In this document: piece by piece, positions 1 to 63,185 of the stretch
Layout: the number at the start of each line of letters is the position of its first letter
Numbering within the stretch: position 1 is the first letter of the stretch
Assembly: GCA_025354985.1 (NCBI GenBank)
Contig: JANXLU010000056.1
Location: forward strand, 1 to 63,185
Direction of reading: 5' to 3'
Source: Chloroflexota bacterium
GTDB taxonomy: Bacteria; Chloroflexota; Anaerolineae; J036; Brachytrichaceae
Length of the DNA: 63,185 bases
Position numbers and translations under genes: made by a program
Notes under the pieces: generated by a model
The model's input: only the letters and a program-made list of their open reading frames with translations
The model's database searches: none
What the model was told of the DNA's origin: nothing

Positions 1-399
1 GTTACCTGGGCCGTGGTTATTGCGGCGATCCCGGTGGCGTTACTGGTCACAAACATCATCGTGGTGAACAACCTGCGAGACATCCCCACCGACACCGCCG
101 CGAACAAGCGCACCCTGGCGGTGATCATCGGGGCGGGTGCGACGCGCATTCAATATGCCGTGTTTGCGCTTGCCGCGTGTGTAATCGCCTCGTCCTTGTG
201 GTGGATGGGCTGGCTTTCTCAGGTGCTCATCCCAGTATGGCCTGTCGCCATGATCCTGCTGCTGGTGCTTGCGCTCGACCGAATCCGACGCGTATTTGCC
301 GCACGCGAGCCCATGCAGTTCAACATGGCGTTGGCCGCCACCGCCCAATTTCACCTTCTGTTTGGCGCGTTATTTGCCGCCAGCATCGCAGTTTCCTGA
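1..399 (+). CDS. menA: 1,4-dihydroxy-2-naphthoate polyprenyltransferase MenA, C-terminal part
   Basis: The reading frame is open from base 1, so the N-terminus lies outside the window. MenA is a UbiA-family membrane enzyme that attaches the polyprenyl chain to 1,4-dihydroxy-2-naphthoate in menaquinone synthesis. The visible part has the second aspartate-rich UbiA motif (NNLRDIPTDTAANKRT), typical of MenA, followed by hydrophobic segments and a conserved-looking FNMALAATAQFH stretch. It stops 5 nt before menG/ubiE, which catalyses the next step, so the two are almost certainly co-transcribed. The assignment to MenA rather than another UbiA member rests on the NNLRD-type motif and this neighbour. 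Confidence 0.88.
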   Translation, partial: VTWAVVIAAIPVALLVTNIIVVNNLRDIPTDTAANKRTLAVIIGAGATRIQYAVFALAACVIASSLWWMGWLSQVLIPVWPVAMILLLVLALDRIRRVFAAREPMQFNMALAATAQFHLLFGALFAASIAVS

Positions 400-404
400 C
401 TCCC

Positions 405-1115
405 ATGAACGACCTCAGCCAAAGCGAGCGCTCGCGCCGCGTGCAAACCATGTTTACCCGGATAGCCGGACGCTATGACCTGATGAATCGGGTAATGACC
501 GGTGGGCGGGATATTGCCTGGCGCCGCGAAGCCGTGCGACACCTGAATCTGCCATCGGATGGTCGCTTGTTGGATCTTGCTACGGGAACCGCCGATCTGG
601 CGTTTGCCGTGCGTGAGCGCTACCCGCGCGTGCAGATTGAAGCGATGGATTTCTCACACGGGATTTTGCTGGGTGGGGTGGTGAAGGCGAAACAGCGGGC
701 CGAAGCCAACATGTTCTTTGGGGTGGGTGATGCGCTGGCGCTGCCCTTTCCAGATGCCACGTTTGACGGCATTACCAACGGCTTCCTGCTGCGCAACGTG
801 GTGGATCTGCCGCGCTGTCTGCGTGAACTTCGGCGGGTGACCAAGCCGGGTGGCGCGGTGGTGTGTCTTGAGATCACCCATCCGCAGACGCCCGTCTTTA
901 AGCAGGTCTTTCAGCTCTATTTTTACAAGATGGTGCCGGTCATCGGCGGATTGATCGCGGGTGATCCGCAGGCTTACAGTTACCTGCCAAACTCGCTCAC
1001 GCGATTTCCACCCGCCAAGCCATTGCGCGACTTGTTTGTTGCGGCGGGCTACCGGGATCCGTATTTCAAGCTGCTCGGGCTGGGCACGATGGCCATTCAC
1101 GTCGGGCTGGCGTAA
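405..1115 (+). CDS. menG: Demethylmenaquinone methyltransferase (UbiE/MenG)
   Basis: SAM-dependent class I methyltransferase of 236 residues, the usual length for UbiE/MenG. It methylates demethylmenaquinone to menaquinone. Visible motifs are the family N-terminal signature (FTRIAGRYDLMNRVMTGG), the SAM-binding loop LLDLATGTADLA and the acidic MDFS after strand 2. The family C-terminal signature NGFLLRNV is also present. The ATG at 405 was chosen because it follows the menA stop by 5 nt and gives the normal N-terminus; the open frame extends further upstream only as antisense-like sequence inside menA. No Shine-Dalgarno is evident, consistent with translational coupling to menA. Confidence 0.93.
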   Translation: MNDLSQSERSRRVQTMFTRIAGRYDLMNRVMTGGRDIAWRREAVRHLNLPSDGRLLDLATGTADLAFAVRERYPRVQIEAMDFSHGILLGGVVKAKQRAEANMFFGVGDALALPFPDATFDGITNGFLLRNVVDLPRCLRELRRVTKPGGAVVCLEITHPQTPVFKQVFQLYFYKMVPVIGGLIAGDPQAYSYLPNSLTRFPPAKPLRDLFVAAGYRDPYFKLLGLGTMAIHVGLA

Positions 1116-1244
1116 GGTTTACCCGGGCGGCTCCGGCGGACGTGTGCTGGCCCCGACAAAATACAAATTGCGATACCGGGCGTGCTGCACGTGCGGACGC
1201 AAGAAACCCATCTGCGACAGGGTGTGGCTGTGTGTCGGTGTTGT

Positions 1245-4200
1245 TTAATCCGCAAGCACCGCTGGCAGAAAGATGCGTACGGGGGCGAGCTCGGCGCCAG
1301 TGGGCGTGGTAAGCATGACATCACCCAGCAGCACCCCGGGCGCTCCGGAGACCAGCGCCTTGACGCGGACGCGCGCGATCACGCCGGTGCCCGAAGCCCC
1401 TGCGCCGGCACGACCCAAGGTATACCCAAATATGCCGGCGCTGCCCGCAGATACCGAGCCATGTGTGATGAAGGTGCGACCCGATCCCGCCAACAGCGGA
1501 CCCACGGCAATGTCACTCACCTCCATTCGCGCCGGGTCGACGTGAACAGCGATATCGAACGCGCCCAAATTACTTACGCTGTCTAGCAGGACGTCCACCG
1601 TGAATATTTCCCCGGCCTGCACACTCGTCGGCTGTGCGATCACCGCGCCTGGCCGGGTCGCCAAAGTAACGGCTGCGCGCGCGAACGGTCGGTTGCAATC
1701 GCTGTTCAAATGCTGCGCCACCAGACCGATGTCCAGCACGTCCACCCGCCCATTGGCATTCAAATCCAGTCGTGGCTCAAACAACGCCTCACCGGTCGCA
1801 GTGTCCCAGCGAAAAGCGATGTATTGCAGGTCGTTCACGCGGATGCGCCCATCCGGCAAGCCGTCTAGGCCGCCGGTAAAGTCGCCCCGGCAACCGGGAA
1901 CTGGTGTGCCGGTGGGCGTGGGCGTGGCCGTCGGAGTCCGTGTTGGGTGCGGCGTGGGTGTGGCTGTGGGCGTGTTGGTCGGGCCGGTCGTGGCGGTGGG
2001 TGTTGGCGAGGGCGAAGGAACTGCGGTCGGGGCAATCGCGCCCACCACCACCAGCGAGTGGACAAATGAGTAATTGCCCGCGCCGTCGAATCCATCCACC
2101 TGCACCTCGCGGGTGATCGACCCGCCGCTTATCAGCGGCCAGGTCGCGGCTACAAGAGCCGTGGATGGCGCTGCCACCGTAATCCGCTCCGAATCCACAA
2201 TCACGCCATCTCCGTCTGCGTCAAAGCCAAAGCGCAGCAACGCCACACCTGATGGATCATTCGCCACCACCGAGGCTACGAACGGAGCATTAAGTAACGC
2301 GGTACCTGGCGAGATTGGCTGGTAGAAGCTGAGATTTGGGCCGCTGACATCGGGCAGTTGCCCGCCATTGGCGTCCATAAACGTGCGGATGCCGGGCTCG
2401 TGCGCGGCGATGCTATTTGCGCCGGGCGCGCCGTTGGCGGTTTGCATCCAGCTGTTGCCCATGCTCAACGCGCTGTCCTGAAAGCCCAACTGCAGCACGT
2501 CCCATTCGTTCATATCGGCCCGGTCATCAGAATAGCTGTTCACGGTGCTGGTGAGCACCGTCTGATATCGATAGCTCATCAGGCTCACGTGATCATGATC
2601 ATCACCGGCCACGGGCGGGGTCTGACAGGCGCTGGCATCCGCGCCAAATGTGCCGCAATGGATGAGCCCGAGCGTGTGCCCGAGCTCGTGCGCCAGTGTG
2701 CGCCATTGCATCGCCGGGCTTTGTTCCATCTTCGGTCCCCAGTCTCCGATGGTTACCTGGGCTTCGTTGCCGGGGCGGGTGACAGGCAGTGAGAAGTCCT
2801 CCTCACTCAGCCCGCTGGACGTGGAGAAAAGTAGCATCAGGCTGCCGGCCGCGGGCAGCGTGGAATAGGGCAGGTAGCTTGCGGTAACGGAGATGTCAAT
2901 CGTGGTGGGTGGCGCACGATCCACCTGAATCCTACGCACCTGGCCAATACCGGCTCCGGAAAAGATTTTCGCCACGGCGATTCCGGGGTTGTCCTCCGTG
3001 TCATCGCACGTGTTTTGCTCGAGCAGCACCTGGGAGAGGTGCGCATTGGTTTGCGTGGTTATCTGCGCGGCTGTCGCGCAATACACGCTGGAGTGCTGCC
3101 CGAAATACACATATCGGAAGGCCAACTCACGTGCGAATTTCTCGCTGTTTTGACCGAGATACAGGCGCTTGATTTCGTCCACACTGCGGGTGGTTGGGCC
3201 ACCCACGTGATATGGATCGGCAAAGGACTCATAGGTGAAATTGATATTTTGCAGGGCATCCCGAACTTCATTACCACCGGCGAGATTCGATGGGTGACCC
3301 ATGTTGTAGGAGTACGAATACACCGCACGGGTGGTCAGTGAATCGGTGATCGTGCCAAAGTTTGGCAGCACCGCGGGCTCTGGGTCTACATCCGGACCGG
3401 CGTCCATGTGCACGACGATTCCTGCAGGGATGACTGCCGGCGGCGCGCCGTCACTGCGGTAGCCATGGGTATCGGTGAGTGGCGGCGCGGCGGCGAACAT
3501 CCAGGCCAGTCGCTGCAACGCCACGGCACGCGGCTTCACACTCATCGTGATAGGCGCACCGTCACCGGCTGCGCGGTCGGCGGACCAGTCCACCTGCACA
3601 AACAGATCGCGTTTATCCGGACGAGCGCCCATCGAGAACAGATCGAGATCGGGGTTGCCATCGCCATCCATGTCGACGCCCCCGCCCGCCGTTTCCCAAT
3701 GATCAGGGAGACCGTCCTCATCCGAGTCGATATGCGAGGCCATGATGACCTTGTCACCGTCGGTGGTGGTCACTGCGAAAGCAATGCGATGGTCACCACG
3801 CCGTTGCGTGCGTACAGCGCCGCTTGAAAGATCTGTTGCCGCGGCAGCCAGCGGCGCGTTGGCGTCGATTCCCAAAATCACATTTCCGACGGTACCGTCG
3901 ATGCGGTCACCGATCTGAACTACCTTTAGCGGAAGGTGCGGCACCAGTGTTCGGGTAATCTGGCCAAAGGCCGAGAGCACATCGAAACGCATGGTCCAAA
4001 GTCCGGGCTGATCCGTGAACAGCAGCGGTGCATTGGTCACCGGGTTTTCGCGGCTCGCGGCGTTGGGTGTGCCGTAGAACGAGACGACGTAAGAATCCCC
4101 ACCGCCGAACGGAGTGTGCAGGATGCCCACGCGCTGATCGAGCGCGATTGACTTGAAGCATAGTGCCTTGCCATTGTTGTCAAAGCCCAGTTCGGCTTCG

Positions 4201-5231
4201 GCGCACTTGGCGCCGTCCCATTGCGTGCCGAGGAGCTTCTGCGTGCCGGAAACATCGGCGGCGGCTTCCGGGAGATATACATCCAGTTCAGTGCCGCCGG
4301 GCGTGGTGCCGCTTACGATGTAAAGGGCGCCGACGGCATCGCGGCTAATGGCCGGTTTCAGCCCAAGTGCGATGTTGGTGGCGTCGGTGGCTGCAAGCTC
4401 CCTGGCACCGGTGGGAGCGTAGCGCATCATCTTGAAGGATTGTTCGGTATCTTGGACGCGGACAATGGTGGTTGCGTCATCGGCGATGCGCGGATACATT
4501 GGTCCATTGATAAACGGGCCGGCCAACGCACCGGGCGCCGCGATGTCGTTGTCAGATCGGCCGATGAAGGCGAAGGGTTGCTGATATCCCATCGCAACCT
4601 GGCTAAACATCACGACGCCATCCTTGTTGATGGTGGGGCCGGGGCCGGCAAGGTCGATATTGCGGGTCAACGTAAAGAACGTGTTGGCTCGGGCTCTGCT
4701 GATGAATTCGCCTTCATGACCGGGCCGGGTATCCCACAGGCGCACGCTGCTGCCCAGCATTGGCACGGTGGCATTGGATTCGAAGATCGGGGTGTAGCCG
4801 ACGTTGAGCGGAGGTTGGTCGATAAAGGCCGGGGAGGGCTGCGGAGCCACAAATACAGTGGTCAGGCCGCCTACGATGTTTGTCCGCGCGACGAGTTGCT
4901 CTTTGTCGTTCAGGTCGATGGTCGGGCCGTAGGTGGTGTCTGCGTTTGGAGCGCTGGTGAAACTAACGCGGCGTGGGGTGACGCCGGCAGCAGCGTAAGC
5001 GATGAACTGTCCATTCGCGTCCCTTGCGACGAAAGCCACGCTGCCGTTCTCGTTAAGGGCCACGCTTGGGGAGATGATGGTGGAGATGATCAGTCCGCTG
5101 ATTACGTCCGCTTTCTTGGCGATTAGCGTGTATTCATACATCGGATTTGGCCCGCCAACTGTCGTGCTCGCGGCGTGGGCCGCAACCGCCGTGAAAAGCA
5201 AAAGGGCCAGGGGGAGCAGTTTTTTCAACAT
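1245..5231 (-). CDS. Secreted metzincin-like metalloprotease with dockerin and cohesin domains
   Basis: A 1,328-residue exported protein. Residues 1-21 form a signal peptide ending AAHAAS. A beta-propeller-like region follows, then a calcium-binding Asp-rich loop (DSDEDGLPDHW and DMDGDGNPDLD). The metalloprotease core has HELGHTLGLIH at about 848-858 and a later SLMSY Met-turn (Met near 885), the zinc signature of metzincins. A Thr/Pro linker (about 1060-1112) leads to a type I dockerin-like pair of calcium loops (about 1115-1180, DGRIRVNDL and DLNANGRVDVLD) and then a cohesin-like domain to the end, closing in IFLPAVLAD. It starts 16 nt after the stop of the giant adhesin gene, so the two form an operon. 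Substrate unknown; could be a surface-processing protease. Family calls rest on motifs only. Confidence 0.8.
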   Translation of the reverse strand: MLKKLLPLALLLFTAVAAHAASTTVGGPNPMYEYTLIAKKADVISGLIISTIISPSVALNENGSVAFVARDANGQFIAYAAAGVTPRRVSFTSAPNADTTYGPTIDLNDKEQLVARTNIVGGLTTVFVAPQPSPAFIDQPPLNVGYTPIFESNATVPMLGSSVRLWDTRPGHEGEFISRARANTFFTLTRNIDLAGPGPTINKDGVVMFSQVAMGYQQPFAFIGRSDNDIAAPGALAGPFINGPMYPRIADDATTIVRVQDTEQSFKMMRYAPTGARELAATDATNIALGLKPAISRDAVGALYIVSGTTPGGTELDVYLPEAAADVSGTQKLLGTQWDGAKCAEAELGFDNNGKALCFKSIALDQRVGILHTPFGGGDSYVVSFYGTPNAASRENPVTNAPLLFTDQPGLWTMRFDVLSAFGQITRTLVPHLPLKVVQIGDRIDGTVGNVILGIDANAPLAAAATDLSSGAVRTQRRGDHRIAFAVTTTDGDKVIMASHIDSDEDGLPDHWETAGGGVDMDGDGNPDLDLFSMGARPDKRDLFVQVDWSADRAAGDGAPITMSVKPRAVALQRLAWMFAAAPPLTDTHGYRSDGAPPAVIPAGIVVHMDAGPDVDPEPAVLPNFGTITDSLTTRAVYSYSYNMGHPSNLAGGNEVRDALQNINFTYESFADPYHVGGPTTRSVDEIKRLYLGQNSEKFARELAFRYVYFGQHSSVYCATAAQITTQTNAHLSQVLLEQNTCDDTEDNPGIAVAKIFSGAGIGQVRRIQVDRAPPTTIDISVTASYLPYSTLPAAGSLMLLFSTSSGLSEEDFSLPVTRPGNEAQVTIGDWGPKMEQSPAMQWRTLAHELGHTLGLIHCGTFGADASACQTPPVAGDDHDHVSLMSYRYQTVLTSTVNSYSDDRADMNEWDVLQLGFQDSALSMGNSWMQTANGAPGANSIAAHEPGIRTFMDANGGQLPDVSGPNLSFYQPISPGTALLNAPFVASVVANDPSGVALLRFGFDADGDGVIVDSERITVAAPSTALVAATWPLISGGSITREVQVDGFDGAGNYSFVHSLVVVGAIAPTAVPSPSPTPTATTGPTNTPTATPTPHPTRTPTATPTPTGTPVPGCRGDFTGGLDGLPDGRIRVNDLQYIAFRWDTATGEALFEPRLDLNANGRVDVLDIGLVAQHLNSDCNRPFARAAVTLATRPGAVIAQPTSVQAGEIFTVDVLLDSVSNLGAFDIAVHVDPARMEVSDIAVGPLLAGSGRTFITHGSVSAGSAGIFGYTLGRAGAGASGTGVIARVRVKALVSGAPGVLLGDVMLTTPTGAELAPVRIFLPAVLAD

Positions 5232-5247
5232 GGTTGGGGAAATGCGC

Positions 5248-8200
5248 TCATACCGCCGCCCTCACCTGGGCTGCGTCTTGCAGGATTAGTGGGAGCAACA
5301 CCCGGTGTTGGGCTGCCGCGGGGGTGGCGGTTGCTGTGGGTGTTGGCGTGCGCGTGGCCGTGGCTGTTGGTGTCGGGGTCGGTGTGGCGGTCGGCGTGTC
5401 CGCGGGCAACAGGGTAAAGACTTGCCCGTCGGTAGATGCGGGCGTGATCGCCAAACCACGCGTAGACCCGAGCAGGATTTCGCTCAGCGACAAACCGCTG
5501 ACGCCGTTCCCCACCGGCAGGATGCTCAGCCGCGCCAGCACGCCCAAGACTTGCGGCCCGGGGCCCGGGCCATAGGTGGCCGCGGCGAAGCGGATCGAGG
5601 TCGCGCCGATGTCGGCGGCAATCGGCTGCACGGTGCGCCCGCTGCTGCCTATAAACCCGCCATCGCTCACCCGGGTCACCGAGACCACCGCCGGGTTAAA
5701 GCTGAGCTTGAACTCGGCCGCGCCCAGATCCCACACATCCGATATCAGAATATCCACAGTGATCGGCACGCCCTTGGTGATGACTTCCGACCCCGGCGAC
5801 ACGTGCAGATTGGCGTGGGTGGGATCGGGGATAAAGCGCACCACATTGACGTTGGCCGATGAGGTGGCGGTGGTACTGACCGTGCCGCTGTATGCGGTCC
5901 ATACCGAGGTATCCAGCACGCTGTTCTCCAACACCTGCGACCAGGTCTGGGTCATCCGGTCGCCTGGCGCCAGCGTGACCGGGTTGAAATAGAGCAGGTC
6001 GCCATTCACAGTGGTCGTCAGCGATTGTTCGGTGAGTGTCAGCTCGCCGGTGTTTTGGGCGGCATAGCAATAGGTGACTTCGGTGCCCGGGGGCACGGTG
6101 ATATTTGTATTCGTGCCGCAGAAGGGCAGCGTGTTTACGGTCTCGCGCACGCTCACGGCAACTGGCAGCACCACGCCGGGTTCGCACCCGCCAACAACCG
6201 GGTTGCCAAACCTGAAGCGATCCAGGAACACGCCGCTGTCGTAGCTGTCGATGTTTGCCGGGTGCAGCGGGTCGCCCACGTCGGTAATGGTCAGGCTAAA
6301 TACGCTGGTCGCGCCCGGGGTGACGGGCACCTGCGCGCGCAGCCGCGGCGTGGCGCCATCATAGGTGCTGCCCGCCGCATTGGCCGCATTTGCGGCAAAG
6401 ACCGTGTTGATCGAGATGCGGTTGCCAAGGGCATCGCGGGCAAACGGCACCCCGTCCAGATACATGTCGAAAGAATCGTTAAACGCCGAACCCCTAAATT
6501 CCGGAAACTCTTCGCTAAAGAATTTGAAATCCACACTCATGCAGGTGGCATTGGCGGGCACGTGCAGCGTGAGGCTCGCCGCGCCATGCAGCCCGAGGCC
6601 GAACGAGTCGGGCGCGTTGTTTGGCTGATCGGCAAGAATCATGTTGCCGGTGCCAAGATAGGCGTAGCTACCGCCCTCTATCGGGAACTGCTGAATGATC
6701 GTTGTGCCCACACCCACCTTTAGCGCGGCATCCAGCGGTGTCGGGCCGTCACCCTCAATCGTGCCCGAGAGCAGCCACGCCGGCGCAATGCCCATCGCCG
6801 TGGCGAAGTCCGCGGCGGACGGCGCGCGCGCGGCGAAGTTGTAGTTCAGCCCGGGACCGCTTGCACCCAACACGATGCCGTTGATCACGTTGTTTGCGCC
6901 CACCGTTCCCACGGTCACGCCGCCAACGGTGCCAACGTTGACCGCACCGCTGATAAAACCAAAGGGCGGGGTCTCCTGCACCATATAGGCACCCGGAGGA
7001 ACGTCAAAGCTATACGCGCCATCGAGCCCGGTCTGCGTGGTCAGGTTGACCGGGTTATTCTGATTGTCGCGGCCATGCAGCGCCATCGCAACCGGATACA
7101 GCCCGGGCTCGGATGTGCCGGTGATATCGCGGGTGTTGTTTAGATTGGCATCCCAGTAGACAAAGCCCGTGACCCCGCTGTTGCGCTCACCAAAGTTGTA
7201 GTTTTTCCCATCGGCAACCGTGTTCAAGGTGATACCGATGATGTTGTTGTCATTCTGCACCGCCACGCCGTTTGGTGCGCCGTCGACCGTTCCCGCGGTT
7301 ACCTTGCCATTGGCGTAGGCCGGTTGGGTCTCGTGGATGGCGTATACACCCAAATCCAGCCCTGTGAACGCATAGGCGCCAGTGGCCGCGGTGAGGGTGA
7401 TTTGCAGCACCGGTTGCGCGCCCACCAGCGTTACGCCAGATAGCGTCATCGTCACTCCGCCGATTCCCTGCTCATTTTGTTCGGGGCTGCCGTTGTTGTT
7501 GGCATCCACATATACGCGGCCGGATAGCGTGCTGGCGGGCAGCTCGCCAAAGTTGTAGTCCGTGCCAAACAACTGCGCCCCGATCTGGATGCCGCTGATG
7601 CACGCGCCCAACGGGTCAGCCGCGCCCCCGAGATTGCTGCCCACGCTGGCCTTGCCACTAGCAAAGCCTGGCGGGTCGGCTTGCTTGCACACAATATAGG
7701 TGCCCGGCGGGAGCTCGGCGAATTGATACGCGCCACCGTAACCAGTTTGCGTCGTGCTAAACACCGCGTTTGTCGTGCTGCGCAGCAGCATGGTCACGCT
7801 GACGATCCCACCCTCGGCGCGCCCGGGTGGGAACAGATAGGGCTCGAACACGCCGTTGTTGTTGTAGTCGGCATACACCGTGCCGATGATGCCAGCGCGG
7901 CGCTCGGCGAAGTTGTAGTTGTATAGCGCGCTACCCCATCCCAATTGGATTTGGCCGATGCGGTCATTGGTCACATTGCCGTTGGTGCAACCCGTACAGT
8001 CAATCCAATCGGTGAAGCCAGCCGGCTGTTGCTCGGTTAGGGTATACACACCGGCGCGCAGCCCGCCAAAGTGATAGCCCGGTATGCTGTTGCTCTGTGT
8101 ATACAGGACGTGCGCGCCCAGATCGTTTACACCTTCAAGCGTGACCGTGGCCGGGATGCCAAAATCCAAACCGTTGGTTGGTGGCTCGAAGGTGCCATTG

Positions 8201-11200
8201 CTGTTTGCGTCAAAGAACGCCAGCCCGTCTATTGAGGCCGGGGCCAGCTCGCCAAACCAGTAGTTCGCGCCGATCAGGTTTGGCGTATAGACAATGCCCG
8301 AGATCACATCGATACCTGAGCTGACTGCCAGCGTGCCGGTCACTCCGCCAAGGGTGCCCGCGGTAAACGCGCCTTCGAAGAAGCCACTGGGCTGCGGCTC
8401 GCGAATCTGATAGCTACCCGTCAGCAGCCCGGCGAAAGCGAATTCGCCGAACTCATTGGTGGTGACACTCTGTGACAGCACGCCCCCGCTGGCCAGCGTG
8501 CCGGTGAGGTCCACTTCGGTCGCATAGATGCCATTCTCGCCAGGGGTGAAAAGCCCGTCCAAGTTGGCATCGGCAAACACGCGCCCGGTGAGCACCGGGC
8601 CGGTTAGGAATTGGCAACCCTGCACCTGATCGCCAAATTGAACCGGGATGCTGACAATGCTGCGCGTGCTCATGACCGTGCCATTGCCCGATGGCCCGCC
8701 GCATACAGTTGCCGTTCGGTCGCTGTAGCCCAGCGGCACGGAGAGCAGTGTAATTGTGTATGCGCCTGGCGACAGTTTGCCAAATACATAGCTGCCAAGG
8801 GCGTCGGTTACAGTAGTGCTCAGCACCGCGCCCGAGGCGCCGCTGAGTGCCAGCGGGAGCCCGGACATGCTCGCCACGCCCAGACCGGAATCGAGGAACG
8901 GCCGGTAGAAAACCGCGCCCGCTATCGAGGCCGAGATTACTTCGGCAAAGTTGTAACCGGTGCCAAACGCGCTGCCACCGGGGGTGATCGCCAGCCCACC
9001 AAATACACCGGGCGTGACCACGCTCCCGCCCGTGCCGCTGCCCAACTGCTCCCCTTCGTACGTGTATCCCGGCGGGTTGCCAAGCAGCGTGATCGTATAG
9101 GTGCCCGGGCGCAGCGCCGCGAACTGATAGCGATAATTGGTTGTGACCGTCTGGGTGACCAGATGCGCCAAATCATCGATACCTGTGAGTCGGATTTGTG
9201 CGCTGGTGTTCGTGCCACCTTCGCCAAGGTCCAGCGCGCCGTTGCCATTGCGATCCGTAAAGATCACGCCTTCGATTACGTTCTTGAGTTCGCCAAACAA
9301 ATAGCCGGTGATGGTGTGCCCGGGGGTGAACACGATGCGGTCGATGATGTCGTTCGTGGTGGTCAGCCCACCGCCGGTGCCGATAGTGTCTTTGCCATCA
9401 CCATAGCCGGCCGGCTGGGTCTCGATCAGCGTATAAGTGCCGGTTACCAGGCTGCCGAAGAAGAAATAGCCGCGGTCACACTCGGTTTGCGGTGGCGTGG
9501 GCACTGGCGGGGTATAGCTGCTGGTCTGACGGTCCACCGTATGGTTGTAGATATCTATGCCTGTTAGCCGCAGGCTCACATTGCCGATGCCATTTTCAGG
9601 CACGCTGCATTGGCTTATGACCACGCGCTCAAACAGACCGTTGTCATTGTCATCCTGATAGGTGTAGCCGGTGAGCGATGGATCCTCGCCAAACACCGCA
9701 CCGCTGACCAGCCCCGGTGAGAGCACGATACCGCGCACGATGTTTGTACCGGTGACCGCCATCGGGGCATTGATGCGCCCGACCAGACCATCGACATCGG
9801 TCTCACGCTGCACTTCGGTGATCGTGTACGTGCCAGGACGCAGCAGATCAAACTCGAAACGACCATTGGAATTTGTCGCGCCGGTGATCCATACCGTATC
9901 GCTCAAGTCATCTATCCCGCTGATGATGATGGTGACCGGGCCATTGCGCAGCGCGGCCAGGCTGGTGTCCACATAGACCGGGGTCTCGATACCGCCGGGC
10001 TCCCAGACGAGGTCGTTGGGCCGTGGGTCGCACAGGAAATCATGCGGCCCGCGCGGGTCGCAGCCCGTCCACAGAAAGCGGCCATCCTTGTGAATGTCGT
10101 AATACACGTAACCGCCCAGGATGCCCTGAGGCAGCTCGGTAAAGTCATAGTTCTCGCCGAAAGCGCTGCCCGCGGCGTTGTAGCTGACTGTGATCACATC
10201 CGTGCCAATCGGCCCGGCGACGCCGCCGAGCGTTCCTGGAACATCCGGGCCATCGACGCTGAGTAACGGCTGGCTGGCCTCGATGATCTGATAGGTTCCG
10301 GTGATTAATGCGCCAAAGGAATAAAAGCCGTTGATATCGGTGGCCGCAGTTTTGATCACGTTGCCGCCGAGATACGTGGTTCCCGACAGGATCATATCCA
10401 CGCGGTATTGTGCGACGTGTTGCCCGGTTGGCGCGCCACCCGAATAGCTGACGATATAAACATGGCCGCTGAGCCCGACCTTGCGCTCGCCAAAGGCATA
10501 CGTTGCCGCGTTTTGGCCGGGAGCAAGCGTGATGCCGGTGAATGCGTCAGCATCGGGGGGCGTGCTGCAGAGCAAATTACCCGGTTGCAGACAATCGATG
10601 CCATCGCTATACCCGGTTGGCTGGGTTTCGATCAGACCGTATGTTCCCGGGCGCAGACCGCCAAACCGCGCCACGCCGCTGATATCGGTAAAAAGTGTTG
10701 CGCTGACCGCGTGACCCAGGTCATCCGTGCCGCTGATCAGCATACTTGCGCCCGGGATGGCACTGTCAACGCCGTCATACGCGCCGTTATTGTTGGCGTC
10801 AAAATACACTTGGGCCAGCACGCTGGCCGGGGGAAGCTCGCCAAAGTTGTATTCCACGCCGAATTCGCCGGCGTTGTAGCTCACGTCGAAATAGTCCGCG
10901 CCCGCCGTCCCGCGCACGGTGCCGGAGATCGTGCCCACGGTTTCCAGGCCATCGAGATAGGCGATGGGCTGATATTCACTGATGCGATACGTGCCCGTCA
11001 GCAGGTTGCCAAAGCTGTAGTAACCCAGGTCGCTGGTGCTTACAAACACATCGACCAATGCGCCATTAAACTGCGTGCCGGTGAGTTCAATCACCGCGTA
11101 GATTATGCCGGCCTCCCCGCCCTCGCGCGCGCCATTGTTGTTCAGGTCCCGGTATACATAGCCGCTGAGCCCGGTGCGCCGCTCGCCAAACGAATAGCCT

Positions 11201-14200
11201 GTGGCGGTACTGCCCGGGGTGATCGTTATAAAGCGGATGCTGTCGATGCCATCCGGGACGCCGGTGGTGATGCCGCCGATGTTTCCGGCGGTGTCTTTGC
11301 CATCGGTGTAGCCCTCGGGCTGCAGCTCGGTGAGCGTGTAGATCCCCGGGCGCAGGTTGCCAAATGCGCCCGGCCCGATCGTGGTGAGCGTGAGCTGCAC
11401 GCTGGACGAGAGGTCGTCCGTGCCGGACAGGATCATCGTGGCCGCGACATAGGGCTCGCAGCTTGAGGCGCAATCCAGCGTGCCGTTGTTGTTCAGGTCA
11501 TAGAAGGCGTAGGTTTGCAGCGCGGCGGGCGGCAGCTCGGCAAAGCGCAGCCCATTGATCGTCTGCCCTGCGGGCACGGTGAGCGACAGCAGGTCATTAG
11601 CCAGCACGGAGCCGCCGATGCCAGCGAAGTCCGCGCCATCGAGATATCCCGCAGGCTGGGTCTCGCTGAGCACGTAGCTGCCTGCGGGAACGCCCGAGAA
11701 ATAAAATATGCCAAGGCCATCGCTAAGGGTGGTGGCGGTAAAGGGGTTGCCCGCGGTGCCGCTGAGCGTAAGCCGCACATTGACCAAACCGTAGTCGGCG
11801 GCGGCGTTAATAATGCCGTTGTTGTCGATATCTTGGAAGACGTTTCCTGCGATCTGCGGGCGCTCGGCGAACAGGTAGTTTTGCCCGGAGGTGTTGAGGT
11901 TGCCGGGCCCGACCAGGATGAAGCTGATGCTGTCGTTGGTGCTGGTGATCCCGCCGAAGGACCCCGCGGTCACGATGCCATTAAGGAAGCCGGCCGGCTG
12001 CTGTTCGGTAAGCGTGTAGCTGCCTGCGCGCAAGCCGCCAAAGGCGAACGTGCCATTGGCGATCGAGCGCGTGCTGCTTAGCACGGGAGCGCCGTTGTCA
12101 TCCACGCCTCTAAGCGTGACCGTGACCCCTGCTATGCCGGGCGCGGAACAGCACTGCAGGTTGCCGACCACATCCACCAGCACGTAACCGGAAAGAGACC
12201 ATGGCGCGAGCAACGCAAAGTTGTAGCCGCTAACGAGCGTGCCGGCTGTATACGTCAGCGAGACTTCGGTGCGGCTGACCACGCTTCCCCCGCCAGTGCC
12301 TATGACGGCAGTGCCTGCGAGCAGCCCGGGGCCGGGGACTAGCGACAGCCGGTAATTGCCTGCGGCCACGCCGCTGAAGGAATAGTCACCGGCTGCGTTG
12401 GTCGTGCGCGTGTAATAGTTGCTGACGCTGGTGCCAGAGAGCACAACAACGAGATTGGGCAGACCCACATCGCAGTACCCAAAGCAGCTGATCACTCCGT
12501 TGTTATCGTAATCCCGGAAAACATTGCCGGAGAGACCATCGTGCCGCTCCGCAAAAAGGTAAGGCGCGTAGTTTTGTGCAAAGGGCAGCGTGATGCTGAG
12601 GATTTGATCGGGATCGACGGGCACGCCCGTGGAGTAGTAACCGCCGGTGTTGTAGTTGTAAATCTGCGGCGCAGCGTCCGGGCCATCGGTGTAGCTCAGC
12701 GGCTGGGTCTCGACCAGTGCATACGTGCCCGGGCGCAGATTGCCAAAGTTAAAGCCGGGTTGGACTGGTGTGTAGCACTGGTTGCTGCTGGCGTAGGAGC
12801 ATAGAAAGGCCAGGCTGGTGGTGACAATGTTGACCGTGTGGCCCAGATCATCGGTTCCGGTCAGGGTGACCGTGGTGCTAAGCGTGGTCTCACCGCTGTT
12901 TAGCGCGCCATCGGGCGCGCTGTCATAGAACACATAGCCCTGAATCGAGGACGGCGTATATTCGTTAAAGTTGTAGCCATCGCCGCGACCTTGATCCGGG
13001 AACACGATGCCACTGATGACATTCGTGCCGCTGATTCCGCCCAGCGTGCCCACCATCGTGGGTGTGAATGAGTCGAGATACCCGAGCGGCTGTTGCTCGA
13101 CGAGGCTGTAGGTGCCCGACAGCACATTCTCAAAGAAGTAGTAGCCGTTTGTGCGGCTGAGCGCGGTGCGCGAAACCGGCGCGCCGGCGGTGGTGGCGCC
13201 CGTGAGGATGATGGTGGTATTCGGGACCGCGGCCGTAGCGTTATCGCGATACACCACCCCGGAAAGCCCGATCAGGCGCTCGCCGAAATAGAACGGGCTG
13301 GCCGTGCCGCCCGAGGTCACAGTTATATTGGTAAACGCGTTGATGCCGCTGACCGCCCCGGCGACAAAGGTAGACGCTGTTCCATCGGAATAGCTGATTG
13401 GCTGGGTTTCGGTGATCGCATACAGTCCCGGGCGCAAACCGATGGCGTTGTAGTTGCCATTGACGTCGCTGGTGCTGGTGATTAGCGCGGTGGGCCCCAG
13501 GTCCGTGACGCCCGTGATGGTAATGATCACGCCAGGGATGCCGGGTTCATTAATGTCTTGCCCGTCACCATTGACATCATTGAAGACCACGCCGTAAATG
13601 GCGCCGTTGTGATATTCGGCGAAGTTATAGTTTCGGCCGAGCTGACCGGCCGCGTACGTGACCGAAGAAATATAGACGCCGGACGAAACGCCGGTGGTGA
13701 CGCCATTGAGCGTGCCCACCTGTACCGCGCTGTCGAGAAAGCTCAAATTTACCGGCATGCTGCGGCTGAGATGATAGGTGCCGGTAATGGTGTTGGAGAA
13801 GTTGTAAAACGCTGTGCCGTTTAACAGCGTTGTGCGGGTAACCGGGTTGCCCAGGTAATCTTGTCCCAGTAAGCTGACCTGGGGGAATGGTGCGTAATAT
13901 GTGCCAGTGGGATAGTCGAACGCCGGGTCCAGCACGCCGTTGTTGTTCAGGTCTTCATAGATATAACCGCTGATCCCGGGCTGCGATTGCGCCAGCTGGC
14001 CGAGGTAGCCGGTGCCACCCGAGGTGAGGGTGATGTTCGTAACCACACCGATGCCGGGAATGCCATTGGTGCCAAGCGAACTTGGTCCCAGGATAAACCC
14101 GGGCGCAGGCGAGACCGTGGCCGTGTAGCTGCCCGGACGAACCGGGTAAAACGTGAACTGACCATAGAACGTGGACAGCGTGGTGGTGAGCACTGGTGCA

Positions 14201-15447
14201 CCGAGGTCATCGACGCCGGCGAGCGTGACCGTTATGTTCTGCAGGTTGGCGTCCCACGCTCCCTCATATAGACCGGTGCCATTGCGATCTTCATACACCT
14301 GGCCAAAGGACTGACCGGGCTGCACTGCGGCGAAGTTGTAGTTAAAGCCCAACGTCGGCGTGCTGACCACGGTGATGTTCTTGATGACGTTTGTAAGCAC
14401 GGCCGTCCCGCCCAGCGAGCCGATCTGCATGCGACCATCGAGATATTGACCACTGGCGAACGGGGTGAGCCGGGTAAGCGTATAACTGCCCGGGCTGCTG
14501 AGCGCAAAGGAATAGAAGCCGGAGTAGTTGGTGGTTGTGCTCCGCGAAATGACAGCGCCCAGCGCGTCCACGCCGGTGAGTTGGATTTGAAAGGCCGGGC
14601 TTCCGATTCCATATTCGCTGGATGGCTGGAACTGGCCGTCGGCATTGCCATCCTGAAATACATTGCCTTGCAGACCAGGGAGCCCTGCGAGGAAGTCATA
14701 ATTATTGAGCGAGGTGCCAAAACTGAGCGAGATGCCACGCGTGCTCGTGACTCCGGATTGCGCCGGGCTGCCGTACGGGGACAGGCTGTGCGTCCAATAG
14801 ATATTCGGCAGCGCCGGCACGGTGATTGTGAACTGGCCGGCGCGGACCGGGGCGAACGAGTAGCTGCCATCCGAGGCGGTGGTCGTGGTGATCACCGGGT
14901 GCGCGCCATTGTCATCCGTGCCGCTTAGGGTGAGTACCGCGCCGGCGACCGGCTGATCGGGAGGGCCGAAGCCATAGGAATTTCCGCCATCTGCATCGAT
15001 ATAGGCGCGTCCGGCGATCGCAGCCTGCAGGTGCTGCGCGAAGTTGTAATCGGTGCCGTTGGCCGAACCATCGATGGTTATCCCCCGGATAACGTAGGCG
15101 CCGACGGCCGTGCCTGCGAGCGAACCCGCGCTAGCAGGGCCACTGACAAAATTGGCCGGCTGTGACGCAGTCAGAGTGTAGCTGCCCGGAGGGACAAGGG
15201 TAAAGTTATACGGGCCGGTCTGGTTGCTGAGAACGGCCTGATACACCGCGCCAAGGCTGGTGCTCCCGCTCAACGTGATGACATAAGGGAAGTACACGCC
15301 AAATTCCGTCGTGCTGGAATACACGCCGTCATTATTCAGGTCGACATACATGATTCCAGAGACGGTAATGTTGGCCTCGGTGGACGCCTGGGCAATACCC
15401 GCGCCAACGGCGCTGGCGAATAGCAACGCCAGCAGGATAGTTTTCAT
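5248..15447 (-). CDS. Giant secreted adhesin-like protein with 24 SdrD/Cna-B-type repeats
   Basis: About 3,399 residues from the ATG at 15447, chosen because it begins a classical signal peptide (MKTILLALLFASAVGAGIAQAS); an in-frame start 61 codons upstream would bury it. I count 24 repeats of roughly 110-120 residues, each starting like LSGYVYRDLNNNG (calcium-loop type DxNxxG), followed by a LSGTDDLG-like strand and a GSYTLTETQPxGYxDG-like strand: SdrD B/Cna-B fold. After the repeats come a choice-of-anchor L-like domain (FFSEEFPEF, FNDSFDMYLDG), a DUF11-like strand-rich domain, a cohesin-like domain, a Thr/Pro tract and the terminal motif VLLPLIL. Likely a surface stalk or adhesin; calcium stiffening is inferred from SdrD. 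The downstream protease shares the cohesin ending. No membrane anchor or LPxTG seen. Confidence 0.82.
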   Translation of the reverse strand: MKTILLALLFASAVGAGIAQASTEANITVSGIMYVDLNNDGVYSSTTEFGVYFPYVITLSGSTSLGAVYQAVLSNQTGPYNFTLVPPGSYTLTASQPANFVSGPASAGSLAGTAVGAYVIRGITIDGSANGTDYNFAQHLQAAIAGRAYIDADGGNSYGFGPPDQPVAGAVLTLSGTDDNGAHPVITTTTASDGSYSFAPVRAGQFTITVPALPNIYWTHSLSPYGSPAQSGVTSTRGISLSFGTSLNNYDFLAGLPGLQGNVFQDGNADGQFQPSSEYGIGSPAFQIQLTGVDALGAVISRSTTTNYSGFYSFALSSPGSYTLTRLTPFASGQYLDGRMQIGSLGGTAVLTNVIKNITVVSTPTLGFNYNFAAVQPGQSFGQVYEDRNGTGLYEGAWDANLQNITVTLAGVDDLGAPVLTTTLSTFYGQFTFYPVRPGSYTATVSPAPGFILGPSSLGTNGIPGIGVVTNITLTSGGTGYLGQLAQSQPGISGYIYEDLNNNGVLDPAFDYPTGTYYAPFPQVSLLGQDYLGNPVTRTTLLNGTAFYNFSNTITGTYHLSRSMPVNLSFLDSAVQVGTLNGVTTGVSSGVYISSVTYAAGQLGRNYNFAEYHNGAIYGVVFNDVNGDGQDINEPGIPGVIITITGVTDLGPTALITSTSDVNGNYNAIGLRPGLYAITETQPISYSDGTASTFVAGAVSGINAFTNITVTSGGTASPFYFGERLIGLSGVVYRDNATAAVPNTTIILTGATTAGAPVSRTALSRTNGYYFFENVLSGTYSLVEQQPLGYLDSFTPTMVGTLGGISGTNVISGIVFPDQGRGDGYNFNEYTPSSIQGYVFYDSAPDGALNSGETTLSTTVTLTGTDDLGHTVNIVTTSLAFLCSYASSNQCYTPVQPGFNFGNLRPGTYALVETQPLSYTDGPDAAPQIYNYNTGGYYSTGVPVDPDQILSITLPFAQNYAPYLFAERHDGLSGNVFRDYDNNGVISCFGYCDVGLPNLVVVLSGTSVSNYYTRTTNAAGDYSFSGVAAGNYRLSLVPGPGLLAGTAVIGTGGGSVVSRTEVSLTYTAGTLVSGYNFALLAPWSLSGYVLVDVVGNLQCCSAPGIAGVTVTLRGVDDNGAPVLSSTRSIANGTFAFGGLRAGSYTLTEQQPAGFLNGIVTAGSFGGITSTNDSISFILVGPGNLNTSGQNYLFAERPQIAGNVFQDIDNNGIINAAADYGLVNVRLTLSGTAGNPFTATTLSDGLGIFYFSGVPAGSYVLSETQPAGYLDGADFAGIGGSVLANDLLSLTVPAGQTINGLRFAELPPAALQTYAFYDLNNNGTLDCASSCEPYVAATMILSGTDDLSSSVQLTLTTIGPGAFGNLRPGIYTLTELQPEGYTDGKDTAGNIGGITTGVPDGIDSIRFITITPGSTATGYSFGERRTGLSGYVYRDLNNNGAREGGEAGIIYAVIELTGTQFNGALVDVFVSTSDLGYYSFGNLLTGTYRISEYQPIAYLDGLETVGTISGTVRGTAGADYFDVSYNAGEFGVEYNFGELPPASVLAQVYFDANNNGAYDGVDSAIPGASMLISGTDDLGHAVSATLFTDISGVARFGGLRPGTYGLIETQPTGYSDGIDCLQPGNLLCSTPPDADAFTGITLAPGQNAATYAFGERKVGLSGHVYIVSYSGGAPTGQHVAQYRVDMILSGTTYLGGNVIKTAATDINGFYSFGALITGTYQIIEASQPLLSVDGPDVPGTLGGVAGPIGTDVITVSYNAAGSAFGENYDFTELPQGILGGYVYYDIHKDGRFLWTGCDPRGPHDFLCDPRPNDLVWEPGGIETPVYVDTSLAALRNGPVTIIISGIDDLSDTVWITGATNSNGRFEFDLLRPGTYTITEVQRETDVDGLVGRINAPMAVTGTNIVRGIVLSPGLVSGAVFGEDPSLTGYTYQDDNDNGLFERVVISQCSVPENGIGNVSLRLTGIDIYNHTVDRQTSSYTPPVPTPPQTECDRGYFFFGSLVTGTYTLIETQPAGYGDGKDTIGTGGGLTTTNDIIDRIVFTPGHTITGYLFGELKNVIEGVIFTDRNGNGALDLGEGGTNTSAQIRLTGIDDLAHLVTQTVTTNYRYQFAALRPGTYTITLLGNPPGYTYEGEQLGSGTGGSVVTPGVFGGLAITPGGSAFGTGYNFAEVISASIAGAVFYRPFLDSGLGVASMSGLPLALSGASGAVLSTTVTDALGSYVFGKLSPGAYTITLLSVPLGYSDRTATVCGGPSGNGTVMSTRSIVSIPVQFGDQVQGCQFLTGPVLTGRVFADANLDGLFTPGENGIYATEVDLTGTLASGGVLSQSVTTNEFGEFAFAGLLTGSYQIREPQPSGFFEGAFTAGTLGGVTGTLAVSSGIDVISGIVYTPNLIGANYWFGELAPASIDGLAFFDANSNGTFEPPTNGLDFGIPATVTLEGVNDLGAHVLYTQSNSIPGYHFGGLRAGVYTLTEQQPAGFTDWIDCTGCTNGNVTNDRIGQIQLGWGSALYNYNFAERRAGIIGTVYADYNNNGVFEPYLFPPGRAEGGIVSVTMLLRSTTNAVFSTTQTGYGGAYQFAELPPGTYIVCKQADPPGFASGKASVGSNLGGAADPLGACISGIQIGAQLFGTDYNFGELPASTLSGRVYVDANNNGSPEQNEQGIGGVTMTLSGVTLVGAQPVLQITLTAATGAYAFTGLDLGVYAIHETQPAYANGKVTAGTVDGAPNGVAVQNDNNIIGITLNTVADGKNYNFGERNSGVTGFVYWDANLNNTRDITGTSEPGLYPVAMALHGRDNQNNPVNLTTQTGLDGAYSFDVPPGAYMVQETPPFGFISGAVNVGTVGGVTVGTVGANNVINGIVLGASGPGLNYNFAARAPSAADFATAMGIAPAWLLSGTIEGDGPTPLDAALKVGVGTTIIQQFPIEGGSYAYLGTGNMILADQPNNAPDSFGLGLHGAASLTLHVPANATCMSVDFKFFSEEFPEFRGSAFNDSFDMYLDGVPFARDALGNRISINTVFAANAANAAGSTYDGATPRLRAQVPVTPGATSVFSLTITDVGDPLHPANIDSYDSGVFLDRFRFGNPVVGGCEPGVVLPVAVSVRETVNTLPFCGTNTNITVPPGTEVTYCYAAQNTGELTLTEQSLTTTVNGDLLYFNPVTLAPGDRMTQTWSQVLENSVLDTSVWTAYSGTVSTTATSSANVNVVRFIPDPTHANLHVSPGSEVITKGVPITVDILISDVWDLGAAEFKLSFNPAVVSVTRVSDGGFIGSSGRTVQPIAADIGATSIRFAAATYGPGPGPQVLGVLARLSILPVGNGVSGLSLSEILLGSTRGLAITPASTDGQVFTLLPADTPTATPTPTPTATATRTPTPTATATPAAAQHRVLLPLILQDAAQVRAAV

Positions 15448-15566
15448 GCGTAGTTGCACTTGTACTGCATCGTGCCACGGCGCGCAAGGGACATTTGGCC
15501 TAGGGCCCCCCTGTAATCTTCCTGGCGGCTGTTGTCTTGATTCCACTGCAACCCCATTACAGACTA

Positions 15567-15594
15567 AATATGCCGTGCGTGTGCCTTTTGTCAT
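15567..15594 (-). promoter_or_regulatory. Weak candidate promoter for the adhesin-protease operon
   Basis: Reading the minus strand, ATGACA (15589-15594) is followed after 16 nt by CATATT (15567-15572). Matches to consensus are 5/6 and 4/6. It would leave a leader of about 110 nt before the giant gene. The rest of the 15448-15641 gap shows no gene. Confidence 0.28.
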
Positions 15595-15629
15595 CTGCAT
15601 TTGCCGAATGCGGTGGTGATTGTGTGACA

Positions 15630-15635
15630 TAGAAT
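15630..15635 (+). promoter_or_regulatory. -10 box TAGAAT, 6 nt before the aldo/keto reductase ATG
   Basis: TAGAAT matches TATAAT at 5/6 positions and ends 6 nt before the start codon at 15642, so the first transcribed base would fall at or next to the ATG. No Shine-Dalgarno sequence is present. A leaderless mRNA is the simplest reading. No good -35 is visible. Confidence 0.5.
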
Positions 15636-15641
15636 CGCTGC

Positions 15642-16619
15642 ATGCGAACGAGAATATTCGGCAGACTGGGTTGGCAGGTGTCCGAGATCGGGTTTGGCGC
15701 GTGGGCGATTGGTGGCGGTTGGGGCGCGCAGAGCGACGCCGACTCGCTGGCCGCGCTCCATCAGGCGCTTGATCTTGGCGTCAACTTTATCGACACCGCC
15801 CAGGGCTATGGCAATGGACATAGTGAACGGCTGATCGGCCAAGTGCTGCGCGAGCGCCGTGGTGAGAGCATCTACGTGGCTACCAAGGTTCCGCCCGCAC
15901 CCGGTGCATGGCCGCCCGCGCCGCATGACCGTATCGAGGATCGCTACCCGGAGCGCTATTTGCGCGAGCGTGTCGAGCTCAGCCTGCGTCAGCTGGGGGT
16001 GGATCGGCTGGACCTGTTGCAGTTGCACACCTGGACGCGTGCATGGAACAAGAATCCGGTGGCGCTGGAGACACTTCGTACGTTGCAAAAGGAAGGCAAG
16101 ATCGGCGGCATCGGCATCAGCACGCCGGAACAGGATCAGAATGCGCTGATCGGGTTGATGCGTGGCGGCTGGCTGGATGCAGTGCAGGTGATTTACAACG
16201 TGTTTGAACAGGAGCCGGCCGCAGAGTTCCTGCCGGCGGCGGCCGAGCATCAGGTGGGCGTGATCGTGCGCGTGGCGTTGGATGAGGGGTCGCTGGGCGG
16301 CAAATGGACACCGGCCACGACCTTCGGCGCTGATGATTTTCGCAGCCGCTACTTTGCCGGCGACCGGCTGGCGCGCACTCTTGCGCGGGTGGACCAGGTC
16401 AAGCAAGCCATCGGGGCGGAGGAAGCCAGCCTGCCGGTCGCCGCGCTCAAATTTGCGCTCAAGCCCGGCGCGGTGTCCACGGTGATCCCCGGGATGCGCA
16501 ATCCACAGCAGGCGCAGGCCAACTGTGCGGTCGGTTCCGCGCCGCCGCTTAGCGATGCGCTTGAGACGCGTCTCCGCGCCTTCAACTGGCTGCGCGGGAA
16601 TTGGTACGCGGGCAAGTAG
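15642..16619 (+). CDS. Aldo/keto reductase
   Basis: NADPH-dependent cytosolic oxidoreductase of the aldo/keto reductase superfamily, 325 residues. The catalytic tetrad is intact: Asp51 and Tyr56 (FIDTAQGYGNG), Lys82 (VATKVP) and His129 (LQLHTW). The N-terminal GFGAWAIGGGWG and the later GIGISTPEQ strand fit the TIM-barrel layout, and the C-terminal AVSTVIPGMRNPQQ is the usual cofactor-binding end. Members of this branch are often annotated as general stress or YhdN-like reductases; the natural substrate cannot be read from sequence. It is a single gene, divergent from the giant adhesin and convergent with msrA. The start follows a TAGAAT box by 6 nt. Confidence 0.9.
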   Translation: MRTRIFGRLGWQVSEIGFGAWAIGGGWGAQSDADSLAALHQALDLGVNFIDTAQGYGNGHSERLIGQVLRERRGESIYVATKVPPAPGAWPPAPHDRIEDRYPERYLRERVELSLRQLGVDRLDLLQLHTWTRAWNKNPVALETLRTLQKEGKIGGIGISTPEQDQNALIGLMRGGWLDAVQVIYNVFEQEPAAEFLPAAAEHQVGVIVRVALDEGSLGGKWTPATTFGADDFRSRYFAGDRLARTLARVDQVKQAIGAEEASLPVAALKFALKPGAVSTVIPGMRNPQQAQANCAVGSAPPLSDALETRLRAFNWLRGNWYAGK

Positions 16620-16786
16620 GCACACCGCCCATCAATACTGATGTGGCACAGGTCAGATCTATTACTGGCACGCCGCCGGCGTCTACGTCCACCCATCCCA
16701 ACCCGCGCGTAGCGTGAGTTCATCCCGGGAATTATCTGGATTTGGTGAGTGGCGCGGGCAAGCCTATTTCGTTGTAGGGTCCGGGG

Positions 16787-17374
16787 CTACTGCTTTAACC
16801 GCGCCGTAAACATCTTGCGGAACTTGGCGACCTTGGGCGCAATCACCACCCGGCAGTAGCCGGCGTTTGGATTGTTGGCAAAGTATTCCTGATGATAGTC
16901 TTCCGCCACGTAAAACGGGACGAGTGGTGACACCTCGGTGACCACTGGGTTGTTATAGAGTTTTGCCGCGTTTACTTCCGCGATCACGGCGCGCGCGGTG
17001 GTCAGTTGTTCGGGCGAGCTGTAGAAAATAACGGACCTGTATTGCGTGCCGCTGTCCCCACCTTGACGATTCAGCGTGGTTGGATCGTGCGCCACAAAGA
17101 ACACTTTCAGCAGGTCGTGGTAGCTCAGGATTGCCGGGTCAAACGTGACCTTGACAACCTCGGCGTGACCGGTATCGCCATTGCACACCGCCCGATAGCT
17201 TGGGTTCTTAACCGATCCGCCCGAGTAGCCGCTTTCAACGGACTTTACACCCTTCAACTCGTCGAACACGGCTTCCACGCACCAGAAGCAACCGGCCCCA
17301 AGTATGGCGGTTTCGAGGGTCGCATTCATCGGGTGACTGTTGGTTGGTTCAAGAATAGTTGGTTGAGTTGTCAT
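16787..17374 (-). CDS. msrA: Peptide-methionine (S)-S-oxide reductase MsrA
   Basis: Repairs methionine-S-sulfoxide in proteins using thioredoxin. The hallmark GAGCFWC with the catalytic Cys is present, followed by GVKSVESGYSGG, SYRAVCNGDTGHAE (substrate-binding Asp/Glu/His region), HDPTTLNRQGGDSGTQYRS and the C-terminal AEDYHQEYF. The start at 17374 gives 195 residues; an in-frame ATG at 17329 gives a more typical 180-residue enzyme beginning just before the conserved core, and is a fair alternative. The frame is open further upstream to 17467, but that extension has no family similarity. The 16620-16786 gap to the convergent reductase gene shows no terminator or gene. Confidence 0.93.
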   Translation of the reverse strand: MTTQPTILEPTNSHPMNATLETAILGAGCFWCVEAVFDELKGVKSVESGYSGGSVKNPSYRAVCNGDTGHAEVVKVTFDPAILSYHDLLKVFFVAHDPTTLNRQGGDSGTQYRSVIFYSSPEQLTTARAVIAEVNAAKLYNNPVVTEVSPLVPFYVAEDYHQEYFANNPNAGYCRVVIAPKVAKFRKMFTARLKQ

Positions 17375-17543
17375 GGTTGTTCTATTGTCACCATTTGTGT
17401 TGCGACGTTGTGACGATTCTGTGAGTGGCTCGTTAATGCGGAGTCCGCCGGATTGGCTGCCTTGCATACTCTGACGGATAGATTAACTGTTCTTAACATT
17501 GTAGATACTCTGCTTTAAACCGCCCGACACATGCTCACCGGGC

Positions 17544-18515
17544 ATGGTGACGGACGCTCAAGCCAATGACTCAACACTTGTTGCGAACGCAATGGAAAGG
17601 CGCACGGCCTCATCCAATTCTTTTGTGCCAAGGCAGCTTGCACCAGTCCTGCGCACTGTGATCTACGCCGGCCCGGCGTTGGTCTTTTTTATCCTGTTTT
17701 CTTATGTCCCGTTTTTTCGCTCAATCTACCTGTCGCTTTTTGTGACCGATGCCGCGGGCGAGGCTGTGCGATTTAACGGTTTGAACTATTACATTCGCAT
17801 CCTGGGTTTGGATGATCAGCCGCGCTTTATGCAATCAATGCTGACGTCGGCCAAGTTTGCCTTGATGGTGGTGCCGGCTAGTATCGTGGCTGGGTTGGGT
17901 CTGGCCTGGCTGGCCGCGGTAAAGCTGCCGTATATCAAAGTATTTCGCACGATTTTTACCGGCAGCCTGGCCATTTCCATCGCCAGCGCCGGGGTCATCT
18001 GGGCGATGTTGTATAGCCCGGTGATTGGGATCACCCGGCCCCTGATGGATGTGCTTAAGCTTGCAAGCCCAAGTCTGCTCGGGAGCTCGGTAACCGCGCT
18101 GTTTGCAGTCGCTGTTGCCACCGTGTGGACAAGCCTCGGGTTTAACTTTGTCATCACGCTCGCCGGAATTCAGGCCATCCCACAGGATGTGTATGAGAGC
18201 GGTCTGCTGGACGGCGCCACCGGGTGGACCGCGTTCCGCACACTGACCCTGCCATTGCTTGCGCCCACATTGCTGTTCCTGCTTGTGGTGAATTCGATCA
18301 GCAGCTTTCAGGCTTTCACCCAGTTTAACGTGCTCATCGGCAACGAGGGACCGGAGAGCAGCACCAACGTGTTTGTGTTTGCCGCCTTCAAGACGTTCTG
18401 GCTTGAAAACCGCTATGGGTTCGCCTCGGCCATGAGCATAGTGCTGTTTGTCGTGTTGTTCGTGCTGACTCTGATCCAGTTTCGCGGGCTTGACCGTCGC
18501 GTGCACTATCAATAA
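17544..18515 (+). CDS. ABC transporter permease, UgpA/MalF type
   Basis: Inner-membrane permease subunit, 323 residues, with about six hydrophobic segments. The cytoplasmic EAA loop that docks the ATPase is visible as YESGLLDGATGWTAFRTLTL followed by PLLAPTLLF. The family (carbohydrate uptake-1) imports sugars or glycerol-3-phosphate. It is first in a cluster with a second permease (3 nt after), a UgpB-like binding protein and a TIM-barrel isomerase; no ATPase gene belongs to this cluster. The 17375-17543 gap upstream is AT-richer with TAGATACT-like sequence, but no clear promoter. The ATG at 17544 lies in the loop of a small TCACC/GGTGA hairpin. Confidence 0.87.
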   Translation: MVTDAQANDSTLVANAMERRTASSNSFVPRQLAPVLRTVIYAGPALVFFILFSYVPFFRSIYLSLFVTDAAGEAVRFNGLNYYIRILGLDDQPRFMQSMLTSAKFALMVVPASIVAGLGLAWLAAVKLPYIKVFRTIFTGSLAISIASAGVIWAMLYSPVIGITRPLMDVLKLASPSLLGSSVTALFAVAVATVWTSLGFNFVITLAGIQAIPQDVYESGLLDGATGWTAFRTLTLPLLAPTLLFLLVVNSISSFQAFTQFNVLIGNEGPESSTNVFVFAAFKTFWLENRYGFASAMSIVLFVVLFVLTLIQFRGLDRRVHYQ

Positions 18516-18518
18516 ATC

Positions 18519-19373
18519 ATGACGGCACAAAAACCATTTCCCCGGAACGGTTCAGGCAGGTCGCGCGCGACCGTGGTCATCCAGTATGTGTTGCTGGTCG
18601 CCGCGTCGCTGCTCGTCATCTTCCCGCTGCTCATATCGATTTCAGTCGCGCTGCAGGGGCCGGTTGTGGCGCCAAATCTGTTGCCGACCCCTGGAAACCT
18701 TGACTTTGGGATTTTTGCCCAAGTCTTTCGTGATGAACCCAACCTGGCGCGCTGGATCCTCAATTCATTTGTCGTGGCCACCGTTGTCACGATGGGCGTC
18801 ATCGTTACATCGTCTTTGGCTGCCTACGCGCTCTCACATGCCGGCTTTGCGGGTCAGGCCATCGTGCTCTTTCTCGCGCTGGGCACATTGATGATCCCGT
18901 TTGAAGCAACGATCATCCCCAACTTTCTATTTATCAGCAGCCTAAAGCTGCGGAATTCCTTTCCGGGTCTGATCATTCCCTTTTTGGGCAGCGGGTTTGG
19001 CATCTTTATGTTGCGTCAATACTTCCTGACGATCCCCCGCGAGTTATATGACGCGGCCCGGATTGATGGCTGCAGCGATATTCGGTATCTCTTTTCCATC
19101 CTCGCGCCATTGTCCATGCCCGCGCTGGCGACCCTGGCAATTTACACATTTCTAAACACCTACAACCAGTATTACTGGCCGTTGCTGATTACCGATACCA
19201 CGGAATGGCGCACCACCCAGGTGGGCATTTCCATCTTTCGCAGCGCGGAGTATCAGGTGTTTAATGCGCAAATGGCGGCCAATCTGATCGTGATGCTGCC
19301 AACCCTTGCACTGTTGGTTTTGGGTCAGCGCCAGCTGGTTCGCGGTCTTACAGCCGGAGCCGTCAAAGGCTGA
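18519..19373 (+). CDS. ABC transporter permease, UgpE/MalG type
   Basis: Second permease of the Ugp-like importer, 284 residues with six hydrophobic segments. The EAA motif reads YDAARIDGCSDIRYLFSIL then PLSMPAL, the classic MalG/UgpE form with the Gly three residues after Asp. It starts 3 nt after the stop of the partner permease, so the subunits are translationally coupled. The C-terminal part (TYNQYYWPLLITD) resembles UgpE, where the periplasmic loop contacts the binding protein. Together with the binding protein at 19438 this supports uptake of a sugar or a glycerol-phosphate compound. Confidence 0.87.
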   Translation: MTAQKPFPRNGSGRSRATVVIQYVLLVAASLLVIFPLLISISVALQGPVVAPNLLPTPGNLDFGIFAQVFRDEPNLARWILNSFVVATVVTMGVIVTSSLAAYALSHAGFAGQAIVLFLALGTLMIPFEATIIPNFLFISSLKLRNSFPGLIIPFLGSGFGIFMLRQYFLTIPRELYDAARIDGCSDIRYLFSILAPLSMPALATLAIYTFLNTYNQYYWPLLITDTTEWRTTQVGISIFRSAEYQVFNAQMAANLIVMLPTLALLVLGQRQLVRGLTAGAVKG

Positions 19374-19437
19374 GCGACCCTCCAAGTTTTGCCAGTCCGG
19401 TAAATCAAACGTTAATAGCCAAAGGAAGAAAATAATC

Positions 19438-20919
19438 ATGTCAAACAATTTCCGTGTAATGTCATTGCCAGCGTTGGCCATGACCATGATGGTTGCGGCC
19501 TGCGCCGCGCCAACCGCCGCACCGGCGCCCACCCAGGCGCCCGCAGCGGCGGCCCCCACCGCTGCACCGGCAACCGCCGCTCCCGCCGCTGTGCCGGCCA
19601 CGCCGGTCCCGGCCCCGACCATCACCCCCGTGCCGTTGGTCGCCCAGCCCGCGGGCAGCACGAAGGTCGTGTTTTGGTATGGCTTGGGTGGACAGCTTGG
19701 CAACGTCGTTCGCCAGGTCGTCAACAAATATAACCAGAGCCAGCAGAAGTGCTTTGTTGATCCGGTATTCCAGGCCAGCTATGACGACACCATCAACAAG
19801 ATCAATGCCTCATTGGCTGGTGGTGGTTTGCCAAACGTCGCCCAGGTGTTTGACGCCGGCACGCAACGCATGATCGACACCAAGAAGATCGTCCCGGTGC
19901 AGGATTTGCTCGAACGCGACAAGCTGACTGACGTTCTGGACGACCTCGAACCCGCGGTTCGCGGATACTACTCGGTGGGTGGCAAGCTGTATTCAATGCC
20001 GTTTAACAGCAGCACCGCCATGGTTTATTACAACAAGAAGGCGTTCAAGGATGCCGGTCTGGATCCCGAGAAGAAGATTTGGAGCTATGACGACGTGGCG
20101 GCCTTTGCAAAGGCGACCACCCACAAGGATGCCGCCGGCAAGGTTGATCGAATCGGCATCGCCTTCTCGCGCGGCGGCTGGTTTGTCGAGCAGCAGCTCG
20201 CCGTGCACGAGCAGTTGCTGGTTGAGCCGGGCAACGGTCGCACCGAGCGCGGCACCAAGTTCGTTTGGAACAACGACATCGCCGCCAAGTGGTTTGAGCT
20301 TTTGAAGAAGACCATTGACGATGGCACCGGTCGCTACTATCAGAATGCCGCCGATCCCCAGGCAGCCTTTGTGAAGGGCGAGGCCGCCATTCACTTCGAC
20401 AGCATCGCCGCTCTGCGCGGCATCGTGGGTGGTGTCGAGAGCAACAAGACCGGCGTGGACGTCGGTGTGGCGTATATGCCCCGCCTGCCGGATGCCAAGG
20501 GTCGCACCATCATCGGTGGCGCTTCGCTGTGGCTTACCACCGAGGGTGGCAAGGAATTGCAGGACTGCGGTTGGGACTTCATGAAGTTCGCCAGCACCAG
20601 CGAGAACCAGGCCTTCTTTTCTTCCAACACCGGCTATTACCCGACACGCCGCAGCGCCTACGCATTGGATGACATGAAGACCGCGCTGGCCAAGTATCCC
20701 CAGTTCCAGGTCGCCATTGATCAGATCCGAAGCGCACCCGCCTCCGCCTTCAACAGCGGTGGTATCAGCGGCACCTTCCTGCCCAGCCGCCTGGAAGTGG
20801 AGAAGGCTCAGGACGAATTCTGGTCCGGCAAGCAGCCTACCGCCAAGGCCGCCCTGGATGCAGCAGCCAAGCGCGCGAATGACCTTTTGGACGAGTACAA
20901 CAGCACGCTGAAGAAATAA
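19438..20919 (+). CDS. Extracellular solute-binding lipoprotein, UgpB-like
   Basis: A 493-residue binding lipoprotein. A signal peptide ends in the lipobox VAAC, followed by a long Ala/Pro linker of about 50 residues typical of Chloroflexota lipoproteins. The mature fold matches family 1 binding proteins of the UgpB branch: NVVRQVVNKYNQSQ, GLPNVAQVFDAGTQRM, YSMPFNSSTAMVYYNKKAF and NTGYYPTRRSAY. In UgpB the similar segments bind sn-glycerol-3-phosphate, so that or a related polyol-phosphate is the likeliest ligand, by inference. The ATG at 19438 has a good Shine-Dalgarno (AGGAAG, about 10 nt upstream) that the permease genes lack. The frame is open further upstream, but that is untranslated leader. 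Confidence 0.88.
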   Translation: MSNNFRVMSLPALAMTMMVAACAAPTAAPAPTQAPAAAAPTAAPATAAPAAVPATPVPAPTITPVPLVAQPAGSTKVVFWYGLGGQLGNVVRQVVNKYNQSQQKCFVDPVFQASYDDTINKINASLAGGGLPNVAQVFDAGTQRMIDTKKIVPVQDLLERDKLTDVLDDLEPAVRGYYSVGGKLYSMPFNSSTAMVYYNKKAFKDAGLDPEKKIWSYDDVAAFAKATTHKDAAGKVDRIGIAFSRGGWFVEQQLAVHEQLLVEPGNGRTERGTKFVWNNDIAAKWFELLKKTIDDGTGRYYQNAADPQAAFVKGEAAIHFDSIAALRGIVGGVESNKTGVDVGVAYMPRLPDAKGRTIIGGASLWLTTEGGKELQDCGWDFMKFASTSENQAFFSSNTGYYPTRRSAYALDDMKTALAKYPQFQVAIDQIRSAPASAFNSGGISGTFLPSRLEVEKAQDEFWSGKQPTAKAALDAAAKRANDLLDEYNSTLKK

Positions 20920-20920
20920 C

Positions 20921-21739
20921 ATGGCCAACCCACCTGTACTCGGCGCCGCCATGCCAATTGCGCAGCTTGCTGCGCACCAAGCCTGGATTCTGGAGCACAA
21001 CCGTGATCTGGAAATTCAGAATGCGTTTGATCCAAAGTTCTTGGACAGTGACAAGACCGACGCCGTGTCCGAGGTAAAGCGGGCGTTGGCTGGTTACACC
21101 GGTCGGATGGGTATTCACGGGCCGTTTGAAGGAATCAATGTCTCGTCGATCGATGCCGAAGTACGCGCGGTCGCCACCAAGCGCATGTGCCAGGCGCTGG
21201 TGTTTGCAGGGCGGATTGGCGCCACCCACATGGTGTGGCACAGCCCGGTGGTGACGTTTGGTCATCCATTTATACAGATTTCGCCCGCTTATGACGTGGC
21301 GGCCTACCTGGAGCGTGTTCATGACACGCTCAAGGAGCCGCTCCGAATGGCGACCGAGATTGGTTGCACATTGGTGATGGAAAACATCATGGATTCCAAT
21401 CCGGCGGTCTGGATGATGGTGGTCAGGTCGTTCAATTCCGCGAATCTGCGCGCAAGCATTGATGTGGGCCATTCGTTCATCATGCACCGCACCGGCGGAG
21501 CCTCGCCGGACGCTTTCGTGCGCGAAGCGGGCGCGATGCTGGAACATGTGCACCTGCAGGACACCGACGGTCTGAGCGATCGGCACTGGATGCCGGGCTC
21601 CGGCACGTTGAACTGGTATGCTTTGTTTGATGCGCTCAAGCGCCTGTCGCACACTCCGCGATTGATCATCGAAGTTCGAGATCACTCCGAGATCATTCCG
21701 GGTGCTCAGTGGCTGGCCGCGCGCGGCTTCGGCTTATAG
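20921..21739 (+). CDS. Sugar phosphate isomerase/epimerase-like TIM barrel protein
   Basis: A 272-residue member of the xylose isomerase-like / AP endonuclease 2 superfamily. The metal-binding set can be placed at Glu154 (VMEN), Asp181 and His184 (SIDVGH), His209 or 211 (EHVHLQD) and Glu251 (LIIEVRD), with GIHGPFEG near residue 65 as the first conserved loop. It begins 1 nt after the stop of the binding protein, placing it in the transport operon and suggesting it acts on the imported substrate. Members isomerise or epimerise sugars, inositols or their phosphates; the exact reaction is not evident. Confidence 0.75.
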   Translation: MANPPVLGAAMPIAQLAAHQAWILEHNRDLEIQNAFDPKFLDSDKTDAVSEVKRALAGYTGRMGIHGPFEGINVSSIDAEVRAVATKRMCQALVFAGRIGATHMVWHSPVVTFGHPFIQISPAYDVAAYLERVHDTLKEPLRMATEIGCTLVMENIMDSNPAVWMMVVRSFNSANLRASIDVGHSFIMHRTGGASPDAFVREAGAMLEHVHLQDTDGLSDRHWMPGSGTLNWYALFDALKRLSHTPRLIIEVRDHSEIIPGAQWLAARGFGL

Positions 21740-21752
21740 GCGGCTTTAACTT

Positions 21753-21778
21753 AATTCGCGCCGAATTTAGTGCATAAT
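21753..21778 (+). promoter_or_regulatory. Candidate promoter and palindromic operator before the second ABC cluster
   Basis: The 15-nt palindrome AATTCG-CGC-CGAATT (21753-21767) is followed by CATAAT (21773-21778), a 5/6 match to a -10 box. The palindrome would sit between -35 and -10, where a repressor could block the polymerase. The surrounding 100 nt are much AT-richer than neighbouring genes. No convincing -35 is present, so the call is tentative. Confidence 0.35.
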
Positions 21779-21854
21779 TAACCTTATCTTAATGTGACGC
21801 CATTATGAAATACCATGCCATCAGATCGGTGGCAGGAAAGTGTCCCAAAATACT

Positions 21855-23105
21855 ATGACTCCTAAAACCAATAAATCCCATTTGCTTACAATGCCGGTGA
21901 TTGCAGTAGCAATGCTGGCAGCATGTGCAGCCCCCGCTGCGCCCGCCGCCCCAACTGCGGCTCCCGCGCCAACCTCGGCCCCCGCGGCCACCAAGGCGCC
22001 GGATCCCACCAAGGCACCAGATCCCACAAAGGCGCCCGAGCCAACCAAAGCCCCTGAGCCAACCAAGGCCCCGGCGCTGACCGGTATGGCCGCCATTGTT
22101 GATGCAGCCAAGAAGGAAGGCGAGCTGAACGTCATCGCCCTGCCACGCGATTGGTGTGACTATGGTGATGTGATCGACAGCTTCAAGGCCAAGTATGGTC
22201 TCAAGGTCAACGAAATCAACCCGGACGCCGGTTCCGGTGATGAAATCGAAGCGATCAAAGCCAACAAGGACAACAAGGGTCCCCAGGCTCCCGACGTTAT
22301 CGACGTAGGCCCGGCATTCGGCGTACAGGCCGTGACCGACAAACTCGTCGTCCCATACAAGGTTGCCACTTGGGATTCAATCCCCGCCACCCTGAAGGAC
22401 GCCGATGGCTATCGCACCCCCAACTATTATGGCGTTATGTCCATGATGGTGAATGTTGACGCGGTCAAGAACGTGCCAACCGACATCACCGATCTTGCCA
22501 AGCCGGAATACAAGGGCATGGTCTCGATCAACGATCCCCGCACCGGCAACAGCCAGGCGCAGGCCGTGTTCAACGCGGCATTGGCCAACGGCGGCACCGC
22601 CGATGACAGCAGCAAGGGTATCGAGTTCTTCGCCAAGCTGAACGCCAGCGGCAACTTCGTGCCATCCTGGAACAAGCAGACCTTTGGCAAGGGCGAGACC
22701 CCCATCGTGTTTGACTGGGATTACAACGCACTCGCCGCCCGCGACGCCGCCAAGGGCAACCCCAAGATCGTCGTCGTGGTGCCCAAGAGCGCCCAGATCG
22801 CCGGCAACTACGTCACCCAGATCAGCGCCTATGCGCCGCATCCCAATGCCGCCAAGTTGTGGATGGAGCACGTGTTCTCCGACGAGGGTCAGTTGACCTT
22901 TGTCAAGGGCTATTGCCACCCCATTCGCTACAACGACCTGGTTGCAAAGAAGTTGATCCCTGCCGAGTTGGCTGCCAAGCTGCCACCGGATGATCTGTAT
23001 GCCAAGGCCGTGTTCCCAACCCTGGATCAGCTGAATGCGCACAAGAAGCGCATCGGTGATGATTGGGACAAGACCACCAAGATTGCCTTCCGCAAGCTGA
23101 GCTAA
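21855..23105 (+). CDS. Solute-binding lipoprotein of a spermidine/iron-type ABC importer
   Basis: A 416-residue lipoprotein: signal peptide with lipobox LAAC, then a linker of repeated KAPDPT/KAPEPT units, then a PotD/AfuA-type two-lobed binding fold (AAKKEGELNVIALPRDW, EAIKANKDNKGPQAPDVID, FDWDYNALAARDA). The GELNV start and the KGYCHPIRYNDL end match the polyamine/Fe3+/thiamine binding-protein superfamily; the ligand is not determinable. The ATG at 21855 is preceded by AGGAAAG at 21834-21840, rather far; an in-frame GTG at 21840 overlaps that element and is the alternative. First gene of the second importer, followed by a strong stem-loop before the permeases. Confidence 0.85.
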   Translation: MTPKTNKSHLLTMPVIAVAMLAACAAPAAPAAPTAAPAPTSAPAATKAPDPTKAPDPTKAPEPTKAPEPTKAPALTGMAAIVDAAKKEGELNVIALPRDWCDYGDVIDSFKAKYGLKVNEINPDAGSGDEIEAIKANKDNKGPQAPDVIDVGPAFGVQAVTDKLVVPYKVATWDSIPATLKDADGYRTPNYYGVMSMMVNVDAVKNVPTDITDLAKPEYKGMVSINDPRTGNSQAQAVFNAALANGGTADDSSKGIEFFAKLNASGNFVPSWNKQTFGKGETPIVFDWDYNALAARDAAKGNPKIVVVVPKSAQIAGNYVTQISAYAPHPNAAKLWMEHVFSDEGQLTFVKGYCHPIRYNDLVAKKLIPAELAAKLPPDDLYAKAVFPTLDQLNAHKKRIGDDWDKTTKIAFRKLS

Positions 23106-23127
23106 CCTCCCGGCTACAGGCCCAGTC

Positions 23128-23170
23128 GCCGGCTTCTGTTGCGCCATTTATTTGGCGCAGGGAAGCCGGC
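23128..23170 (+). terminator. Strong intra-operon stem-loop after the binding-protein gene
   Basis: A two-part hairpin: GCCGGCTTC (23128-23136) pairs with GAAGCCGGC (23162-23170), and TGCGCCA (23140-23146) pairs with TGGCGCA (23153-23159), closing a loop of TTTATT. There is no clean T-run after it, so it is less a full terminator than an mRNA-stabilising or attenuating element. It lies 22 nt after the binding-protein stop and 10 nt before the permease ATG. Confidence 0.75.
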
Positions 23171-23180
23171 GGTATTATTT

Positions 23181-24062
23181 ATGACACAAGTGATGACTCC
23201 AGCAAGCCCGATGCCGTCCCGCCGCGTGTCGCTTGCCTGGGTGGGCCTGGTGCCCTTTCTCCTGTTTGGACTGGCGTTTTTGATATATCCCGCGTCCACG
23301 ATTTTGGCCCGCAGCTTTATCGATAAAGATGGCGGCCTTACCCTGGCAAATGTCTTTGCGGTATTTGAACCGTCGCTTCTGGATGCGTATGGCGCCAGCC
23401 TGCAGATCAGCATTGTTACCGCCATCGGAGGAGCGATTATGGGATCGCTGTTGGCCTGGGCCGTCTCAATGGGTGGTCTGCCGCACAGCGTGCGATCCGT
23501 CGTCGTCACAGTCTCAAGTGTTGCCGCAAATTTTGGCGGCATTCCCCTTGCCTTCGCGTTCATTACGCTGCTTGGGCGCACGGGCGCGCTTACAAAGTTC
23601 CTGACAGTGCTGGGTGTCGACCTGTATGGCCTGGGCTTTAGCATCTACAGTCTCCAAGGCTTGATGCTGGCCTATCTCTACTTTCAGTTTCCGCTTATGG
23701 TTCTGATCATGCTCCCGGCCTTTGATGGTCTTAAGCGTGAGTGGCGCGAGGCAACCGCCAGCCTGGGTGGTAACGTCGTGGATTATTGGCGCCACGTCGG
23801 TCTGCCCATTTTGCTGCCCTCGTTCCTGGGTTCCACGGTGCTGTTGTTTGGCAACGCCTTTGGCGCCTACGCCACCGCCGAGGCGCTGACCGGAAGCCGG
23901 GTGGATATCATTACCCGGGTCATCAGCCGTCAGATTCGTGGGGATGTGCTTTATAACCCCGGCCTAAGTTATGCGCTTGCACTGGGCATGGTGGTCATTT
24001 TGGTGGCTGCGATCAGCATCTACTCGCTGTTGCAGCGACGTGCATCACGGTGGCGACAATGA
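23181..24062 (+). CDS. ABC transporter permease, PotB type
   Basis: Membrane permease of 293 residues with six hydrophobic segments and the EAA loop in the form EWREATASLGGNVVDYWRHV then GLPILLPSF. It matches the PotB/AfuB/ThiP-like half-permeases that work with PotD-type binding proteins. The ATG at 23181 lies just after the intercistronic hairpin; the frame is open 14 codons further upstream, but those codons are inside the stem. The stop overlaps the ATG of the next permease (ATGA), so both are coupled. Confidence 0.86.
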   Translation: MTQVMTPASPMPSRRVSLAWVGLVPFLLFGLAFLIYPASTILARSFIDKDGGLTLANVFAVFEPSLLDAYGASLQISIVTAIGGAIMGSLLAWAVSMGGLPHSVRSVVVTVSSVAANFGGIPLAFAFITLLGRTGALTKFLTVLGVDLYGLGFSIYSLQGLMLAYLYFQFPLMVLIMLPAFDGLKREWREATASLGGNVVDYWRHVGLPILLPSFLGSTVLLFGNAFGAYATAEALTGSRVDIITRVISRQIRGDVLYNPGLSYALALGMVVILVAAISIYSLLQRRASRWRQ

Positions 24063-24892
24063 GTTCAAAAAATAATCCGATTACCTATTGGGTGGCGGTG
24101 GCGATTGTCACCATTTGCGCACTGTATTTGATCGTGCCGCTGCTCACTCAGTTTGACTTCTCGCTGCGAATGAAGCGGGATGTGCTAAGCCTTGACGCCT
24201 ATGTGAGCGTGTTCACGACCAAACCAAATGCAGTCGACCCGCCCAAGTTCTACACCTCGTTGCTGTTCTCCGCGGGCATGGCGGTGCTCACCATTGCATT
24301 TAGTCTCCTTGTCATTGTTCCAACCACATTCTGGGTGAACTATCGTCTTCCAAAATTCAAACCCGTCATGGATTTGTTTAGCGTAATGCCGTTTGCCATC
24401 CCGGGTATTGTGCTGGCGTTTGGCTACCTGCGCACCTACACCTCGCCACCCCTGGCATTGACTAACACCGATGCCGGAACCGCGTTTCTTCTGGTGGGTG
24501 GCTACACCGTGGGCGTCATGCCGTATGTCTACCGCTCGGTGGACACCGGATTGCGCGCGATTGATATTCGCACACTCACCGAGGCGGCCCGCAGTCTCGG
24601 CGCTGGCTGGGCAACCGTTATTTGGAAGGTAATTATGCCAAACCTGCGGGCTGCGGTGATTAGCGCCTCATTGATTACCTTTGCCGTGGCCGTCGGTGAA
24701 TACACACTCGCGAATTTTCTGTTCCCGGATGAACGCGCCTTCGGCAGTTACATCGCGGCGATCGGGCGCAACCGCATTTTTGAACCTGCCGCGCTCACCA
24801 TCATCAGCTATTTGCTGGTGTGGGCCTGTGTTCTGGCAGTTCAACGCATTGGTCGGGGCAGCACGCAAACTCAAACCGCGGTTATCCGCTAA
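24059..24892 (+). CDS. ABC transporter permease, PotC type
   Basis: Second permease of the importer, 277 residues. The ATG at 24059 overlaps the previous stop as ATGA; a GTG 9 nt upstream is also in frame but less likely. The EAA loop reads TLTEAARSLGAGWATVIWKV then IMPNLRAAV, the usual PotC form. The hydrophobic profile shows six segments (for example TYWVAVAIVTICALYLIVP at the start and AALTIISYLLVWACVLAVQ near the end). It acts with the PotB-type permease and the ATPase 10 nt downstream. Confidence 0.86.
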   Translation: MSSKNNPITYWVAVAIVTICALYLIVPLLTQFDFSLRMKRDVLSLDAYVSVFTTKPNAVDPPKFYTSLLFSAGMAVLTIAFSLLVIVPTTFWVNYRLPKFKPVMDLFSVMPFAIPGIVLAFGYLRTYTSPPLALTNTDAGTAFLLVGGYTVGVMPYVYRSVDTGLRAIDIRTLTEAARSLGAGWATVIWKVIMPNLRAAVISASLITFAVAVGEYTLANFLFPDERAFGSYIAAIGRNRIFEPAALTIISYLLVWACVLAVQRIGRGSTQTQTAVIR

Positions 24893-24902
24893 CACGCACA
24901 TT

Positions 24903-25982
24903 ATGGATTTTCTAATTCTGAACGATCTTCGCAAACTGTATGGTTCGGCCGTCGCGGTCGAACAGTTTGACCTCCGCATGTCCAGGGGCGAGTTTGTATC
25001 CTTTCTTGGACCAAGCGGCTCCGGCAAGACCACCACCATGCGCATGGTGGCTGGGTTTGAGAACCCGGACCGCGGCACCATCGTGTTGGATGGCATGGAC
25101 ATCACCAATCTACAGCCCAATAAACGCAAGGTGGGCATGGTGTTTCAGTCCTATGCGTTGTTTCCGCATTTGACCGTGCGCGACAATATCGGCTTCGGCC
25201 TCATGCTGTCAAAAATGCCCAAAGCCGAAATCGGCAAGCGTGTGGATGAAATGCTTGGTTTGATCCAAATGACCGAGCTTGGTCAGCGTTTCCCTTCCCA
25301 GTTGTCGGGTGGTCAGCAACAACGCGTGGCGCTCGCCCGCGCCATTGCCCCACGCCCGCAAGTCTTGCTGCTGGACGAGCCCTTGTCCGCGTTGGATGCC
25401 AAAATCCGCGTGGGCTTGCGTGCTGAGATTCGCGCGATCCAACAGGCTTTGGGCATCACCACCATCTACGTCACCCATGATCAGGAAGAGGCCATGTCGC
25501 TCTCCGACCGTGTCGTGGTGATGAGCCATGGACGCGTCGAGCAGGTGGGCACCCCGTATGCCATCTACAACACTCCGGCCACGACTTTTGTGGCGGGTTT
25601 CGTGGGCACGCTAAACGTGCTTCAGGGTACGCTCACCCAGACCGGCGGTGATACGCTGCGGATCGGATCAACCAACGTGCGCCTCGCAACCAAGATGGAA
25701 GGACGCAAGGCTGATTCGTTGATCAAATTTCAACTGAGACCGGAGGCGATCACGCCCCATCCCGTGACCGATCTTCCGGGTAACCCCGCACTTAACTATT
25801 TGAATGCGCGGGTTGAGGGCGTAACCTTTCTTGGCGCGGTTGTGCGTATGCGGGTAAATGTCAACGACAGCCCGCTGTCGGTCGACACGTTTAATAATCC
25901 GCGGATGCCCCCGCCGCAGAAGGGTGACACAGTGCAACTGGCGTTTGATCCGGGCGCGTGCATGAGCGTAGCCGCCGTTTAG
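24903..25982 (+). CDS. ABC transporter ATP-binding protein (PotA/UgpC family)
   Basis: ATPase subunit of 359 residues. Visible in order: Walker A GPSGSGKTTT (near residue 38), Q-loop MVFQSYALFPH, signature LSGGQQQR, Walker B VLLLDEPLSALD, and the H-loop VTHDQEEAM. About 120 C-terminal residues form the TOBE/OB regulatory domain typical of PotA, UgpC and MalK. The start at 24903 gives the standard N-terminus (MDFLILNDLRKLYG); the frame is open farther upstream but that is antisense-like sequence within the permease. As the only ATPase in 17.5-26 kb it may energise both importers, since UgpC/MalK-type ATPases are known to be shared between systems. Confidence 0.9.
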   Translation: MDFLILNDLRKLYGSAVAVEQFDLRMSRGEFVSFLGPSGSGKTTTMRMVAGFENPDRGTIVLDGMDITNLQPNKRKVGMVFQSYALFPHLTVRDNIGFGLMLSKMPKAEIGKRVDEMLGLIQMTELGQRFPSQLSGGQQQRVALARAIAPRPQVLLLDEPLSALDAKIRVGLRAEIRAIQQALGITTIYVTHDQEEAMSLSDRVVVMSHGRVEQVGTPYAIYNTPATTFVAGFVGTLNVLQGTLTQTGGDTLRIGSTNVRLATKMEGRKADSLIKFQLRPEAITPHPVTDLPGNPALNYLNARVEGVTFLGAVVRMRVNVNDSPLSVDTFNNPRMPPPQKGDTVQLAFDPGACMSVAAV

Positions 25983-25993
25983 TAACATCCGCC

Positions 25994-27295
25994 CTATCGA
26001 GGTGGCCCGCCTCGGGCGCGATCCCATGCCGCGCGCAGTCGGGCGAGCGCCGCTTCATCATCCGGCAGCTCGCCATAGTGCGCGGCCACATACGCGCGGG
26101 TGATGGCGCTCACCTCGTCTTCCGCGTGCGGGAATACGCTGCGCAGCTGGGGCAGGTAATCGAGGGGGGTTTGTGCGGGCAGGCGGCGCGGTCCGCGCTT
26201 CTCTGCTTCATGGAGCATTCGGGCATATAGCCGCCGCACACTTAGCGCGGCGAGCCAGCGGCGCAAATCAAGCGTGGTGCGCAGCCTGGCAAACGCATCC
26301 GGGGCCGCTTCCGATTGCGCGATGTCAAAGTCGTCCTGTGGACGACTTGGCTGCGTATCTTGTTTGGAGCGTTGCGCCACGCCAAGAAGCACAAGTACGG
26401 TGCCCCCCACGACTGCAAGAACAACGATGGCAATCAGAAAATTCACCTGCGGCGGGATCACAAACTGATCAAAAATACTGGCCTGCCTGCCGGTTTCCGG
26501 CAGTTGGAGCAGCGTGGGCAGCCGCAGGTTCAGCCCACCCAAATTGCCGTTGAACCCGTTTGGCAGCAACAATGACAACAGCAGGATGATCGGTAACGCC
26601 AGCAACGCCAACAGCCCGATAAGCACGAGGACGATCGGCGTCCCCGTAATAAATGACAAAATCAGCCCGCTGGCAAGCGCTGCCAGGGCGGTAATCAGCC
26701 CGCTCCACAGCCACCACATGCCCGTCATGGGTACGGTTCGTCCATGGACTGAGTGGCTGACGCTTTCGAGATGTGCCAGCGGCATGGCAAACAATGCGCT
26801 GACGAAAAATGGCACAATGCTGTCGATGAGACGGTTGCGCGGCAGCGCCACGGCGCCCATCCCCATAACGACCAGCGCGAGCGCACCCATTTGCAGACGG
26901 CGCGAGGCATCCGTAAACGTCAGATCGGTTTGACCCAGCGATGCGCCGCGCCAGAGCAAGAGCAGGGCAACTGCAAACCCGGGCGCAAGCCAAATTAGGA
27001 CGAGCTCAAATTCCGGGTGCACACTGGCAAGTTGCACCTCGGCAATGATTGTCAAAGCCGCCATAATCGCGCCCAACGCAAGAACCTGGGTTCGCGGGGG
27101 AATATCATGGTCGCCAAGCCAGCGCCAAACAGCAGCCAGCACCCCCAGCAACAGGGCCACCAATATGATGACACCCGGTCGATCCAGTATCGGCAGTGGC
27201 ACGCAGAACAATACGATTGGTGCGAGCACGGCGGCCTCGCCAAGCGCAAATAGAGTCAGGATGGTCCGTTGCCGGACCGACAGTGTTCGCCTCAC
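25994..27295 (-). CDS. Multi-pass membrane protein with C-terminal DUF4129 domain
   Basis: About 433 residues: several hydrophobic helices in the first 300 (for example VLAPIVLFCVPLPILD), a later helix near VNFLIAIVVLAVVGGTVLVL, and a C-terminal soluble region with the DUF4129-like pattern SVRRLYARMLHEAEKRG followed by QTPLDYLPQL and ITRAYVAAHYGE. The GTG at 27295 is preferred because it overlaps the DUF58 stop as GTGA; an ATG at 27343 would overlap that gene by 52 nt. DUF4129 proteins usually stand beside MoxR and DUF58 genes, as here, and often beside transglutaminase-like proteins, which I do not see. Cellular role unknown. Confidence 0.75.
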   Translation of the reverse strand: MRRTLSVRQRTILTLFALGEAAVLAPIVLFCVPLPILDRPGVIILVALLLGVLAAVWRWLGDHDIPPRTQVLALGAIMAALTIIAEVQLASVHPEFELVLIWLAPGFAVALLLLWRGASLGQTDLTFTDASRRLQMGALALVVMGMGAVALPRNRLIDSIVPFFVSALFAMPLAHLESVSHSVHGRTVPMTGMWWLWSGLITALAALASGLILSFITGTPIVLVLIGLLALLALPIILLLSLLLPNGFNGNLGGLNLRLPTLLQLPETGRQASIFDQFVIPPQVNFLIAIVVLAVVGGTVLVLLGVAQRSKQDTQPSRPQDDFDIAQSEAAPDAFARLRTTLDLRRWLAALSVRRLYARMLHEAEKRGPRRLPAQTPLDYLPQLRSVFPHAEDEVSAITRAYVAAHYGELPDDEAALARLRAAWDRARGGPPR

Positions 27296-28533
27296 GCCAG
27301 CGCCTCCCCGGCCAGGGTGGGCGGCAGGTGAATGGCCGCGCACGGCAGGCCGGAAAGGTCGGGCATGCTGCGATCACAACAAACCAGAAGCATGCGTTTG
27401 CCAAGCTCGTGCAGCCGATGTATTGCAATTTCGATGCGCGGCGTTACCAGACCGGTGACCAGAATCAAACTGGACCCAAACGGCACGTTGCGTTGCTCGG
27501 TCAGCACAAATTCCTCATAGCGGGATCCTGTAAACGCGATAAGCGTGGCAAGGGATTCCAGCACGCGGGCCAGTTGATCTGGCGAACGGCGCGCCCTTAC
27601 CCGCAGCGCCTCGGGTATCCCCGGCGTGGCGCCATTTGAAACCAACCCGATCGTCGCGCCCGATTCGTGCGCCCAACGTGCCAGACTGCCGGCTACGCTG
27701 ACCGTCCATTCAAACCGCTCCACATCAACGCCAATCCAGTCATCTTCAAACGTGGTGACGTTGAGCAAAATCATTGTTACCGGGTCGGCGGTGTGTTCAT
27801 TTATCCGGGTTTGCAGCGATCCGCGGTGTGCGGTCGCCGGCCAGTGAATTTGCCGGAAGGAATCGCCCGGCGCATAGTCACGCGCACCCATGTTCCTGGC
27901 CGGGTCCTCAATTAACCGGCGCAGCGAAACCAATGCGCCCATGGGTTGCTTTTCCGGAAGCTTGAGCTCATCGAGTAAATACAGTTTTGGATAGATCAGG
28001 ATGGTGTTGTGCACCGGCTGGGGCTCGGCACGCTCCTCTTCGCCCATCCCAACCAGATCTATGGCGCGCAGAACTGGTGTTGGAAAATTGAAGTAGCCAC
28101 GCCGATGACTGCGCAAGTCAAACGTGTTGGTGTTGATAGAGCGCGGTCGAATTGCGGTCAACTGTTGCAGATCGGCGCGTTCCGGCCGGGTGGCAGCCGG
28201 GGTGGTCGGTATTATTGCGGCATCACGCTCGGGTTGGCCCGGCTCGATTTCATCAAAATGCTTTGGAGAATCATCCTGCACGCTCAGCGAAAAAATGGGC
28301 AGATAGCCGGCATTTTCCGTGCGGGTGGTGATGCGCAAGGTTTCCCCCACAAAGCCGCGTGTTTCGCTGATGCGTCGGGAATAGCTCACTCGGCGAAACG
28401 CCAGCGTGCGCAGCATCAGGCTCAGCGCAATCAGAGCCAGCATGATCGACACCACCAGTGTCAATGCAGGCGCGCGCAAAATCACACCCAGCACGCCGGC
28501 GACAATCAGCAGCCGCAGCCAACGCTCAGACAT
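27292..28533 (-). CDS. DUF58 domain protein
   Basis: A 413-residue protein: two N-terminal hydrophobic segments (LLIVAGVLGVILRAPALTL then SIMLALIALSLML), a beta-rich middle and the DUF58 core RDYAPGDSFRQIHWPATAHR, followed by a von Willebrand A-like half (TMILLNVT, FEWTVSVAGSLARW). The usual core has a Lys after the Trp; here it is Pro, a small deviation. It abuts the MoxR gene with no spacing and overlaps the DUF4129 gene by 4 nt, the standard MoxR-DUF58-DUF4129 module. Such modules are thought to assemble or activate envelope proteins; that is family-level knowledge, not shown here. Confidence 0.88.
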   Translation of the reverse strand: MSERWLRLLIVAGVLGVILRAPALTLVVSIMLALIALSLMLRTLAFRRVSYSRRISETRGFVGETLRITTRTENAGYLPIFSLSVQDDSPKHFDEIEPGQPERDAAIIPTTPAATRPERADLQQLTAIRPRSINTNTFDLRSHRRGYFNFPTPVLRAIDLVGMGEEERAEPQPVHNTILIYPKLYLLDELKLPEKQPMGALVSLRRLIEDPARNMGARDYAPGDSFRQIHWPATAHRGSLQTRINEHTADPVTMILLNVTTFEDDWIGVDVERFEWTVSVAGSLARWAHESGATIGLVSNGATPGIPEALRVRARRSPDQLARVLESLATLIAFTGSRYEEFVLTEQRNVPFGSSLILVTGLVTPRIEIAIHRLHELGKRMLLVCCDRSMPDLSGLPCAAIHLPPTLAGEALA

Positions 28534-29487
28534 CTATATTTTGTCAACCGGCACCGGTGTGCGTTCGATCAGGTCTGCCAGCAGATCTTCGGGCTTGCGA
28601 CCGCGCAGCCGACTCTGCCCGTCGGCGACGATGCGATGACCCAGCACATGGGGCGCAAGTTGTTTGACGTCGTCCGGAAGCACAAACGAGCGACCGTGCA
28701 GGGCGGAACGAGCCTGGGCTGCGCGCACCAACGCCATGCTGCCGCGCGGGCTGACGCCAAGCAACACGCCCGGGAGCGTGCGGGTGCTGCGACACAGCGT
28801 CAATGCATAGTCGATGACGCTGCGCTCAACCCGGATCGCTCGGATCGTGGTTTGCATTGCCACCAAATCGGTTGGTTCGACCACTGATTGCAAATCTGCC
28901 AGTGGATCACTGCGTTCAAATCGGGCCAGAATCGCACGCTCATCGTCTTCGGTTGGATAGCCGAGTTTGAGCCGCAACATAAAGCGATCAATCTGCGCTT
29001 CGGGTAGCGGAAAGGTGCCTTCGAGCTCCACCGGGTTTTGGGTGGCCAATACCAGGAACGGGCGCGGAAGCACCATCGTCTGGCCATCCACTGTGGTGGT
29101 TCGTTCCTGCATCGCCTCCAGCAAGGCGCTTTGTGTGCGCGGGGTGGCCCGATTTATTTCATCAGCCAGCACCACCTGGGCAAATATGGGGCCCGGACGA
29201 AACTCAAACTCCTGCGCCTTTTGATTGTAGAAACTGATGCCGCTGACGTCACTTGGGAGCAGATCGGGTGTGAACTGTATGCGCTTAAAACTGCAATTCA
29301 GACTCCGTGCAATCGCTTTGGCGAGTGTCGTCTTTCCAATGCCGGGAACATCCTCCAACAGGATGTGCCCTTCACATAACAACGCAATCAGCGCGAGGTC
29401 GATCACATCGGCCTTGCCCACGACTACTTTTTGGATGTTGGCGCGCATCCGTTCAGCCAGCACTTCGAGCGATGATTGTTCAGCCAT
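28534..29487 (-). CDS. MoxR-family AAA+ ATPase
   Basis: AAA+ chaperone-like ATPase of 317 residues. Walker A is EDVPGIGKTTLAKA, Walker B VVLADEINRA with the following TPRTQSALLEAMQE, sensor 1 LATQNPVELEGTFPLPEAQ, and the family C-terminal lid is present (SPRGSMALVRAAQARS, LAPHVLGHRI). The start at 29487 (MAEQSSLEVLAERM) gives the normal MoxR N-terminus and lies 8 nt after a TACAAT box; an in-frame ATG at 29538 is upstream of that box. It heads the minus-strand operon with DUF58 and DUF4129 proteins and is divergent from the XPB helicase gene. Confidence 0.92.
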   Translation of the reverse strand: MAEQSSLEVLAERMRANIQKVVVGKADVIDLALIALLCEGHILLEDVPGIGKTTLAKAIARSLNCSFKRIQFTPDLLPSDVSGISFYNQKAQEFEFRPGPIFAQVVLADEINRATPRTQSALLEAMQERTTTVDGQTMVLPRPFLVLATQNPVELEGTFPLPEAQIDRFMLRLKLGYPTEDDERAILARFERSDPLADLQSVVEPTDLVAMQTTIRAIRVERSVIDYALTLCRSTRTLPGVLLGVSPRGSMALVRAAQARSALHGRSFVLPDDVKQLAPHVLGHRIVADGQSRLRGRKPEDLLADLIERTPVPVDKI

Positions 29488-29495
29488 GTCCGGTG

Positions 29496-29501
29496 ATTGT
29501 A
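29496..29501 (-). promoter_or_regulatory. -10 box TACAAT, 8 nt before the moxR ATG
   Basis: On the minus strand TACAAT (5/6 to consensus) ends 8 nt upstream of the ATG at 29487. Transcription would begin at or within a base or two of the start codon, so the operon mRNA is probably leaderless. No Shine-Dalgarno or clear -35 is seen. Confidence 0.45.
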
Positions 29502-29559
29502 TGTCGCTGTGGGTATACGCCGCGGTTTGAAATGGCAATCATTGATTCAGGTGTCTCGC

Positions 29560-29565
29560 TATAAT
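29560..29565 (+). promoter_or_regulatory. -10 box TATAAT for the XPB operon
   Basis: A perfect TATAAT preceded by CGC. TTGATT occurs upstream with only 12 nt spacing, too short, so the -35 is unclear. Transcription from here gives a leader of about 50 nt before the ATG at 29625. The leader is T-rich and lacks a Shine-Dalgarno site. Confidence 0.5.
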
Positions 29566-29624
29566 TGTCCGCTTGTTCCAACGGGTCATTCACGCCTGTT
29601 GGCTTTTTCGCATTTTTCCAGCGC

Positions 29625-31544
29625 ATGCTGAATTACAATCCGCAAAATCCGGTAATCGTGCAGGGCGACAAAACAGTTCTGCTTGAAGTTGACAGTCCCC
29701 TCTATCCCGAGGCGCGTGACATGCTTGCGCGGTTTGCCGAGCTTGAGAAGAGCCCGGAATATGTGCACACGTATCGAATCACCTCGCTCTCGCTGTGGAA
29801 CGCGGCTGCGGCCGGGCTGACTGCCCGGGTCATCATTGACGGGCTGGCACAATATAGCAAATATCCCCTTCCCGACAACGTTCGCTTTGATATCGCGGAA
29901 CAGATTGGACGCTATGGCCGGATAAAAATTGTGATGCACGAGGGCAGGTTATTGGTCATAAGCGAAGACCGCGTACTGATGGAGGAGGTAAGTCGTCACA
30001 AACTCTTTCAGCCCCTTATTTCCAGCCGGCCAAATGCCACCACGTTTGAGATCGATCCCGGTCAACGCGGTCATGTCAAGCGCATCCTGCTGCAAATTGG
30101 TTACCCTGCGGAGGATTTGGCTGGTTACAACGAGGGCGCGCCACTGCCGCTTGAGCTGCGCGGGTTGGCTGCAAGCACAGGCGCACCGTTTGAGCTGCGC
30201 CACTATCAGTCGGATGCGGCGGATGTGTATTGGGCGGGTGGCGGCGAGTCGGGCGGCAGCGGCGTGATCGTATTGCCGTGCGGCGCAGGCAAAACTATTG
30301 TGGGCATGGCCGCCATGGCCAAAGTGCAAACCGCCACGCTGATTATTTGCCCAAACACGGTGGCCGTCCGCCAATGGATGCGCGAGTTGCTGGATAAGAC
30401 CACGCTCAGAGAGGACCAAATTGGCGAATATACCGGTCTAAAAAAGGAAGTGCGACCGGTCACGGTTTGCACGTATCAGGTGCTCACTCATCGACCTAAA
30501 AAGGGCAAAAAACTGATCACGGAAGCGGCCAGTGCGAATGGCGAAGGAACAGGGTTGGACCAGGATCAGACTGGCGCACAGGCGACCGCCGAAATAGAGG
30601 GCCGCGAGGCCGCCGAATACTTTCGCAATGCCGGGCCGCGTAGTGGCGGGCTGAAGAAGCTGCCCAAGCTGAGTGAGTATCCACACATGCAGATTTTTAC
30701 CTCGCTGGATTGGGGGTTGATCATTTACGACGAGGTGCATTTGCTGCCCGCTCCCGTATTTCGCATGACCGCCGAGATTCAGGCACGCCGACGCCTCGGT
30801 CTTACCGCCACTCTGGTGCGCGAGGATGGCGCCGAGGGTGAAGTATTTTCTCTGGTCGGCCCAAAGAAGTACGATGTGCCCTGGAAAGATTTGGAAAAAC
30901 AGGGCTGGATCGCAACCGCCGAATGCCACGAAATTCGTGTGCAGATGGATGATGAGGATCGCATGGAATATGCGGTCACCCAGCACGACTTGAAGTATCG
31001 GTTTGCCGCGGGCAACCGCAAAAAGCTTGGCGCATTGTCCATGATCGTCAGCAAACATCGTCAGGATCAGGTGCTGGTCATCGGCCAATTTTTGGATCAG
31101 CTCGATGTGATCGCAAAGCGCCTCCAGGCTCCGCTGATTACCGGTGAAACCCCGATTCGCCAGCGCGAGATTTTGTATCAGCAGTTTCGCACGGGTGAAG
31201 TGACCACATTGGTGATGAGCAAGGTTGGTAATTTTTCAATCGACCTTCCGGACGCCAGCGTATTGATACAGGTGAGCGGCATGTTTGGATCGCGTCAGGA
31301 AGAGGCGCAGCGGCTCGGTCGCGTGTTGCGCCCAAAGGCAAACGGGTTGCTGGCTCATTTTTACAGCATCGTCACCCGTGACACACTGGACCAGGACTTT
31401 GCCGCCAAACGACAAATGTTTCTGACCGAACAGGGTTACCACTACGACATTTTGTATGAGAACGAGGTAGAGGCGTTCCAGCCGGCACTGATTGCAACCG
31501 ATGCCGCGCCTGTGCGCCGAACCGTGGCCGGGTTTCTAAATTAG
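29625..31544 (+). CDS. XPB/Ssl2-family DNA helicase (SF2)
   Basis: A 639-residue DNA helicase related to eukaryotic XPB, the repair and transcription translocase. An N-terminal damage-recognition-like region (YVHTYRITSLSLWNAAAAG) leads to RecA lobe 1 with VLPCGAGKT (Lys near 223) and YDEVH (near 369), then RLGLTATLVREDG, and lobe 2 with VLVIGQF and GSRQEEAQRLGRVLRPK (motif VI). The extra segment between motifs Ib and II (about residues 310-350, rich in Gly/Glu) is typical of bacterial XPB. The ATG at 29625 gives the usual N-terminus; the longer open frame starts with a TTG inside the promoter. It heads an operon with two helicase-associated proteins. Confidence 0.92.
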   Translation: MLNYNPQNPVIVQGDKTVLLEVDSPLYPEARDMLARFAELEKSPEYVHTYRITSLSLWNAAAAGLTARVIIDGLAQYSKYPLPDNVRFDIAEQIGRYGRIKIVMHEGRLLVISEDRVLMEEVSRHKLFQPLISSRPNATTFEIDPGQRGHVKRILLQIGYPAEDLAGYNEGAPLPLELRGLAASTGAPFELRHYQSDAADVYWAGGGESGGSGVIVLPCGAGKTIVGMAAMAKVQTATLIICPNTVAVRQWMRELLDKTTLREDQIGEYTGLKKEVRPVTVCTYQVLTHRPKKGKKLITEAASANGEGTGLDQDQTGAQATAEIEGREAAEYFRNAGPRSGGLKKLPKLSEYPHMQIFTSLDWGLIIYDEVHLLPAPVFRMTAEIQARRRLGLTATLVREDGAEGEVFSLVGPKKYDVPWKDLEKQGWIATAECHEIRVQMDDEDRMEYAVTQHDLKYRFAAGNRKKLGALSMIVSKHRQDQVLVIGQFLDQLDVIAKRLQAPLITGETPIRQREILYQQFRTGEVTTLVMSKVGNFSIDLPDASVLIQVSGMFGSRQEEAQRLGRVLRPKANGLLAHFYSIVTRDTLDQDFAAKRQMFLTEQGYHYDILYENEVEAFQPALIATDAAPVRRTVAGFLN

Positions 31545-31551
31545 CTCAGCC

Positions 31552-33801
31552 ATGGCACGCACACGCCCGACCGGACTCGACCCAACTGATTTGGACTTCC
31601 TGCTGGATGACGACGACCTGGAGGACTTGAGCGAAGAAAAGCTGCTTGAAATCTTCGAGGCGGCGGGTCTGCCAGAGGTCATGGGGTTGCCATCCGGGGA
31701 AATGGTTTCGATGCAAGGTATCAAGGATGTCATCCGCAAACATGCGGCGGAAATCCCGAGCATGACACCCGAGAAGTTTTCGGCTCTGATCATGAACGAA
31801 CTGTCGCAAACCACGCCCGGGAGTCAACGGGGAAAACTTGCTGCTGCTGCCACGCTCCCTTGGCCGGTGGCAAGCGGCTTCCGGCCCCAGAACGAGCCAT
31901 TCACAAACATCCTGGACGCGGAATTCAATGCGACTGGTCTGCGCGAGCTCGCCAAATTTTATGATATCAAGCTAAAGGGCAGCCTGAAAAGCGCGCTACT
32001 GGAGCAGGTGGCGACCGGGATAACGGAACGTTTGGCGCAGACGCAAACCGACCCCAAAGCGGTGCTGACCGGGCTTACCGATGCCCAGGCATTGTTGTTG
32101 CGCAAGTTGTTTACGGCTTGGGATCCCGAGCTTCCTTTCCCACGCGGGATGGTCAAGTCCCTGATGCAAACCGCGGATGAGAAGCAGGTTACCGAGCTTC
32201 TGGAGTGGATGCGCAAGCACGCGATTTTGTTTCCCGCCCGGACCTACAGCTATTACATCAGCCTGCGGGATGCCTACTATCAGCTGTTGCCGGTTGGTTC
32301 GCTCGCACCATATCTGCCGGGCATCGTGTGGCCCCCGGATCTTTGGTCTGGATCAACATCCGACATGCGGGTCGAACAGCCGGCTTCTTTACCTCTGCTT
32401 GAAGCAGTTGATCGATGGTTGGACGCCGCCCACACCGGCGCCGTTGTTCTGCGCACACCATCACCCGCCCATGACCGCGCCGCGCAAACAAACTGGTTGC
32501 AACGTTGGGAGCACGACGCCGGTGAGGCGGGTCGCGTGTTCGCCAGCCGGCCGGGGTGGGTGCCCGATTCACGCAGCAGTATTTCTGTGCCGCAGGTGCC
32601 GCCGCTCACTCCGGATAGCGCGCAGGTATTGGAAGGGCAGACTGGCTTGAGCGCAGATCAATGTCACTGGATGCTGCCACTGATCGGAGCGCTCCAGTTG
32701 ATTGAGCCACCTGCCAGGGACCGCGTCAGTCGCACGGTGAACGTGGCAAATATCGGGTTCGAAACCTGGCTTGCCACACCTGCCGAGCATCGGCTTCGGC
32801 GGGTGTGGGTAGCTTGGCTGGAACAGGTCCCCGAAGGAGTCGAAATTGTCTTAGCGGGCAGACGGTCAGTAGGTGGTTCGGCGCAGGCGTTCAAGGTTTT
32901 GCGCGCAATTGGCGCACATGACTTTACGCCCCAGCAGCTCGCCGCGGAATGGTGTGGGCTTAGACGCTACCTGACCCGGGTACTCCGGGGTCTGCCGCCA
33001 CACACATGGATAAGTTGGCCGCTACTGCGGACTCAGCTTTTTGGCTTGCGCCCATTGTGCGCGCACACGCTCAAAACCACCGATGATTGGTGGTTTGGGC
33101 GCGCCGATGGCGCTCGGCTTATGGATGTCAAGCAGGATGACTGGAACCGTTCGACCGGCTTAATCCTGGAAACCATGATTCAGACGTCGTTGGTCTGGTT
33201 TGGTGCGGTGGTGTGTGCTCTGGCAAGCGATGGATCATTGGGCCGGCTGATGATCACGGAAACGGGCCGCTGGTTGCTAACCAACCAGGATTCACCGCTG
33301 CCACCCGGTTCTGTTCCCAGGGCGCGCGCCGATGAACCACCGTCCTGGGTGGGCGACCTGACCTGGCGCGTGCCACCATCACCAAACCGGATAGAGTTTA
33401 TTGCGCTCAGTCGCAAGCTTGGCGAGCCGGCTGATCAGCCGTTCAGCTATCGTTTAACGACGCACTCGATCGAGTTTGCACTGGCGCAGGGACTATCCAT
33501 GGATTTGGTTCAGGCCCAGTTTGACCATGCCGGGATTCCGCTCACTACGGCGGCGCGCGGTTTGATTAATGAGCTGGCCGGTCACTTTGGCCGGCTGCGC
33601 GTGTACGAAGGACTGACGACGCTCGAATTAACGGATGAATTGGCCTTGCGCGAACTGCTGGCCAGCACATCTCTTTCTCAGGCGGTTATAGCCCAGTTGT
33701 CACCCCGCTCCATCGTCATTCGTGATGACGCGGTTGATGCTCTGGTGGCGGAAATGATTGCCCGCGGGCATACCCCCAAGGTGGAGGAACCAACAAGTTG
33801 A
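31552..33801 (+). CDS. Large helicase-associated protein, first XPB partner
   Basis: A 749-residue soluble protein with an acidic N-terminus (LDDDDLEDLSEEKLLEIFEA). The middle resembles SAP-like or winged-helix segments (TGLRELAKFYDIKLKGSLK). The C-terminal third (about 540-740) has the pattern GRLMITETGRWLLT, PSPNRIEFIALSRKLGE, YRLTTHSIEFALAQGLS and INELAGHFGRLRVYEG, which looks like the helicase-associated (Helicase_C_3-type) domain of actinobacterial proteins next to XPB. The same pattern recurs in the next gene, so the two are probably distant paralogs. It begins 7 nt after the XPB stop. No enzymatic motif is recognised; a DNA-loading or scaffold role for XPB is inference. Confidence 0.68.
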   Translation: MARTRPTGLDPTDLDFLLDDDDLEDLSEEKLLEIFEAAGLPEVMGLPSGEMVSMQGIKDVIRKHAAEIPSMTPEKFSALIMNELSQTTPGSQRGKLAAAATLPWPVASGFRPQNEPFTNILDAEFNATGLRELAKFYDIKLKGSLKSALLEQVATGITERLAQTQTDPKAVLTGLTDAQALLLRKLFTAWDPELPFPRGMVKSLMQTADEKQVTELLEWMRKHAILFPARTYSYYISLRDAYYQLLPVGSLAPYLPGIVWPPDLWSGSTSDMRVEQPASLPLLEAVDRWLDAAHTGAVVLRTPSPAHDRAAQTNWLQRWEHDAGEAGRVFASRPGWVPDSRSSISVPQVPPLTPDSAQVLEGQTGLSADQCHWMLPLIGALQLIEPPARDRVSRTVNVANIGFETWLATPAEHRLRRVWVAWLEQVPEGVEIVLAGRRSVGGSAQAFKVLRAIGAHDFTPQQLAAEWCGLRRYLTRVLRGLPPHTWISWPLLRTQLFGLRPLCAHTLKTTDDWWFGRADGARLMDVKQDDWNRSTGLILETMIQTSLVWFGAVVCALASDGSLGRLMITETGRWLLTNQDSPLPPGSVPRARADEPPSWVGDLTWRVPPSPNRIEFIALSRKLGEPADQPFSYRLTTHSIEFALAQGLSMDLVQAQFDHAGIPLTTAARGLINELAGHFGRLRVYEGLTTLELTDELALRELLASTSLSQAVIAQLSPRSIVIRDDAVDALVAEMIARGHTPKVEEPTS

Positions 33802-33816
33802 TGCTAAAACAAGGAC

Positions 33817-35610
33817 GTGTGCGGGTTGGCTGAACCAGTTGTGCTTACGGGCAATGCCTACGAATTTCAACGCGATTTGGGTCGTTATTGGCGTCATGTC
33901 AGACGCAGCGCCGGCATAAATGTGACCGCCCAGGGTTGGATTTACAAGAATGCGTTCAAGGGCCTGCTTGCCGCCTTAAACGTTGCGGGCGAGGCGCCGA
34001 CGGATGAGAATTTGAATGGCCGGTTTTGGTTTATGCGCCGGCTGTTAACCGTCTCGGGTGACCTTGATTCCAAATTTGCCGCCGCGGTTATGACGTCTCC
34101 AACAATGCAGATGTTGGACAAAGCGTTACCCGAACGGATCAGGTATTGTTTTGATGCCTGGCGGGATTTGGCTATTTGGAACGAGGTGTATCGCGTTTCC
34201 GCGGGGATGGAATATGATCCACGCGCGGTGCAGAATCCACCGGAGCTGGCGCGTGCGCGCCAAATATTTTTGCGCACACTTGCAAAACTGCAATCCACGC
34301 GCTTGTCAGACTGGGTGCCTTTTGAACGGCTTGTGGATGATCTAAAGCGCAACAACTATGACTGGTTGTTTCCGCGCAATTTCAAGGGTCGCAAACTCAA
34401 GGGCGGTACCGTTTACTATCAAACGCCCTACTATTACAACAACAATCCATATTCGATCACGTTTACAAACGTCAAGAGTGAAAGCCAGGGCTGGGATGTG
34501 ATCGAGCGCTCGGTCATGGCGTTGATGCTCTCCGGGCCACTTGGCTGGATGGGGATCGTGGACGTCACTTATACCGCGGCACATCCGGATGAGCGCGCAG
34601 CTCCGACCGCAGTAAAGCTTACCCCGGTGGGGTCCTGGCTGTTGGGCTTGACCGCCCAACCGGAATTTCCCGAGACCGGCGGGCGTTTGGTGGTGCAACC
34701 AAACTTTACGGTCATCGCGATTGAACCAATCGCGGACGCCATTTTGGTGCAGTTGGATGGTTTTGCGGATGTGACTGGTGGTGACCGGGCCATCAACTAT
34801 GTGATCACCCGTCAGAGCGTGTATCGTGCCCAACGCGAGGGAAAGTCCATCGCAAGCATTGTGGCGCTGCTTGAAACCCACAGTGGCTTGCCCCTGCCGG
34901 CCAACGTGCGACGGACCTTGGAGGAATGGGATGAGCAGCACGGTCGCATCACATTCCATCGCAAGGCACACCTGGTTCAATTTGCCGATGACGCAGCGTT
35001 GCAGGGCGCGCGTGGTGCGCTCGGTCACGACAACGTCCACGTTATTGCACCTGGCTTTGCCCGCGTATCCCGCGACGTTGCCGATCCCATTGGCGCGCTG
35101 GATGACGCAGGCTGGTCTCCGCTTGTAACGCACGGTCAAAAATCCGATGCAGCGGGGTCGCTGGCCCTTGATGAATCCGGAAGGATCACCTTCTTAAACT
35201 CGGTGCCCAGCATTTATTCAGTGGGCGCGGTGGCGCCCTTTGCCGAGGGTAGTCCGGTGCCAAACCACATCACCGCCAACAGCGTCCGCACGGCTATGAC
35301 GCAGGGCCACAAGCTTGAAAAAATGCTGGATGCGCTCGAGCGTGCCTCGGGTGCCAGCCTGCCAAAAAAACTGGAAACCAATCTGCGCACGTGGGCGGGT
35401 TTTTACGGCCAGGCCACCATGCAGCCGGTTATTCTTCTCGAGCTCAGCAGTGCCGAGGTGCTGGCCAATCTGGTTGAGGCCAGGGAGTTGCGCGGCTACG
35501 TAACGGCCATCCCGGGTAGTGCCACACCGCTGGCCGTGGTGAACGCCGAACACGCCGATGAGGTGCGATCGGCGCTGGCTGAGCGCGGCGTGGTCATTAT
35601 TGACAAATGA
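33817..35610 (+). CDS. Helicase-associated domain protein, second XPB partner
   Basis: About 597 residues. The C-terminal half has the helicase-associated signature GGRLVVQPNFTVIAIEPI, YVITRQSVYRAQREGKS and TLEEWDEQHGRITF, close to the domain found beside XPB helicases in Actinobacteria. The N-terminal half is hydrophilic with Trp/Arg-rich segments (RDLGRYWRHVRR). The GTG at 33817 is the longest start; a TTG at 33826 has better spacing to AAGGA (33811-33815) and may be the true one. The gene follows the 749-residue protein by 15 nt and completes the three-gene XPB operon. No catalytic residues recognised. Confidence 0.68.
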   Translation: MCGLAEPVVLTGNAYEFQRDLGRYWRHVRRSAGINVTAQGWIYKNAFKGLLAALNVAGEAPTDENLNGRFWFMRRLLTVSGDLDSKFAAAVMTSPTMQMLDKALPERIRYCFDAWRDLAIWNEVYRVSAGMEYDPRAVQNPPELARARQIFLRTLAKLQSTRLSDWVPFERLVDDLKRNNYDWLFPRNFKGRKLKGGTVYYQTPYYYNNNPYSITFTNVKSESQGWDVIERSVMALMLSGPLGWMGIVDVTYTAAHPDERAAPTAVKLTPVGSWLLGLTAQPEFPETGGRLVVQPNFTVIAIEPIADAILVQLDGFADVTGGDRAINYVITRQSVYRAQREGKSIASIVALLETHSGLPLPANVRRTLEEWDEQHGRITFHRKAHLVQFADDAALQGARGALGHDNVHVIAPGFARVSRDVADPIGALDDAGWSPLVTHGQKSDAAGSLALDESGRITFLNSVPSIYSVGAVAPFAEGSPVPNHITANSVRTAMTQGHKLEKMLDALERASGASLPKKLETNLRTWAGFYGQATMQPVILLELSSAEVLANLVEARELRGYVTAIPGSATPLAVVNAEHADEVRSALAERGVVIIDK

Positions 35611-35625
35611 CTGGAAGGCTATAAT
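35600..35625 (+). promoter_or_regulatory. Candidate promoter upstream of sdhCDAB
   Basis: A perfect TTGACA (35600-35605) overlaps the end of the preceding gene, and a perfect TATAAT (35620-35625) follows, but the spacer is only 14 nt. The -10 is convincing; the -35 may be fortuitous. The leader to sdhC would be about 70 nt. Confidence 0.45.
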
Positions 35626-35701
35626 CCCTGCCGCTGCGATGGGGGTTGGCCGTGCGTAAGCGGAGGTGCCGATCATCGCAACAACCTGGAGAATCAATAG
35701 C

Positions 35702-36112
35702 ATGTTAAATGGTCTCGTAACCACCGTGCGCGAAGGCGCGCGATACAAGGGTGAAAGCAATCAGTGGATGTGGATTGCCCATCGCATAAGCGGTCTTGGT
35801 GTATTGCTTTTTCTGGTAACCCATATCAGCGGCATGTCCTTTAGCTATTTCAATCCGAAAGTGCATGAGGCGCTGATTGAAATCTACAAGACCCCGCTGT
35901 TCTCAGTCGGCGAGCTGTTCCTCGCCGCCTGTCTGGTATTTCACGCAATCAACGGCACGCGAATTGCGCTGCTTGAGCTTAAACCTGAATGGTGGAGCGA
36001 GCAGCACAAGGCCACGCGTGCCAGCCTGCTCATCACCTTTGTGCTTGGTGCGCCAACCCTCGTCATCATGGCGTGGAAGTCACTCAGTTTTTATCTGGCG
36101 ACAGGGCGCTAA
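35702..36112 (+). CDS. sdhC: Succinate dehydrogenase cytochrome b subunit SdhC
   Basis: Membrane anchor of complex II, 136 residues with three hydrophobic segments. The SdhC signature WIAHRISGLGVLLFLVTH carries Arg/Ser residues that in homologs line the quinone site, and the later ACLVFHAINGTRIAL supplies a candidate heme-b axial His. GGAG at 35688-35691 is a Shine-Dalgarno 10 nt before the ATG. It starts the sdhCDAB operon, with 6 nt to sdhD. Given menG upstream in the window, the quinone is most likely menaquinone. Confidence 0.88.
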   Translation: MLNGLVTTVREGARYKGESNQWMWIAHRISGLGVLLFLVTHISGMSFSYFNPKVHEALIEIYKTPLFSVGELFLAACLVFHAINGTRIALLELKPEWWSEQHKATRASLLITFVLGAPTLVIMAWKSLSFYLATGR

Positions 36113-36118
36113 ACCTTC

Positions 36119-36562
36119 ATGACCATACAAACCTTGAACCCGGCGCAACGCACGATTCGCACTGTCAAGCCCATGCCGCTTGCCCGCAACCGTTTTGAAC
36201 GGATGGCGTGGATCTTTATGCGCTTTAGCGGGCTGATCCTGGTGTTTCTATCGCTCAGCCACTTTTGGCTGCAACATCTGATCGTGGGCACTCATCAGTT
36301 GCAGTTTGGCCAAACGGTGGCGCGCTGGGGCGCGGCTGGCGCACCGGTCACAATAGAAAACGTGTTCTGGCGGCTCTACTATGTCGCCATTATTGCGTTG
36401 GCCATGCTGCATGGCTTGAACGGCTTCCGCCAGGTGGCCTATGACTATCTGAACAATCGGGGTGTGTATCGCGGTGTCATGATCGCGGCAACCGGCGTCA
36501 TTGCTGTGGTGTCACTAATGGGCCTTGTGGCTTTGTTGGGTGGCGCAACCATCGTTAAATAG
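36119..36562 (+). CDS. sdhD: Succinate dehydrogenase membrane anchor SdhD
   Basis: Second membrane anchor, 147 residues with three hydrophobic helices. Helix 1 includes LSHFWLQHLIVG and helix 2 IIALAMLHGLNGFRQV, where HGLNGFR is the typical anchor motif with the heme-ligand His. It is clearly paired with sdhC (6 nt upstream) and sdhA (16 nt downstream). Sequence alone could not separate SdhD from a fumarate-reductase anchor; operon order and two separate anchors favour succinate dehydrogenase. Confidence 0.82.
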   Translation: MTIQTLNPAQRTIRTVKPMPLARNRFERMAWIFMRFSGLILVFLSLSHFWLQHLIVGTHQLQFGQTVARWGAAGAPVTIENVFWRLYYVAIIALAMLHGLNGFRQVAYDYLNNRGVYRGVMIAATGVIAVVSLMGLVALLGGATIVK

Positions 36563-36578
36563 CTCGAAACCTTAATAT

Positions 36579-38372
36579 ATGGCTCAATATCATCAGTTTG
36601 ATGCGCTCGTCGTGGGTGCCGGCGGCGCGGGTTTGATGGCGGCGTTGTATGCCAGCAAGTCGGTGAATACCGCGGTGATCAGCAAGCTTTACCCAACCCG
36701 GTCGCATACCGGCACGGCTCAGGGTGGTATCTCCGCGGCGCTGGGCAACCTTGAAGAGGACCATTGGGAGTGGCATGCCTATGACACGGTCAAGGGTGGC
36801 GATTTTTTGTGCGATCAGGATGCCGTCGATATTTTGTGCAGCGGGGCCATCGACGCCATTGTCGATCTGGAGCACATCGGTCTGCCGTTTGACCGCACCC
36901 CGGAGGGCAAGATCAGCCAGCGCCGGTTTGGCGGGCACACCAACAATGACACAAAAAAGGCGGTAATGCGCGCCTGTCATGCGGCCGATCGCACGGGTCA
37001 CATGATCCTGCAAACGCTGTATCAGAACTGCATCAAGAACAAGGTCAAGTTCTTTGACGAGTATCAGATGGTCGACATGCTGATCGAGAACGGCGTGTGC
37101 AATGGTGTGGTCGCCATCGAGCTCAAGACCGGCGAGACCCACGTATTTCACAGCAAGGCCACCATGCTTGCCACCGGTGGCTTTGGCAAGATGTGGAAGA
37201 TAACCAGCAATGCCCATTCACTCACGGGTGACGGTCCGGCCACGATCCTGCGCAAAAAACTCCCGCTTGAAGACATGGAGTTTTATCAGTTCCACCCAAC
37301 CGGCGTATATCGCATGGGCATTTTGCTAAGCGAGGCCGCGCGTGGTGAAGGCGCCGTGTTTTTGAACGGTGCGGGTGAGCGCTTTATGGAGCGCTACATG
37401 CCCACTCTGAAGGACCTTGCGCCGCGCGATATCTGCAGCCGCAGCATATTCAAAGAGGTCAAGGAAGGTCGCGGCATCAACGGCAAGGATTACGTATATT
37501 TGGATTTCCGCCCGACCGAAATCAACAAATATTTCGAGGCGGATGGCAACCCAAAGCGCATTGATGCGCACTATTTGGAGACCAAGTTGCCCGATATCAT
37601 CGAGTTCGCGCGCGTGTATTTGGGTGTGGATCCCGTCACGGATCCAGTGCCGATCCAGCCGACCGCCCACTATGCAATGGGTGGCGTGCCAACCAACACC
37701 GATACGCAGGTGTTGTCCGATCACCTGGGCCACACGGTTGAGGGGTTGTATGCGGCTGGTGAGGTCGCATGCGTCAGCGTGCATGGCGCAAATCGCCTGG
37801 GCACAAATTCACTCGTCGATCTGGTGGTGTTTGGCAAACGCGGTGGCATAAAGATGGCCGAGTATGCCAAAACGGCCGCCCTTCGCCCTATCAATCAGGA
37901 TACCAGCCACAAGCCCGGCGAAGCCGAGCTAAACAAGCTCAGACAGAGCAACGGAACCGAGCGCGCAGGCGCCATACGCAAGGCCCTGCAGGTGCTGATG
38001 GATGAGCACGTGGGTGTGGTGCGCACCAGTGCCGGTCTGCAATTCGCCATCGAATCGATCCGCGACCTAAAGACACGCTTCGCCAATATCAAGATCGATG
38101 ACAAGGGCTTCAAGTGGAACACGGACCTGATGGAAGCGTGGGAACTGGGTGCGCTGCTTGACCTGGCGGAAGTGACTGCTGTGAGCGCGCTTGGCCGGGA
38201 AGAGAGCCGCGGCGGGCACTATCGCGAAGACTTTCAAAATCGTGATGATGCGAAATTCCTTCAGCACACGTTTGCCACGATGACCGACAAGACCGACAAG
38301 ATCGACAAGATCGAGTTGAACTACAAGCCGGTCGTGATCACGAAATACAAGCCGGTCGAGCGCAAGTATTAG
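36579..38372 (+). CDS. sdhA: Succinate dehydrogenase flavoprotein subunit SdhA
   Basis: FAD-containing catalytic subunit, 597 residues. The N-terminus has the dinucleotide-binding [19 protein letters not shown], and [16 protein letters not shown] contains the His that carries covalent FAD in homologs. Active-site segments QFHPTGVY and [10 protein letters not shown], with catalytic Arg in the following region, and [10 protein letters not shown] are intact. The C-terminal [13 protein letters not shown] is the canonical ending. It oxidises succinate to fumarate and passes electrons to SdhB. Confidence 0.95.
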
Positions 38373-38381
38373 GCACCAATT

Positions 38382-39095
38382 ATGAAACTACATCTGAAAA
38401 TCAAGCGATTCAACCCCGAAATCGATAAGAAGCCGTATTGGGGTGAATACGATATTGAAGTGGACGAGATGGATCGCGTTCTGGATGCGCTGCAGGAGGT
38501 AAAGTGGACCGTGGATGGCACCCTGGCGCTGCGCCGCAGCTGCGCCCATGGGATTTGCGGCAGCGATGCCATGCGCATCAACGGGCGCAACCGTCTGGCC
38601 TGCAAGTGTCTGATCAAGGATGAGATCAAGAACGGTCAGATTACGGTCGAGCCAATTCTGGGCCTAAAAGTGCAAAAGGACATGATCGTGGACATGGAGC
38701 CGTTTTTTGCCCACTATCGCAGTGTGCTGCCATTCCTGGTAAATAAGGACCCGTTGCCTGAAAACGGTCGCGAGCGTCTGCAAACCATCGCCGACCGCGA
38801 GCGCTTTGATGACACCACCAAGTGCATCTTGTGCGCGTGTTGCACCACCAGCTGCCCCAGCTTTTGGGCGCGTGGTGAATATGTCGGCCCGGCCGCCATT
38901 GTCCAGGCCCATCGCTTCATTTTTGACAGTCGTGATCAGGCGGCGCAGGAGCGCCTCGAGGTGTTGAGCGAGGTGGACGGTGTGTGGCGCTGCCGAACCG
39001 TGTTCAACTGCACGGATGCCTGCCCGCGCGGTATCGAGGTCACCAAGGCAATCGGTGAGGTAAAGGCGGCACTCCGCACCGGCATCATCGCCTGA
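38382..39095 (+). CDS. sdhB: Succinate dehydrogenase iron-sulfur subunit SdhB
   Basis: Iron-sulfur subunit of 237 residues. The [2Fe-2S] ligands lie in RRSCAHGICGSDA and LAC; the [4Fe-4S] and [3Fe-4S] ligands lie in CILCACCTTSCPSFW and FNCTDACPRGIEVTKAI. All expected cysteines are present. It sits 9 nt after sdhA. The ending with IGEVK is standard for the family, so the gene is complete. Confidence 0.95.
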   Translation: MKLHLKIKRFNPEIDKKPYWGEYDIEVDEMDRVLDALQEVKWTVDGTLALRRSCAHGICGSDAMRINGRNRLACKCLIKDEIKNGQITVEPILGLKVQKDMIVDMEPFFAHYRSVLPFLVNKDPLPENGRERLQTIADRERFDDTTKCILCACCTTSCPSFWARGEYVGPAAIVQAHRFIFDSRDQAAQERLEVLSEVDGVWRCRTVFNCTDACPRGIEVTKAIGEVKAALRTGIIA

Positions 39096-39154
39096 TCGCA
39101 CGCGATTAGCCCGGGTGCGCAGGGTTGTCGGCACGTAGCTGCAAGGGTGGGCGG

Positions 39155-40834
39155 ATGATTAGCTCGCAAAAGAAGACCCGCAAGCCACGCTCCGGCCAGC
39201 GTGGTCGCGCGGTGGAATCATCCGCGCGGCAGGATGTCGTTCGGATCATCGGTGCCGAACCCTATCGCAGGGATCTGCTAATCGAATATCTTCACCTGCT
39301 CCAGGATGCGTTTGGTGCTTTGTTTGCACCCCACCTCGTGGCTCTCGCGGACGTGATGCGGCTTGCCCCTGTTGAAGTCTATGAGGTGGCCACGTTTTAT
39401 CATCACTTTGATGTGGTTGACCCGGCGCGCGGTGAGCCGCCCCCCGCGCCGACCACGGTTCGCATATGCGATTCGATAACCTGCGCGTTGTTTGGCGCCG
39501 AACTATTGATTGCCGACGTGAAAGCCGCGAACTTGGGCGCGGATGTGCGGATTCAACGCGTTCCCTGTGTCGGTCGGTGTGACGCCGCACCCGTTGCGGT
39601 GGTTGGGGAAAACCCAATTTCAGGCGCGACCGTGGTGAAAATCGACGCCGCGTTGGAGCGCAATGAACGAACCGCGCTAATACCGGATGCGGTCGGCTTT
39701 GACGCGTACGTGTCTGCTGGCGGGTACGAGCTGCTGCTCCAACTGCAGACTGGCCGGGTTTCTGGCGAAGATATCATCGCCGCGCTTGAGGCGGGTGGGT
39801 TGCGTGGTTTTGGGGGCGCCGGTTTTAACGCTGGGCGCAAGTGGCGCATCGTGGGCGCACAACCCGGACCCCGCAATTTTTGCGTAAATATTGATGAGGG
39901 CGAGCCCGGCACCTTCAAGGATCGCGTGATTCTCGAAACCGATCCGCACCGCATGATCGAGGGCGCACTGATCGCGGCCCACATCGTTGGGTGCGCCCAT
40001 ATCTATTTGTATCTGCGCGATGAATATGCCGGAGTGCGCGCCCTTCTCATCCGTGAGCTGGCGCGGGTGCGCCAGGCGCCTTTCTTTGCGAAGTGCGGGC
40101 TTGCGATTGAGCTGCGCCGCGGCGCGGGCGCTTATGTGTGCGGCGAAGAAAGCGCGATGATCGAGAGCATTGAGGGCCGGCGTGGTCTGCCCCGCTTGCG
40201 CCCGCCCTATGTGGCCGAAGTTGGATTGTTTGGCCGGCCCACCCTGGTTCATAACTGTGAAACGCTGTGGTGGGTGCGTGATATTTTTCAGCGCGGAGCG
40301 GCGTGGTTCGCGGCGCACGGCCGCAATGGCCGTGCCGGGCTGCGTCGGTTTAGTGTCAGCGGACGCGTGCGCGAACCCGGTGTAAAGCTTGCACCGGCGG
40401 GTATCACCGTGCGCGAATTAATCGACGAATTTTGCGGCGGCATGCTCCCGGGCCATGAGCTGTACGCCTATTTTCCGGGTGGCGCGAGCGGTGGAATGCT
40501 GCCCGCGCGTTTGGCCGACGTGCCGCTTGACTTTGACACCCTGCAGCCGCACGGCAGCTTTATCGGCTCTGCGGCGGTGATCGTGTTGGGCCACCACGAT
40601 TCTGCACGCGCCGCGGCCCTCAACGCCATGCGCTTTTTCAAACATGAGAGCTGTGGACAGTGCACACCCTGCCGCTCGGGAACCGCGCGCGCCGCCGAGC
40701 TAATGCAGCAGCCAACATGGGATGCGCCGTTGATGCAAGACCTGTCCCGGGTCATGATCGATGCTTCCATTTGTGGGTTGGGTCAGGCCGCGCCAAACCC
40801 CATGCTGAGTGTGCTTAAATACTTTAACCAATGA
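39155..40834 (+). CDS. NAD-dependent formate dehydrogenase NuoE-NuoF fusion subunit
   Basis: A 559-residue fusion. Residues about 30-165 are NuoE/FdsG-like, with the [2Fe-2S] ligands in CDSITC and CVGRC. The rest is NuoF/FdsB-like: GLRGFGGAGFNAGRKW, VNIDEGEPGTFKDR (NADH/FMN site), YVCGEESAMIESIEG and the [4Fe-4S] motif ESCGQCTPCRSGT with a last Cys in ICGLG. It passes electrons between the formate-oxidising subunit and NAD. The ATG at 39155 was preferred to the upstream TTG at 39125, which adds a non-conserved leader. Its stop overlaps the next gene (ATGA). The molybdenum subunit two genes downstream makes formate dehydrogenase, rather than complex I, the likely complex. Confidence 0.87.
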   Translation: MISSQKKTRKPRSGQRGRAVESSARQDVVRIIGAEPYRRDLLIEYLHLLQDAFGALFAPHLVALADVMRLAPVEVYEVATFYHHFDVVDPARGEPPPAPTTVRICDSITCALFGAELLIADVKAANLGADVRIQRVPCVGRCDAAPVAVVGENPISGATVVKIDAALERNERTALIPDAVGFDAYVSAGGYELLLQLQTGRVSGEDIIAALEAGGLRGFGGAGFNAGRKWRIVGAQPGPRNFCVNIDEGEPGTFKDRVILETDPHRMIEGALIAAHIVGCAHIYLYLRDEYAGVRALLIRELARVRQAPFFAKCGLAIELRRGAGAYVCGEESAMIESIEGRRGLPRLRPPYVAEVGLFGRPTLVHNCETLWWVRDIFQRGAAWFAAHGRNGRAGLRRFSVSGRVREPGVKLAPAGITVRELIDEFCGGMLPGHELYAYFPGGASGGMLPARLADVPLDFDTLQPHGSFIGSAAVIVLGHHDSARAAALNAMRFFKHESCGQCTPCRSGTARAAELMQQPTWDAPLMQDLSRVMIDASICGLGQAAPNPMLSVLKYFNQ

Positions 40835-41208
40835 ACCAACCAATTCAGGCGCGCAACGTCTTGGGCGGGCCGCTGCTGCCGTGTAGTTTTGACCCGCTCA
40901 CCGGGTGGTATCGGGATGGCTGCTGCAACACCGGCCCGGGCGATACCGGCTTGCACACGCTGTGTGCCCGGATGACCGACGAATTTTTGCGCTTTAGCTT
41001 TGACGCGGGGAATGACCTCATCACGCCGCATCCTGAGTTTGAGTTCCCGGGGCTCAAGGCGGGCGACCACTGGTGCATGTGCATCACCCGCTGGATCGAT
41101 GCCTTTGACGCCGGAGTAATCGCGCCCGTGGTGCTCGAATCCACGCATATCTCGGCTCTGGAGTTCGTGGACTTGCGCACCCTGCAGGCGCATGCGCTGA
41201 TCGTGTGA
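40831..41208 (+). CDS. DUF2237 family protein
   Basis: A 125-residue soluble protein whose core is the DUF2237 pattern: NVLGGPLLPCSFDPLTGWYR, DGCCNTGPGDTG, FSFDAGNDL, and the Cys/Trp-rich GDHWCMCITRW. The five cysteines are a family feature and could bind a metal. It overlaps the fusion-subunit gene by 4 nt (ATGA) and ends 7 nt before the catalytic subunit, so it is part of the formate dehydrogenase operon. DUF2237 has no known function; an assembly or cofactor role is inferred from position only. Confidence 0.85.
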   Translation: MNQPIQARNVLGGPLLPCSFDPLTGWYRDGCCNTGPGDTGLHTLCARMTDEFLRFSFDAGNDLITPHPEFEFPGLKAGDHWCMCITRWIDAFDAGVIAPVVLESTHISALEFVDLRTLQAHALIV

Positions 41209-41215
41209 CCCGCCC

Positions 41216-44002
41216 ATGATTGCGTTTACGCTGGATGGGGTGGAGGTCCTTGCCCGCGACGGCGAGACGATTTTGCAGTCCGCCAAACGCGTCGGTGTCG
41301 CGATCCCTCATCTGTGCTTTAAGGAAGGCATGCCCACCTCGGGCAACTGTCGCGCGTGCGTGGTTGAGATCGCCGGCGAACGAGGGCTTGCGCCATCCTG
41401 CTGCCGCGCCCCCAAACCGGGCATGGTGGTGCAGGCGCACAGCCCGCGTGCCGTCCACTCCCAGCGCATGGTCATCGAGTTGCTTAAGAGCGACGTAACC
41501 GCGGAGATTCGCTCGCCGGATTCCGAGCTTGAAGTCTGGGCTACTCATCTTGGCGTCGAACATCCGCGGTTTGCCCGGCGGGCGCTGCCTGGCACCGACA
41601 CGTCGCACCCCGCCATCACCGTAAACATGGACGCGTGCATCAATTGCACCCGATGCGTCCGTGCCTGTCGGGATGTGCAGGTAAACGACGTGATCGGGCT
41701 GGCCCACCGTGGCGACCACGCTCAAATTGTGTTTGATTTGGCCGATCCGATGGGCGCCAGTTCATGCGTTGGGTGTGGCGAATGTGTGCAAGCCTGCCCG
41801 ACCGGAGCCTTGCTGCCACGGGTGGCGCCCGTTGAAGTGCATGCGCATCCGGCCATCGCGACAAAGCAGGTGGACTCGGTGTGTCCCTACTGCGGTGTCG
41901 GCTGCCTGCTTACCTTTCATGTGGATGAAACCCGCAATACCATCGTCAAGGTCGATGGTCGGGATGGGCCCAGCAACCACGGTCGTCTGTGCGTCAAGGG
42001 GCGCTTTGGCTTTGACTACGTCAGCCATCGCCAACGATTAACCCGTCCGCTGATCCGTAAGCTTGGCATACCAAAAACCCTCGAGGGATTCGACCCCTCC
42101 AACCCCGATGCGGTGTTCCGTGAGGCCACGTGGGACGAGGCGCTTGCTTTTGCCGCGGGCGGATTAAAGTCTCTCCGTGACCAGCGGGGCAACCGTGCGT
42201 TGGCCGGGTTTGGCAGCGCCAAGGGTAGCAATGAAGAGGCCTATTTGTTTCAGAAGCTCGTGCGCCTGGGATTTGGCAACAACAACGTCGATCATTGCAC
42301 CCGGTTGTGCCACGCCTCCAGCGTCGCCGCGCTTCTGGAGGGCATCGGCAGTGGCGCAGTGAGCAATCAGGTGAGCGATGTGGCCGAGGCCGATGTCATG
42401 GTCGTCATTGGTAGCAACCCCACGGTCAACCACCCGGTGGCTGCCACGTTTATGAAGAACGCGGTTAAGGCGGGCAAAACCCTGATCGTGATGGATCCGC
42501 GTCGCACCGAGATTGCCCGGCACGCCAAACATGTATTGTTGTTCAAGCCCGACACCGACGTCGCGATGCTCAATGCACTGTTGCACACGATTATTGAGGA
42601 AGGCCTGGTAAACGAACAGTTTGTAACGACCCGCACGGAAGACTATGCCCTTCTGGTGGCACAGGTGGCTGACTATGCGCCCGAAAAGGTTTCGGAACTG
42701 TGTGGCATCCCTGCTGCAGAGTTACGCCAGGTCGCCCGAACGTATGCAACCGCCAGGGCCGCCATAATTTTTTGGGGCATGGGCATCAGCCAGCACATCC
42801 ACGGAACCGACAACGCACGCTGCCTGATCGCGCTGGCCTTGATCACCGGTCAGATTGGGCGACCGGGAACCGGGCTGCACCCCCTCCGCGGGCAAAACAA
42901 CGTGCAGGGGGCCAGTGATGCCGGCCTTATCCCGATGATGCTGCCGGACTATCGCCGCGTCGACAATCCCGTGGCCCGGGCCCAGATCGAGGCATTGTGG
43001 GGTGCGGCCATTGACCCCCAGCCCGGGCTCACCGTGATTGAAATCATGCATGCCATTTTGCGCGGTGAGATCGCCGGGATGTATGTGATAGGTGAGAACC
43101 CGGCCATGAGCGACCCAAACCTTGAACACTCACGTGAGGCACTGGCCGCCCTCGAGCACCTGGTGGTGCAGGACCTGTTTCTCACGGAGACCTGCGCCTA
43201 TGCCGACGTGGTGCTCCCGGCCAGCGCCTGGCCTGAGAAAAATGGCACGGTTACCAACACCGATCGGCGTGTGCAGCTTGGGCGTCAGGCGATCGCGCCG
43301 CCGGGTGATGCGCGACAGGACTTGTGGATCATTCTGGAAATGGCCAAACGATTGGGTCTTAAGCAGGACCTCGGTTCTGCCAACCCGGCCGGCGACCAGG
43401 CCAAAACCAGTTATGGTTTTGACAGCATGGGTGCGACCCGTGCGGTCTACGAAGAGATGCGCCGCGCCATGCCCAGCATCGGGGGCCTGTCCTGGGAGCA
43501 ACTTGTGCGTGAAGGCTCGGTTACCTATCCATATCCGGTGCCGGGCGGTGAAAGCGAGCGTATTCTGTTTCGTGAGCGCTTCCCCACGGCCAGCGGCAGG
43601 GCGCGCATTGTGCCGGCTGGGTTTACCCACGCCGATGAATTGCCTGATGAATCCTATCCGTTTGTGTTCCTTACGGGGCGGCAGCTGGAGCACTGGCACA
43701 CCGGCGCCATGACCCGCCGGGCCACCAGGCTGGACGAGCTGGAACCCGGACCAACCGTGTCCATCCATCCCGATGACATGCTTCAGCTGGGTGCGCAACC
43801 TGGTGACGAGATCACAATCACCTCGCGACGCGGCAGTGTCCGCTGCATGGTTCGCGTCGATGATGGTCTGCAGCGTGGTCAGGTATTTATGCCATTCGCC
43901 TACGTGGAAGCCGCCGCGAATCTGCTGACCAATGAAGCCTATGATCCTTTCGGCAAGATTCCGGAATTTAAATATTGCGCCGTCCGCATTGCCACGCACT
44001 GA
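41216..44002 (+). CDS. NAD-dependent formate dehydrogenase, molybdenum/tungsten catalytic subunit
   Basis: A 928-residue catalytic subunit. An N-terminal [2Fe-2S] domain has Cys34, 45, 48 and 62/63. The His/Cys cluster region that follows in complex I and FdsA-type subunits lacks cysteines (HSQRMVIELLKSDVTAEI), so that cluster is probably lost. Two [4Fe-4S] motifs follow (CINCTRCVRAC and CVGCGECVQACP), then VCPYCGVGC and RLCVKG bind the proximal cluster. DHCTRLCHASSVA places Cys361 at the Mo/W-ligand position (Sec in some homologs). Pterin-binding motifs (GSNPTVNHPV, GQNNVQGASD) and the C-terminal EHWHTGAMTRRA complete it. It is followed by a small ORF and a repeat. Confidence 0.92.
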   Translation: MIAFTLDGVEVLARDGETILQSAKRVGVAIPHLCFKEGMPTSGNCRACVVEIAGERGLAPSCCRAPKPGMVVQAHSPRAVHSQRMVIELLKSDVTAEIRSPDSELEVWATHLGVEHPRFARRALPGTDTSHPAITVNMDACINCTRCVRACRDVQVNDVIGLAHRGDHAQIVFDLADPMGASSCVGCGECVQACPTGALLPRVAPVEVHAHPAIATKQVDSVCPYCGVGCLLTFHVDETRNTIVKVDGRDGPSNHGRLCVKGRFGFDYVSHRQRLTRPLIRKLGIPKTLEGFDPSNPDAVFREATWDEALAFAAGGLKSLRDQRGNRALAGFGSAKGSNEEAYLFQKLVRLGFGNNNVDHCTRLCHASSVAALLEGIGSGAVSNQVSDVAEADVMVVIGSNPTVNHPVAATFMKNAVKAGKTLIVMDPRRTEIARHAKHVLLFKPDTDVAMLNALLHTIIEEGLVNEQFVTTRTEDYALLVAQVADYAPEKVSELCGIPAAELRQVARTYATARAAIIFWGMGISQHIHGTDNARCLIALALITGQIGRPGTGLHPLRGQNNVQGASDAGLIPMMLPDYRRVDNPVARAQIEALWGAAIDPQPGLTVIEIMHAILRGEIAGMYVIGENPAMSDPNLEHSREALAALEHLVVQDLFLTETCAYADVVLPASAWPEKNGTVTNTDRRVQLGRQAIAPPGDARQDLWIILEMAKRLGLKQDLGSANPAGDQAKTSYGFDSMGATRAVYEEMRRAMPSIGGLSWEQLVREGSVTYPYPVPGGESERILFRERFPTASGRARIVPAGFTHADELPDESYPFVFLTGRQLEHWHTGAMTRRATRLDELEPGPTVSIHPDDMLQLGAQPGDEITITSRRGSVRCMVRVDDGLQRGQVFMPFAYVEAAANLLTNEAYDPFGKIPEFKYCAVRIATH

Positions 44003-44029
44003 CTTTGAATCCAACGAGGAGTGTCGACA

Positions 44030-44167
44030 ATGTGCGTGTCTATGATCAGTGCGCCGCGCGCCAGCGCCGCCGCGGTCACTGAGCGGAGCCGAAGTAACCC
44101 CGGCAGCACGGTCACGGTCACTGAGCGGAGCCGAAGTGACCCCGGCAGCACGGTCGCGGATCGCTGA
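44030..44167 (+). CDS. Possible 45-residue peptide with VTERSRS repeats
   Basis: An ORF too short for standard tracks but with a textbook start: GAGGAG at 44016-44021 lies 8 nt before the ATG. The peptide begins MCVSMISAPRASAAA and then runs through the duplicated repeat as VTERSRSNPGSTV and VTERSRSDPGSTV. The repeat-encoded part resembles peptides seen when palindromic repeats insert into coding frames of many genomes, so the original ORF may have been shorter or different. Whether it is translated is unknown. It lies 27 nt after the formate dehydrogenase stop. Confidence 0.3.
   Translation: MCVSMISAPRASAAAVTERSRSNPGSTVTVTERSRSDPGSTVADR
44074..44141 (+). repeat. Two copies of a palindromic repeat, 42-nt period
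   Basis: The 26-nt unit at 44116-44141 starts GGTCACT and ends AGTGACC, an inverted repeat around GAGCGGAGCCGA. The copy at 44074-44099 differs by one base. Between them is CCGGCAGCAC-type spacer, so the full direct repeat is 42 nt long and encodes 14 residues in one frame. Confidence 0.8.
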
Positions 44168-44265
44168 CTAATTGGTCACGCGGTTGTGCGTGTGGATATT
44201 TGGGCAGACATATCAAACGCACCTTCGCGCGAAATCGACCCGGGCTGAAGGCATGGCCGCAGATA

Positions 44266-44748
44266 CTACATCCGGGCAAATACGCGGTACCTTGCCAGGT
44301 TAAACTGCAAAAACAAAAAGCAGCCCACGCAGAATCCCAGCAGCGCAACCGTCGCAGCCGCGGCCACCATCCCGGCAAAAACCCAACCAAGCACCGGCAG
44401 GCCAACCAGAAACGCCAGCGTCGAACCACCCAGCAGGATGGCCGCGATTGAATTGTTAAACCGCATCAACCGCTTATCCTCCTGCTCCGCCCGATTCAAC
44501 ACGTCGGCCGGGATAATTGCCGTTCCCAATTTGAAGATTGGGCTGGCGCGCCTCCCAAATAGCGCCGCAGGTGCGATGATCGCAAACAGCACCGCGATGA
44601 GCCAGGTTTGGCCGGAGACGGCGGCCAGCGCGATGGCGACCACGATCGTGGCCCGATTGAGTGTCACGATTGGCGCCGGAATGCCGTCGATGCACGCGTT
44701 TGCGCTGCGATCGGCAACCCCGATGAAAGACTTATTGTTGTTGGTCAT
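44266..44748 (-). CDS. DUF4395 domain membrane protein
   Basis: A 160-residue protein from the ATG at 44748, which lies directly after a terminator-like hairpin. The start pattern DRSANACIDGIPAPIVTLNR and the hydrophobic pairs (TIVVAIALAAVSG, LIAVLFAIIAPAALFG; LAFLVGLPVLGWVFAGMV, ATVALLGFCVGCFLFL) fit DUF4395, predicted four-helix membrane proteins often near thioredoxin or rhodanese genes. The frame is open farther upstream to 44844, but that stretch encodes the leader hairpins and is not protein-like. The neighbour on the other side is a DNA glycosylase, so context does not help. Function unknown. Confidence 0.78.
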   Translation of the reverse strand: MTNNNKSFIGVADRSANACIDGIPAPIVTLNRATIVVAIALAAVSGQTWLIAVLFAIIAPAALFGRRASPIFKLGTAIIPADVLNRAEQEDKRLMRFNNSIAAILLGGSTLAFLVGLPVLGWVFAGMVAAAATVALLGFCVGCFLFLQFNLARYRVFARM

Positions 44749-44750
44749 TG

Positions 44751-44788
44751 AATAAAAAGAGCCGCGCCAATCTTGCTGGCGCGGCTCT
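44751..44788 (-). terminator. Terminator-like hairpin abutting the DUF4395 start codon
   Basis: A perfect 12-bp stem: on the plus strand AGAGCCGCGCCA (44758-44769) pairs with TGGCGCGGCTCT (44777-44788) around a 7-nt loop. On the minus strand it is followed by TTTTTATT (44751-44758), and the ATG begins at 44748. A transcript read from the promoter at 44934-44961 would end immediately before the gene unless the hairpin is prevented. Confidence 0.8.
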
Positions 44789-44821
44789 GAATTAGCGAAA
44801 AAAAGTTTGCGGTCAGACGGT

Positions 44822-44851
44822 AAAAAAACGGTCGCATGCGCCATGCAACCG
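44822..44851 (-). terminator. Intrinsic terminator with T7 run in the DUF4395 leader
   Basis: Stem CGGTCGCATG (44829-44838) pairs with CATGCAACCG (44842-44851), with one G-T wobble and a 3-nt loop. On the minus strand seven T residues follow (44822-44828). It lies about 75 nt after the predicted transcription start. Confidence 0.8.
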
Positions 44852-44933
44852 GCAGGTGCGCCGGCTTTTACACCGGAATATATTCAAGGCCGCATCCGCG
44901 CGGCTTTGGCTCAATGACATGTACACAGGCACA

Positions 44934-44961
44934 ATTATAAGGGTTCGGCCATTAGAATCAA
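44934..44961 (-). promoter_or_regulatory. Promoter for the DUF4395 leader RNA
   Basis: On the minus strand TTGATT (44956-44961) is followed after 16 nt by a perfect TATAAT (44934-44939). Transcription would start near 44927. Confidence 0.6.
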
Positions 44962-44972
44962 TCAATCGCGCA

Positions 44973-44978
44973 TAGAAT
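44973..44978 (+). promoter_or_regulatory. -10 box TAGAAT before the glycosylase gene
   Basis: TAGAAT ends 15 nt before the ATG at 44994. A second TAGAAT lies at 44953-44958. No Shine-Dalgarno is visible, so the leader is at most a few nucleotides. The region is shared with the divergent leader promoter. Confidence 0.4.
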
Positions 44979-44993
44979 AAATGTTCTGAAATC

Positions 44994-46268
44994 ATGCCCG
45001 ACTCAATTCAAATATCCCCAACAGTGGCACGCCAATTTGTGCTTGGTAAACAGCAAATCTGGCCCGGTCGCCGCGAGCGCGGGCTGGAGGGCGCCGAGCG
45101 CGCCATGCGGAACATGGAACACCTCCAGCTTGACCCGCTTCAAATCATCGCACGAAGTCAAGACATCATGCTGCACAGCCGGGTGCTGGGCTACAAGCCG
45201 GATGATTGGCAAACGCTTACCTATGGTCAGCGTAAATTTTTTGACTGGGGTGGCTGGCTGGCTGTACGACCAATGGAAGAGCTGCCCTATTGGCGTCGGC
45301 TCATGCAGCGCGACCGCGATCTAAACCTCGATTGGCAAGCCGAGGAACGCAAGCATCGCACGGCGATTGAAGAAATGCGTGCGCTCCTAACCGTGCGTGA
45401 CACCGTGGCCAACCGGGATTTCAAAATGTCCGAGCGCACCCGGCACGAGGGTCATTACCGGGGACGTAAGGACAGTGCGCTGGCCCTGTATTACATGTGG
45501 CGCATGGGTGAAGTGATGACCCACCACCGCGAACGCTTTGAGCGTGTCTATGCCCGCACGGAGCTGGTTGCGCCATCCCACCTCATCACCGAAGCCGGCG
45601 ATGCCGAGACCGATGATTTCATGTTGCTAAAGGAAGTTGCCTTCTACGGTCTGCACAATGGTGTTGGGCTGCGCAGTCTGTGGCATCGGCCAATCTCGGC
45701 GGAAGAGCTACAGATGCACCTCACCCGACATGTCGAGGCCGGCAACCTCATTTCAGTTGCCGTCGAAGGCTGGAGGGAGAAATTTACCGCGCTGGCCGCC
45801 GACGCTCCATTCCTGCGTGAGCTAAACGCCGGTCGTGTGCCCGCTTCCTGGGTGCAGGACAAGGCCGGCGGTGCGCTGTCAACGACTGACGAATGCACGT
45901 TCCTCTCTCCCCTGGACAACGTCAGCGCGCGCAAACGCGCCGCGCGTTTGTTTGACTTTGATTACGTATGGGAGGTTTACACCAAGGAGCACTTGCGCAA
46001 GTTTGGATACTATGCGCTACCGGTCCTATGGGGTGACAGAATTGTGGCGCGTTTTGACAGCAAACTGGATCGCACCAGCAATACCTATGTGATCCTGGGG
46101 TTGTGGCTCGAAGACAAGTCCCTGGCAAAGGATCAGATGTTCGCGCAGGCGCTTGCCCGTGCATACGTGCACTTCACCAAATTCCTGTCAGCTGAAAAAC
46201 TAAACGTGACGGCAATCAAGCAACCATTGCTAAAGAGCGTGATCAAGGAACTGTTTAAGAAGGGTTGA
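44994..46268 (+). CDS. YcaQ-like DNA glycosylase (winged-helix HTH_42 family)
   Basis: A 424-residue protein of the HTH_42/YcaQ family. Characterised members (AlkZ, E. coli YcaQ) unhook interstrand DNA crosslinks. The catalytic Q-x-D motif typical of the YcaQ branch is visible as Gln45-x-Asp47 in EHLQLDPLQI; AlkZ has Q-x-Q instead. The family core FFDWGGWLAVRPMEELPYWR and the late LPVLWGDRIVARFDSKLDR are conserved. It stands alone between the divergent DUF4395 gene and the aminopeptidase, with its own weak promoter. Genotoxin protection is the likely role, by family. Confidence 0.85.
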   Translation: MPDSIQISPTVARQFVLGKQQIWPGRRERGLEGAERAMRNMEHLQLDPLQIIARSQDIMLHSRVLGYKPDDWQTLTYGQRKFFDWGGWLAVRPMEELPYWRRLMQRDRDLNLDWQAEERKHRTAIEEMRALLTVRDTVANRDFKMSERTRHEGHYRGRKDSALALYYMWRMGEVMTHHRERFERVYARTELVAPSHLITEAGDAETDDFMLLKEVAFYGLHNGVGLRSLWHRPISAEELQMHLTRHVEAGNLISVAVEGWREKFTALAADAPFLRELNAGRVPASWVQDKAGGALSTTDECTFLSPLDNVSARKRAARLFDFDYVWEVYTKEHLRKFGYYALPVLWGDRIVARFDSKLDRTSNTYVILGLWLEDKSLAKDQMFAQALARAYVHFTKFLSAEKLNVTAIKQPLLKSVIKELFKKG

Positions 46269-46282
46269 TCCCGGGTCGGCAC

Positions 46283-46288
46283 CATAAT
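46283..46288 (+). promoter_or_regulatory. -10 box CATAAT, 7 nt before the aminopeptidase ATG
   Basis: CATAAT (5/6) ends 7 nt before the ATG at 46296, with no Shine-Dalgarno, as expected for a leaderless transcript. The 27-nt gap after the glycosylase gene leaves no room for a long leader. Confidence 0.5.
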
Positions 46289-46295
46289 AGCCGGC

Positions 46296-47879
46296 ATGAA
46301 ACTCTCCGTCATCTCCCGACAGATACAGGCACACCCGGCAGACGCGCTTATTGTTCCGGTTTTTAGCGGCGAGCCCGTGCCGTCAGGCGCGACCGGCGGC
46401 GTTGATACGGCGCTGGGATCGCCGGATGGTGTCCCAGGTAACGGAGCAATTGCCCGATTGATCTCGTTGGGTGACTATTCCGGCAAATTGTCAGAGGTCG
46501 CGGTGTTGTATTCATTTGGCTTGATCCCGGCCGCGCGCGTGTTGCTTGTGGGGCTTGGAAACCCGGAGGCGCTGACGACCGAGCTCATCCGCCAGGCCAT
46601 GGGCGCCGCTGCACGCAAATCCCAGGAGCTGGGTTGCAAGCGCATCGCCACGCTGGCGCTGGGCGCCGGGCGCGCCGGCATCTCGCTGCGCGACGCCGCC
46701 CAGGCCACAGTCGAGGGCGCGCTCCTGGGCGCCTACCAGTTCGAGGAACATCGGACCGGCAAGCCAAAATCGGCGCTTGAAGAGCTGGTTTTATTGGAGG
46801 CAAACCCCGCCCTTTTGGATGAAGCCGCGACCGGCGCCAGATCCGGTGAAGTGATTGCCAACGCACAGAATAACGCCCGCACCTTGATGAACCGGCCGCC
46901 CAACGTGCTCAACCCGGCAAGTTTTGCCGCATGGTGCGCCGACATGGCCTCGGAAACAGGGCTCGCGTGCACAATCATGGAACAGCCCCAGATCGAGGCG
47001 CTCCGCATGGGTGGTGTGCTCGGCGTGGCCCGGGGCAGTGCCAACAGGCCACGGTTTATCGTGTTGGAACATGGTCTGCAGACGGTGGGCGCCGGAGCAC
47101 CGTTGGTGCTGATCGGCAAAGGCGTCACCTTTGACACCGGTGGTTATAGCATCAAGACGACGGACGGCATGGTCGGCATGAAGGGCGACATGGGCGGCGC
47201 CGCCGCGGTCGCCGGTGCCATGCAAGCGATTGCCACGCTCAACCCGACCCGCGCCGTGGTGGGGCTGATGCCCCTGGTTGAAAACATGATCAGCCAGGAT
47301 AGCTTTCGCCCCAATGACGTGCTGGCCATGATGAACGGCATGACCGTTGAGATCACAAGTACCGATGCAGAAGGTCGTCTGATCTTGGCCGATGCACTGC
47401 ACTTTGCCAAACGCTATAACCCGGCGGGTGTGGTGGATATCGCCACGCTGACGGGCACGGCAAATGTGGCCATGGGTCGCAATATGGCGGCCACTCTGCA
47501 TGCACCCGATGACGCCTGGGCTGCCGCGCTGCTCGCGGCATCGGCGCGCGCCGGTGAACGGCTGTGGCGCATGCCACTCTGGGCGGATTACGGTGAGCGA
47601 ATGAAGAGCGACACCGCCGACATGAAAAATGGCGCGGGCGACGCCGGGGCCGGACTGGGCGTAAGCGCCTGGTTTCTGCAGCAATTTACTCTGGCCGAGA
47701 ACCGCAGCGACCCGGCTTATCGCTGGGCTCATCTGGATATTGCGCCTATGATGGCGGCCAAGAGCACAAGCGGATATCAGCCCGCGGGCAGCATGGGTTT
47801 TGGCGTGCGCACAATGGTTGCCTTGGCGTTGGAACCCGCCCTCACCCCAGCCCTCTCCCAGGGGAGAGGGCTGGGGTGA
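46296..47879 (+). CDS. pepA: Leucyl aminopeptidase, M17 family
   Basis: Cytosolic dizinc aminopeptidase of 527 residues. Metal and catalytic residues align with E. coli PepA at a constant +5 offset: Lys275 and Asp280 in IGKGVTFDTGG, Lys287 (YSIK), Asp298 (MKGDMGG) and, in STDAEGRLILADAL, the later Asp/Glu pair with Arg. The N-terminal macro-like domain (LIVPVFSGE) and DIATLTGT are also present. The last ~14 residues (after VALALE) are encoded by the inverted repeat at 47839-47882, and the stop codon lies inside the repeat, so the original terminus was probably replaced. The start is 7 nt after a CATAAT box. Confidence 0.93.
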   Translation: MKLSVISRQIQAHPADALIVPVFSGEPVPSGATGGVDTALGSPDGVPGNGAIARLISLGDYSGKLSEVAVLYSFGLIPAARVLLVGLGNPEALTTELIRQAMGAAARKSQELGCKRIATLALGAGRAGISLRDAAQATVEGALLGAYQFEEHRTGKPKSALEELVLLEANPALLDEAATGARSGEVIANAQNNARTLMNRPPNVLNPASFAAWCADMASETGLACTIMEQPQIEALRMGGVLGVARGSANRPRFIVLEHGLQTVGAGAPLVLIGKGVTFDTGGYSIKTTDGMVGMKGDMGGAAAVAGAMQAIATLNPTRAVVGLMPLVENMISQDSFRPNDVLAMMNGMTVEITSTDAEGRLILADALHFAKRYNPAGVVDIATLTGTANVAMGRNMAATLHAPDDAWAAALLAASARAGERLWRMPLWADYGERMKSDTADMKNGAGDAGAGLGVSAWFLQQFTLAENRSDPAYRWAHLDIAPMMAAKSTSGYQPAGSMGFGVRTMVALALEPALTPALSQGRGLG

Positions 47880-47882
47880 GGG
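47839..47882. repeat. Perfect 21-bp inverted repeat overlapping the pepA 3' end
   Basis: Bases 47839-47859 (beginning CCCTCACCCCAG) are an exact inverted match of 47862-47882, with AG as the 2-nt loop. Relatives occur at 57061-57198 and 57514-57604. The same type of repeat (coding for LTPALSQGRG-like peptides) is common in many bacteria; it could double as a pepA terminator. Confidence 0.9.
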
Positions 47883-47926
47883 ACCTGTGCAGCGATTCTG
47901 AACTCTTACGATTTTTTTATTCCGCG

Positions 47927-47932
47927 TAGAAT
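47927..47932 (+). promoter_or_regulatory. -10 box TAGAAT before recF
   Basis: TAGAAT ends 12 nt before the recF ATG. TTACGA at 47906-47911 is a possible -35, 15 nt upstream. No Shine-Dalgarno is present. Confidence 0.4.
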
Positions 47933-47944
47933 CGTTTTCACGCT

Positions 47945-49147
47945 ATGCGCGTGCGCCATCTTTCTCTTACCAACTTTCGTCTGTATGCTCGCCTGGAGTT
48001 GGATCTTGCGGATGGCTTGACCATTGTTCAGGGAGACAACGCACAGGGGAAGACCTCGCTTTTAGAGGCGCTCTACTTTCTGGCCACCGCCCACAGCATG
48101 CACACGGCCACCGACAGACAGGTATTGCGATGGGGCGCATCAGATGACAGCCCGTATCCGTTTGTGATGATCAAGGCCGGGGTGCAGCGCAATGATGGCG
48201 TGCATGCCCTGGAGATTGGCATGCAGTTGGGCGAGGGTGCGCGCCTCAAAAAAGAAATTCGAATTGATCACGCCCCGCGTCGCGGCGTGGATCTGGTTGG
48301 GCAGCTCGCCGTGGTGCTTTTCCTGCCCAATGACGTGGAGCTGGCATCCGGGGCGCCCGCCCTCCGGCGCGCCTTCCTCGACGATGCGCTGTCCCAGGTG
48401 GATGCGGATTACGTCCGGCACCTGGACAAGTTCACCAAGGCACTCAGCCAGCGGAACGCACTGCTTCGTCTGGGTCAGGAGCGACGTCTGGACCCGGATG
48501 AGCTGGAAGTTTGGAACGAGCCCATTGTCAAGAATGGTGTGCAGATCGCGTTGCGCCGACGCTCTGCCGTGGGTCAGCTCGCGCGTTTGGCTCAGCCCAT
48601 TCACCGTGATCTGAGCAACAACGCCGAGTGGCTGGAGCTTGTTTATCAGCCCAACTTTGACCCGGCCGCGCCAGCGGGTGTGCAGGATCCGCATCAGATC
48701 AGCCTCGATGCCGGTCGCATTCCGCAAGGCATGACCGCAACCGACCTTGAACAGGCATACCGCGCCGCGCTGCGTGACCGGTTGAAGGAAGAGATTGCCC
48801 GCGGGGCCACGCTGGTTGGGCCACACCGGGATGATCTGCGATTTATCGCAAACGGGATGGATGTGGGCGAATACGGCAGCCGGGGCCAGCAGCGGACCAG
48901 CGTGCTCAGCCTCAAGCTGGCCCAATCACAATGGATGCGCACCGAGCTGGGGGAGGAACCTCTGCTGCTATTGGACGAAGTGCTGGCCGAGCTCGACCCT
49001 AATCGGCGTCGCCAATTGCTGGCCCATATCGGCGACACCGCGCAGACCCTGGTGACCACCACCGACATCAACCGTTTTGACACTACATTTATCCAACGGG
49101 CTCATCTTCTTGGCGTAAAGTCTGGAATTGTGCATAATCTCACTTAG
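47945..49147 (+). CDS. recF: DNA replication and repair protein RecF
   Basis: SMC-like ATPase that loads RecA at gaps with RecOR. A 400-residue protein: the N-terminal MRVRHLSLTNFRLYARLELD and VQGDNAQGKTSLLEALYFL (Walker A near 35) are classic; VGPHRDDLRF, SRGQQRTSVLSLKLAQ (signature) and LLLLDEVLAELDPNRR (Walker B) follow, and TTTDI marks the end of the fold. It stands alone rather than in a dnaA-dnaN-recF cluster, which is usual in Chloroflexota. The start is 63 nt after the pepA repeat. Confidence 0.94.
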   Translation: MRVRHLSLTNFRLYARLELDLADGLTIVQGDNAQGKTSLLEALYFLATAHSMHTATDRQVLRWGASDDSPYPFVMIKAGVQRNDGVHALEIGMQLGEGARLKKEIRIDHAPRRGVDLVGQLAVVLFLPNDVELASGAPALRRAFLDDALSQVDADYVRHLDKFTKALSQRNALLRLGQERRLDPDELEVWNEPIVKNGVQIALRRRSAVGQLARLAQPIHRDLSNNAEWLELVYQPNFDPAAPAGVQDPHQISLDAGRIPQGMTATDLEQAYRAALRDRLKEEIARGATLVGPHRDDLRFIANGMDVGEYGSRGQQRTSVLSLKLAQSQWMRTELGEEPLLLLDEVLAELDPNRRRQLLAHIGDTAQTLVTTTDINRFDTTFIQRAHLLGVKSGIVHNLT

Positions 49148-49214
49148 CCGTTGGGTGCACCGCGCCAAACCAAGCCCGCAATCGACAGCAAATCTGAGTG
49201 CCAATCCAAAAACC

Positions 49215-50327
49215 ATGACAAACCCAAGTTTCAACATCGGAATTGAGGAAGAGTATCAAATCATCGACCCAGAAACACGCGAGTTGAAAAGCTACATTAC
49301 CCAGTTGATCGAGAATGAGCGCGAGAAGATGACTCTCCTTGAAATCAAACCCGAACTGCATCAAAGCATCGTCGAGGTTGGCACCAAGGTTTGCCAAACG
49401 CCTGCCGAGGCGCGTGAGGCTTTGGTCATGCTCCGCCGGGAAATAATGGGTCTGAGCGCGAAGCACGGGCTCAAAATCGCCGCCGCCGGCACGCATCCTT
49501 TTAGCAACTGGCGCAAACAGGAGATCACCCCGATGGAGCGCTACGCAAGTGTGAAGCAGGACATGGCCATGCTCGCCCAGCGTCTTCTGATATTTGGCAC
49601 CCATGTGCACGTTGGGATCGAAGACCCGGAATTCATGATCGACGCGATGAACATCTCGCGCTATCTCATCCCGCACATTTTGTGCCTCACCACCAGCTCG
49701 CCTTATTGGATGGGCGAAGACACGGGTATGAGTAGTTACCGTTGCACGGTTTTCCGCAATTTTCCGCGTAGTGGCATCCCGCCGCATTTTGGCAGCCGCG
49801 CGCAATATGAGTCATTCGTGCAGACGCTGGTCAAAACCCACAGCGTGCCGGATGCCACCAAAATCTGGTGGGATGCACGCCCAAACAAAAAATACCCAAC
49901 CTTGGAACTGCGCGTCGCCGATTGTTGCACCCGGGTGGACGAGGCAATTTGTATCGCAGCCATCTGGCAGGCCGTGTTGTTCAAGTGCTGGAAACTGCGC
50001 CAACAGAACCTTACCTTCCGCGCATATGCCCCGGAGTTGGTCGAAGAAAACAAATGGCGCGCGATGCGCTATGGCATACAGGGCAAGTTGATCGACTTTG
50101 GCAAGCAGGAGGAGCTGCCGGCCCGGGACCTCATCAAGGAAATGATCACCTGGTTTATTGGCGACGTTGTCGACGAGCTCGGCAGCCGCAAAGAGGTGGA
50201 GTATGCCTACCGCATTATGGAAGAAGGCGCAAGCTCCGACCGTCAGCGCGCGGTCTTTGCCAAGACCGGTTCGATGCAGGCCGTCGTGGATCACCTCATT
50301 GCCGAAACCGAAGAGGGCGTGTTGTAA
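49215..50327 (+). CDS. Carboxylate-amine ligase, glutamate-cysteine ligase GCS2 family (YbdK-like)
   Basis: ATP-dependent ligase of 370 residues in the GCS2 family. IGIEEEYQIID at the start supplies metal-binding glutamates, followed by EIKPELHQSIVEVGTKVC, AAAGTHPFSNW, IFGTHVHVGIED and WDARPNKKYPTLELRVADC, all typical of YbdK-type enzymes. YbdK has weak glutamate-cysteine ligase activity; related enzymes make other gamma-glutamyl compounds, so the substrate is uncertain. The ATG at 49215 gives the standard start; the frame is open further upstream but that leader is not protein-like. It is convergent with malQ (6-nt gap). Confidence 0.87.
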   Translation: MTNPSFNIGIEEEYQIIDPETRELKSYITQLIENEREKMTLLEIKPELHQSIVEVGTKVCQTPAEAREALVMLRREIMGLSAKHGLKIAAAGTHPFSNWRKQEITPMERYASVKQDMAMLAQRLLIFGTHVHVGIEDPEFMIDAMNISRYLIPHILCLTTSSPYWMGEDTGMSSYRCTVFRNFPRSGIPPHFGSRAQYESFVQTLVKTHSVPDATKIWWDARPNKKYPTLELRVADCCTRVDEAICIAAIWQAVLFKCWKLRQQNLTFRAYAPELVEENKWRAMRYGIQGKLIDFGKQEELPARDLIKEMITWFIGDVVDELGSRKEVEYAYRIMEEGASSDRQRAVFAKTGSMQAVVDHLIAETEEGVL

Positions 50328-50333
50328 CCGGCA

Positions 50334-51845
50334 TCACCTGCCGTATGTCTCGGTCATGCTCCGCAGACCACCTGCCAGGTCACTGGTCAGGGCATCTGCT
50401 GAAAACCGCCATGCCCAGTTGCCTTCGCCTTTTCCCGGAAAATTCATGCGCGCATCCGGGCCCAGCCCGAGCAAATCCTGCATCGTGAGCACGATCGTGT
50501 CGGCGGAGCTCATCATCAACAGGCGTGCCATGTCCATGCCGATGGATTTGCTGGTTGTCTTTTTTCCAATATAGCGCTCCACCTGCGCCCGGGTGGGATC
50601 GTCCAGCGACTTGAACCACCCCACCGTGGTGTCGTTGTCGTGCGTCCCGCTATAGGCCACGCAATTGCGCACGTAGTTATGTGGCAAAAAGTTGCTGGCG
50701 GTATCGGCGACAAACGCAAACTGCAACACGCGCATTCCCGGCAGGTGAAAATGATCCCGTAGCGTCTCGACTTCGGTGGTGATGATTCCCAAATCTTCGG
50801 CAATGATTGGCAGCGCTAAATCCGTGCTAGTCGGGTTCCCTGGCGCCAGCTCCTGCATGATTCGATCAAATAGTGCGTAACCCGGCGCCTTTACCCACCG
50901 CCCATGCATCGCGGTGGGCTCGCTGGCGGGTACCTCCCAATATGAGTCAAACCCGCGAAAGTGATCAATCCGCACCACGTCATAGGTTGCCAGCGCGGCA
51001 CGCAAACGGGCAATCCACCAGTCAAACCCGCGCGCCTGCATGACATCCCACCGATACAGCGGGTTACCCCAGCGCTGCCCGGTGGCGCTGAAATAATCGG
51101 GTGGCACGCCCGCGACCACGGTTGGTTGCAGCTGCTCGTCAAAATGGAACTGCTCGCGGGCCGACCAGGCATCCGCGCTGTCAAAGGCTACAAATATCGG
51201 CAGGTCGCCGATGATCTGAATGCCCTTGTCATTGGCGTTCTGTTTGAGCGCGTGCCATTGCTGAAAGAATTGAAATTGCAGGTATTGTTGAAACCGCACC
51301 TGATCCAGCAATTTGCCGCGCCAGGTCTCACACGCCGCCGCCTCGTGCCGGGCGATATCGGGCTCCCAAGTGGTCCACACCTTGCCGCCATGGGCCTCCT
51401 TCAAGGCCATAAACAAGGCGTAGTCATCCAGCCAGTGGTGGTTCTCGTCCACAAATTTCGCAAACGCGCCCCGCTGGTGCGCGCGGGCGTTTGCGTTAAA
51501 TGTGTCGTAGCTCGACCGGAGTATCGCCTGCTTCCAGTTAATTACCCAGCCATAGTCCACCCGCTCCGTCCGAAACGCCGGTGCATTTTCCAGGGCGCCT
51601 GGAGACAATGCGCCATCCGCCACCAGTTGGTCCAGCCCGATTAGCAGCGGATTCCCGGCAAAGGCTGAAAAACACTGATAGGGCGAATCGCCATAGCCGG
51701 TGGGGCCAAGTGGCATTACCTGCCACAGCTTTTGCCCGCTGGCGGCCAAAAAATCCACAAAGTCACCGGCATGCTGATTGAACTCGCCGATGCCAAAGCG
51801 GCCGGGCAACGAGGTTGGGTGCAGCAATATTCCGCTTTTTCGCAT
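50334..51845 (-). CDS. malQ: 4-alpha-glucanotransferase MalQ (GH77)
   Basis: Amylomaltase of 503 residues that transfers alpha-1,4-glucan segments in maltodextrin or glycogen metabolism. The start RKSGILLHPTSLPGRFGIG is the family hallmark. Catalytic residues are present: the nucleophile Asp in VVRIDHFRGF, the acid/base Glu in IIAEDLGII and the stabilising Asp in YSGTHDNDTTVGW. QKLWQVMPLGPTGYGDSPYQ is intact. It is a single gene convergent with the ligase, and divergent from the epimerase with about 40 nt between starts. Confidence 0.95.
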   Translation of the reverse strand: MRKSGILLHPTSLPGRFGIGEFNQHAGDFVDFLAASGQKLWQVMPLGPTGYGDSPYQCFSAFAGNPLLIGLDQLVADGALSPGALENAPAFRTERVDYGWVINWKQAILRSSYDTFNANARAHQRGAFAKFVDENHHWLDDYALFMALKEAHGGKVWTTWEPDIARHEAAACETWRGKLLDQVRFQQYLQFQFFQQWHALKQNANDKGIQIIGDLPIFVAFDSADAWSAREQFHFDEQLQPTVVAGVPPDYFSATGQRWGNPLYRWDVMQARGFDWWIARLRAALATYDVVRIDHFRGFDSYWEVPASEPTAMHGRWVKAPGYALFDRIMQELAPGNPTSTDLALPIIAEDLGIITTEVETLRDHFHLPGMRVLQFAFVADTASNFLPHNYVRNCVAYSGTHDNDTTVGWFKSLDDPTRAQVERYIGKKTTSKSIGMDMARLLMMSSADTIVLTMQDLLGLGPDARMNFPGKGEGNWAWRFSADALTSDLAGGLRSMTETYGR

Positions 51846-51886
51846 TTGAACAAATTTTAGTCGCGTTGGTGATACATTGCATCATC

Positions 51887-52903
51887 ATGAAAATCCTGTT
51901 CATTGGCGGCACCGGCCTCATCAGCTCGGCATGTTCCGATCTCGCGCTTGCACGCGGCGCGGAACTCTTTATACTGAACCGCGGCATGTCGGAAAAATAT
52001 CCGCTTGCAAAAGGGGTCACGCTCCTCAAGGGTGATATTCATGCCGATCCGGCCATGGTTGCCAACCTCTTGGGCGACCATACCTTTGACGCCGTGGTTG
52101 ATTGGGTCGCCTTTACGCCGCAACACGTGCGGCAGGATATCGCAGTGTTCGCCGGGCGCACCCGACAATTTGTGTTTATCAGCTCGGCCAGCGCCTATCA
52201 GCGACCGGCCACCCACTATCTGGTGACCGAAAGCACGCCGCTGGCAAACCCATATTGGCAATACTCGCGCGACAAAATCGCCTGTGAAGAGACCCTGATG
52301 CAGTCCTATCGTGATCGTGGCTTCCCCGTGACCATCGTCCGCCCGTCGCTTACCTATGGGCCTTCACAAATTCCATTGTGCGTGGGCAGCTGGCAACACC
52401 CCTGGACGGTGATGGATCGCATGCAACGCGGGTTGCCCGTGATTGTTCCGGGCGATGGCAGCTCGCTGTGGGTGCTCACATGGAACGGCGACTTTGCAAA
52501 GGGGCTGGTTGGCTTGCTTGGGCGCGAACAGGCAATTGGTCACGCCTTTCACATTACCAGCGACGAGGTGCTTACCTGGGACGCCATTTACAAGGAGGCC
52601 GGTCACGCAATCGGCGTGGAGCCCCAGCTTGTGCACGTTCCGTCAGACCTCATCGCCACCTATGATTCCGGCGCGCTGGGCAGCCTGGTCGGTGACAAGG
52701 CCACCAGTGTCGTATTTGACAACACCAAGATAAAGCGCTTTGTGCCGGATTTTGTGTGTACCAAGCCGTGGGGCGAAGGCGTGCGCAAATCCGTCGCGTG
52801 GTTTCAGGCCGATCCAAAGCGGCGGACGATCGACAGTGACGCCAACGCGCTGTGGGATCGCATTTTGACGGGTTTTGCGCGCGCCCTGCCAAAAGCCGTT
52901 TAA
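51887..52903 (+). CDS. NAD-dependent epimerase/dehydratase (extended SDR)
   Basis: A 338-residue extended short-chain dehydrogenase. The Rossmann signature is ILFIGGTGLISSA, the next acidic strand LKGDIHAD, and the catalytic Ser-Tyr-x3-Lys set is in SSASAYQR and YWQYSRDKIACEE, where Tyr is followed by SRDK. TIVRPSLTYGP and IPGDGSSLWVLT-like GDGSSLW are typical of the CSP41/NAD epimerase branch. Substrate unknown, probably a nucleotide sugar. The ATG at 51887 is chosen for the Rossmann start; the frame is open upstream but that is promoter (TACATT at 51873-51878, 8 nt before the ATG). The 52904-53056 gap follows. Confidence 0.86.
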   Translation: MKILFIGGTGLISSACSDLALARGAELFILNRGMSEKYPLAKGVTLLKGDIHADPAMVANLLGDHTFDAVVDWVAFTPQHVRQDIAVFAGRTRQFVFISSASAYQRPATHYLVTESTPLANPYWQYSRDKIACEETLMQSYRDRGFPVTIVRPSLTYGPSQIPLCVGSWQHPWTVMDRMQRGLPVIVPGDGSSLWVLTWNGDFAKGLVGLLGREQAIGHAFHITSDEVLTWDAIYKEAGHAIGVEPQLVHVPSDLIATYDSGALGSLVGDKATSVVFDNTKIKRFVPDFVCTKPWGEGVRKSVAWFQADPKRRTIDSDANALWDRILTGFARALPKAV

Positions 52904-52999
52904 GCGCCAAAACATTAACATGTGCTGAGTGCATGACTTTGCGAATCACTTTTCTTTTTCATATTCTCGCATCAGGGTCTGATATGATGAGAAAAGGTT

Positions 53000-53005
53000 T
53001 ATAAT
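53000..53005 (+). promoter_or_regulatory. -10 box TATAAT before the Thr/Pro-repeat protein
   Basis: A perfect TATAAT in an AT-rich stretch, about 50 nt before the preferred ATG at 53057 and 9 nt before an in-frame GTG at 53015. A -35 is not obvious. The rest of the 52904-53056 gap shows no other feature. Confidence 0.45.
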
Positions 53006-53056
53006 TTTATTGCAGTGACTTGTCACAGTAAAACGGGGCACGGTGTTTTGGATTCA

Positions 53057-54967
53057 ATGGGAATTTTTACACGTAAAGAATTAGCGCGCATTGCTGTAAC
53101 CGTCGTGTCCATCGTGACGTCGATGGGTGGTTTGGTGCCATTTCAGATAGCGTCCGCCCGTTTTGAAGCGTCAAGTGCTGATCAAAGCGTCGCCACCCAA
53201 TTCGACACAAGCGAGCTACAGGCTGCTGCGGCGGCAAACAGTTGCGCATCGCCGCCCAAACGCGGTGGTCACCTGGTGTTTTTGCCAATAATTATTCACG
53301 CTGGCAGTGGATCCCAACCGGCCACCCCGACCCCGCTGCCAACGTGTACACCCACGCCGACCGCTACCAGCGCGATCCAAGCAACCGCGACTGTTACGCC
53401 AGTCCCCGCCTCCACCGCGACTAACACGGCTACTTCAACTGCAACATCAACGCCGACGGCGACATCTACTGCCACCAATACCTCAACCGCCACGGTAACC
53501 AAAACGCCGACCCAAACAGCAACCGCGACATCCACGCAGACAGTGACGAATACACCGAGCGTGACGCCTTCCAGCACCCAAACTCACACACCGACGGCCA
53601 CAAGCACCGAAACGCCGACTCAGACGCCGACCGAGACAGCAACGAACACGCCTACACCTACCGTAACGGATACTCCTACCGCGTCCGCCACCAACACCGA
53701 AACGCTTACGCCGACGGCTACGAGCACCGAAACGCCAACTCAGACGCCAACCGATACAGCCACAAACACGCCTACACCTACCGAAACGGATACGCCCACC
53801 GCGACCGCCACGAATACCGAGACGCATACACCGACGGCTACGAGCACCGAAACACCAACTCAGACGCCGACCGAAACAGCCACAAACACGCCCACACCTA
53901 CTGAAACGGACACGCCCACCGCGACCGCCACCAACACCGAGACGCAGACACCGACAGCTACGAGCACCGAAACACCAACTCAGACGCCGACTGAGACCGC
54001 AACAAACACAGCCACGGTTACGGCAACGCCCAGCCCCACTGCGACGAGCACGGCAACTGATACCCCGACGCGAACACCAACTCAAACATCAACTGCAACC
54101 AGAACACCCACCGGCACGGCGACCAGCACCAGCACACGCACGCCGACCGCAACCACCACTCTGACTCCGACCACAACGAGCACCAGTACCCGAACGCCAA
54201 CCGCCACTGCAACTCAAACATCCACCGTTACTCAGACACCCACGGTAACCAGTACGCCAACGGTGACGCAAACATCAACGGTAACCCGAACACCCACGGT
54301 CACCCAAACGCCGACCAAGACCGCCACACCGACGATTACGCCGACGGCCACCGCCACAACGTGCGCAGATCAGGTAATAACCCAATGGACGTTTGCAAAC
54401 TCGTCCACCTCTCCTTCAATTGGAAGTGGCACGTTTGTAACCAGCGCCGCGCTTACGGCGCCTGGATTTGTGACCGGCCCAGCCGGCGGATCGGATTTGG
54501 CCTGGACCGATGCAAACTGGGGGGTTGGCGACAGAACGTCACCTGATCCAAACGCATACTACGAGTTTGACGTAAACACGTCCAACTTTTCGTTGATCAC
54601 CATGACCTATGATCTTTCACGGACCTCGGACGGGCCGCGCGACATCACGGTCATTAGTTACACCGGTTCAATCACGGGCCAAATCGCGTTTGTCTCGCCG
54701 GGCCCATTGTTGTGGGAACCGTGGAAGCATACGAACTTGCCATCCAACTCCGCGCTAATCGTGCGCTTGTTCGCCAACAATAAATTGTCGGCCGCGGGCG
54801 TGTTGGCAATTGACAACGTGACGTTCCGGGGGCGCACCAACGCCTGCACGCTTGCCCCGGCACTAAACCCGGGTCCAGCCGCGGCTACGGTGTCCGATGT
54901 TGCAACCAGTCCGATTGACGTGGTGGTGGCTGCGGTGAAGTCCTTCTTTGCGTCGCTGTTCGCATAG
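53057..54967 (+). CDS. Secreted Thr/Pro-rich repeat protein
   Basis: A 636-residue exported protein. A signal-like N-terminus ([20 protein letters not shown]) is followed by a short region containing [12 protein letters not shown], then about 340 residues of Thr/Pro/Ser-rich sequence including 40-residue tandem repeats, and a C-terminal beta-sandwich-like domain ([42 protein letters not shown]). The Thr/Pro tract is probably an O-glycosylated stalk. The start at 53057 gives a normal signal peptide; an in-frame GTG at 53015 is possible if the mRNA is leaderless. No anchor or sorting signal at the C-terminus. It ends at a strong hairpin. Confidence 0.72.
53591..54010 (+). repeat. 120-bp tandem repeat (minisatellite) inside the Thr/Pro gene
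   Basis: Exact period of 120 bp: copies begin at 53591, 53711, 53831 and 53951 (the last partial), with a few base changes each. Each encodes 40 residues beginning [20 protein letters not shown]. Likely to vary in copy number between strains. Confidence 0.9.
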
Positions 54968-54978
54968 TGCAACTTAAA

Positions 54979-55015
54979 TCGCCACACCTGGCTTCCTGGA
55001 CGTCAGGTGTGGCGA
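54979..55015. terminator. Perfect 12-bp hairpin between convergent genes
   Basis: TCGCCACACCTG (54979-54990) pairs with CAGGTGTGGCGA (55004-55015) around a 13-nt loop. There is no T-run, but it lies between the Thr/Pro gene (ends 54967) and the convergent VOC gene (ends 55028), so it may terminate both. Confidence 0.72.
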
Positions 55016-55027
55016 AGCGCGGTCGGG

Positions 55028-55417
55028 TTAGTACAGCTTTACCGCGCGTTTGACCAGCTGAATCGTCAAGCCCCATGGGTCGCGAAGGAACAAAAGCTGA
55101 TCACCTGCGGGCGTGTGGGTGACATCCCCATCCGGGTTGCAACCGGCAGCCAATAGACGCGCCTGCTCGGCGGCCATGTCATCGACGGCGAAGGCGACGT
55201 GCTGTGTATACGGATTGATGGCGCGTTGATCCGCGATCGGGCCGAGTGGGTTTGTATAAAACTCCCAGCAGAAGCGACGCTGCTTGTCGGCGATAAAGTG
55301 CGCCATGATCCCGGTTGGTTGTGCGCGCACGATATCCATATCCAGGTGCGCGGCATACCAGGCGGCGGCTTTGTCGGGTTCGTGCACGTTGTAGGCGGTG
55401 TGTTCAAAGTGAATCAT
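55028..55417 (-). CDS. VOC (glyoxalase/bleomycin-resistance) superfamily protein
   Basis: A 129-residue protein with the paired beta-alpha-beta-beta-beta VOC layout. The first module starts MIHFEHTAYNVHEPDKAAAW and the second with TQHVAFAVDDMAAEQARLLA; the end LFLRDPWGLTIQLVKR is the family tail carrying a usual metal or substrate position. The start at 55417 puts the first conserved strand at the N-terminus; the frame is open upstream to 55495 without family similarity. Substrate unknown. It borders the disrupted region and its 3' side faces the hairpin. Confidence 0.82.
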   Translation of the reverse strand: MIHFEHTAYNVHEPDKAAAWYAAHLDMDIVRAQPTGIMAHFIADKQRRFCWEFYTNPLGPIADQRAINPYTQHVAFAVDDMAAEQARLLAAGCNPDGDVTHTPAGDQLLFLRDPWGLTIQLVKRAVKLY

Positions 55418-55622
55418 GATGACGTGGATTCTAGAGCCTGTTGGATTCACCCCAAATTTGTCTCCAACCACGTAGTTGCAAAACGCGTCGTGCAATTGGC
55501 CGGCTTGGCGAAGTCATTGCATGATTTTTTTATATCAATGCCAAACGGACGAGCGTCTTCCTATTGCATCGTATATTCCAAGCCAGCAATCGTAATTGAC
55601 ATGTCCTTTGGTAGTTGGGTAA
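55418..55622. other. Gene-poor stretch before a pseudogene
   Basis: AT-richer than the rest of the window. No convincing reading frame, RNA or repeat is visible; the frames present are short and interrupted. Confidence 0.5.
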
Positions 55623-56096
55623 CTGACACAGGTCCTGGTTGCCGCATGCGGTCTGTATGACCTAAATCAGGTTGTACTAAACCATCACAAGCACTGCCAC
55701 TATTTCGCTCACACGAAGATCTTGGATCATGACCAGACGCGTCCGATAGATTCAGAGGTCGATTGAGGATATAGCTAAACCTGTCCAAGAAGGTACACCA
55801 GCAGCGGCAGTTATTGCTATTAAGCGTGTAAACGAACTGGATTTTTATAGCCTGAATTTTACGGCGCTGAGTGGAAAAGTTGGCCTTAGTAATAAGCATG
55901 CCTTGCTCTTATCGAGTATCTGAATCTTCAGGCAGATGCCAATTACTTCAAATTAATCAAACTTAACTCGCAGACCTATAAGCGCTACTCGCCAGCAACG
56001 ATCAAACGTCTTGATGAAGTACGCGATAAAACTGACGAGGCGATGAAACTATATCAATCGAAGCGAAAACGCAAAGCGTGGGGAAAGACTGTATAA
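55623..56096 (+). pseudogene. Unidentified gene remnant with two frameshifts
   Basis: Three segments join as one protein-like sequence if two frameshifts are allowed. Segment one reads VLVAACGLYDLNQVVLNHHK to about 55755. Segment two reads IAKPVQEGTPAAAVIAIKRV and then GKVGLSNKHALL to about 55920. Segment three reads LIEYLNLQADANYFKLIKLN and on to DEVRDKTDEAMKLYQSKRKR, ending in a stop at 56094-56096. The junctions are near 55757-55765 and 55905-55915. The N-terminus is missing. I do not recognise the family. Low GC suggests a transferred gene that is decaying. Sequencing error could explain one shift but not the missing start. Confidence 0.6.
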
Positions 56097-56288
56097 GAAT
56101 GGACATTTTTCGCAAGGTGTATCTATGCGGGCACTCATCGGTGGGTGGGGGATCAAATGAATAAGCTATCGTAGAAGGCTGTGAACGATTACGCTCCTAG
56201 TGATGAATAGAGATCAAATGGCAGGATTAACGCTGTTGTCTATTGACAGTAAGATAAGAAATGAATGTTAAGAATGAGGGTGTAAAAC

Positions 56289-56525
56289 ATGACTGCGCTT
56301 GAACAAGTGATTGTAGAGAAGTTTCATCAGCTTGACGAGACGAGCAAGCGGCGGGTATTGGCATCGTTAGAACAGGAAATCAATGCGCCATCCGTTAAGC
56401 CGCCCCATAAAATGATGCGTCCAGAATGGGAAGCCTTTGTCAACGAAACCTATGGTTCATTGGCAGATGTTCCCATCGAGCGCGGGGCTAAACTACCGCT
56501 GGAAATCCGAGATGAAATTGAATGA
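56289..56525 (+). CDS. Antitoxin of a VapBC-type module
   Basis: A 78-residue protein with the antitoxin layout: an N-terminal helical part (LEQVIVEKFHQLDETSKRRV) and a C-terminal segment (WEAFVNETYGSLADVPIERG) that would wrap the toxin. Its stop overlaps the ATG of the following PIN-domain gene (ATGA at 56522), the typical toxin-antitoxin arrangement. The toxin frame is broken, so the antitoxin now stands alone. The DNA-binding type cannot be assigned. The 56097-56288 gap before it has no gene, only AT-rich sequence. Confidence 0.68.
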   Translation: MTALEQVIVEKFHQLDETSKRRVLASLEQEINAPSVKPPHKMMRPEWEAFVNETYGSLADVPIERGAKLPLEIRDEIE

Positions 56526-56924
56526 AGTATTTGTTGGATACCAATACGTGTATTCGTTTCATCAATGGGCGTGCGCCACAACTACGAGTGAAGTTGTTAG
56601 CCGTCGGTTTGAGATGACATTGCCGTCTGTTCGGTTGTCAAAGCTGAAATGTACTACGGCGCGATGAAAAGCCAGACGCCTTCGGTTTCCTTGCAGAAAC
56701 AGCAGCGTTTCCTGAGTCAGTTTAGCAGTTTGCCATTTGACGATACAACCGTATATGACTACGGAACAATACGCGCCGCATTGGAAAAACTTGGAACGCC
56801 CATCAGCCATCCTGATGTACAGATTGCAGCGATTGCGCTGAAACACAATCTGATTTTGGTCACACACAACACACGAGAATTCAGCCGTATTTATGGGTTA
56901 CGGCTGGAAGATTGGGAAGTCTAA
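56522..56924 (+). pseudogene. VapC-like PIN-domain toxin, frameshifted
   Basis: The first frame begins MKYLLDTNTCIRFINGRAPQ, with the catalytic Asp of PIN RNases, and ends in a stop at about 56612. The second frame resumes at 56616 with DIAVCSVVKAEMYYGAMK and contains Asp in SHPDVQIAAIAL and the ending LVTHNTREFSRIYGLRLEDW. A one-base frameshift around 56610-56615 separates the halves. All expected acidic residues are present on the two sides. The ancestral VapC would be about 134 residues and would cleave RNA. Confidence 0.8.
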
Positions 56925-57060
56925 CGCTGGTCATACGCGACGATCATTTCAAGCGTGTTGATGGGCTGCTAGTTGCCAAGTGGTAAAGCCCACCATACTG
57001 TACAGATAGATTCATTTACATTTACGCCAATGTCATTCCTGTAAGGACAAGATTGCATGG

Positions 57061-57198
57061 TGAACTGCCCCCTCTCCCTCCGGGAGAGCTGCTGGTCAGT
57101 AGACCGGGCTGGGGTGAGGGAGTTCGGCCCCCTCTCCCCTTGGGAGAGCTGCCGGTCAGTAGACCGGGTTGGGGTGAGGGACTGGACTGGGGTGAGGG
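57061..57198. repeat. Two 60-bp direct repeats with nested palindromes
   Basis: 57061-57120 and 57121-57180 are direct repeats with period exactly 60 bp and only a few differences, followed by a partial copy of the GGGGTGAGGG end to 57198. Each unit has the CCCTCTCC...GGGAGAG hairpin of the pepA repeat, but interrupted by a small palindrome (CCGGTC-AGTA-GACCGG in the second copy). Confidence 0.85.
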
Positions 57199-57220
57199 GA
57201 TCACGTAAAGTGCACAAACG

Positions 57221-57510
57221 ATGAGTCATCTATTACTTATCCAACTCTGGATTCACCCCGGCTGCGAGGCGGAATTTGCCGAGTTTGAGGCCGGTGCGGT
57301 GCCGCACCTGGCCCGCCACGGCGGGCGGATTGAGCGCGCGTTGCGCCAGGCGCCGCGGATGCCCCCTACGAGGTGCATCTCGTGTCCTTTCCAGATGCCG
57401 CCGCATTCCATGCCTACTCCTCCGACGCGGACGTCATCGCCCGCGCGGCTGTTCGCGCGACCGTGATCGCGCGGACGGCGACAATGGCGTGCGGGGAGGT
57501 TACGTACTGA
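57221..57510 (+). pseudogene. DUF1330-like small protein, frameshifted
   Basis: Begins MSHLLLIQLWIHPGCEAEFA and continues to RIERALRQ, then the frame shifts near 57345-57360 and resumes as ADAPYEVHLVSFPDAAAFHA with YSSDADVIARAAVRATVIA to a stop at 57508-57510. Together this fits a ~95-residue dimeric alpha-beta barrel protein of the DUF1330/monooxygenase-like type. It lies between the two repeat arrays, which are inverted relative to each other. A sequencing error is possible as only one shift is seen. Confidence 0.55.
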
Positions 57511-57513
57511 TGG

Positions 57514-57604
57514 GCCCTCACCCCAGCCCTCTCCCGGAGGGAGAGGGGGCCGAACTCCCTCTCCTTTGGGAGAGGGTTGGGGTGAGGGGGTTGGGGTGAG
57601 GGAT
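57514..57604. repeat. Inverted-repeat array after the DUF1330-like gene
   Basis: Starts with the CCCTCACCCCAG arm, then GGGAGAGGGGGCCGAACTCC and further GGGAGAGG and GGGGTGAGGG arms. Bases 57539-57561 are the exact inverse complement of 57116-57138 in the left array, so a 23-bp perfect inverted repeat flanks the pseudogene. Confidence 0.8.
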
Positions 57605-57613
57605 TGCTGCCGG

Positions 57614-59002
57614 CTAATGCGACTGCATCACGAGCGTGCTCTGTGGCGGTATCTGCACCTCACCGGAGAGGTCGCGCCCTGTGAGCAGGTCGCGATACGG
57701 GTGTGGGAGCGAGACGGTGGCCGGTGCAAAGGTGTGATTAAGCACAAAGCGCACATCGGCGCCGGGCCCGGCGCGGCGGGTCACCTCAACGCCGGGTGGC
57801 GTGGTTAGCAGGGGCGACACCGCACCACTGGTCTGGAGCCAATCTATCAGCGCGTGCCAGAAGGCCACATCCGGGCTGAAGCCAAGATAGATGGCCTGCC
57901 CGGCACCGTGGCCCTGGATGGTGCAGGCTTGATGGCCGTCGGCATAGTGACCAAACGCGGTGGCGGTGGTTGCGCGCAGGTGCTCGGCCGGGCGCGCCGA
58001 CGAGAAGAAGCCGTGGCTGGCTGTTGCGCTCATTTTGCGGGCAAGCGTGCGCAGGTCGGCTGCTATCTTCTGGCTTTCATGAAAGCGCGGGCTGAACTGG
58101 CCGTGCCGCTCGTAGCCATTGCGGGATTGCTCCGCGCCAAACCGTGGCGAGCGCCAGCTAAAGGTGCTGAGCCCACCCCCGCCATGGGCCATCGTGTGAA
58201 ATGCCACCAGGCGATAATGCCCGGCGGTCTCCATCACCCAAAACGGATCCCGCGACATCCCGCGCATGACGTCATGCACGAGTGAAATCATGGCCGAACG
58301 GGGCGGCACCTCCACCGGTGGTGACGGACCGACGGGCGGCTTGCGCACGGGTGAGGTGGTGATCCACTGGGTTGGCTTCACCGCGCCACTGAGGGTGTCG
58401 ATCTGGACACTGGCAAAGCCGATGACCTGATCGGAGGCGAACCGGTACTAGTCCAGCAGGTGACCGGGGTTTAGCCCGATCTCACGGATTGGGTAGGGCA
58501 GATCAAGCTGCGCCCAATCAGAATAGGTCTGATTCCAGAACACCGTGCCCCAGGCGTCGTTGAGCGCGGACATTGATCCGTATTTGGCGCGACACCAGTC
58601 AATAAACGCGGCGCGACAGCGCGGGCAATAGCAGCGGACGGTGTCGTGATCACCGAGCTCGTTGTCGATCTGCCAATCCACGACCGCGGGGTGGCTGCCA
58701 TAGCGCCGACCAAGCTCGGCTGCGATGCGTTGGCAATGTGAGCGGTAGGTGTCGTTGGTGTGGCAGTAGTATTTGCGCACGCCGGGTTTCATCTGCACAC
58801 CCTCGGCGCTGATGGGCAGAACATCCGGATGTTGGTGCACCAGCCACATCGGCGGGGTGGCGGTGGGTGTGCCCAGGATGACCGAGAGCCCGGCATGGCT
58901 GAGCACGTCGATGGCGCGGTCAAGCCAGTCAAAGTCAAACCGGTCTTCGGCGGGTTGCAGTGCGCTCCAGGCAAACTCGCCGATGCGCACGCCATAAAAC
59001 AT
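57614..59002 (-). pseudogene. GH42 beta-galactosidase remnant with in-frame TAG and internal deletions
   Basis: One reading frame spans the whole feature apart from a TAG at 58448-58450. The N-terminal part (VRIGEFAWSALQPAEDRFDF, LGTPTATPPMWLVHQHPDV) lacks about 25 residues of the normal start. The acid/base Glu lies in WQIDNELG. The TAG follows NPGHLLD, where homologs have an aromatic residue before YRFASDQ. Past it, the nucleophile Glu is in FWVMET, but segments normally between WITT and the AMISLVHD part, after WVMET, and most of the trimerisation domain are missing. The beta domain at the end is complete (VRFVLNHTFAPATVSLPHPY). Only a remnant of a normal ~650-residue enzyme, so a pseudogene; read-through cannot be excluded. 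Confidence 0.78.
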
Positions 59003-59043
59003 AAGTGTTCTACTTTATATGGGTGCCACGTGAGCGCGCGGCC

Positions 59044-59811
59044 TCAGGCAACGGCGCGTGGCGGTCGCCTGGTCAGCAGCGTAGCGGCCGCCATGAGGCC
59101 AACCGCCGCCGTGGCCAGCCACGCGGCAGTGGCGACCGAGGGCGTGGCAGATTGCTTGACGCCGATGCCGGCAAACGCCCAGATCAACACCAGCAGAAAA
59201 CTAATGTCGCGGCGTGAGGTCGCCATGGCCAGGGCGAGCGCACTGGCCACGACCAGCATGATGACCGCCCAGGTGGGTGGCGAAATGCCCCAGCCGCTCC
59301 AGCCGACAAAATCGAGCACCGAGGTGACATTGGCAATGGTGGCCACCGACACCCAGCCAAGATATACGCTCATCGGAATGTCCACGCACCAGCGCTCAGC
59401 CGTGGACGGTGTGCTACGCCCGACGCCGCCAAGCACATAAACCTGGATGAGCGTGAGCAGTAGGGTGCCCATGGCGAGCAGGGTGGGGACAAATTGCAGG
59501 TAGTGCCACAAGAACAGCCAGACGCAATTGGCCACGCAGCTGAGTACGAACCACCAACCGATCCGGCGCAGGCGCTGGCTCTCGCGGTTGCGCGGCAGCG
59601 CCTGATAGGTTGCGAACGCGAGCATGCCGATATAGATCACGCCCCAGATGGAAAATACGTAGCCGGCCGGTACGAAGAACACGTTAAAGCGATCGGATAT
59701 CTCGCCGGTGTTTAGCCCGTTGAAGCGCACGATATTGGCGAGCGCGTTAATGGTAATCGTGGCGATGACCGCCAGCACCGTGGCCAGCTGGCGAGCGAGA
59801 TCTCGGTTCAT
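59044..59811 (-). CDS. Tryptophan-rich membrane protein, TspO/MBR-like
   Basis: A 255-residue membrane protein with about seven hydrophobic segments. Its first half (NALANIVRFNGLNTGEISD, FFVPAGYVFSIWGVIYIGML) and Trp-rich later loops (NCVWLFLWHYLQFVP, MSVYLGWVSVATIANVTSV) match the tryptophan-rich sensory protein family related to TspO, though longer than a classic TspO (about 160). The start at 59811 gives MNRDLARQLATVLAVIATIT; an upstream ATG at 59853 adds a hydrophilic extension. Ligand unknown; TspO members bind tetrapyrroles. The 59812-60043 gap upstream contains no gene or clear promoter. It lies 41 nt before the GH42 remnant on the same strand. Confidence 0.72.
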   Translation of the reverse strand: MNRDLARQLATVLAVIATITINALANIVRFNGLNTGEISDRFNVFFVPAGYVFSIWGVIYIGMLAFATYQALPRNRESQRLRRIGWWFVLSCVANCVWLFLWHYLQFVPTLLAMGTLLLTLIQVYVLGGVGRSTPSTAERWCVDIPMSVYLGWVSVATIANVTSVLDFVGWSGWGISPPTWAVIMLVVASALALAMATSRRDISFLLVLIWAFAGIGVKQSATPSVATAAWLATAAVGLMAAATLLTRRPPRAVA

Positions 59812-60043
59812 GGGGTGTACGTTACCAGAGAGAGGATGGCTCCATGCATCCAAACCCGCCGCGGCATCCGTAACACAGATAGAACACCAGCGAGAAACGA
59901 CGACACGCTGAACATCACGGACGCAGCTCGCGCGCGGTTGCGCCTGTGAATTGCTCTTGTTTGTCAGTCAATCGCCTGGTTTTTGAGTCATCCATGTGGG
60001 TCACCACATACACAAACCTATTCACGAGGAGATATCAATCATA

Positions 60044-61384
60044 ATGAAAAACACAGTCATGTCTGCAATAGCGGCCGCCTCAATTCTGCTGGCTTCCGCC
60101 ACTCCGGTTTTTGCCCACAGCGGGCACCCGACAGAGCAGGAGGCGCTCCAAAGCTTGAGCGCAAGCGACTTGCGCGCATTGCTAACCGGTCAGCTTGGCG
60201 AGCACGTCCTGCTGGCGTTCAGCGCCACCGGCGCCGCGCTCGGCGGGCGGGATGCCCAGTTCAAGGCCGCCGCCGCCCAGCTTGATAACAACAGCATCGA
60301 CATCAGCAAGAGCATCGGCGCCGTTTATGGGCAGGGCGCGCAGGACGCCTTCCTGCCGTTGTGGCGCAAGCACATCGGCTTTGTGGTTGATTACACCACC
60401 GCGCTCGGCGCGGGCGACAAGGCCAAGAGCGACAAGGCCGTGAATGATTTGGTGCAATATTCGGAAGATTTTGGCGCCTTTCTCGCCAGCGCCAACCCGA
60501 ACCTGCCAAAGGCAACCGTCGCGGGCCTGGTTAAGAGTCACATCCTTGGTCTGAAGTCCGCGATTGATGCACAGGCAGCCAAAGACCCGGTAGCCGCGTA
60601 CGCCGCACTGCGCGAGGCCTATGCCCATATGGATATGATCGCGAAGCCGTTGGCTGCGGGCATCGCCATGCAGTTTATGGACAAGTTTGCCGGGCGCGCC
60701 GAGGACCCCGCCGCCAACCTGCGCGCGGCGCTTACCCAGGGCCTCAAGGAGCACACGTATCTGGCGGCTTTGGCCACGGGTGCCGCGCTGGGTGGACGTG
60801 ATGCCGAGTTTAAGGCTGCGGCCGGTGCCTTGGATGGCAACAGCGTGGATCTCAGCAAGGCCATCGGCAGCGTGTATGGTGCGGGTGCGGGAGATGCCTT
60901 CCTGCCCCTGTGGCGCAAGCACATCGGCTTCGTGGTCGATTACACCACTGGTCTGGCAACCAAAGACAAGGCCAAGAGCGACAAGGCCGTGGCTGATCTG
61001 ATCGGTTACACCCAGGACTTTGGAGCCTTCCTCTCCGGAGCCAGCCCGGCCCTCCCTCAGGCCACCGTGGCCGACTTGGTCAAGACCCACATTCTTGGCC
61101 TGAAGGCGGTCATCGATGCCCAGGCGGCCGGTGATGTCACCACTGTCTACTCCGAGCTTCGTGGCGCATATGCGCACATGGGCATGATCGCTGATCCCTT
61201 GTCCGCTGCCATCAGCGCACAGTTTGCCGACAAGTTTGGCGCCCGTCCGGTCATGGGTCTGCCGGTCACCGGTGGTTCCTCGGCTGATGCAACGCTTCCG
61301 ATTATCGTCGTGGCTGCGGCCATCATAAGCATCCTGACCATGGGCGGCGTTGCGCTCAAGCGCGTCGCAATTCGCAAGAAATAA
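60044..61384 (+). CDS. Duplicated-domain surface protein with LPVTG sorting-like tail
   Basis: A 446-residue exported protein: signal peptide (about 1-25, ending VFAHSG), then two ~175-residue copies of the same helical domain (about 35-215 and 220-395). Each copy has LGGRDAEFKAAA-like, SIGxVYGxGAxDAFLPLWRK, HIGFVVDYTT, DFGAFLS and LREAYAHMDMIADPLAA segments. The tail has LPVTG at 406-410, a hydrophobic helix and a KRVAIRKK charged end, the pattern of a sortase-anchored protein. Related proteins are sometimes labelled copper amine oxidase through an unrelated domain; no such enzyme motif is seen here. The next gene is a copper-binding protein. GAGGAG is about 12 nt before the ATG. Confidence 0.75.
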   Translation: MKNTVMSAIAAASILLASATPVFAHSGHPTEQEALQSLSASDLRALLTGQLGEHVLLAFSATGAALGGRDAQFKAAAAQLDNNSIDISKSIGAVYGQGAQDAFLPLWRKHIGFVVDYTTALGAGDKAKSDKAVNDLVQYSEDFGAFLASANPNLPKATVAGLVKSHILGLKSAIDAQAAKDPVAAYAALREAYAHMDMIAKPLAAGIAMQFMDKFAGRAEDPAANLRAALTQGLKEHTYLAALATGAALGGRDAEFKAAAGALDGNSVDLSKAIGSVYGAGAGDAFLPLWRKHIGFVVDYTTGLATKDKAKSDKAVADLIGYTQDFGAFLSGASPALPQATVADLVKTHILGLKAVIDAQAAGDVTTVYSELRGAYAHMGMIADPLSAAISAQFADKFGARPVMGLPVTGGSSADATLPIIVVAAAIISILTMGGVALKRVAIRKK

Positions 61385-61410
61385 CATCGTCAGGTTTGAA
61401 TAACGCACCG

Positions 61411-61463
61411 TGCCGGTCAAACCGCAAAGCCTAACGCAGGTGGTTTGACCGGCATTCATTTTT
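61411..61463 (+). terminator. Intercistronic terminator-like hairpin before the cupredoxin
   Basis: A perfect 13-bp stem: TGCCGGTCAAACC (61411-61423) pairs with GGTTTGACCGGCA (61442-61454), loop 18 nt. TTCATTTTT (61455-61463) follows, and AGGAG for the next gene comes directly after. It is both a partial terminator and a spacer for the downstream ribosome site. Confidence 0.82.
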
Positions 61464-61475
61464 AGGAGAACACAT

Positions 61476-62099
61476 ATGAATCACAAAAGTCTGTTCGCGG
61501 CGATGGTCTCGCTGGCCTTGCTTGCAGCCTGTGCACCGGCGCCCACGGTCACGCCCATCCCGCTCCCACCCACTGCGCTCCCGGCCAAAGCCCCGGAGGT
61601 CGCGCCCGCAACCCAGCAACCGCCCGCGACGTTACCGCCGGCCCCGACCGCCGTCATTGCGCCAACAGCCGCGGCTGTCGCAACAAAGCAGACCGAGCCA
61701 ACCAAGCCTGCGCCTACCGCCACGACAATGGCCATGGATCACGGGGCGATGACCGACACGATGAAGACGGACCCAACCGCAACCGCGCGATCTGTCGCGG
61801 CTACCGCTGTCCCGGTGCCAGTTGCGGGTAAGCAGGTGACCATCAACATCAGCCTGTTTCAGTTTCAACCCAACGTGGTCGAGGTGCCGGTGGGCACCAC
61901 CGTCACCTGGATTAACGGTGACCTGATCGAGCATAGCGTGACCCAAGGCAACACGCCCGGCACGCCGGGTGGCGTCTGGGACAGTGGCTTCTTCACCAAG
62001 GGCAAGAGTTTCTCTTACAAGTTTGACAAGCCAGGCGAGTTCAAATACTTCTGCGCCCGCCACAACAGCATGACCGGCATTGTCCGGGTGGTCGGGTAA
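61476..62099 (+). CDS. Cupredoxin (plastocyanin-like) lipoprotein
   Basis: A 207-residue protein: lipoprotein signal with LAAC, an Ala/Pro/Thr linker of about 85 residues containing MAMDHGAM (possible His/Met metal site), then a single cupredoxin domain starting with VTINISLFQFQP. Type 1 copper ligands are visible as His in IEHSVTQG and Cys-His-Met in YFCARHNSMTG. It carries electrons or copper at the cell surface. AGGAG lies about 7 nt before the ATG. A terminator-like hairpin separates it from the LPVTG protein. The 62100-62241 stretch after it has no intact gene. Confidence 0.9.
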   Translation: MNHKSLFAAMVSLALLAACAPAPTVTPIPLPPTALPAKAPEVAPATQQPPATLPPAPTAVIAPTAAAVATKQTEPTKPAPTATTMAMDHGAMTDTMKTDPTATARSVAATAVPVPVAGKQVTINISLFQFQPNVVEVPVGTTVTWINGDLIEHSVTQGNTPGTPGGVWDSGFFTKGKSFSYKFDKPGEFKYFCARHNSMTGIVRVVG

Positions 62100-62241
62100 C
62101 CAACCCGGTATTGATACGAATGTTTTGGGTTTTGCATCATGGGGCGACCTCGTGCGCACCAAACGCCGTCCAAACGCTCCGATGCAAAACCCGCGGACCG
62201 CAGCAGCCACCATCATGGCGGGGCCTAACCTGAGCGAGGCA

Positions 62242-62553
62242 AATCTCCTGACGCGTGGCGCAAGCGGCCGGTCGTGCGACACATCATGTGCGATCGCAAT
62301 GACCCGCGGGCGTTGGACGCGCTGATCGCGTTGCCGATTGACCATGGCAACGCCATGCACTCATTCGTGCTTGCGGGAGACGTGGCCACGGCCATCCACA
62401 AGTTGCTGACCGCTGGTGCGCATGTGTGCCGTCAGGCCTTTAACATCGCCTACCCCGAGACAAGCACCACCAAGGGTTTCATCCTCGCGTGTGCCGAGGT
62501 GTGTGGCAAAACGCCGCGCCTATACCCGCTCAACCTCGAGGCCGCCGATAGGG
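62242..62553 (+). pseudogene. NAD-dependent epimerase remnant
   Basis: LLTRGASGRS in one frame (from about 62245) and VRHIMCDRNDPRALDALIAL in the next (from 62274) look like the Rossmann-domain second strand of an SDR epimerase, separated by a frameshift. The frame then jumps to a late SDR region (DHGNAMHSFVLAGDVATAI, AFNIAYPETSTTKGFILACA and TPRLYPLN), so most of the middle is deleted. It stops matching near 62550, where the antisense ATPase gene begins to match. The rest of the plus-strand frame to 62711 is antisense to that gene. Confidence 0.58.
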
Positions 62554-63185
62554 ATGTAAAACTGGTGCACCAATTTGCGGCCATCTTCATATTCGCTAGC
62601 AAACGCCACCTTGATGCCGACATTGCCCAGCGCGCCCACCAAGTCGCCCTGAACCTGATCCACTTGCTGATGTGCCAGCACCAACCGCAGCCCATATTTA
62701 CGCCATTGTGACAAAATGTTCGCCAACCCTTCAGCCGAGCTTTCGTTGGCGCAGAATCGCTGGAATTCATCGAGATACAAATAGAACGGAATGCGGTGAT
62801 CTTCATCGCGGCTGAAAGCGGCTTGTTCAATGCCAACGGTGAGTAGCGAGCCAATCAATTTTTGCGTGCCATGCGCGAGATGCGCCAAATTGATAATTAC
62901 CACTTTCTGGCCGTCCATGATCTCGCGGAAATTGATGCGGTTGGCCTTGTGCCCAAGTGTGCGGCGCAGGTCGCGGTCATAAATGAAGCGACCGAGCTTG
63001 TTTTGGATTGAGTCTGAGTTCTTCAATTCTTGCTTCTCGTAGCCCCCAAACTCGCGCTGAAAATCGATTTTGAGTTGCGGGTCTTGCACAGGCTCAAGCA
63101 ATCGCTGACGGTAGTGCAGGTCGGTAAGAAATTGCCGGAAATCAACGAACGTTTGACCTGTTTCGGCCAGGATGCGCAACGCAGG
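62520..63185 (-). CDS. TraG/VirD4-like or HerA-type AAA ATPase, C-terminal part
   Basis: The frame is open to the window end, so the N-terminus (with Walker A) is outside. About 220 residues are visible: NLGRFIYDRDLRRTLG-like region (KLGRFIYDRDLR), KVVIINLAHLAHGTQKLIGS, Walker B FYLYLDEFQRF, then LSQWRKYGLRLVLAHQQVDQ and LGNVGIKVAFASE, the sensor region of conjugation-type DNA-pumping ATPases (TraM/TraD recognition). The match ends at GRKLVHQFY, and the final residues (IPIGGLEVERV) are antisense to the epimerase remnant, so the true C-terminus was lost at a junction near 62550. A mobile-element origin is likely. Confidence 0.7.
   Translation of the reverse strand, partial: PALRILAETGQTFVDFRQFLTDLHYRQRLLEPVQDPQLKIDFQREFGGYEKQELKNSDSIQNKLGRFIYDRDLRRTLGHKANRINFREIMDGQKVVIINLAHLAHGTQKLIGSLLTVGIEQAAFSRDEDHRIPFYLYLDEFQRFCANESSAEGLANILSQWRKYGLRLVLAHQQVDQVQGDLVGALGNVGIKVAFASEYEDGRKLVHQFYIPIGGLEVERV

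Follow-up and report, generated by a model that had tools for sequence, protein, structure and literature searches.

A giant SdrD-type stalk paired with a dockerin- and cohesin-tailed metzincin-like protease: a candidate non-cellulosomal surface complex in a Chloroflexota bacterium

Cohesin-dockerin pairs outside cellulosomes have long been known and are seldom seen with partner, cargo and operon visible together. The locus described here raises the question of whether a protease that carries both modules is held at the cell surface by the giant repeat protein encoded beside it, or whether its dockerin and cohesin serve another end. The window (the whole stretch of DNA that was analysed, 63,185 nucleotides) is one entire contig (C50) of a 4.19-Mb, 98-contig genome that is 95.8% complete.

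Domains of the stalk and the protease

The features on which the argument draws are the following.

5248..15447 (-), giant SdrD-type repeat stalk (adhesin-like), coding sequence of 3,399 aa counted from the signal-peptide Met of MKTILLALLFASAVGAGIAQAS
6900..15340, ends approximate (-), SdrD_B/prealbumin-like repeat array (PF17210, E 3.6e-146, 19 stretches)
6220..6591 (-), choice-of-anchor-L domain (NF038133, 48 bits against a cut-off of 27)
5410..5826 (-), adhesin cohesin domain (AF2 model and Foldseek)
5281..5397 (-), Thr/Pro tract followed by a C-terminal LP-motif, LLPLIL (sequence; motif enrichment)
5232..5247 (-), intergenic gap of 16 nt from adhesin stop to protease start (ORF coordinates)
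1245..5231 (-), metzincin-like protease with signal peptide and dockerin-cohesin tail, coding sequence of 1,328 aa
2655..2690 (-), zinc-binding motif HELGHTLGLIHC (HExGHTLGLxHC invariant across three paralogues)
2565..2585 (-), Met-turn SLMSYRY (invariant across three paralogues)
1905..2030 (-), Thr/Pro tract between catalytic part and dockerin (sequence)
1692..1904 (-), dockerin with two EF-hand-like loops (profile match to solved dockerins; 27-sequence alignment)
1830..1883 (-), dockerin loop 1 (D1...D12) with an insertion of about 6 residues (alignment)
1731..1766 (-), dockerin loop 2, canonical, DLNANGRVDVLD (alignment)
1248..1640 (-), protease cohesin domain, ending LPAVLAD (PF00963, 29.9 bits against a cut-off of 24.1; Z 11.1)

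The initial annotation described an SdrD-like protein of about 3,400 residues and a metzincin-like protease encoded 16 nt apart, and the ORF coordinates and orientation agree with this. The longest reading frame of the stalk opens at 15630, the start at 15447 being that of the signal-peptide Met. At other direct stalk-enzyme pairs the gap is 2, 13 or 23 nt or a 4-nt overlap, depending on the start codon. Signal-peptide-like N termini suggest that both stalk and protease are secreted.

The stalk cohesin scores 16.8 bits against Pfam PF00963, below the cut-off of 24.1, although the equivalent domain of two paralogues exceeds it. Its AF2 model (pLDDT 87.6, pTM 0.81) matches best the solved cohesin 2xdh (Foldseek E 4.5e-9, Z 17.4, rmsd 1.8 over 123 residues), and nearly all structure matches listed for it are cohesins, so that the domain as modelled has the cohesin beta-sandwich fold. 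The linker region of the stalk resembles DUF7507 in the paralogue on contig C90. The stalk C terminus consists of the Thr/Pro tract and LLPLILQDAAQVRAAV; no LPXTG anchor was found in the stalk over cut-off (iso_D2_wall_anc, 16.8 against 95 bits), and the LPXTG, hydrophobic segment and charged tail of MSCRAMM adhesins were not seen at this end. Neither the C50 nor the C90 stalk gave a Pfam match to a carbohydrate-binding module (CBM).

The catalytic part of the protease fits the metzincin pattern, with HExxHxxGxxH and a Met-turn, and proteolytic activity is predicted from it; the Reprolysin_5 model is exceeded by the paralogue on contig C62 (29.7 bits over a cut-off of 27) and stays below cut-off in the window protease. 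In the model of the protease tail the C-terminal domain takes the cohesin beta-sandwich fold (Foldseek E 2.1e-6, Z 11.1), and 50 of the 50 rows listed are cohesins. Both structure models were built without paralogues from the same genome. The earlier claim that both proteins carry cohesins is thus borne out, by the Pfam match for the protease and by the models for both (Z 17.4 and 11.1). Each cohesin was also said to lie beside a Thr/Pro tract, which needs correction: the tract follows the cohesin in the adhesin and precedes dockerin and cohesin in the protease.

The dockerin is supported from the family alignment as a type I-like domain for which calcium-dependent cohesin binding is predicted. 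Its own PF00404 score is sub-threshold (13.4 bits), so that of the profile searches proposed at the outset only the PF00963 search of the protease passed its cut-off. The family dockerin profile nevertheless matches solved dockerins (4wi0_B best, E 3.5e-7; also 3kcp and 2b59), all 27 dockerins of the alignment keep D1 and D12 in both loops, and a segment likely to form a helix follows each loop. The two calcium loops first read in the protease are therefore upheld, loop 1 with its insertion. All EF-hand ligands are present in loop 2, and D1, D5 and D12 are kept in loop 1, whose calcium binding is in doubt because of the insertion; insertions at a similar place occur in C90, C94, C62 and one protein of genome G004. 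Sequence and structure alike assign both cohesin regions to the cohesin fold, and EF-hand ligands are present; of the findings that would have spoken against the initial annotation, those that could be looked for were not made. The structure model of the dockerin, built from only six dockerin rows, places two helices where expected at a pLDDT below 50, which leaves room for an intramolecular or non-binding role. Cysteines near each end of the dockerin, common in the family, might act as a clasp. In many other Anaerolineae dockerins the two halves match strongly, as in dual-mode dockerins; the window dockerin is less symmetric (5 of 17 positions).

Recurrence of the stalk-enzyme pair

The same arrangement is found at three more loci of this genome, of which C90 and C62 pair a stalk with a member of the same protease family and C94 encodes a 5,254-aa stalk, a 461-aa two-cohesin protein and an LCAT-like hydrolase. 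A fifth locus, in another genus (genome G005), combines a stalk with a Vps10/BNR propeller and LCAT-like hydrolase. The genes for stalk and dockerin-tailed enzyme are directly adjacent at four of the five loci, the C94 enzyme gene following that of the two-cohesin protein. All five stalks share the order choice-of-anchor-L, linker, cohesin, Thr/Pro tract and LP-motif; each has one cohesin and no dockerin, and among the cassette proteins of the family only the 461-aa C94 protein has two cohesins. The enzyme varies and its tail is constant: a Thr/Pro tract and a dockerin, then a cohesin (in the four tails readable in frame), the linker from dockerin to cohesin being short and variable wherever the tail is readable throughout. 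Stalk tails of the other four loci, choice-of-anchor-L included, are 46-71% identical to that of the window and the enzyme tails 21-51%. The C90 and C62 proteases are not fresh duplicates, being 46-55% identical to that of the window. This recurrence at five loci in two genera, together with the structures, rules out chance domain matches.

A dockerin-cohesin tail of this kind occurs in 4 of 28 family genomes (this one, G000, with G001, G004 and G005), and the full-length stalk tail was found among 396 class genomes only in G000, in four copies, and in G005; a scan of genome contigs returned four loci, all in the host's family. A search for the same metzincin in the 396 class genomes, a weak negative with two candidates scored per genome, returned only C90 and C50 of this genome at E 1e-20. 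The neighbouring aldo/keto reductase, used as a synteny marker, had no close counterpart among the eight relatives of the family that were searched. Of 59 dockerin candidates in this genome, the first survey scored 18. The dockerins found in the genome with an E-value of 1e-6 or lower belong to metzincin or LCAT-like tails or to contig-end fragments overlapping one such tail, and no glycoside hydrolase was seen among the strong dockerin proteins found in it.

The C62 protease runs off its contig end, with an apparent continuation in C82 where the cohesin lies in another frame. The start of C62 (L015, C62:1-227) and the end of C58 (L018) share 227 bp at 99.6%, C58 ending in a near-identical dockerin stretch, and each overlaps the end of C82 (L051) by 67 bp inside the dockerin; this may reflect an assembly fork, a duplication or a broken copy. 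By eye, a further gene of C58 (L018 5033-6133(-)) was recognised as encoding a tyrosine recombinase similar to integron integrases. Contig C26 of the genome (L017, 2557-13455(+)) carries a separate giant repeat protein of 3,633 aa, cut off by the contig end, whose first quarter has a weak dockerin match of 15 bits.

Proposed docking on the stalk and its alternatives

At a probability of roughly 60%, the preferred reading is that the cassette encodes a non-cellulosomal, largely proteolytic cohesin-dockerin surface complex in which the giant SdrD stalk acts as a scaffoldin with one site. The stalk would be secreted and retained at the surface, perhaps through its C-terminal Thr/Pro tract and LP-motif, with the SdrD array projecting outward. 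The co-expressed protease would also be secreted, and its calcium-dependent dockerin would dock on a cohesin, most likely that of the adhesin, holding the enzyme at the cell surface. The C-terminal cohesin of the protease would then offer a second socket, into which one more dockerin enzyme may be drawn, be it another protease or the C94 LCAT-like hydrolase; at that locus the protein with two cohesins could serve as a small scaffoldin. From domain identities, operon pairing and recurrence, each read from sequence or models, we infer secretion, anchoring, binding, partner choice, chaining and substrate. The proposal that the protease docks on the adhesin, already made in the initial annotation, has gained in plausibility from four loci here, one in another genus and dockerin-protease and cohesin clusters in other Anaerolineae, the binding itself being a prediction.

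A dockerin next to a cohesin in one chain could pair internally, which counts against docking on the stalk. In such a tail the dockerin would clasp its own cohesin as a rigid spacer or anchor, and stalk and protease would be co-expressed and unlinked. The two modules are indeed adjacent in one chain in every readable tail, and cohesin-dockerin-cohesin tails are common in the class. However, proteins with only a dockerin or only a cohesin also occur, in shared gene clusters, and self-pairing leaves unexplained the cohesin without a dockerin of its own on every stalk. Docking on the stalk is favoured over self-pairing because every stalk keeps such a cohesin and because related operons put cohesins and dockerins on separate proteins; self-pairing is accordingly considered unlikely, if the strongest of the alternatives.

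Slightly less probable again is a stalk-independent association of the enzymes, head to tail with the dockerin of one in the cohesin of the next, or as closed dimers, giving soluble or matrix-bound oligomers. Both modules are present in each readable enzyme tail, and an adaptor-like cohesin-dockerin-cohesin protein of 431 aa is encoded in the same genus, but chaining of this kind does not account for a conserved cohesin on five of five stalks beside enzymes. Proteases are commonly encoded near their surface substrates, and the pairing might on that ground mean only that the protease matures or sheds the stalk, the cohesins and dockerins being inherited decoration. This is very improbable, since the calcium ligands of the dockerin are retained and the partner at C94 and in G005 is a different hydrolase and not this protease.

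The cohesins themselves were also sorted, with profiles of first and second cohesins built from cohesin-dockerin-cohesin tails outside this family as a held-out test. Five of five stalk cohesins were assigned to the first type and eight of eight enzyme-tail cohesins to the second, with small margins for the stalks (about 3-12 bits), whose cohesins lie near one clade. In the cohesin tree the first and second labels cluster against shuffles, yet the two types are not clades, and the phylogeny was rejected as proof of the types; the five stalk cohesins and the two of the C94 scaffold fall in one clade (97/93). The argument from domain fusion, by which the enzyme tail and the stalk cohesin would go together, is thus only suggestive, because of the small margins, the related members and a tree that does not separate the types.

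Known systems and the wider class

With the cellulosome (Clostridium thermocellum, Acetivibrio) the locus shares the cohesin and dockerin folds and the placing of dockerin on enzyme and cohesin on a larger protein. Unlike there, each giant SdrD stalk has one cohesin and no CBM or SLH match was seen, and the enzymes are proteases or LCAT-like hydrolases that also carry a cohesin. A cellulosome proper was rejected on the absence of glycoside hydrolases among strong-match dockerin proteins, the single cohesin per stalk and the lack of a CBM match in the C50 and C90 stalks. By analogy the cassette would work like a cellulosome arm, but it fails the cellulosome features tested and groups with non-cellulosomal cohesin-dockerin systems. 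The closest solved structure to the adhesin cohesin, 2xdh (Z 17.4), is itself a non-cellulosomal cohesin from Archaeoglobus fulgidus, outside cellulose degradation. A long surface stalk with a tightly held protease is also known from tetrabrachion and the STABLE protease of Staphylothermus marinus, which works alike; there the stalk is a coiled coil, the protease a subtilisin held by another interface, and the setting an archaeal S-layer. SdrD-type MSCRAMM adhesins share the B-type repeat stalk but not its end, which here runs through choice-of-anchor-L, linker, cohesin, Thr/Pro tract and LP-motif.

One paper cites archaeal non-cellulosomal cohesin-dockerin binding as verified and adds that large scaffoldins are reportedly lacking in archaea that have these domains (PMC9012536), whereas the cassette repeated here combines a giant repeat stalk with a co-operonic protease. 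Adaptor proteins with both modules are known from cellulosomes, an example being a protein that joins an S8-peptidase-like domain to a Coh1-Doc1 unit (PMC11557425). As summarised in a review, dDoc_0689 of C. thermocellum is a cellulosomal S8 protease with a double dockerin, proposed to be anchored at the cell surface via a cohesin (PMC12484212); it resembles the present protease in this proposed anchoring and differs in being a subtilisin and not a metzincin, part of a cellulosome, with two dockerins in place of dockerin and cohesin and no described pairing with a stalk gene. Non-cellulosomal cohesins and dockerins, scaffoldins with both modules and dockerin-bearing S8 or cysteine peptidases are thus already known (PMC9012536, PMC11557425, PMC12484212). 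The novelty lies in the cassette, which pairs a giant one-cohesin SdrD stalk with a dockerin-cohesin enzyme, mostly a metzincin. Literature searches on cohesin-dockerin proteases of Chloroflexi/Chloroflexota and on a C-terminal sorting motif brought up no relevant paper in the collection searched, which does not prove that none exists. With partner and cargo side by side in a repeated cassette, specificity becomes directly testable over four natural pairs in one genome. The cassette also offers candidate new binding pairs for protein engineering, and it suggests that an abundant and mostly uncultured phylum has its own proteolytic counterpart of the cellulosome.

In the class Anaerolineae 87 of 346 genomes have dockerins of this type, and cohesin-dockerin-cohesin tails are common there on S8 protease, VWA, CARDB/PKD and other proteins. 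In genome G111 the gene for a C25 (gingipain-family) protease with a C-terminal dockerin precedes three cohesin genes, whose products end in LP-motifs (L129 5914-12493(-)), by its gene content an independent protease-scaffold cluster; C1- and C39-like dockerin proteins of the same genome follow a cohesin gene. A further C1 protease in the class also adjoins a cohesin gene. The peptidases among other dockerin proteins sampled from G111, G171 and G084, not at random, are S8 (twice), C25, C1 and M28, with CHAP and M23 also present and the remainder glycosidase-, lyase- or phosphatase-like or without assignment. Proteases thus appear as a prominent, though not the sole, dockerin cargo.

The LP-motif (hydrophobic-P-hydrophobic-hydrophobic near the C-terminal end, as in YLPLVxx) is present in 28 of 45 cohesin or dockerin proteins against 7 of 372 other ORFs at the same loci, a background that includes non-genes, and at the C terminus of none of five dockerin-only proteins outside the family. 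In the window it lies at 5281-5298 (stalk) and 1248-1268 (protease), and it is found at further C termini in L013, L015, L016, L044 and L112-L129; it is possibly a Chloroflexota surface-sorting signal. Cohesin proteins often end in this motif or in a hydrophobic segment, an ending that none of the five tested dockerin-only proteins has; anchored cohesin proteins that recruit dockerin enzymes would be expected to give this pattern. A tentative generalisation, held at somewhat less than even odds, is that Anaerolineae possess a family of cohesin-dockerin surface complexes with proteases as a main cargo, in which cohesin proteins anchored by LP-motif or membrane segment would recruit dockerin-tailed proteases (metzincin, C25, C1, S8, M28 and others) and other hydrolases, the giant SdrD stalks being the scaffoldins of a Thermoflexales-related lineage.

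Genome G001, of the same genus as the host, encodes the 431-aa protein mentioned above, a secreted, adaptor-scaffoldin-like cohesin-dockerin-cohesin protein (L045 11453-12745(-)), which adjoins an 840-aa RCC1-propeller protein with the same module order, and a 402-aa cohesin protein lies nearby.

Follow-up and report, generated by a model that had tools for sequence, protein, structure and literature searches.

The 63,185-nt contig of a Chloroflexota bacterium that was analysed here over its whole length (JANXLU010000056.1, hereafter the window) carries three adjacent genes on the same (+) strand within 6 kb, encoding an XPB helicase and two partner proteins, A and B, which probably constitute a bacterial module resembling, in its construction, the XPB-p52 part of TFIIH, with partners that dock on XPB and regulate it. 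The present analysis shows that the domains of the three proteins are homologous, that A is a paralogue of B, that the genes are linked and co-occur in other genomes, and that the partners resemble p52 at the profile level. Should the p52-like nature of A and B hold, work on bacterial XPB has so far lacked the regulators of this helicase; the grip and the brake that a p52 exerts on XPB could then be studied in a bacterial system of two or three proteins, and the origin of part of TFIIH would become testable. Searches of an open-access library revealed no report of a bacterial p52.

XPB and its two paralogous partners

The XPB gene (639 aa) extends from 29,625 to 31,544 (+); a mechanical ORF list starts it at a TTG at 29,565, but the ATG at 29,625 is preferred as the likely start. 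It is followed, after gaps of 7 and 15 bases, respectively, by the genes for A (749 aa; 31,552 to 33,801, +) and B (597 aa; 33,817 to 35,610, +), in agreement with an earlier interpretation made from the DNA letters and their translations (the sequence-only reading), which had placed two partner proteins of these lengths after XPB in one operon. Upstream, on the opposite strand, are a gene for a MoxR-like ATPase and two further genes, and downstream of B are succinate dehydrogenase genes, all names being read from the translations. Among the ORFs of the window, no separate p8-like gene was seen between or right beside XPB, A and B, and scans of the locus for promoters and terminators gave results at chance level.

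With 828.1 bits against a cut-off of 610 for NF045503 ('DNA repair helicase XPB'), the window XPB belongs fully to the XPB family as defined by NCBI. It matches the Pfam families PF13625, ResIII and ERCC3_RAD25_C (E = 4.8e-48 for the last), and its best matches in the PDB are yeast and human XPB. The PF13625 domain is N-terminal (29,652 to 30,017, +; E = 2.3e-36) and scores 122.5 bits, above the Pfam gathering cut-off of 34.2. A profile of this domain (A7) matched yeast and human XPB in the PDB (1.3e-19 to 7.8e-18), and in a tree of 59 domains human and yeast XPB fell among the bacterial XPB domains (99/96). For human TFIIH, it is reported that the clutch of p52 has the same fold as the N-terminal domain of XPB and that the two form a pseudo-symmetric dimer that recruits XPB (PMC6422496). 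Judged by sequence, the PF13625 domain of the window XPB corresponds, in bacteria, to this p52-pairing N-terminal domain of the TFIIH helicase.

PF13625 is also the only Pfam family matching A and B at E values up to 1. XPB has one copy, A has a single copy in its C-terminal part (33,445 to 33,696, +; E = 1.4e-8), and B has two in tandem, B1 (34,687 to 35,007, +; E = 2.2e-17) and B2 (35,269 to 35,496, +; E = 2.7e-11). The PF13625 score of B is 103.8 bits, well over 34.2, while that of A is 32.9 as a protein, just under this cut-off, and 36.5 in the genome search. With the XPB N-terminal-domain profile, two copies were found in 25 of the 26 B proteins taken forward (the second below 10 bits in five) and one copy in each of 23 A proteins (below 10 bits in three). 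The A-domain profile matched the XPB-domain profile at 99.0%, and profile comparisons indicate that the XPB, A, B1 and B2 domains are all homologous.

The family profiles of A and B aligned with each other over 526 columns (hhalign 99.9%, E = 1e-35), and the window B was matched in phmmer searches by individual A relatives at up to 1e-11. On these alignments the paralogy of A and B extends along the greater part of both proteins, which supports the two diverged partners of XPB described in the sequence-only reading. The motif order on which it relied (TxxGxWLL, PN strand, YxIT/YRLTxxS, GR) is real, but the homology is wider than the C-terminal thirds to which it had been assigned. The A-B alignment stops after B1, so the second C-terminal copy is extra in B. 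The B-family alignment (A3) leaves out the B of L056, which has a run of N and a frame break, and that of L057, which ends early. A Pfam SWIM zinc finger matched three of the 11 A-family rows but not the window A, which lacks the SWIM cysteine/histidine pattern in the A-family alignment. Structure predictions from three-row alignments (window, L036 and L037) gave pLDDT values of 42.6 for B and 35.7 for A, too low for usable models.

Linkage and distribution in Chloroflexota

XPB of the window type was present in 55 of the 301 sampled Chloroflexota genomes, these being picked by hand from 74, of which the other 19 match the helicase part only (110-143 bits). An adjoining A-B pair was found in 30 of the 301 genomes, all 30 of which also have XPB, seen in four of them (G124, G129, G244 and G272) only as one or more pieces. 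The list of A genes consists of hits of at least 128 bits together with two weak ones lying beside a B gene (G153 and G129) and contains XPB genomes only; G088 (140 bits, a lone gene matched by both profiles in a genome with no XPB) was excluded, and G192 (127 bits, no XPB) fell just below the limit. We therefore rest the case for linkage on the 30 pairs of neighbouring genes and give the 35 strong A hits no weight in it. The 35 genomes with a listed A hit span 11 families.

A adjoins XPB in 12 genomes, and the three genes are kept together in the order XPB-A-B in nine. Named instances of the trio come from a Thermoflexus hugenholtzii MAG (L036) and a second Chloroflexi MAG (L037). In G026 a contig end falls inside B, and in G129 it is B, not A, that lies beside XPB. 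In other genomes, the A-B pair is on another contig or far from XPB, with XPB still in the genome. The sequence-only reading had held that homologs occurring mostly without XPB would speak against the association. For the pair this did not turn out to be so, since reading of the listed rows revealed no A-B neighbours in an XPB-free genome among the matches listed for the 301 Chloroflexota genomes; but for the wider family the association is looser, since PF13625 was matched in 102 genomes, of which 47 lack XPB of the window type, and since on a Singulisphaera plasmid a relative lies in a 12-kb stretch in which no XPB is annotated. The XPB-free PF13625 genomes among the matches listed have single relatives, often of 550-700 aa, and the window's own genome also has such a lone gene (L005).

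Similarity to p52 and the proposed module

Among 177,635 PDB sequences, the B1 profile (A4) matched human XPB at 3e-5 and p52/Tfb2 at 1.5e-4 to 3.5e-4, and the B2 profile (A5) matched human XPB (4.8e-9), human p52 (3.8e-5) and also a designed repeat protein (8.6e-5). With the preceding segment included, the B-family profile (A13) had human p52 as its top PDB match (E = 5.9e-6). A profile pooled from A, B and single partners (A9) likewise ranked human p52 first (E = 3.4e-10), with XPB at 2e-9, and all 13 of its matches below E = 0.001 were XPB or p52/Tfb2. This alignment covers p52 residues 265-457, extending past the clutch on both sides, and the part corresponding to a likely winged-helix segment of B (GPLGWMG...LTPVGSWLLG; 34,492 to 34,647, +), predicted from sequence, aligns with p52 from residue 265, before the clutch. 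A human p52 fragment matched the pooled profile at 96.6%, B at 94.4%, A at 74.5% and the XPB N-terminal profile at 61.9%, a ranking that is only a hint, as the compared profiles differ in diversity. The A-only profile retrieved XPB from the PDB (8e-4) but failed to retrieve p52, and A was thus not accepted as a p52 by its own profile.

Searches of the 301 genomes with Pfam Tfb2 (PF03849) gave 14 matches at E ≤ 0.01, in 13 genomes, and none in 14 controls. Thirteen of the matches are members of the partner family, comprising nine B genes of A-B pairs and four other members, and the fourteenth, in G249, is interrupted by a stop and is probably noise. The Tfb2 gathering cut-off of 34.5 was reached in none of the 301 genomes, the best family member scoring 31.4 bits; the window B gave no match to Tfb2 at E values up to 5, and six of the 10 B-family rows matched within the same limit, the best at 4e-7. 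The family matches start at positions 244-248 (seven), 260-267 (four) or 281-283 (two) of the Tfb2 profile, in which PF13625 starts at about position 291. These comparisons suggest that B is a p52-like protein and that A, as its paralogue, is one too, although B bears the closer resemblance to p52. The C-terminal half of the PF13625 domain seemed to us to resemble p8, but a profile of this module retrieved neither p8 nor p52 from the PDB, and the p8 link was dropped as unsupported.

In human p52, Arg348 is reported to contact Glu397, and a yeast triple mutant including this arginine to be lethal without TFB6 and mildly slow with it (PMC9557730). The position is occupied by R in nine and by K in two of the 12 B1 domains, and the aligned residue of the window B, Arg332 (codon at 34,810 to 34,812, +), is R in all 10 rows of alignment A3. 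R is present in one of 10 A and one of 10 B2 domains and absent from seven single-partner and two eukaryotic XPB domains, and none of the 12 bacterial XPB domains has R or K there. Trp394 of p52, which was chosen after the alignment was viewed, is W in all 12 B1 and all 10 B2 domains, in 4/10 A and 1/12 XPB domains, and in none of the seven single-partner domains. Glu397 and the interface tyrosines of p52 are not conserved in the 12 B1 domains compared.

Both partners appear to consist of a long N-terminal part ending in a putative winged-helix-like segment, followed by clutch-type PF13625 domains. In the proposed module, the PF13625 domain of XPB would dock sheet to sheet on one of those of B or A, as between XPB and p52, and the leftover copies would join A to B or embrace the second RecA domain of XPB; the four domains of the trio would suffice for two pseudo-dimers, in one of which XPB might be paired with a domain of a partner, while the two domains left over made up the second. 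By such pairing, A and B would anchor XPB and, by analogy with p52/p8, set its ATPase rate and its use of DNA. Since p52/p8 are reported both to activate XPB and to cap its ATPase rate (PMC7708078), B and A may set the activity of XPB in a comparable manner, and the pathway served would most likely be DNA opening in repair or transcription. The likeness to the XPB-p52(-p8) part of TFIIH lies in an XPB with an N-terminal clutch-type domain in both, and in a partner with a homologous domain after a winged-helix-like segment (here predicted) and with sequence similarity at the profile level; TFIIH differs in that here the partners are encoded by two genes and the clutch-type domain is doubled in one of them.

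Origin of the module and alternative explanations

The pairing of XPB with a regulator may predate eukaryotes. Tentatively, and with some doubt on our part, the XPB-p52 of TFIIH could be of bacterial descent, with an XPB plus B-type operon as its closest living relative, p52 derived from the B line, the XPB of TFIIH derived from a bacterial-type XPB with the N-terminal domain, and the Chloroflexota having elaborated the system to two p52-like subunits. In the 59-domain tree, human p52 formed a group with a partner domain from Deinococcus and the 12 B1 domains (98/98), and p52 grouped with B1 again (95/88) in a second tree, made from another alignment with five long rows (S_L118, S_L121, A_L043, X_L121 and B2_L085) removed; p52 is represented in these trees by one sequence on a single long branch. 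Forcing p52 to join A, B2 or the single partners cost 2.2-4.0 log units (p = 0.17-0.32, second tree). As most of the rival placements are not rejected, the placement with B1 is a lead, not proof.

It is also conceivable, but in our judgement unlikely, that the clutch-type domain is all that p52 has in common with A and B. In this case p52 would have arisen separately in eukaryotes, as a copy of the XPB N-terminal domain, and A and B would be XPB-docking adaptors of their own kind, not specially akin to p52. With the XPB, A, B1 and B2 domains all homologous, any of them could match p52 weakly; p52 was missed by the A-only profile, and placing it in one clade with all XPBs was not rejected (cost 5.6 and 4.5 log units; p = 0.20 in the first tree and 0.32 in the second). 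A sister relationship of p52 to human and yeast XPB, however, cost 14.6 and 14.8 log units and was rejected in the first tree (p = 0.017), though not quite in the second (p = 0.073). In addition, the pooled profile ranks p52 above XPB and aligns beyond the clutch, all 13 family matches to Tfb2 start before PF13625, Arg348 is common to p52 and B1 and not to XPB domains, and Trp394 is common to p52, B1 and B2 and occurs in a single XPB domain, all of which speak against this alternative.

The sequence-only reading had suggested a heteromeric loader or clamp, a ring-like device by which XPB would be placed on DNA, and two diverged paralogues beside one helicase would fit such a device. We found no evidence for it and regard it as very improbable, since no clamp or AAA+ loader family is among the Pfam matches of the window A and B, or among the matches listed for rows of the two families (11 of A, 10 of B), and the sole common domain is reported to be a protein-docking domain in TFIIH (PMC6422496); the data point instead to the XPB-p52 'clutch'. 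Similarity of the window XPB to the PADLOC family PbeA (E = 7.3e-23), which is expectable between related helicases, could be taken to indicate an anti-phage or other defence system using an XPB-like motor. This we find scarcely credible, as no PADLOC model matched either partner at E = 0.01, and as the gene order is conserved in the family and A and B stay together even where they lie apart from XPB, which would be unlike a mobile island.

The proposed p52-like module may also be compared with XPB systems elsewhere. Archaeal XPB-Bax1 likewise joins XPB with a dedicated partner, but Bax1 is reported to be a nuclease (PMC13024598, PMC7672443). In agreement with the earlier reading, which had seen no nuclease motif, a Bax1-type protein is absent here: PF05626 (DUF790) had no match in the window's genome and matched four of 14 controls. 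In haloarchaea, XPB-like helicases on plasmids had no annotated partner adjacent at two loci with incomplete annotation, and no relative of the partners was found on the viral contigs searched.

A single partner beside or near XPB, which the sequence-only reading had mentioned for Actinobacteria, was found in Arthrobacter (L124) and Tsukamurella (L122, 3.5 kb from XPB), and also in Paenibacillus (L121) and on three Deinococcus plasmids (L118, L119 and L125). Nine single partners, named and unnamed, aligned with the B family at 99.9% (E = 1.5e-34) over 486 columns; the 'helicase-associated domain-containing protein' of Actinomycetota, Bacillota and Deinococcota is thus of the same family as A and B over most of its length. 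The single partners differ from A and B in being one gene with one PF13625 stretch, and several have an extra C-terminal tail that is absent here and that, by its motif, is presumably WYL-like; Pfam WYL gave a weak match in one of the single partners (E = 0.087). On the three Deinococcus plasmids, XPB and the partner are separated by a small ORF, and one of these ORFs matches the domain of A (hhalign 90.3%, E = 1.5e-6).

Small ORF between XPB and the partner gene in Deinococcus

In three Deinococcus plasmids, a small ORF is located between XPB and the partner gene (L118, 9746-10093; L119, 9762-10061; L125, 5759-6088). Two of the three were translated, giving products of 115 and 99 aa that resemble the C-terminal half of the PF13625 (Helicase_C_3) domain of A, the 749-aa partner, with one of them compared with that domain; the small ORF product may perhaps represent a split-off subunit.

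Terminal regions of the partner proteins

Three distant relatives of A (L042, L044 and L056) carry a SWIM-type cysteine/histidine pattern at the N-terminus, in alignment rows placed by eye, and Pfam SWIM matched 3 of the 11 A-family rows. The pattern was absent from the window's A in the A-family alignment read by eye. Single partners L050, L051, L053, L122 (Tsukamurella) and L124 (Arthrobacter) end in a C-terminal tail that looks WYL-like by its motif; the Pfam WYL search returned one weak match (L050, E 0.087).

Other PF13625 proteins

A lone PF13625 protein of 550 aa is encoded on the minus strand at a second site in the window's genome (L005, G000:C85, 1420-3072), away from the XPB-A-B trio, and single PF13625 relatives are also present in Chloroflexota genomes lacking an XPB of the trio's type. 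In a Gloeocapsopsis (cyanobacterial) plasmid, a 624-aa protein (L120, 6125-7999) is encoded immediately upstream of XPB and matches PF13625 with a score a little under the Pfam cut-off.
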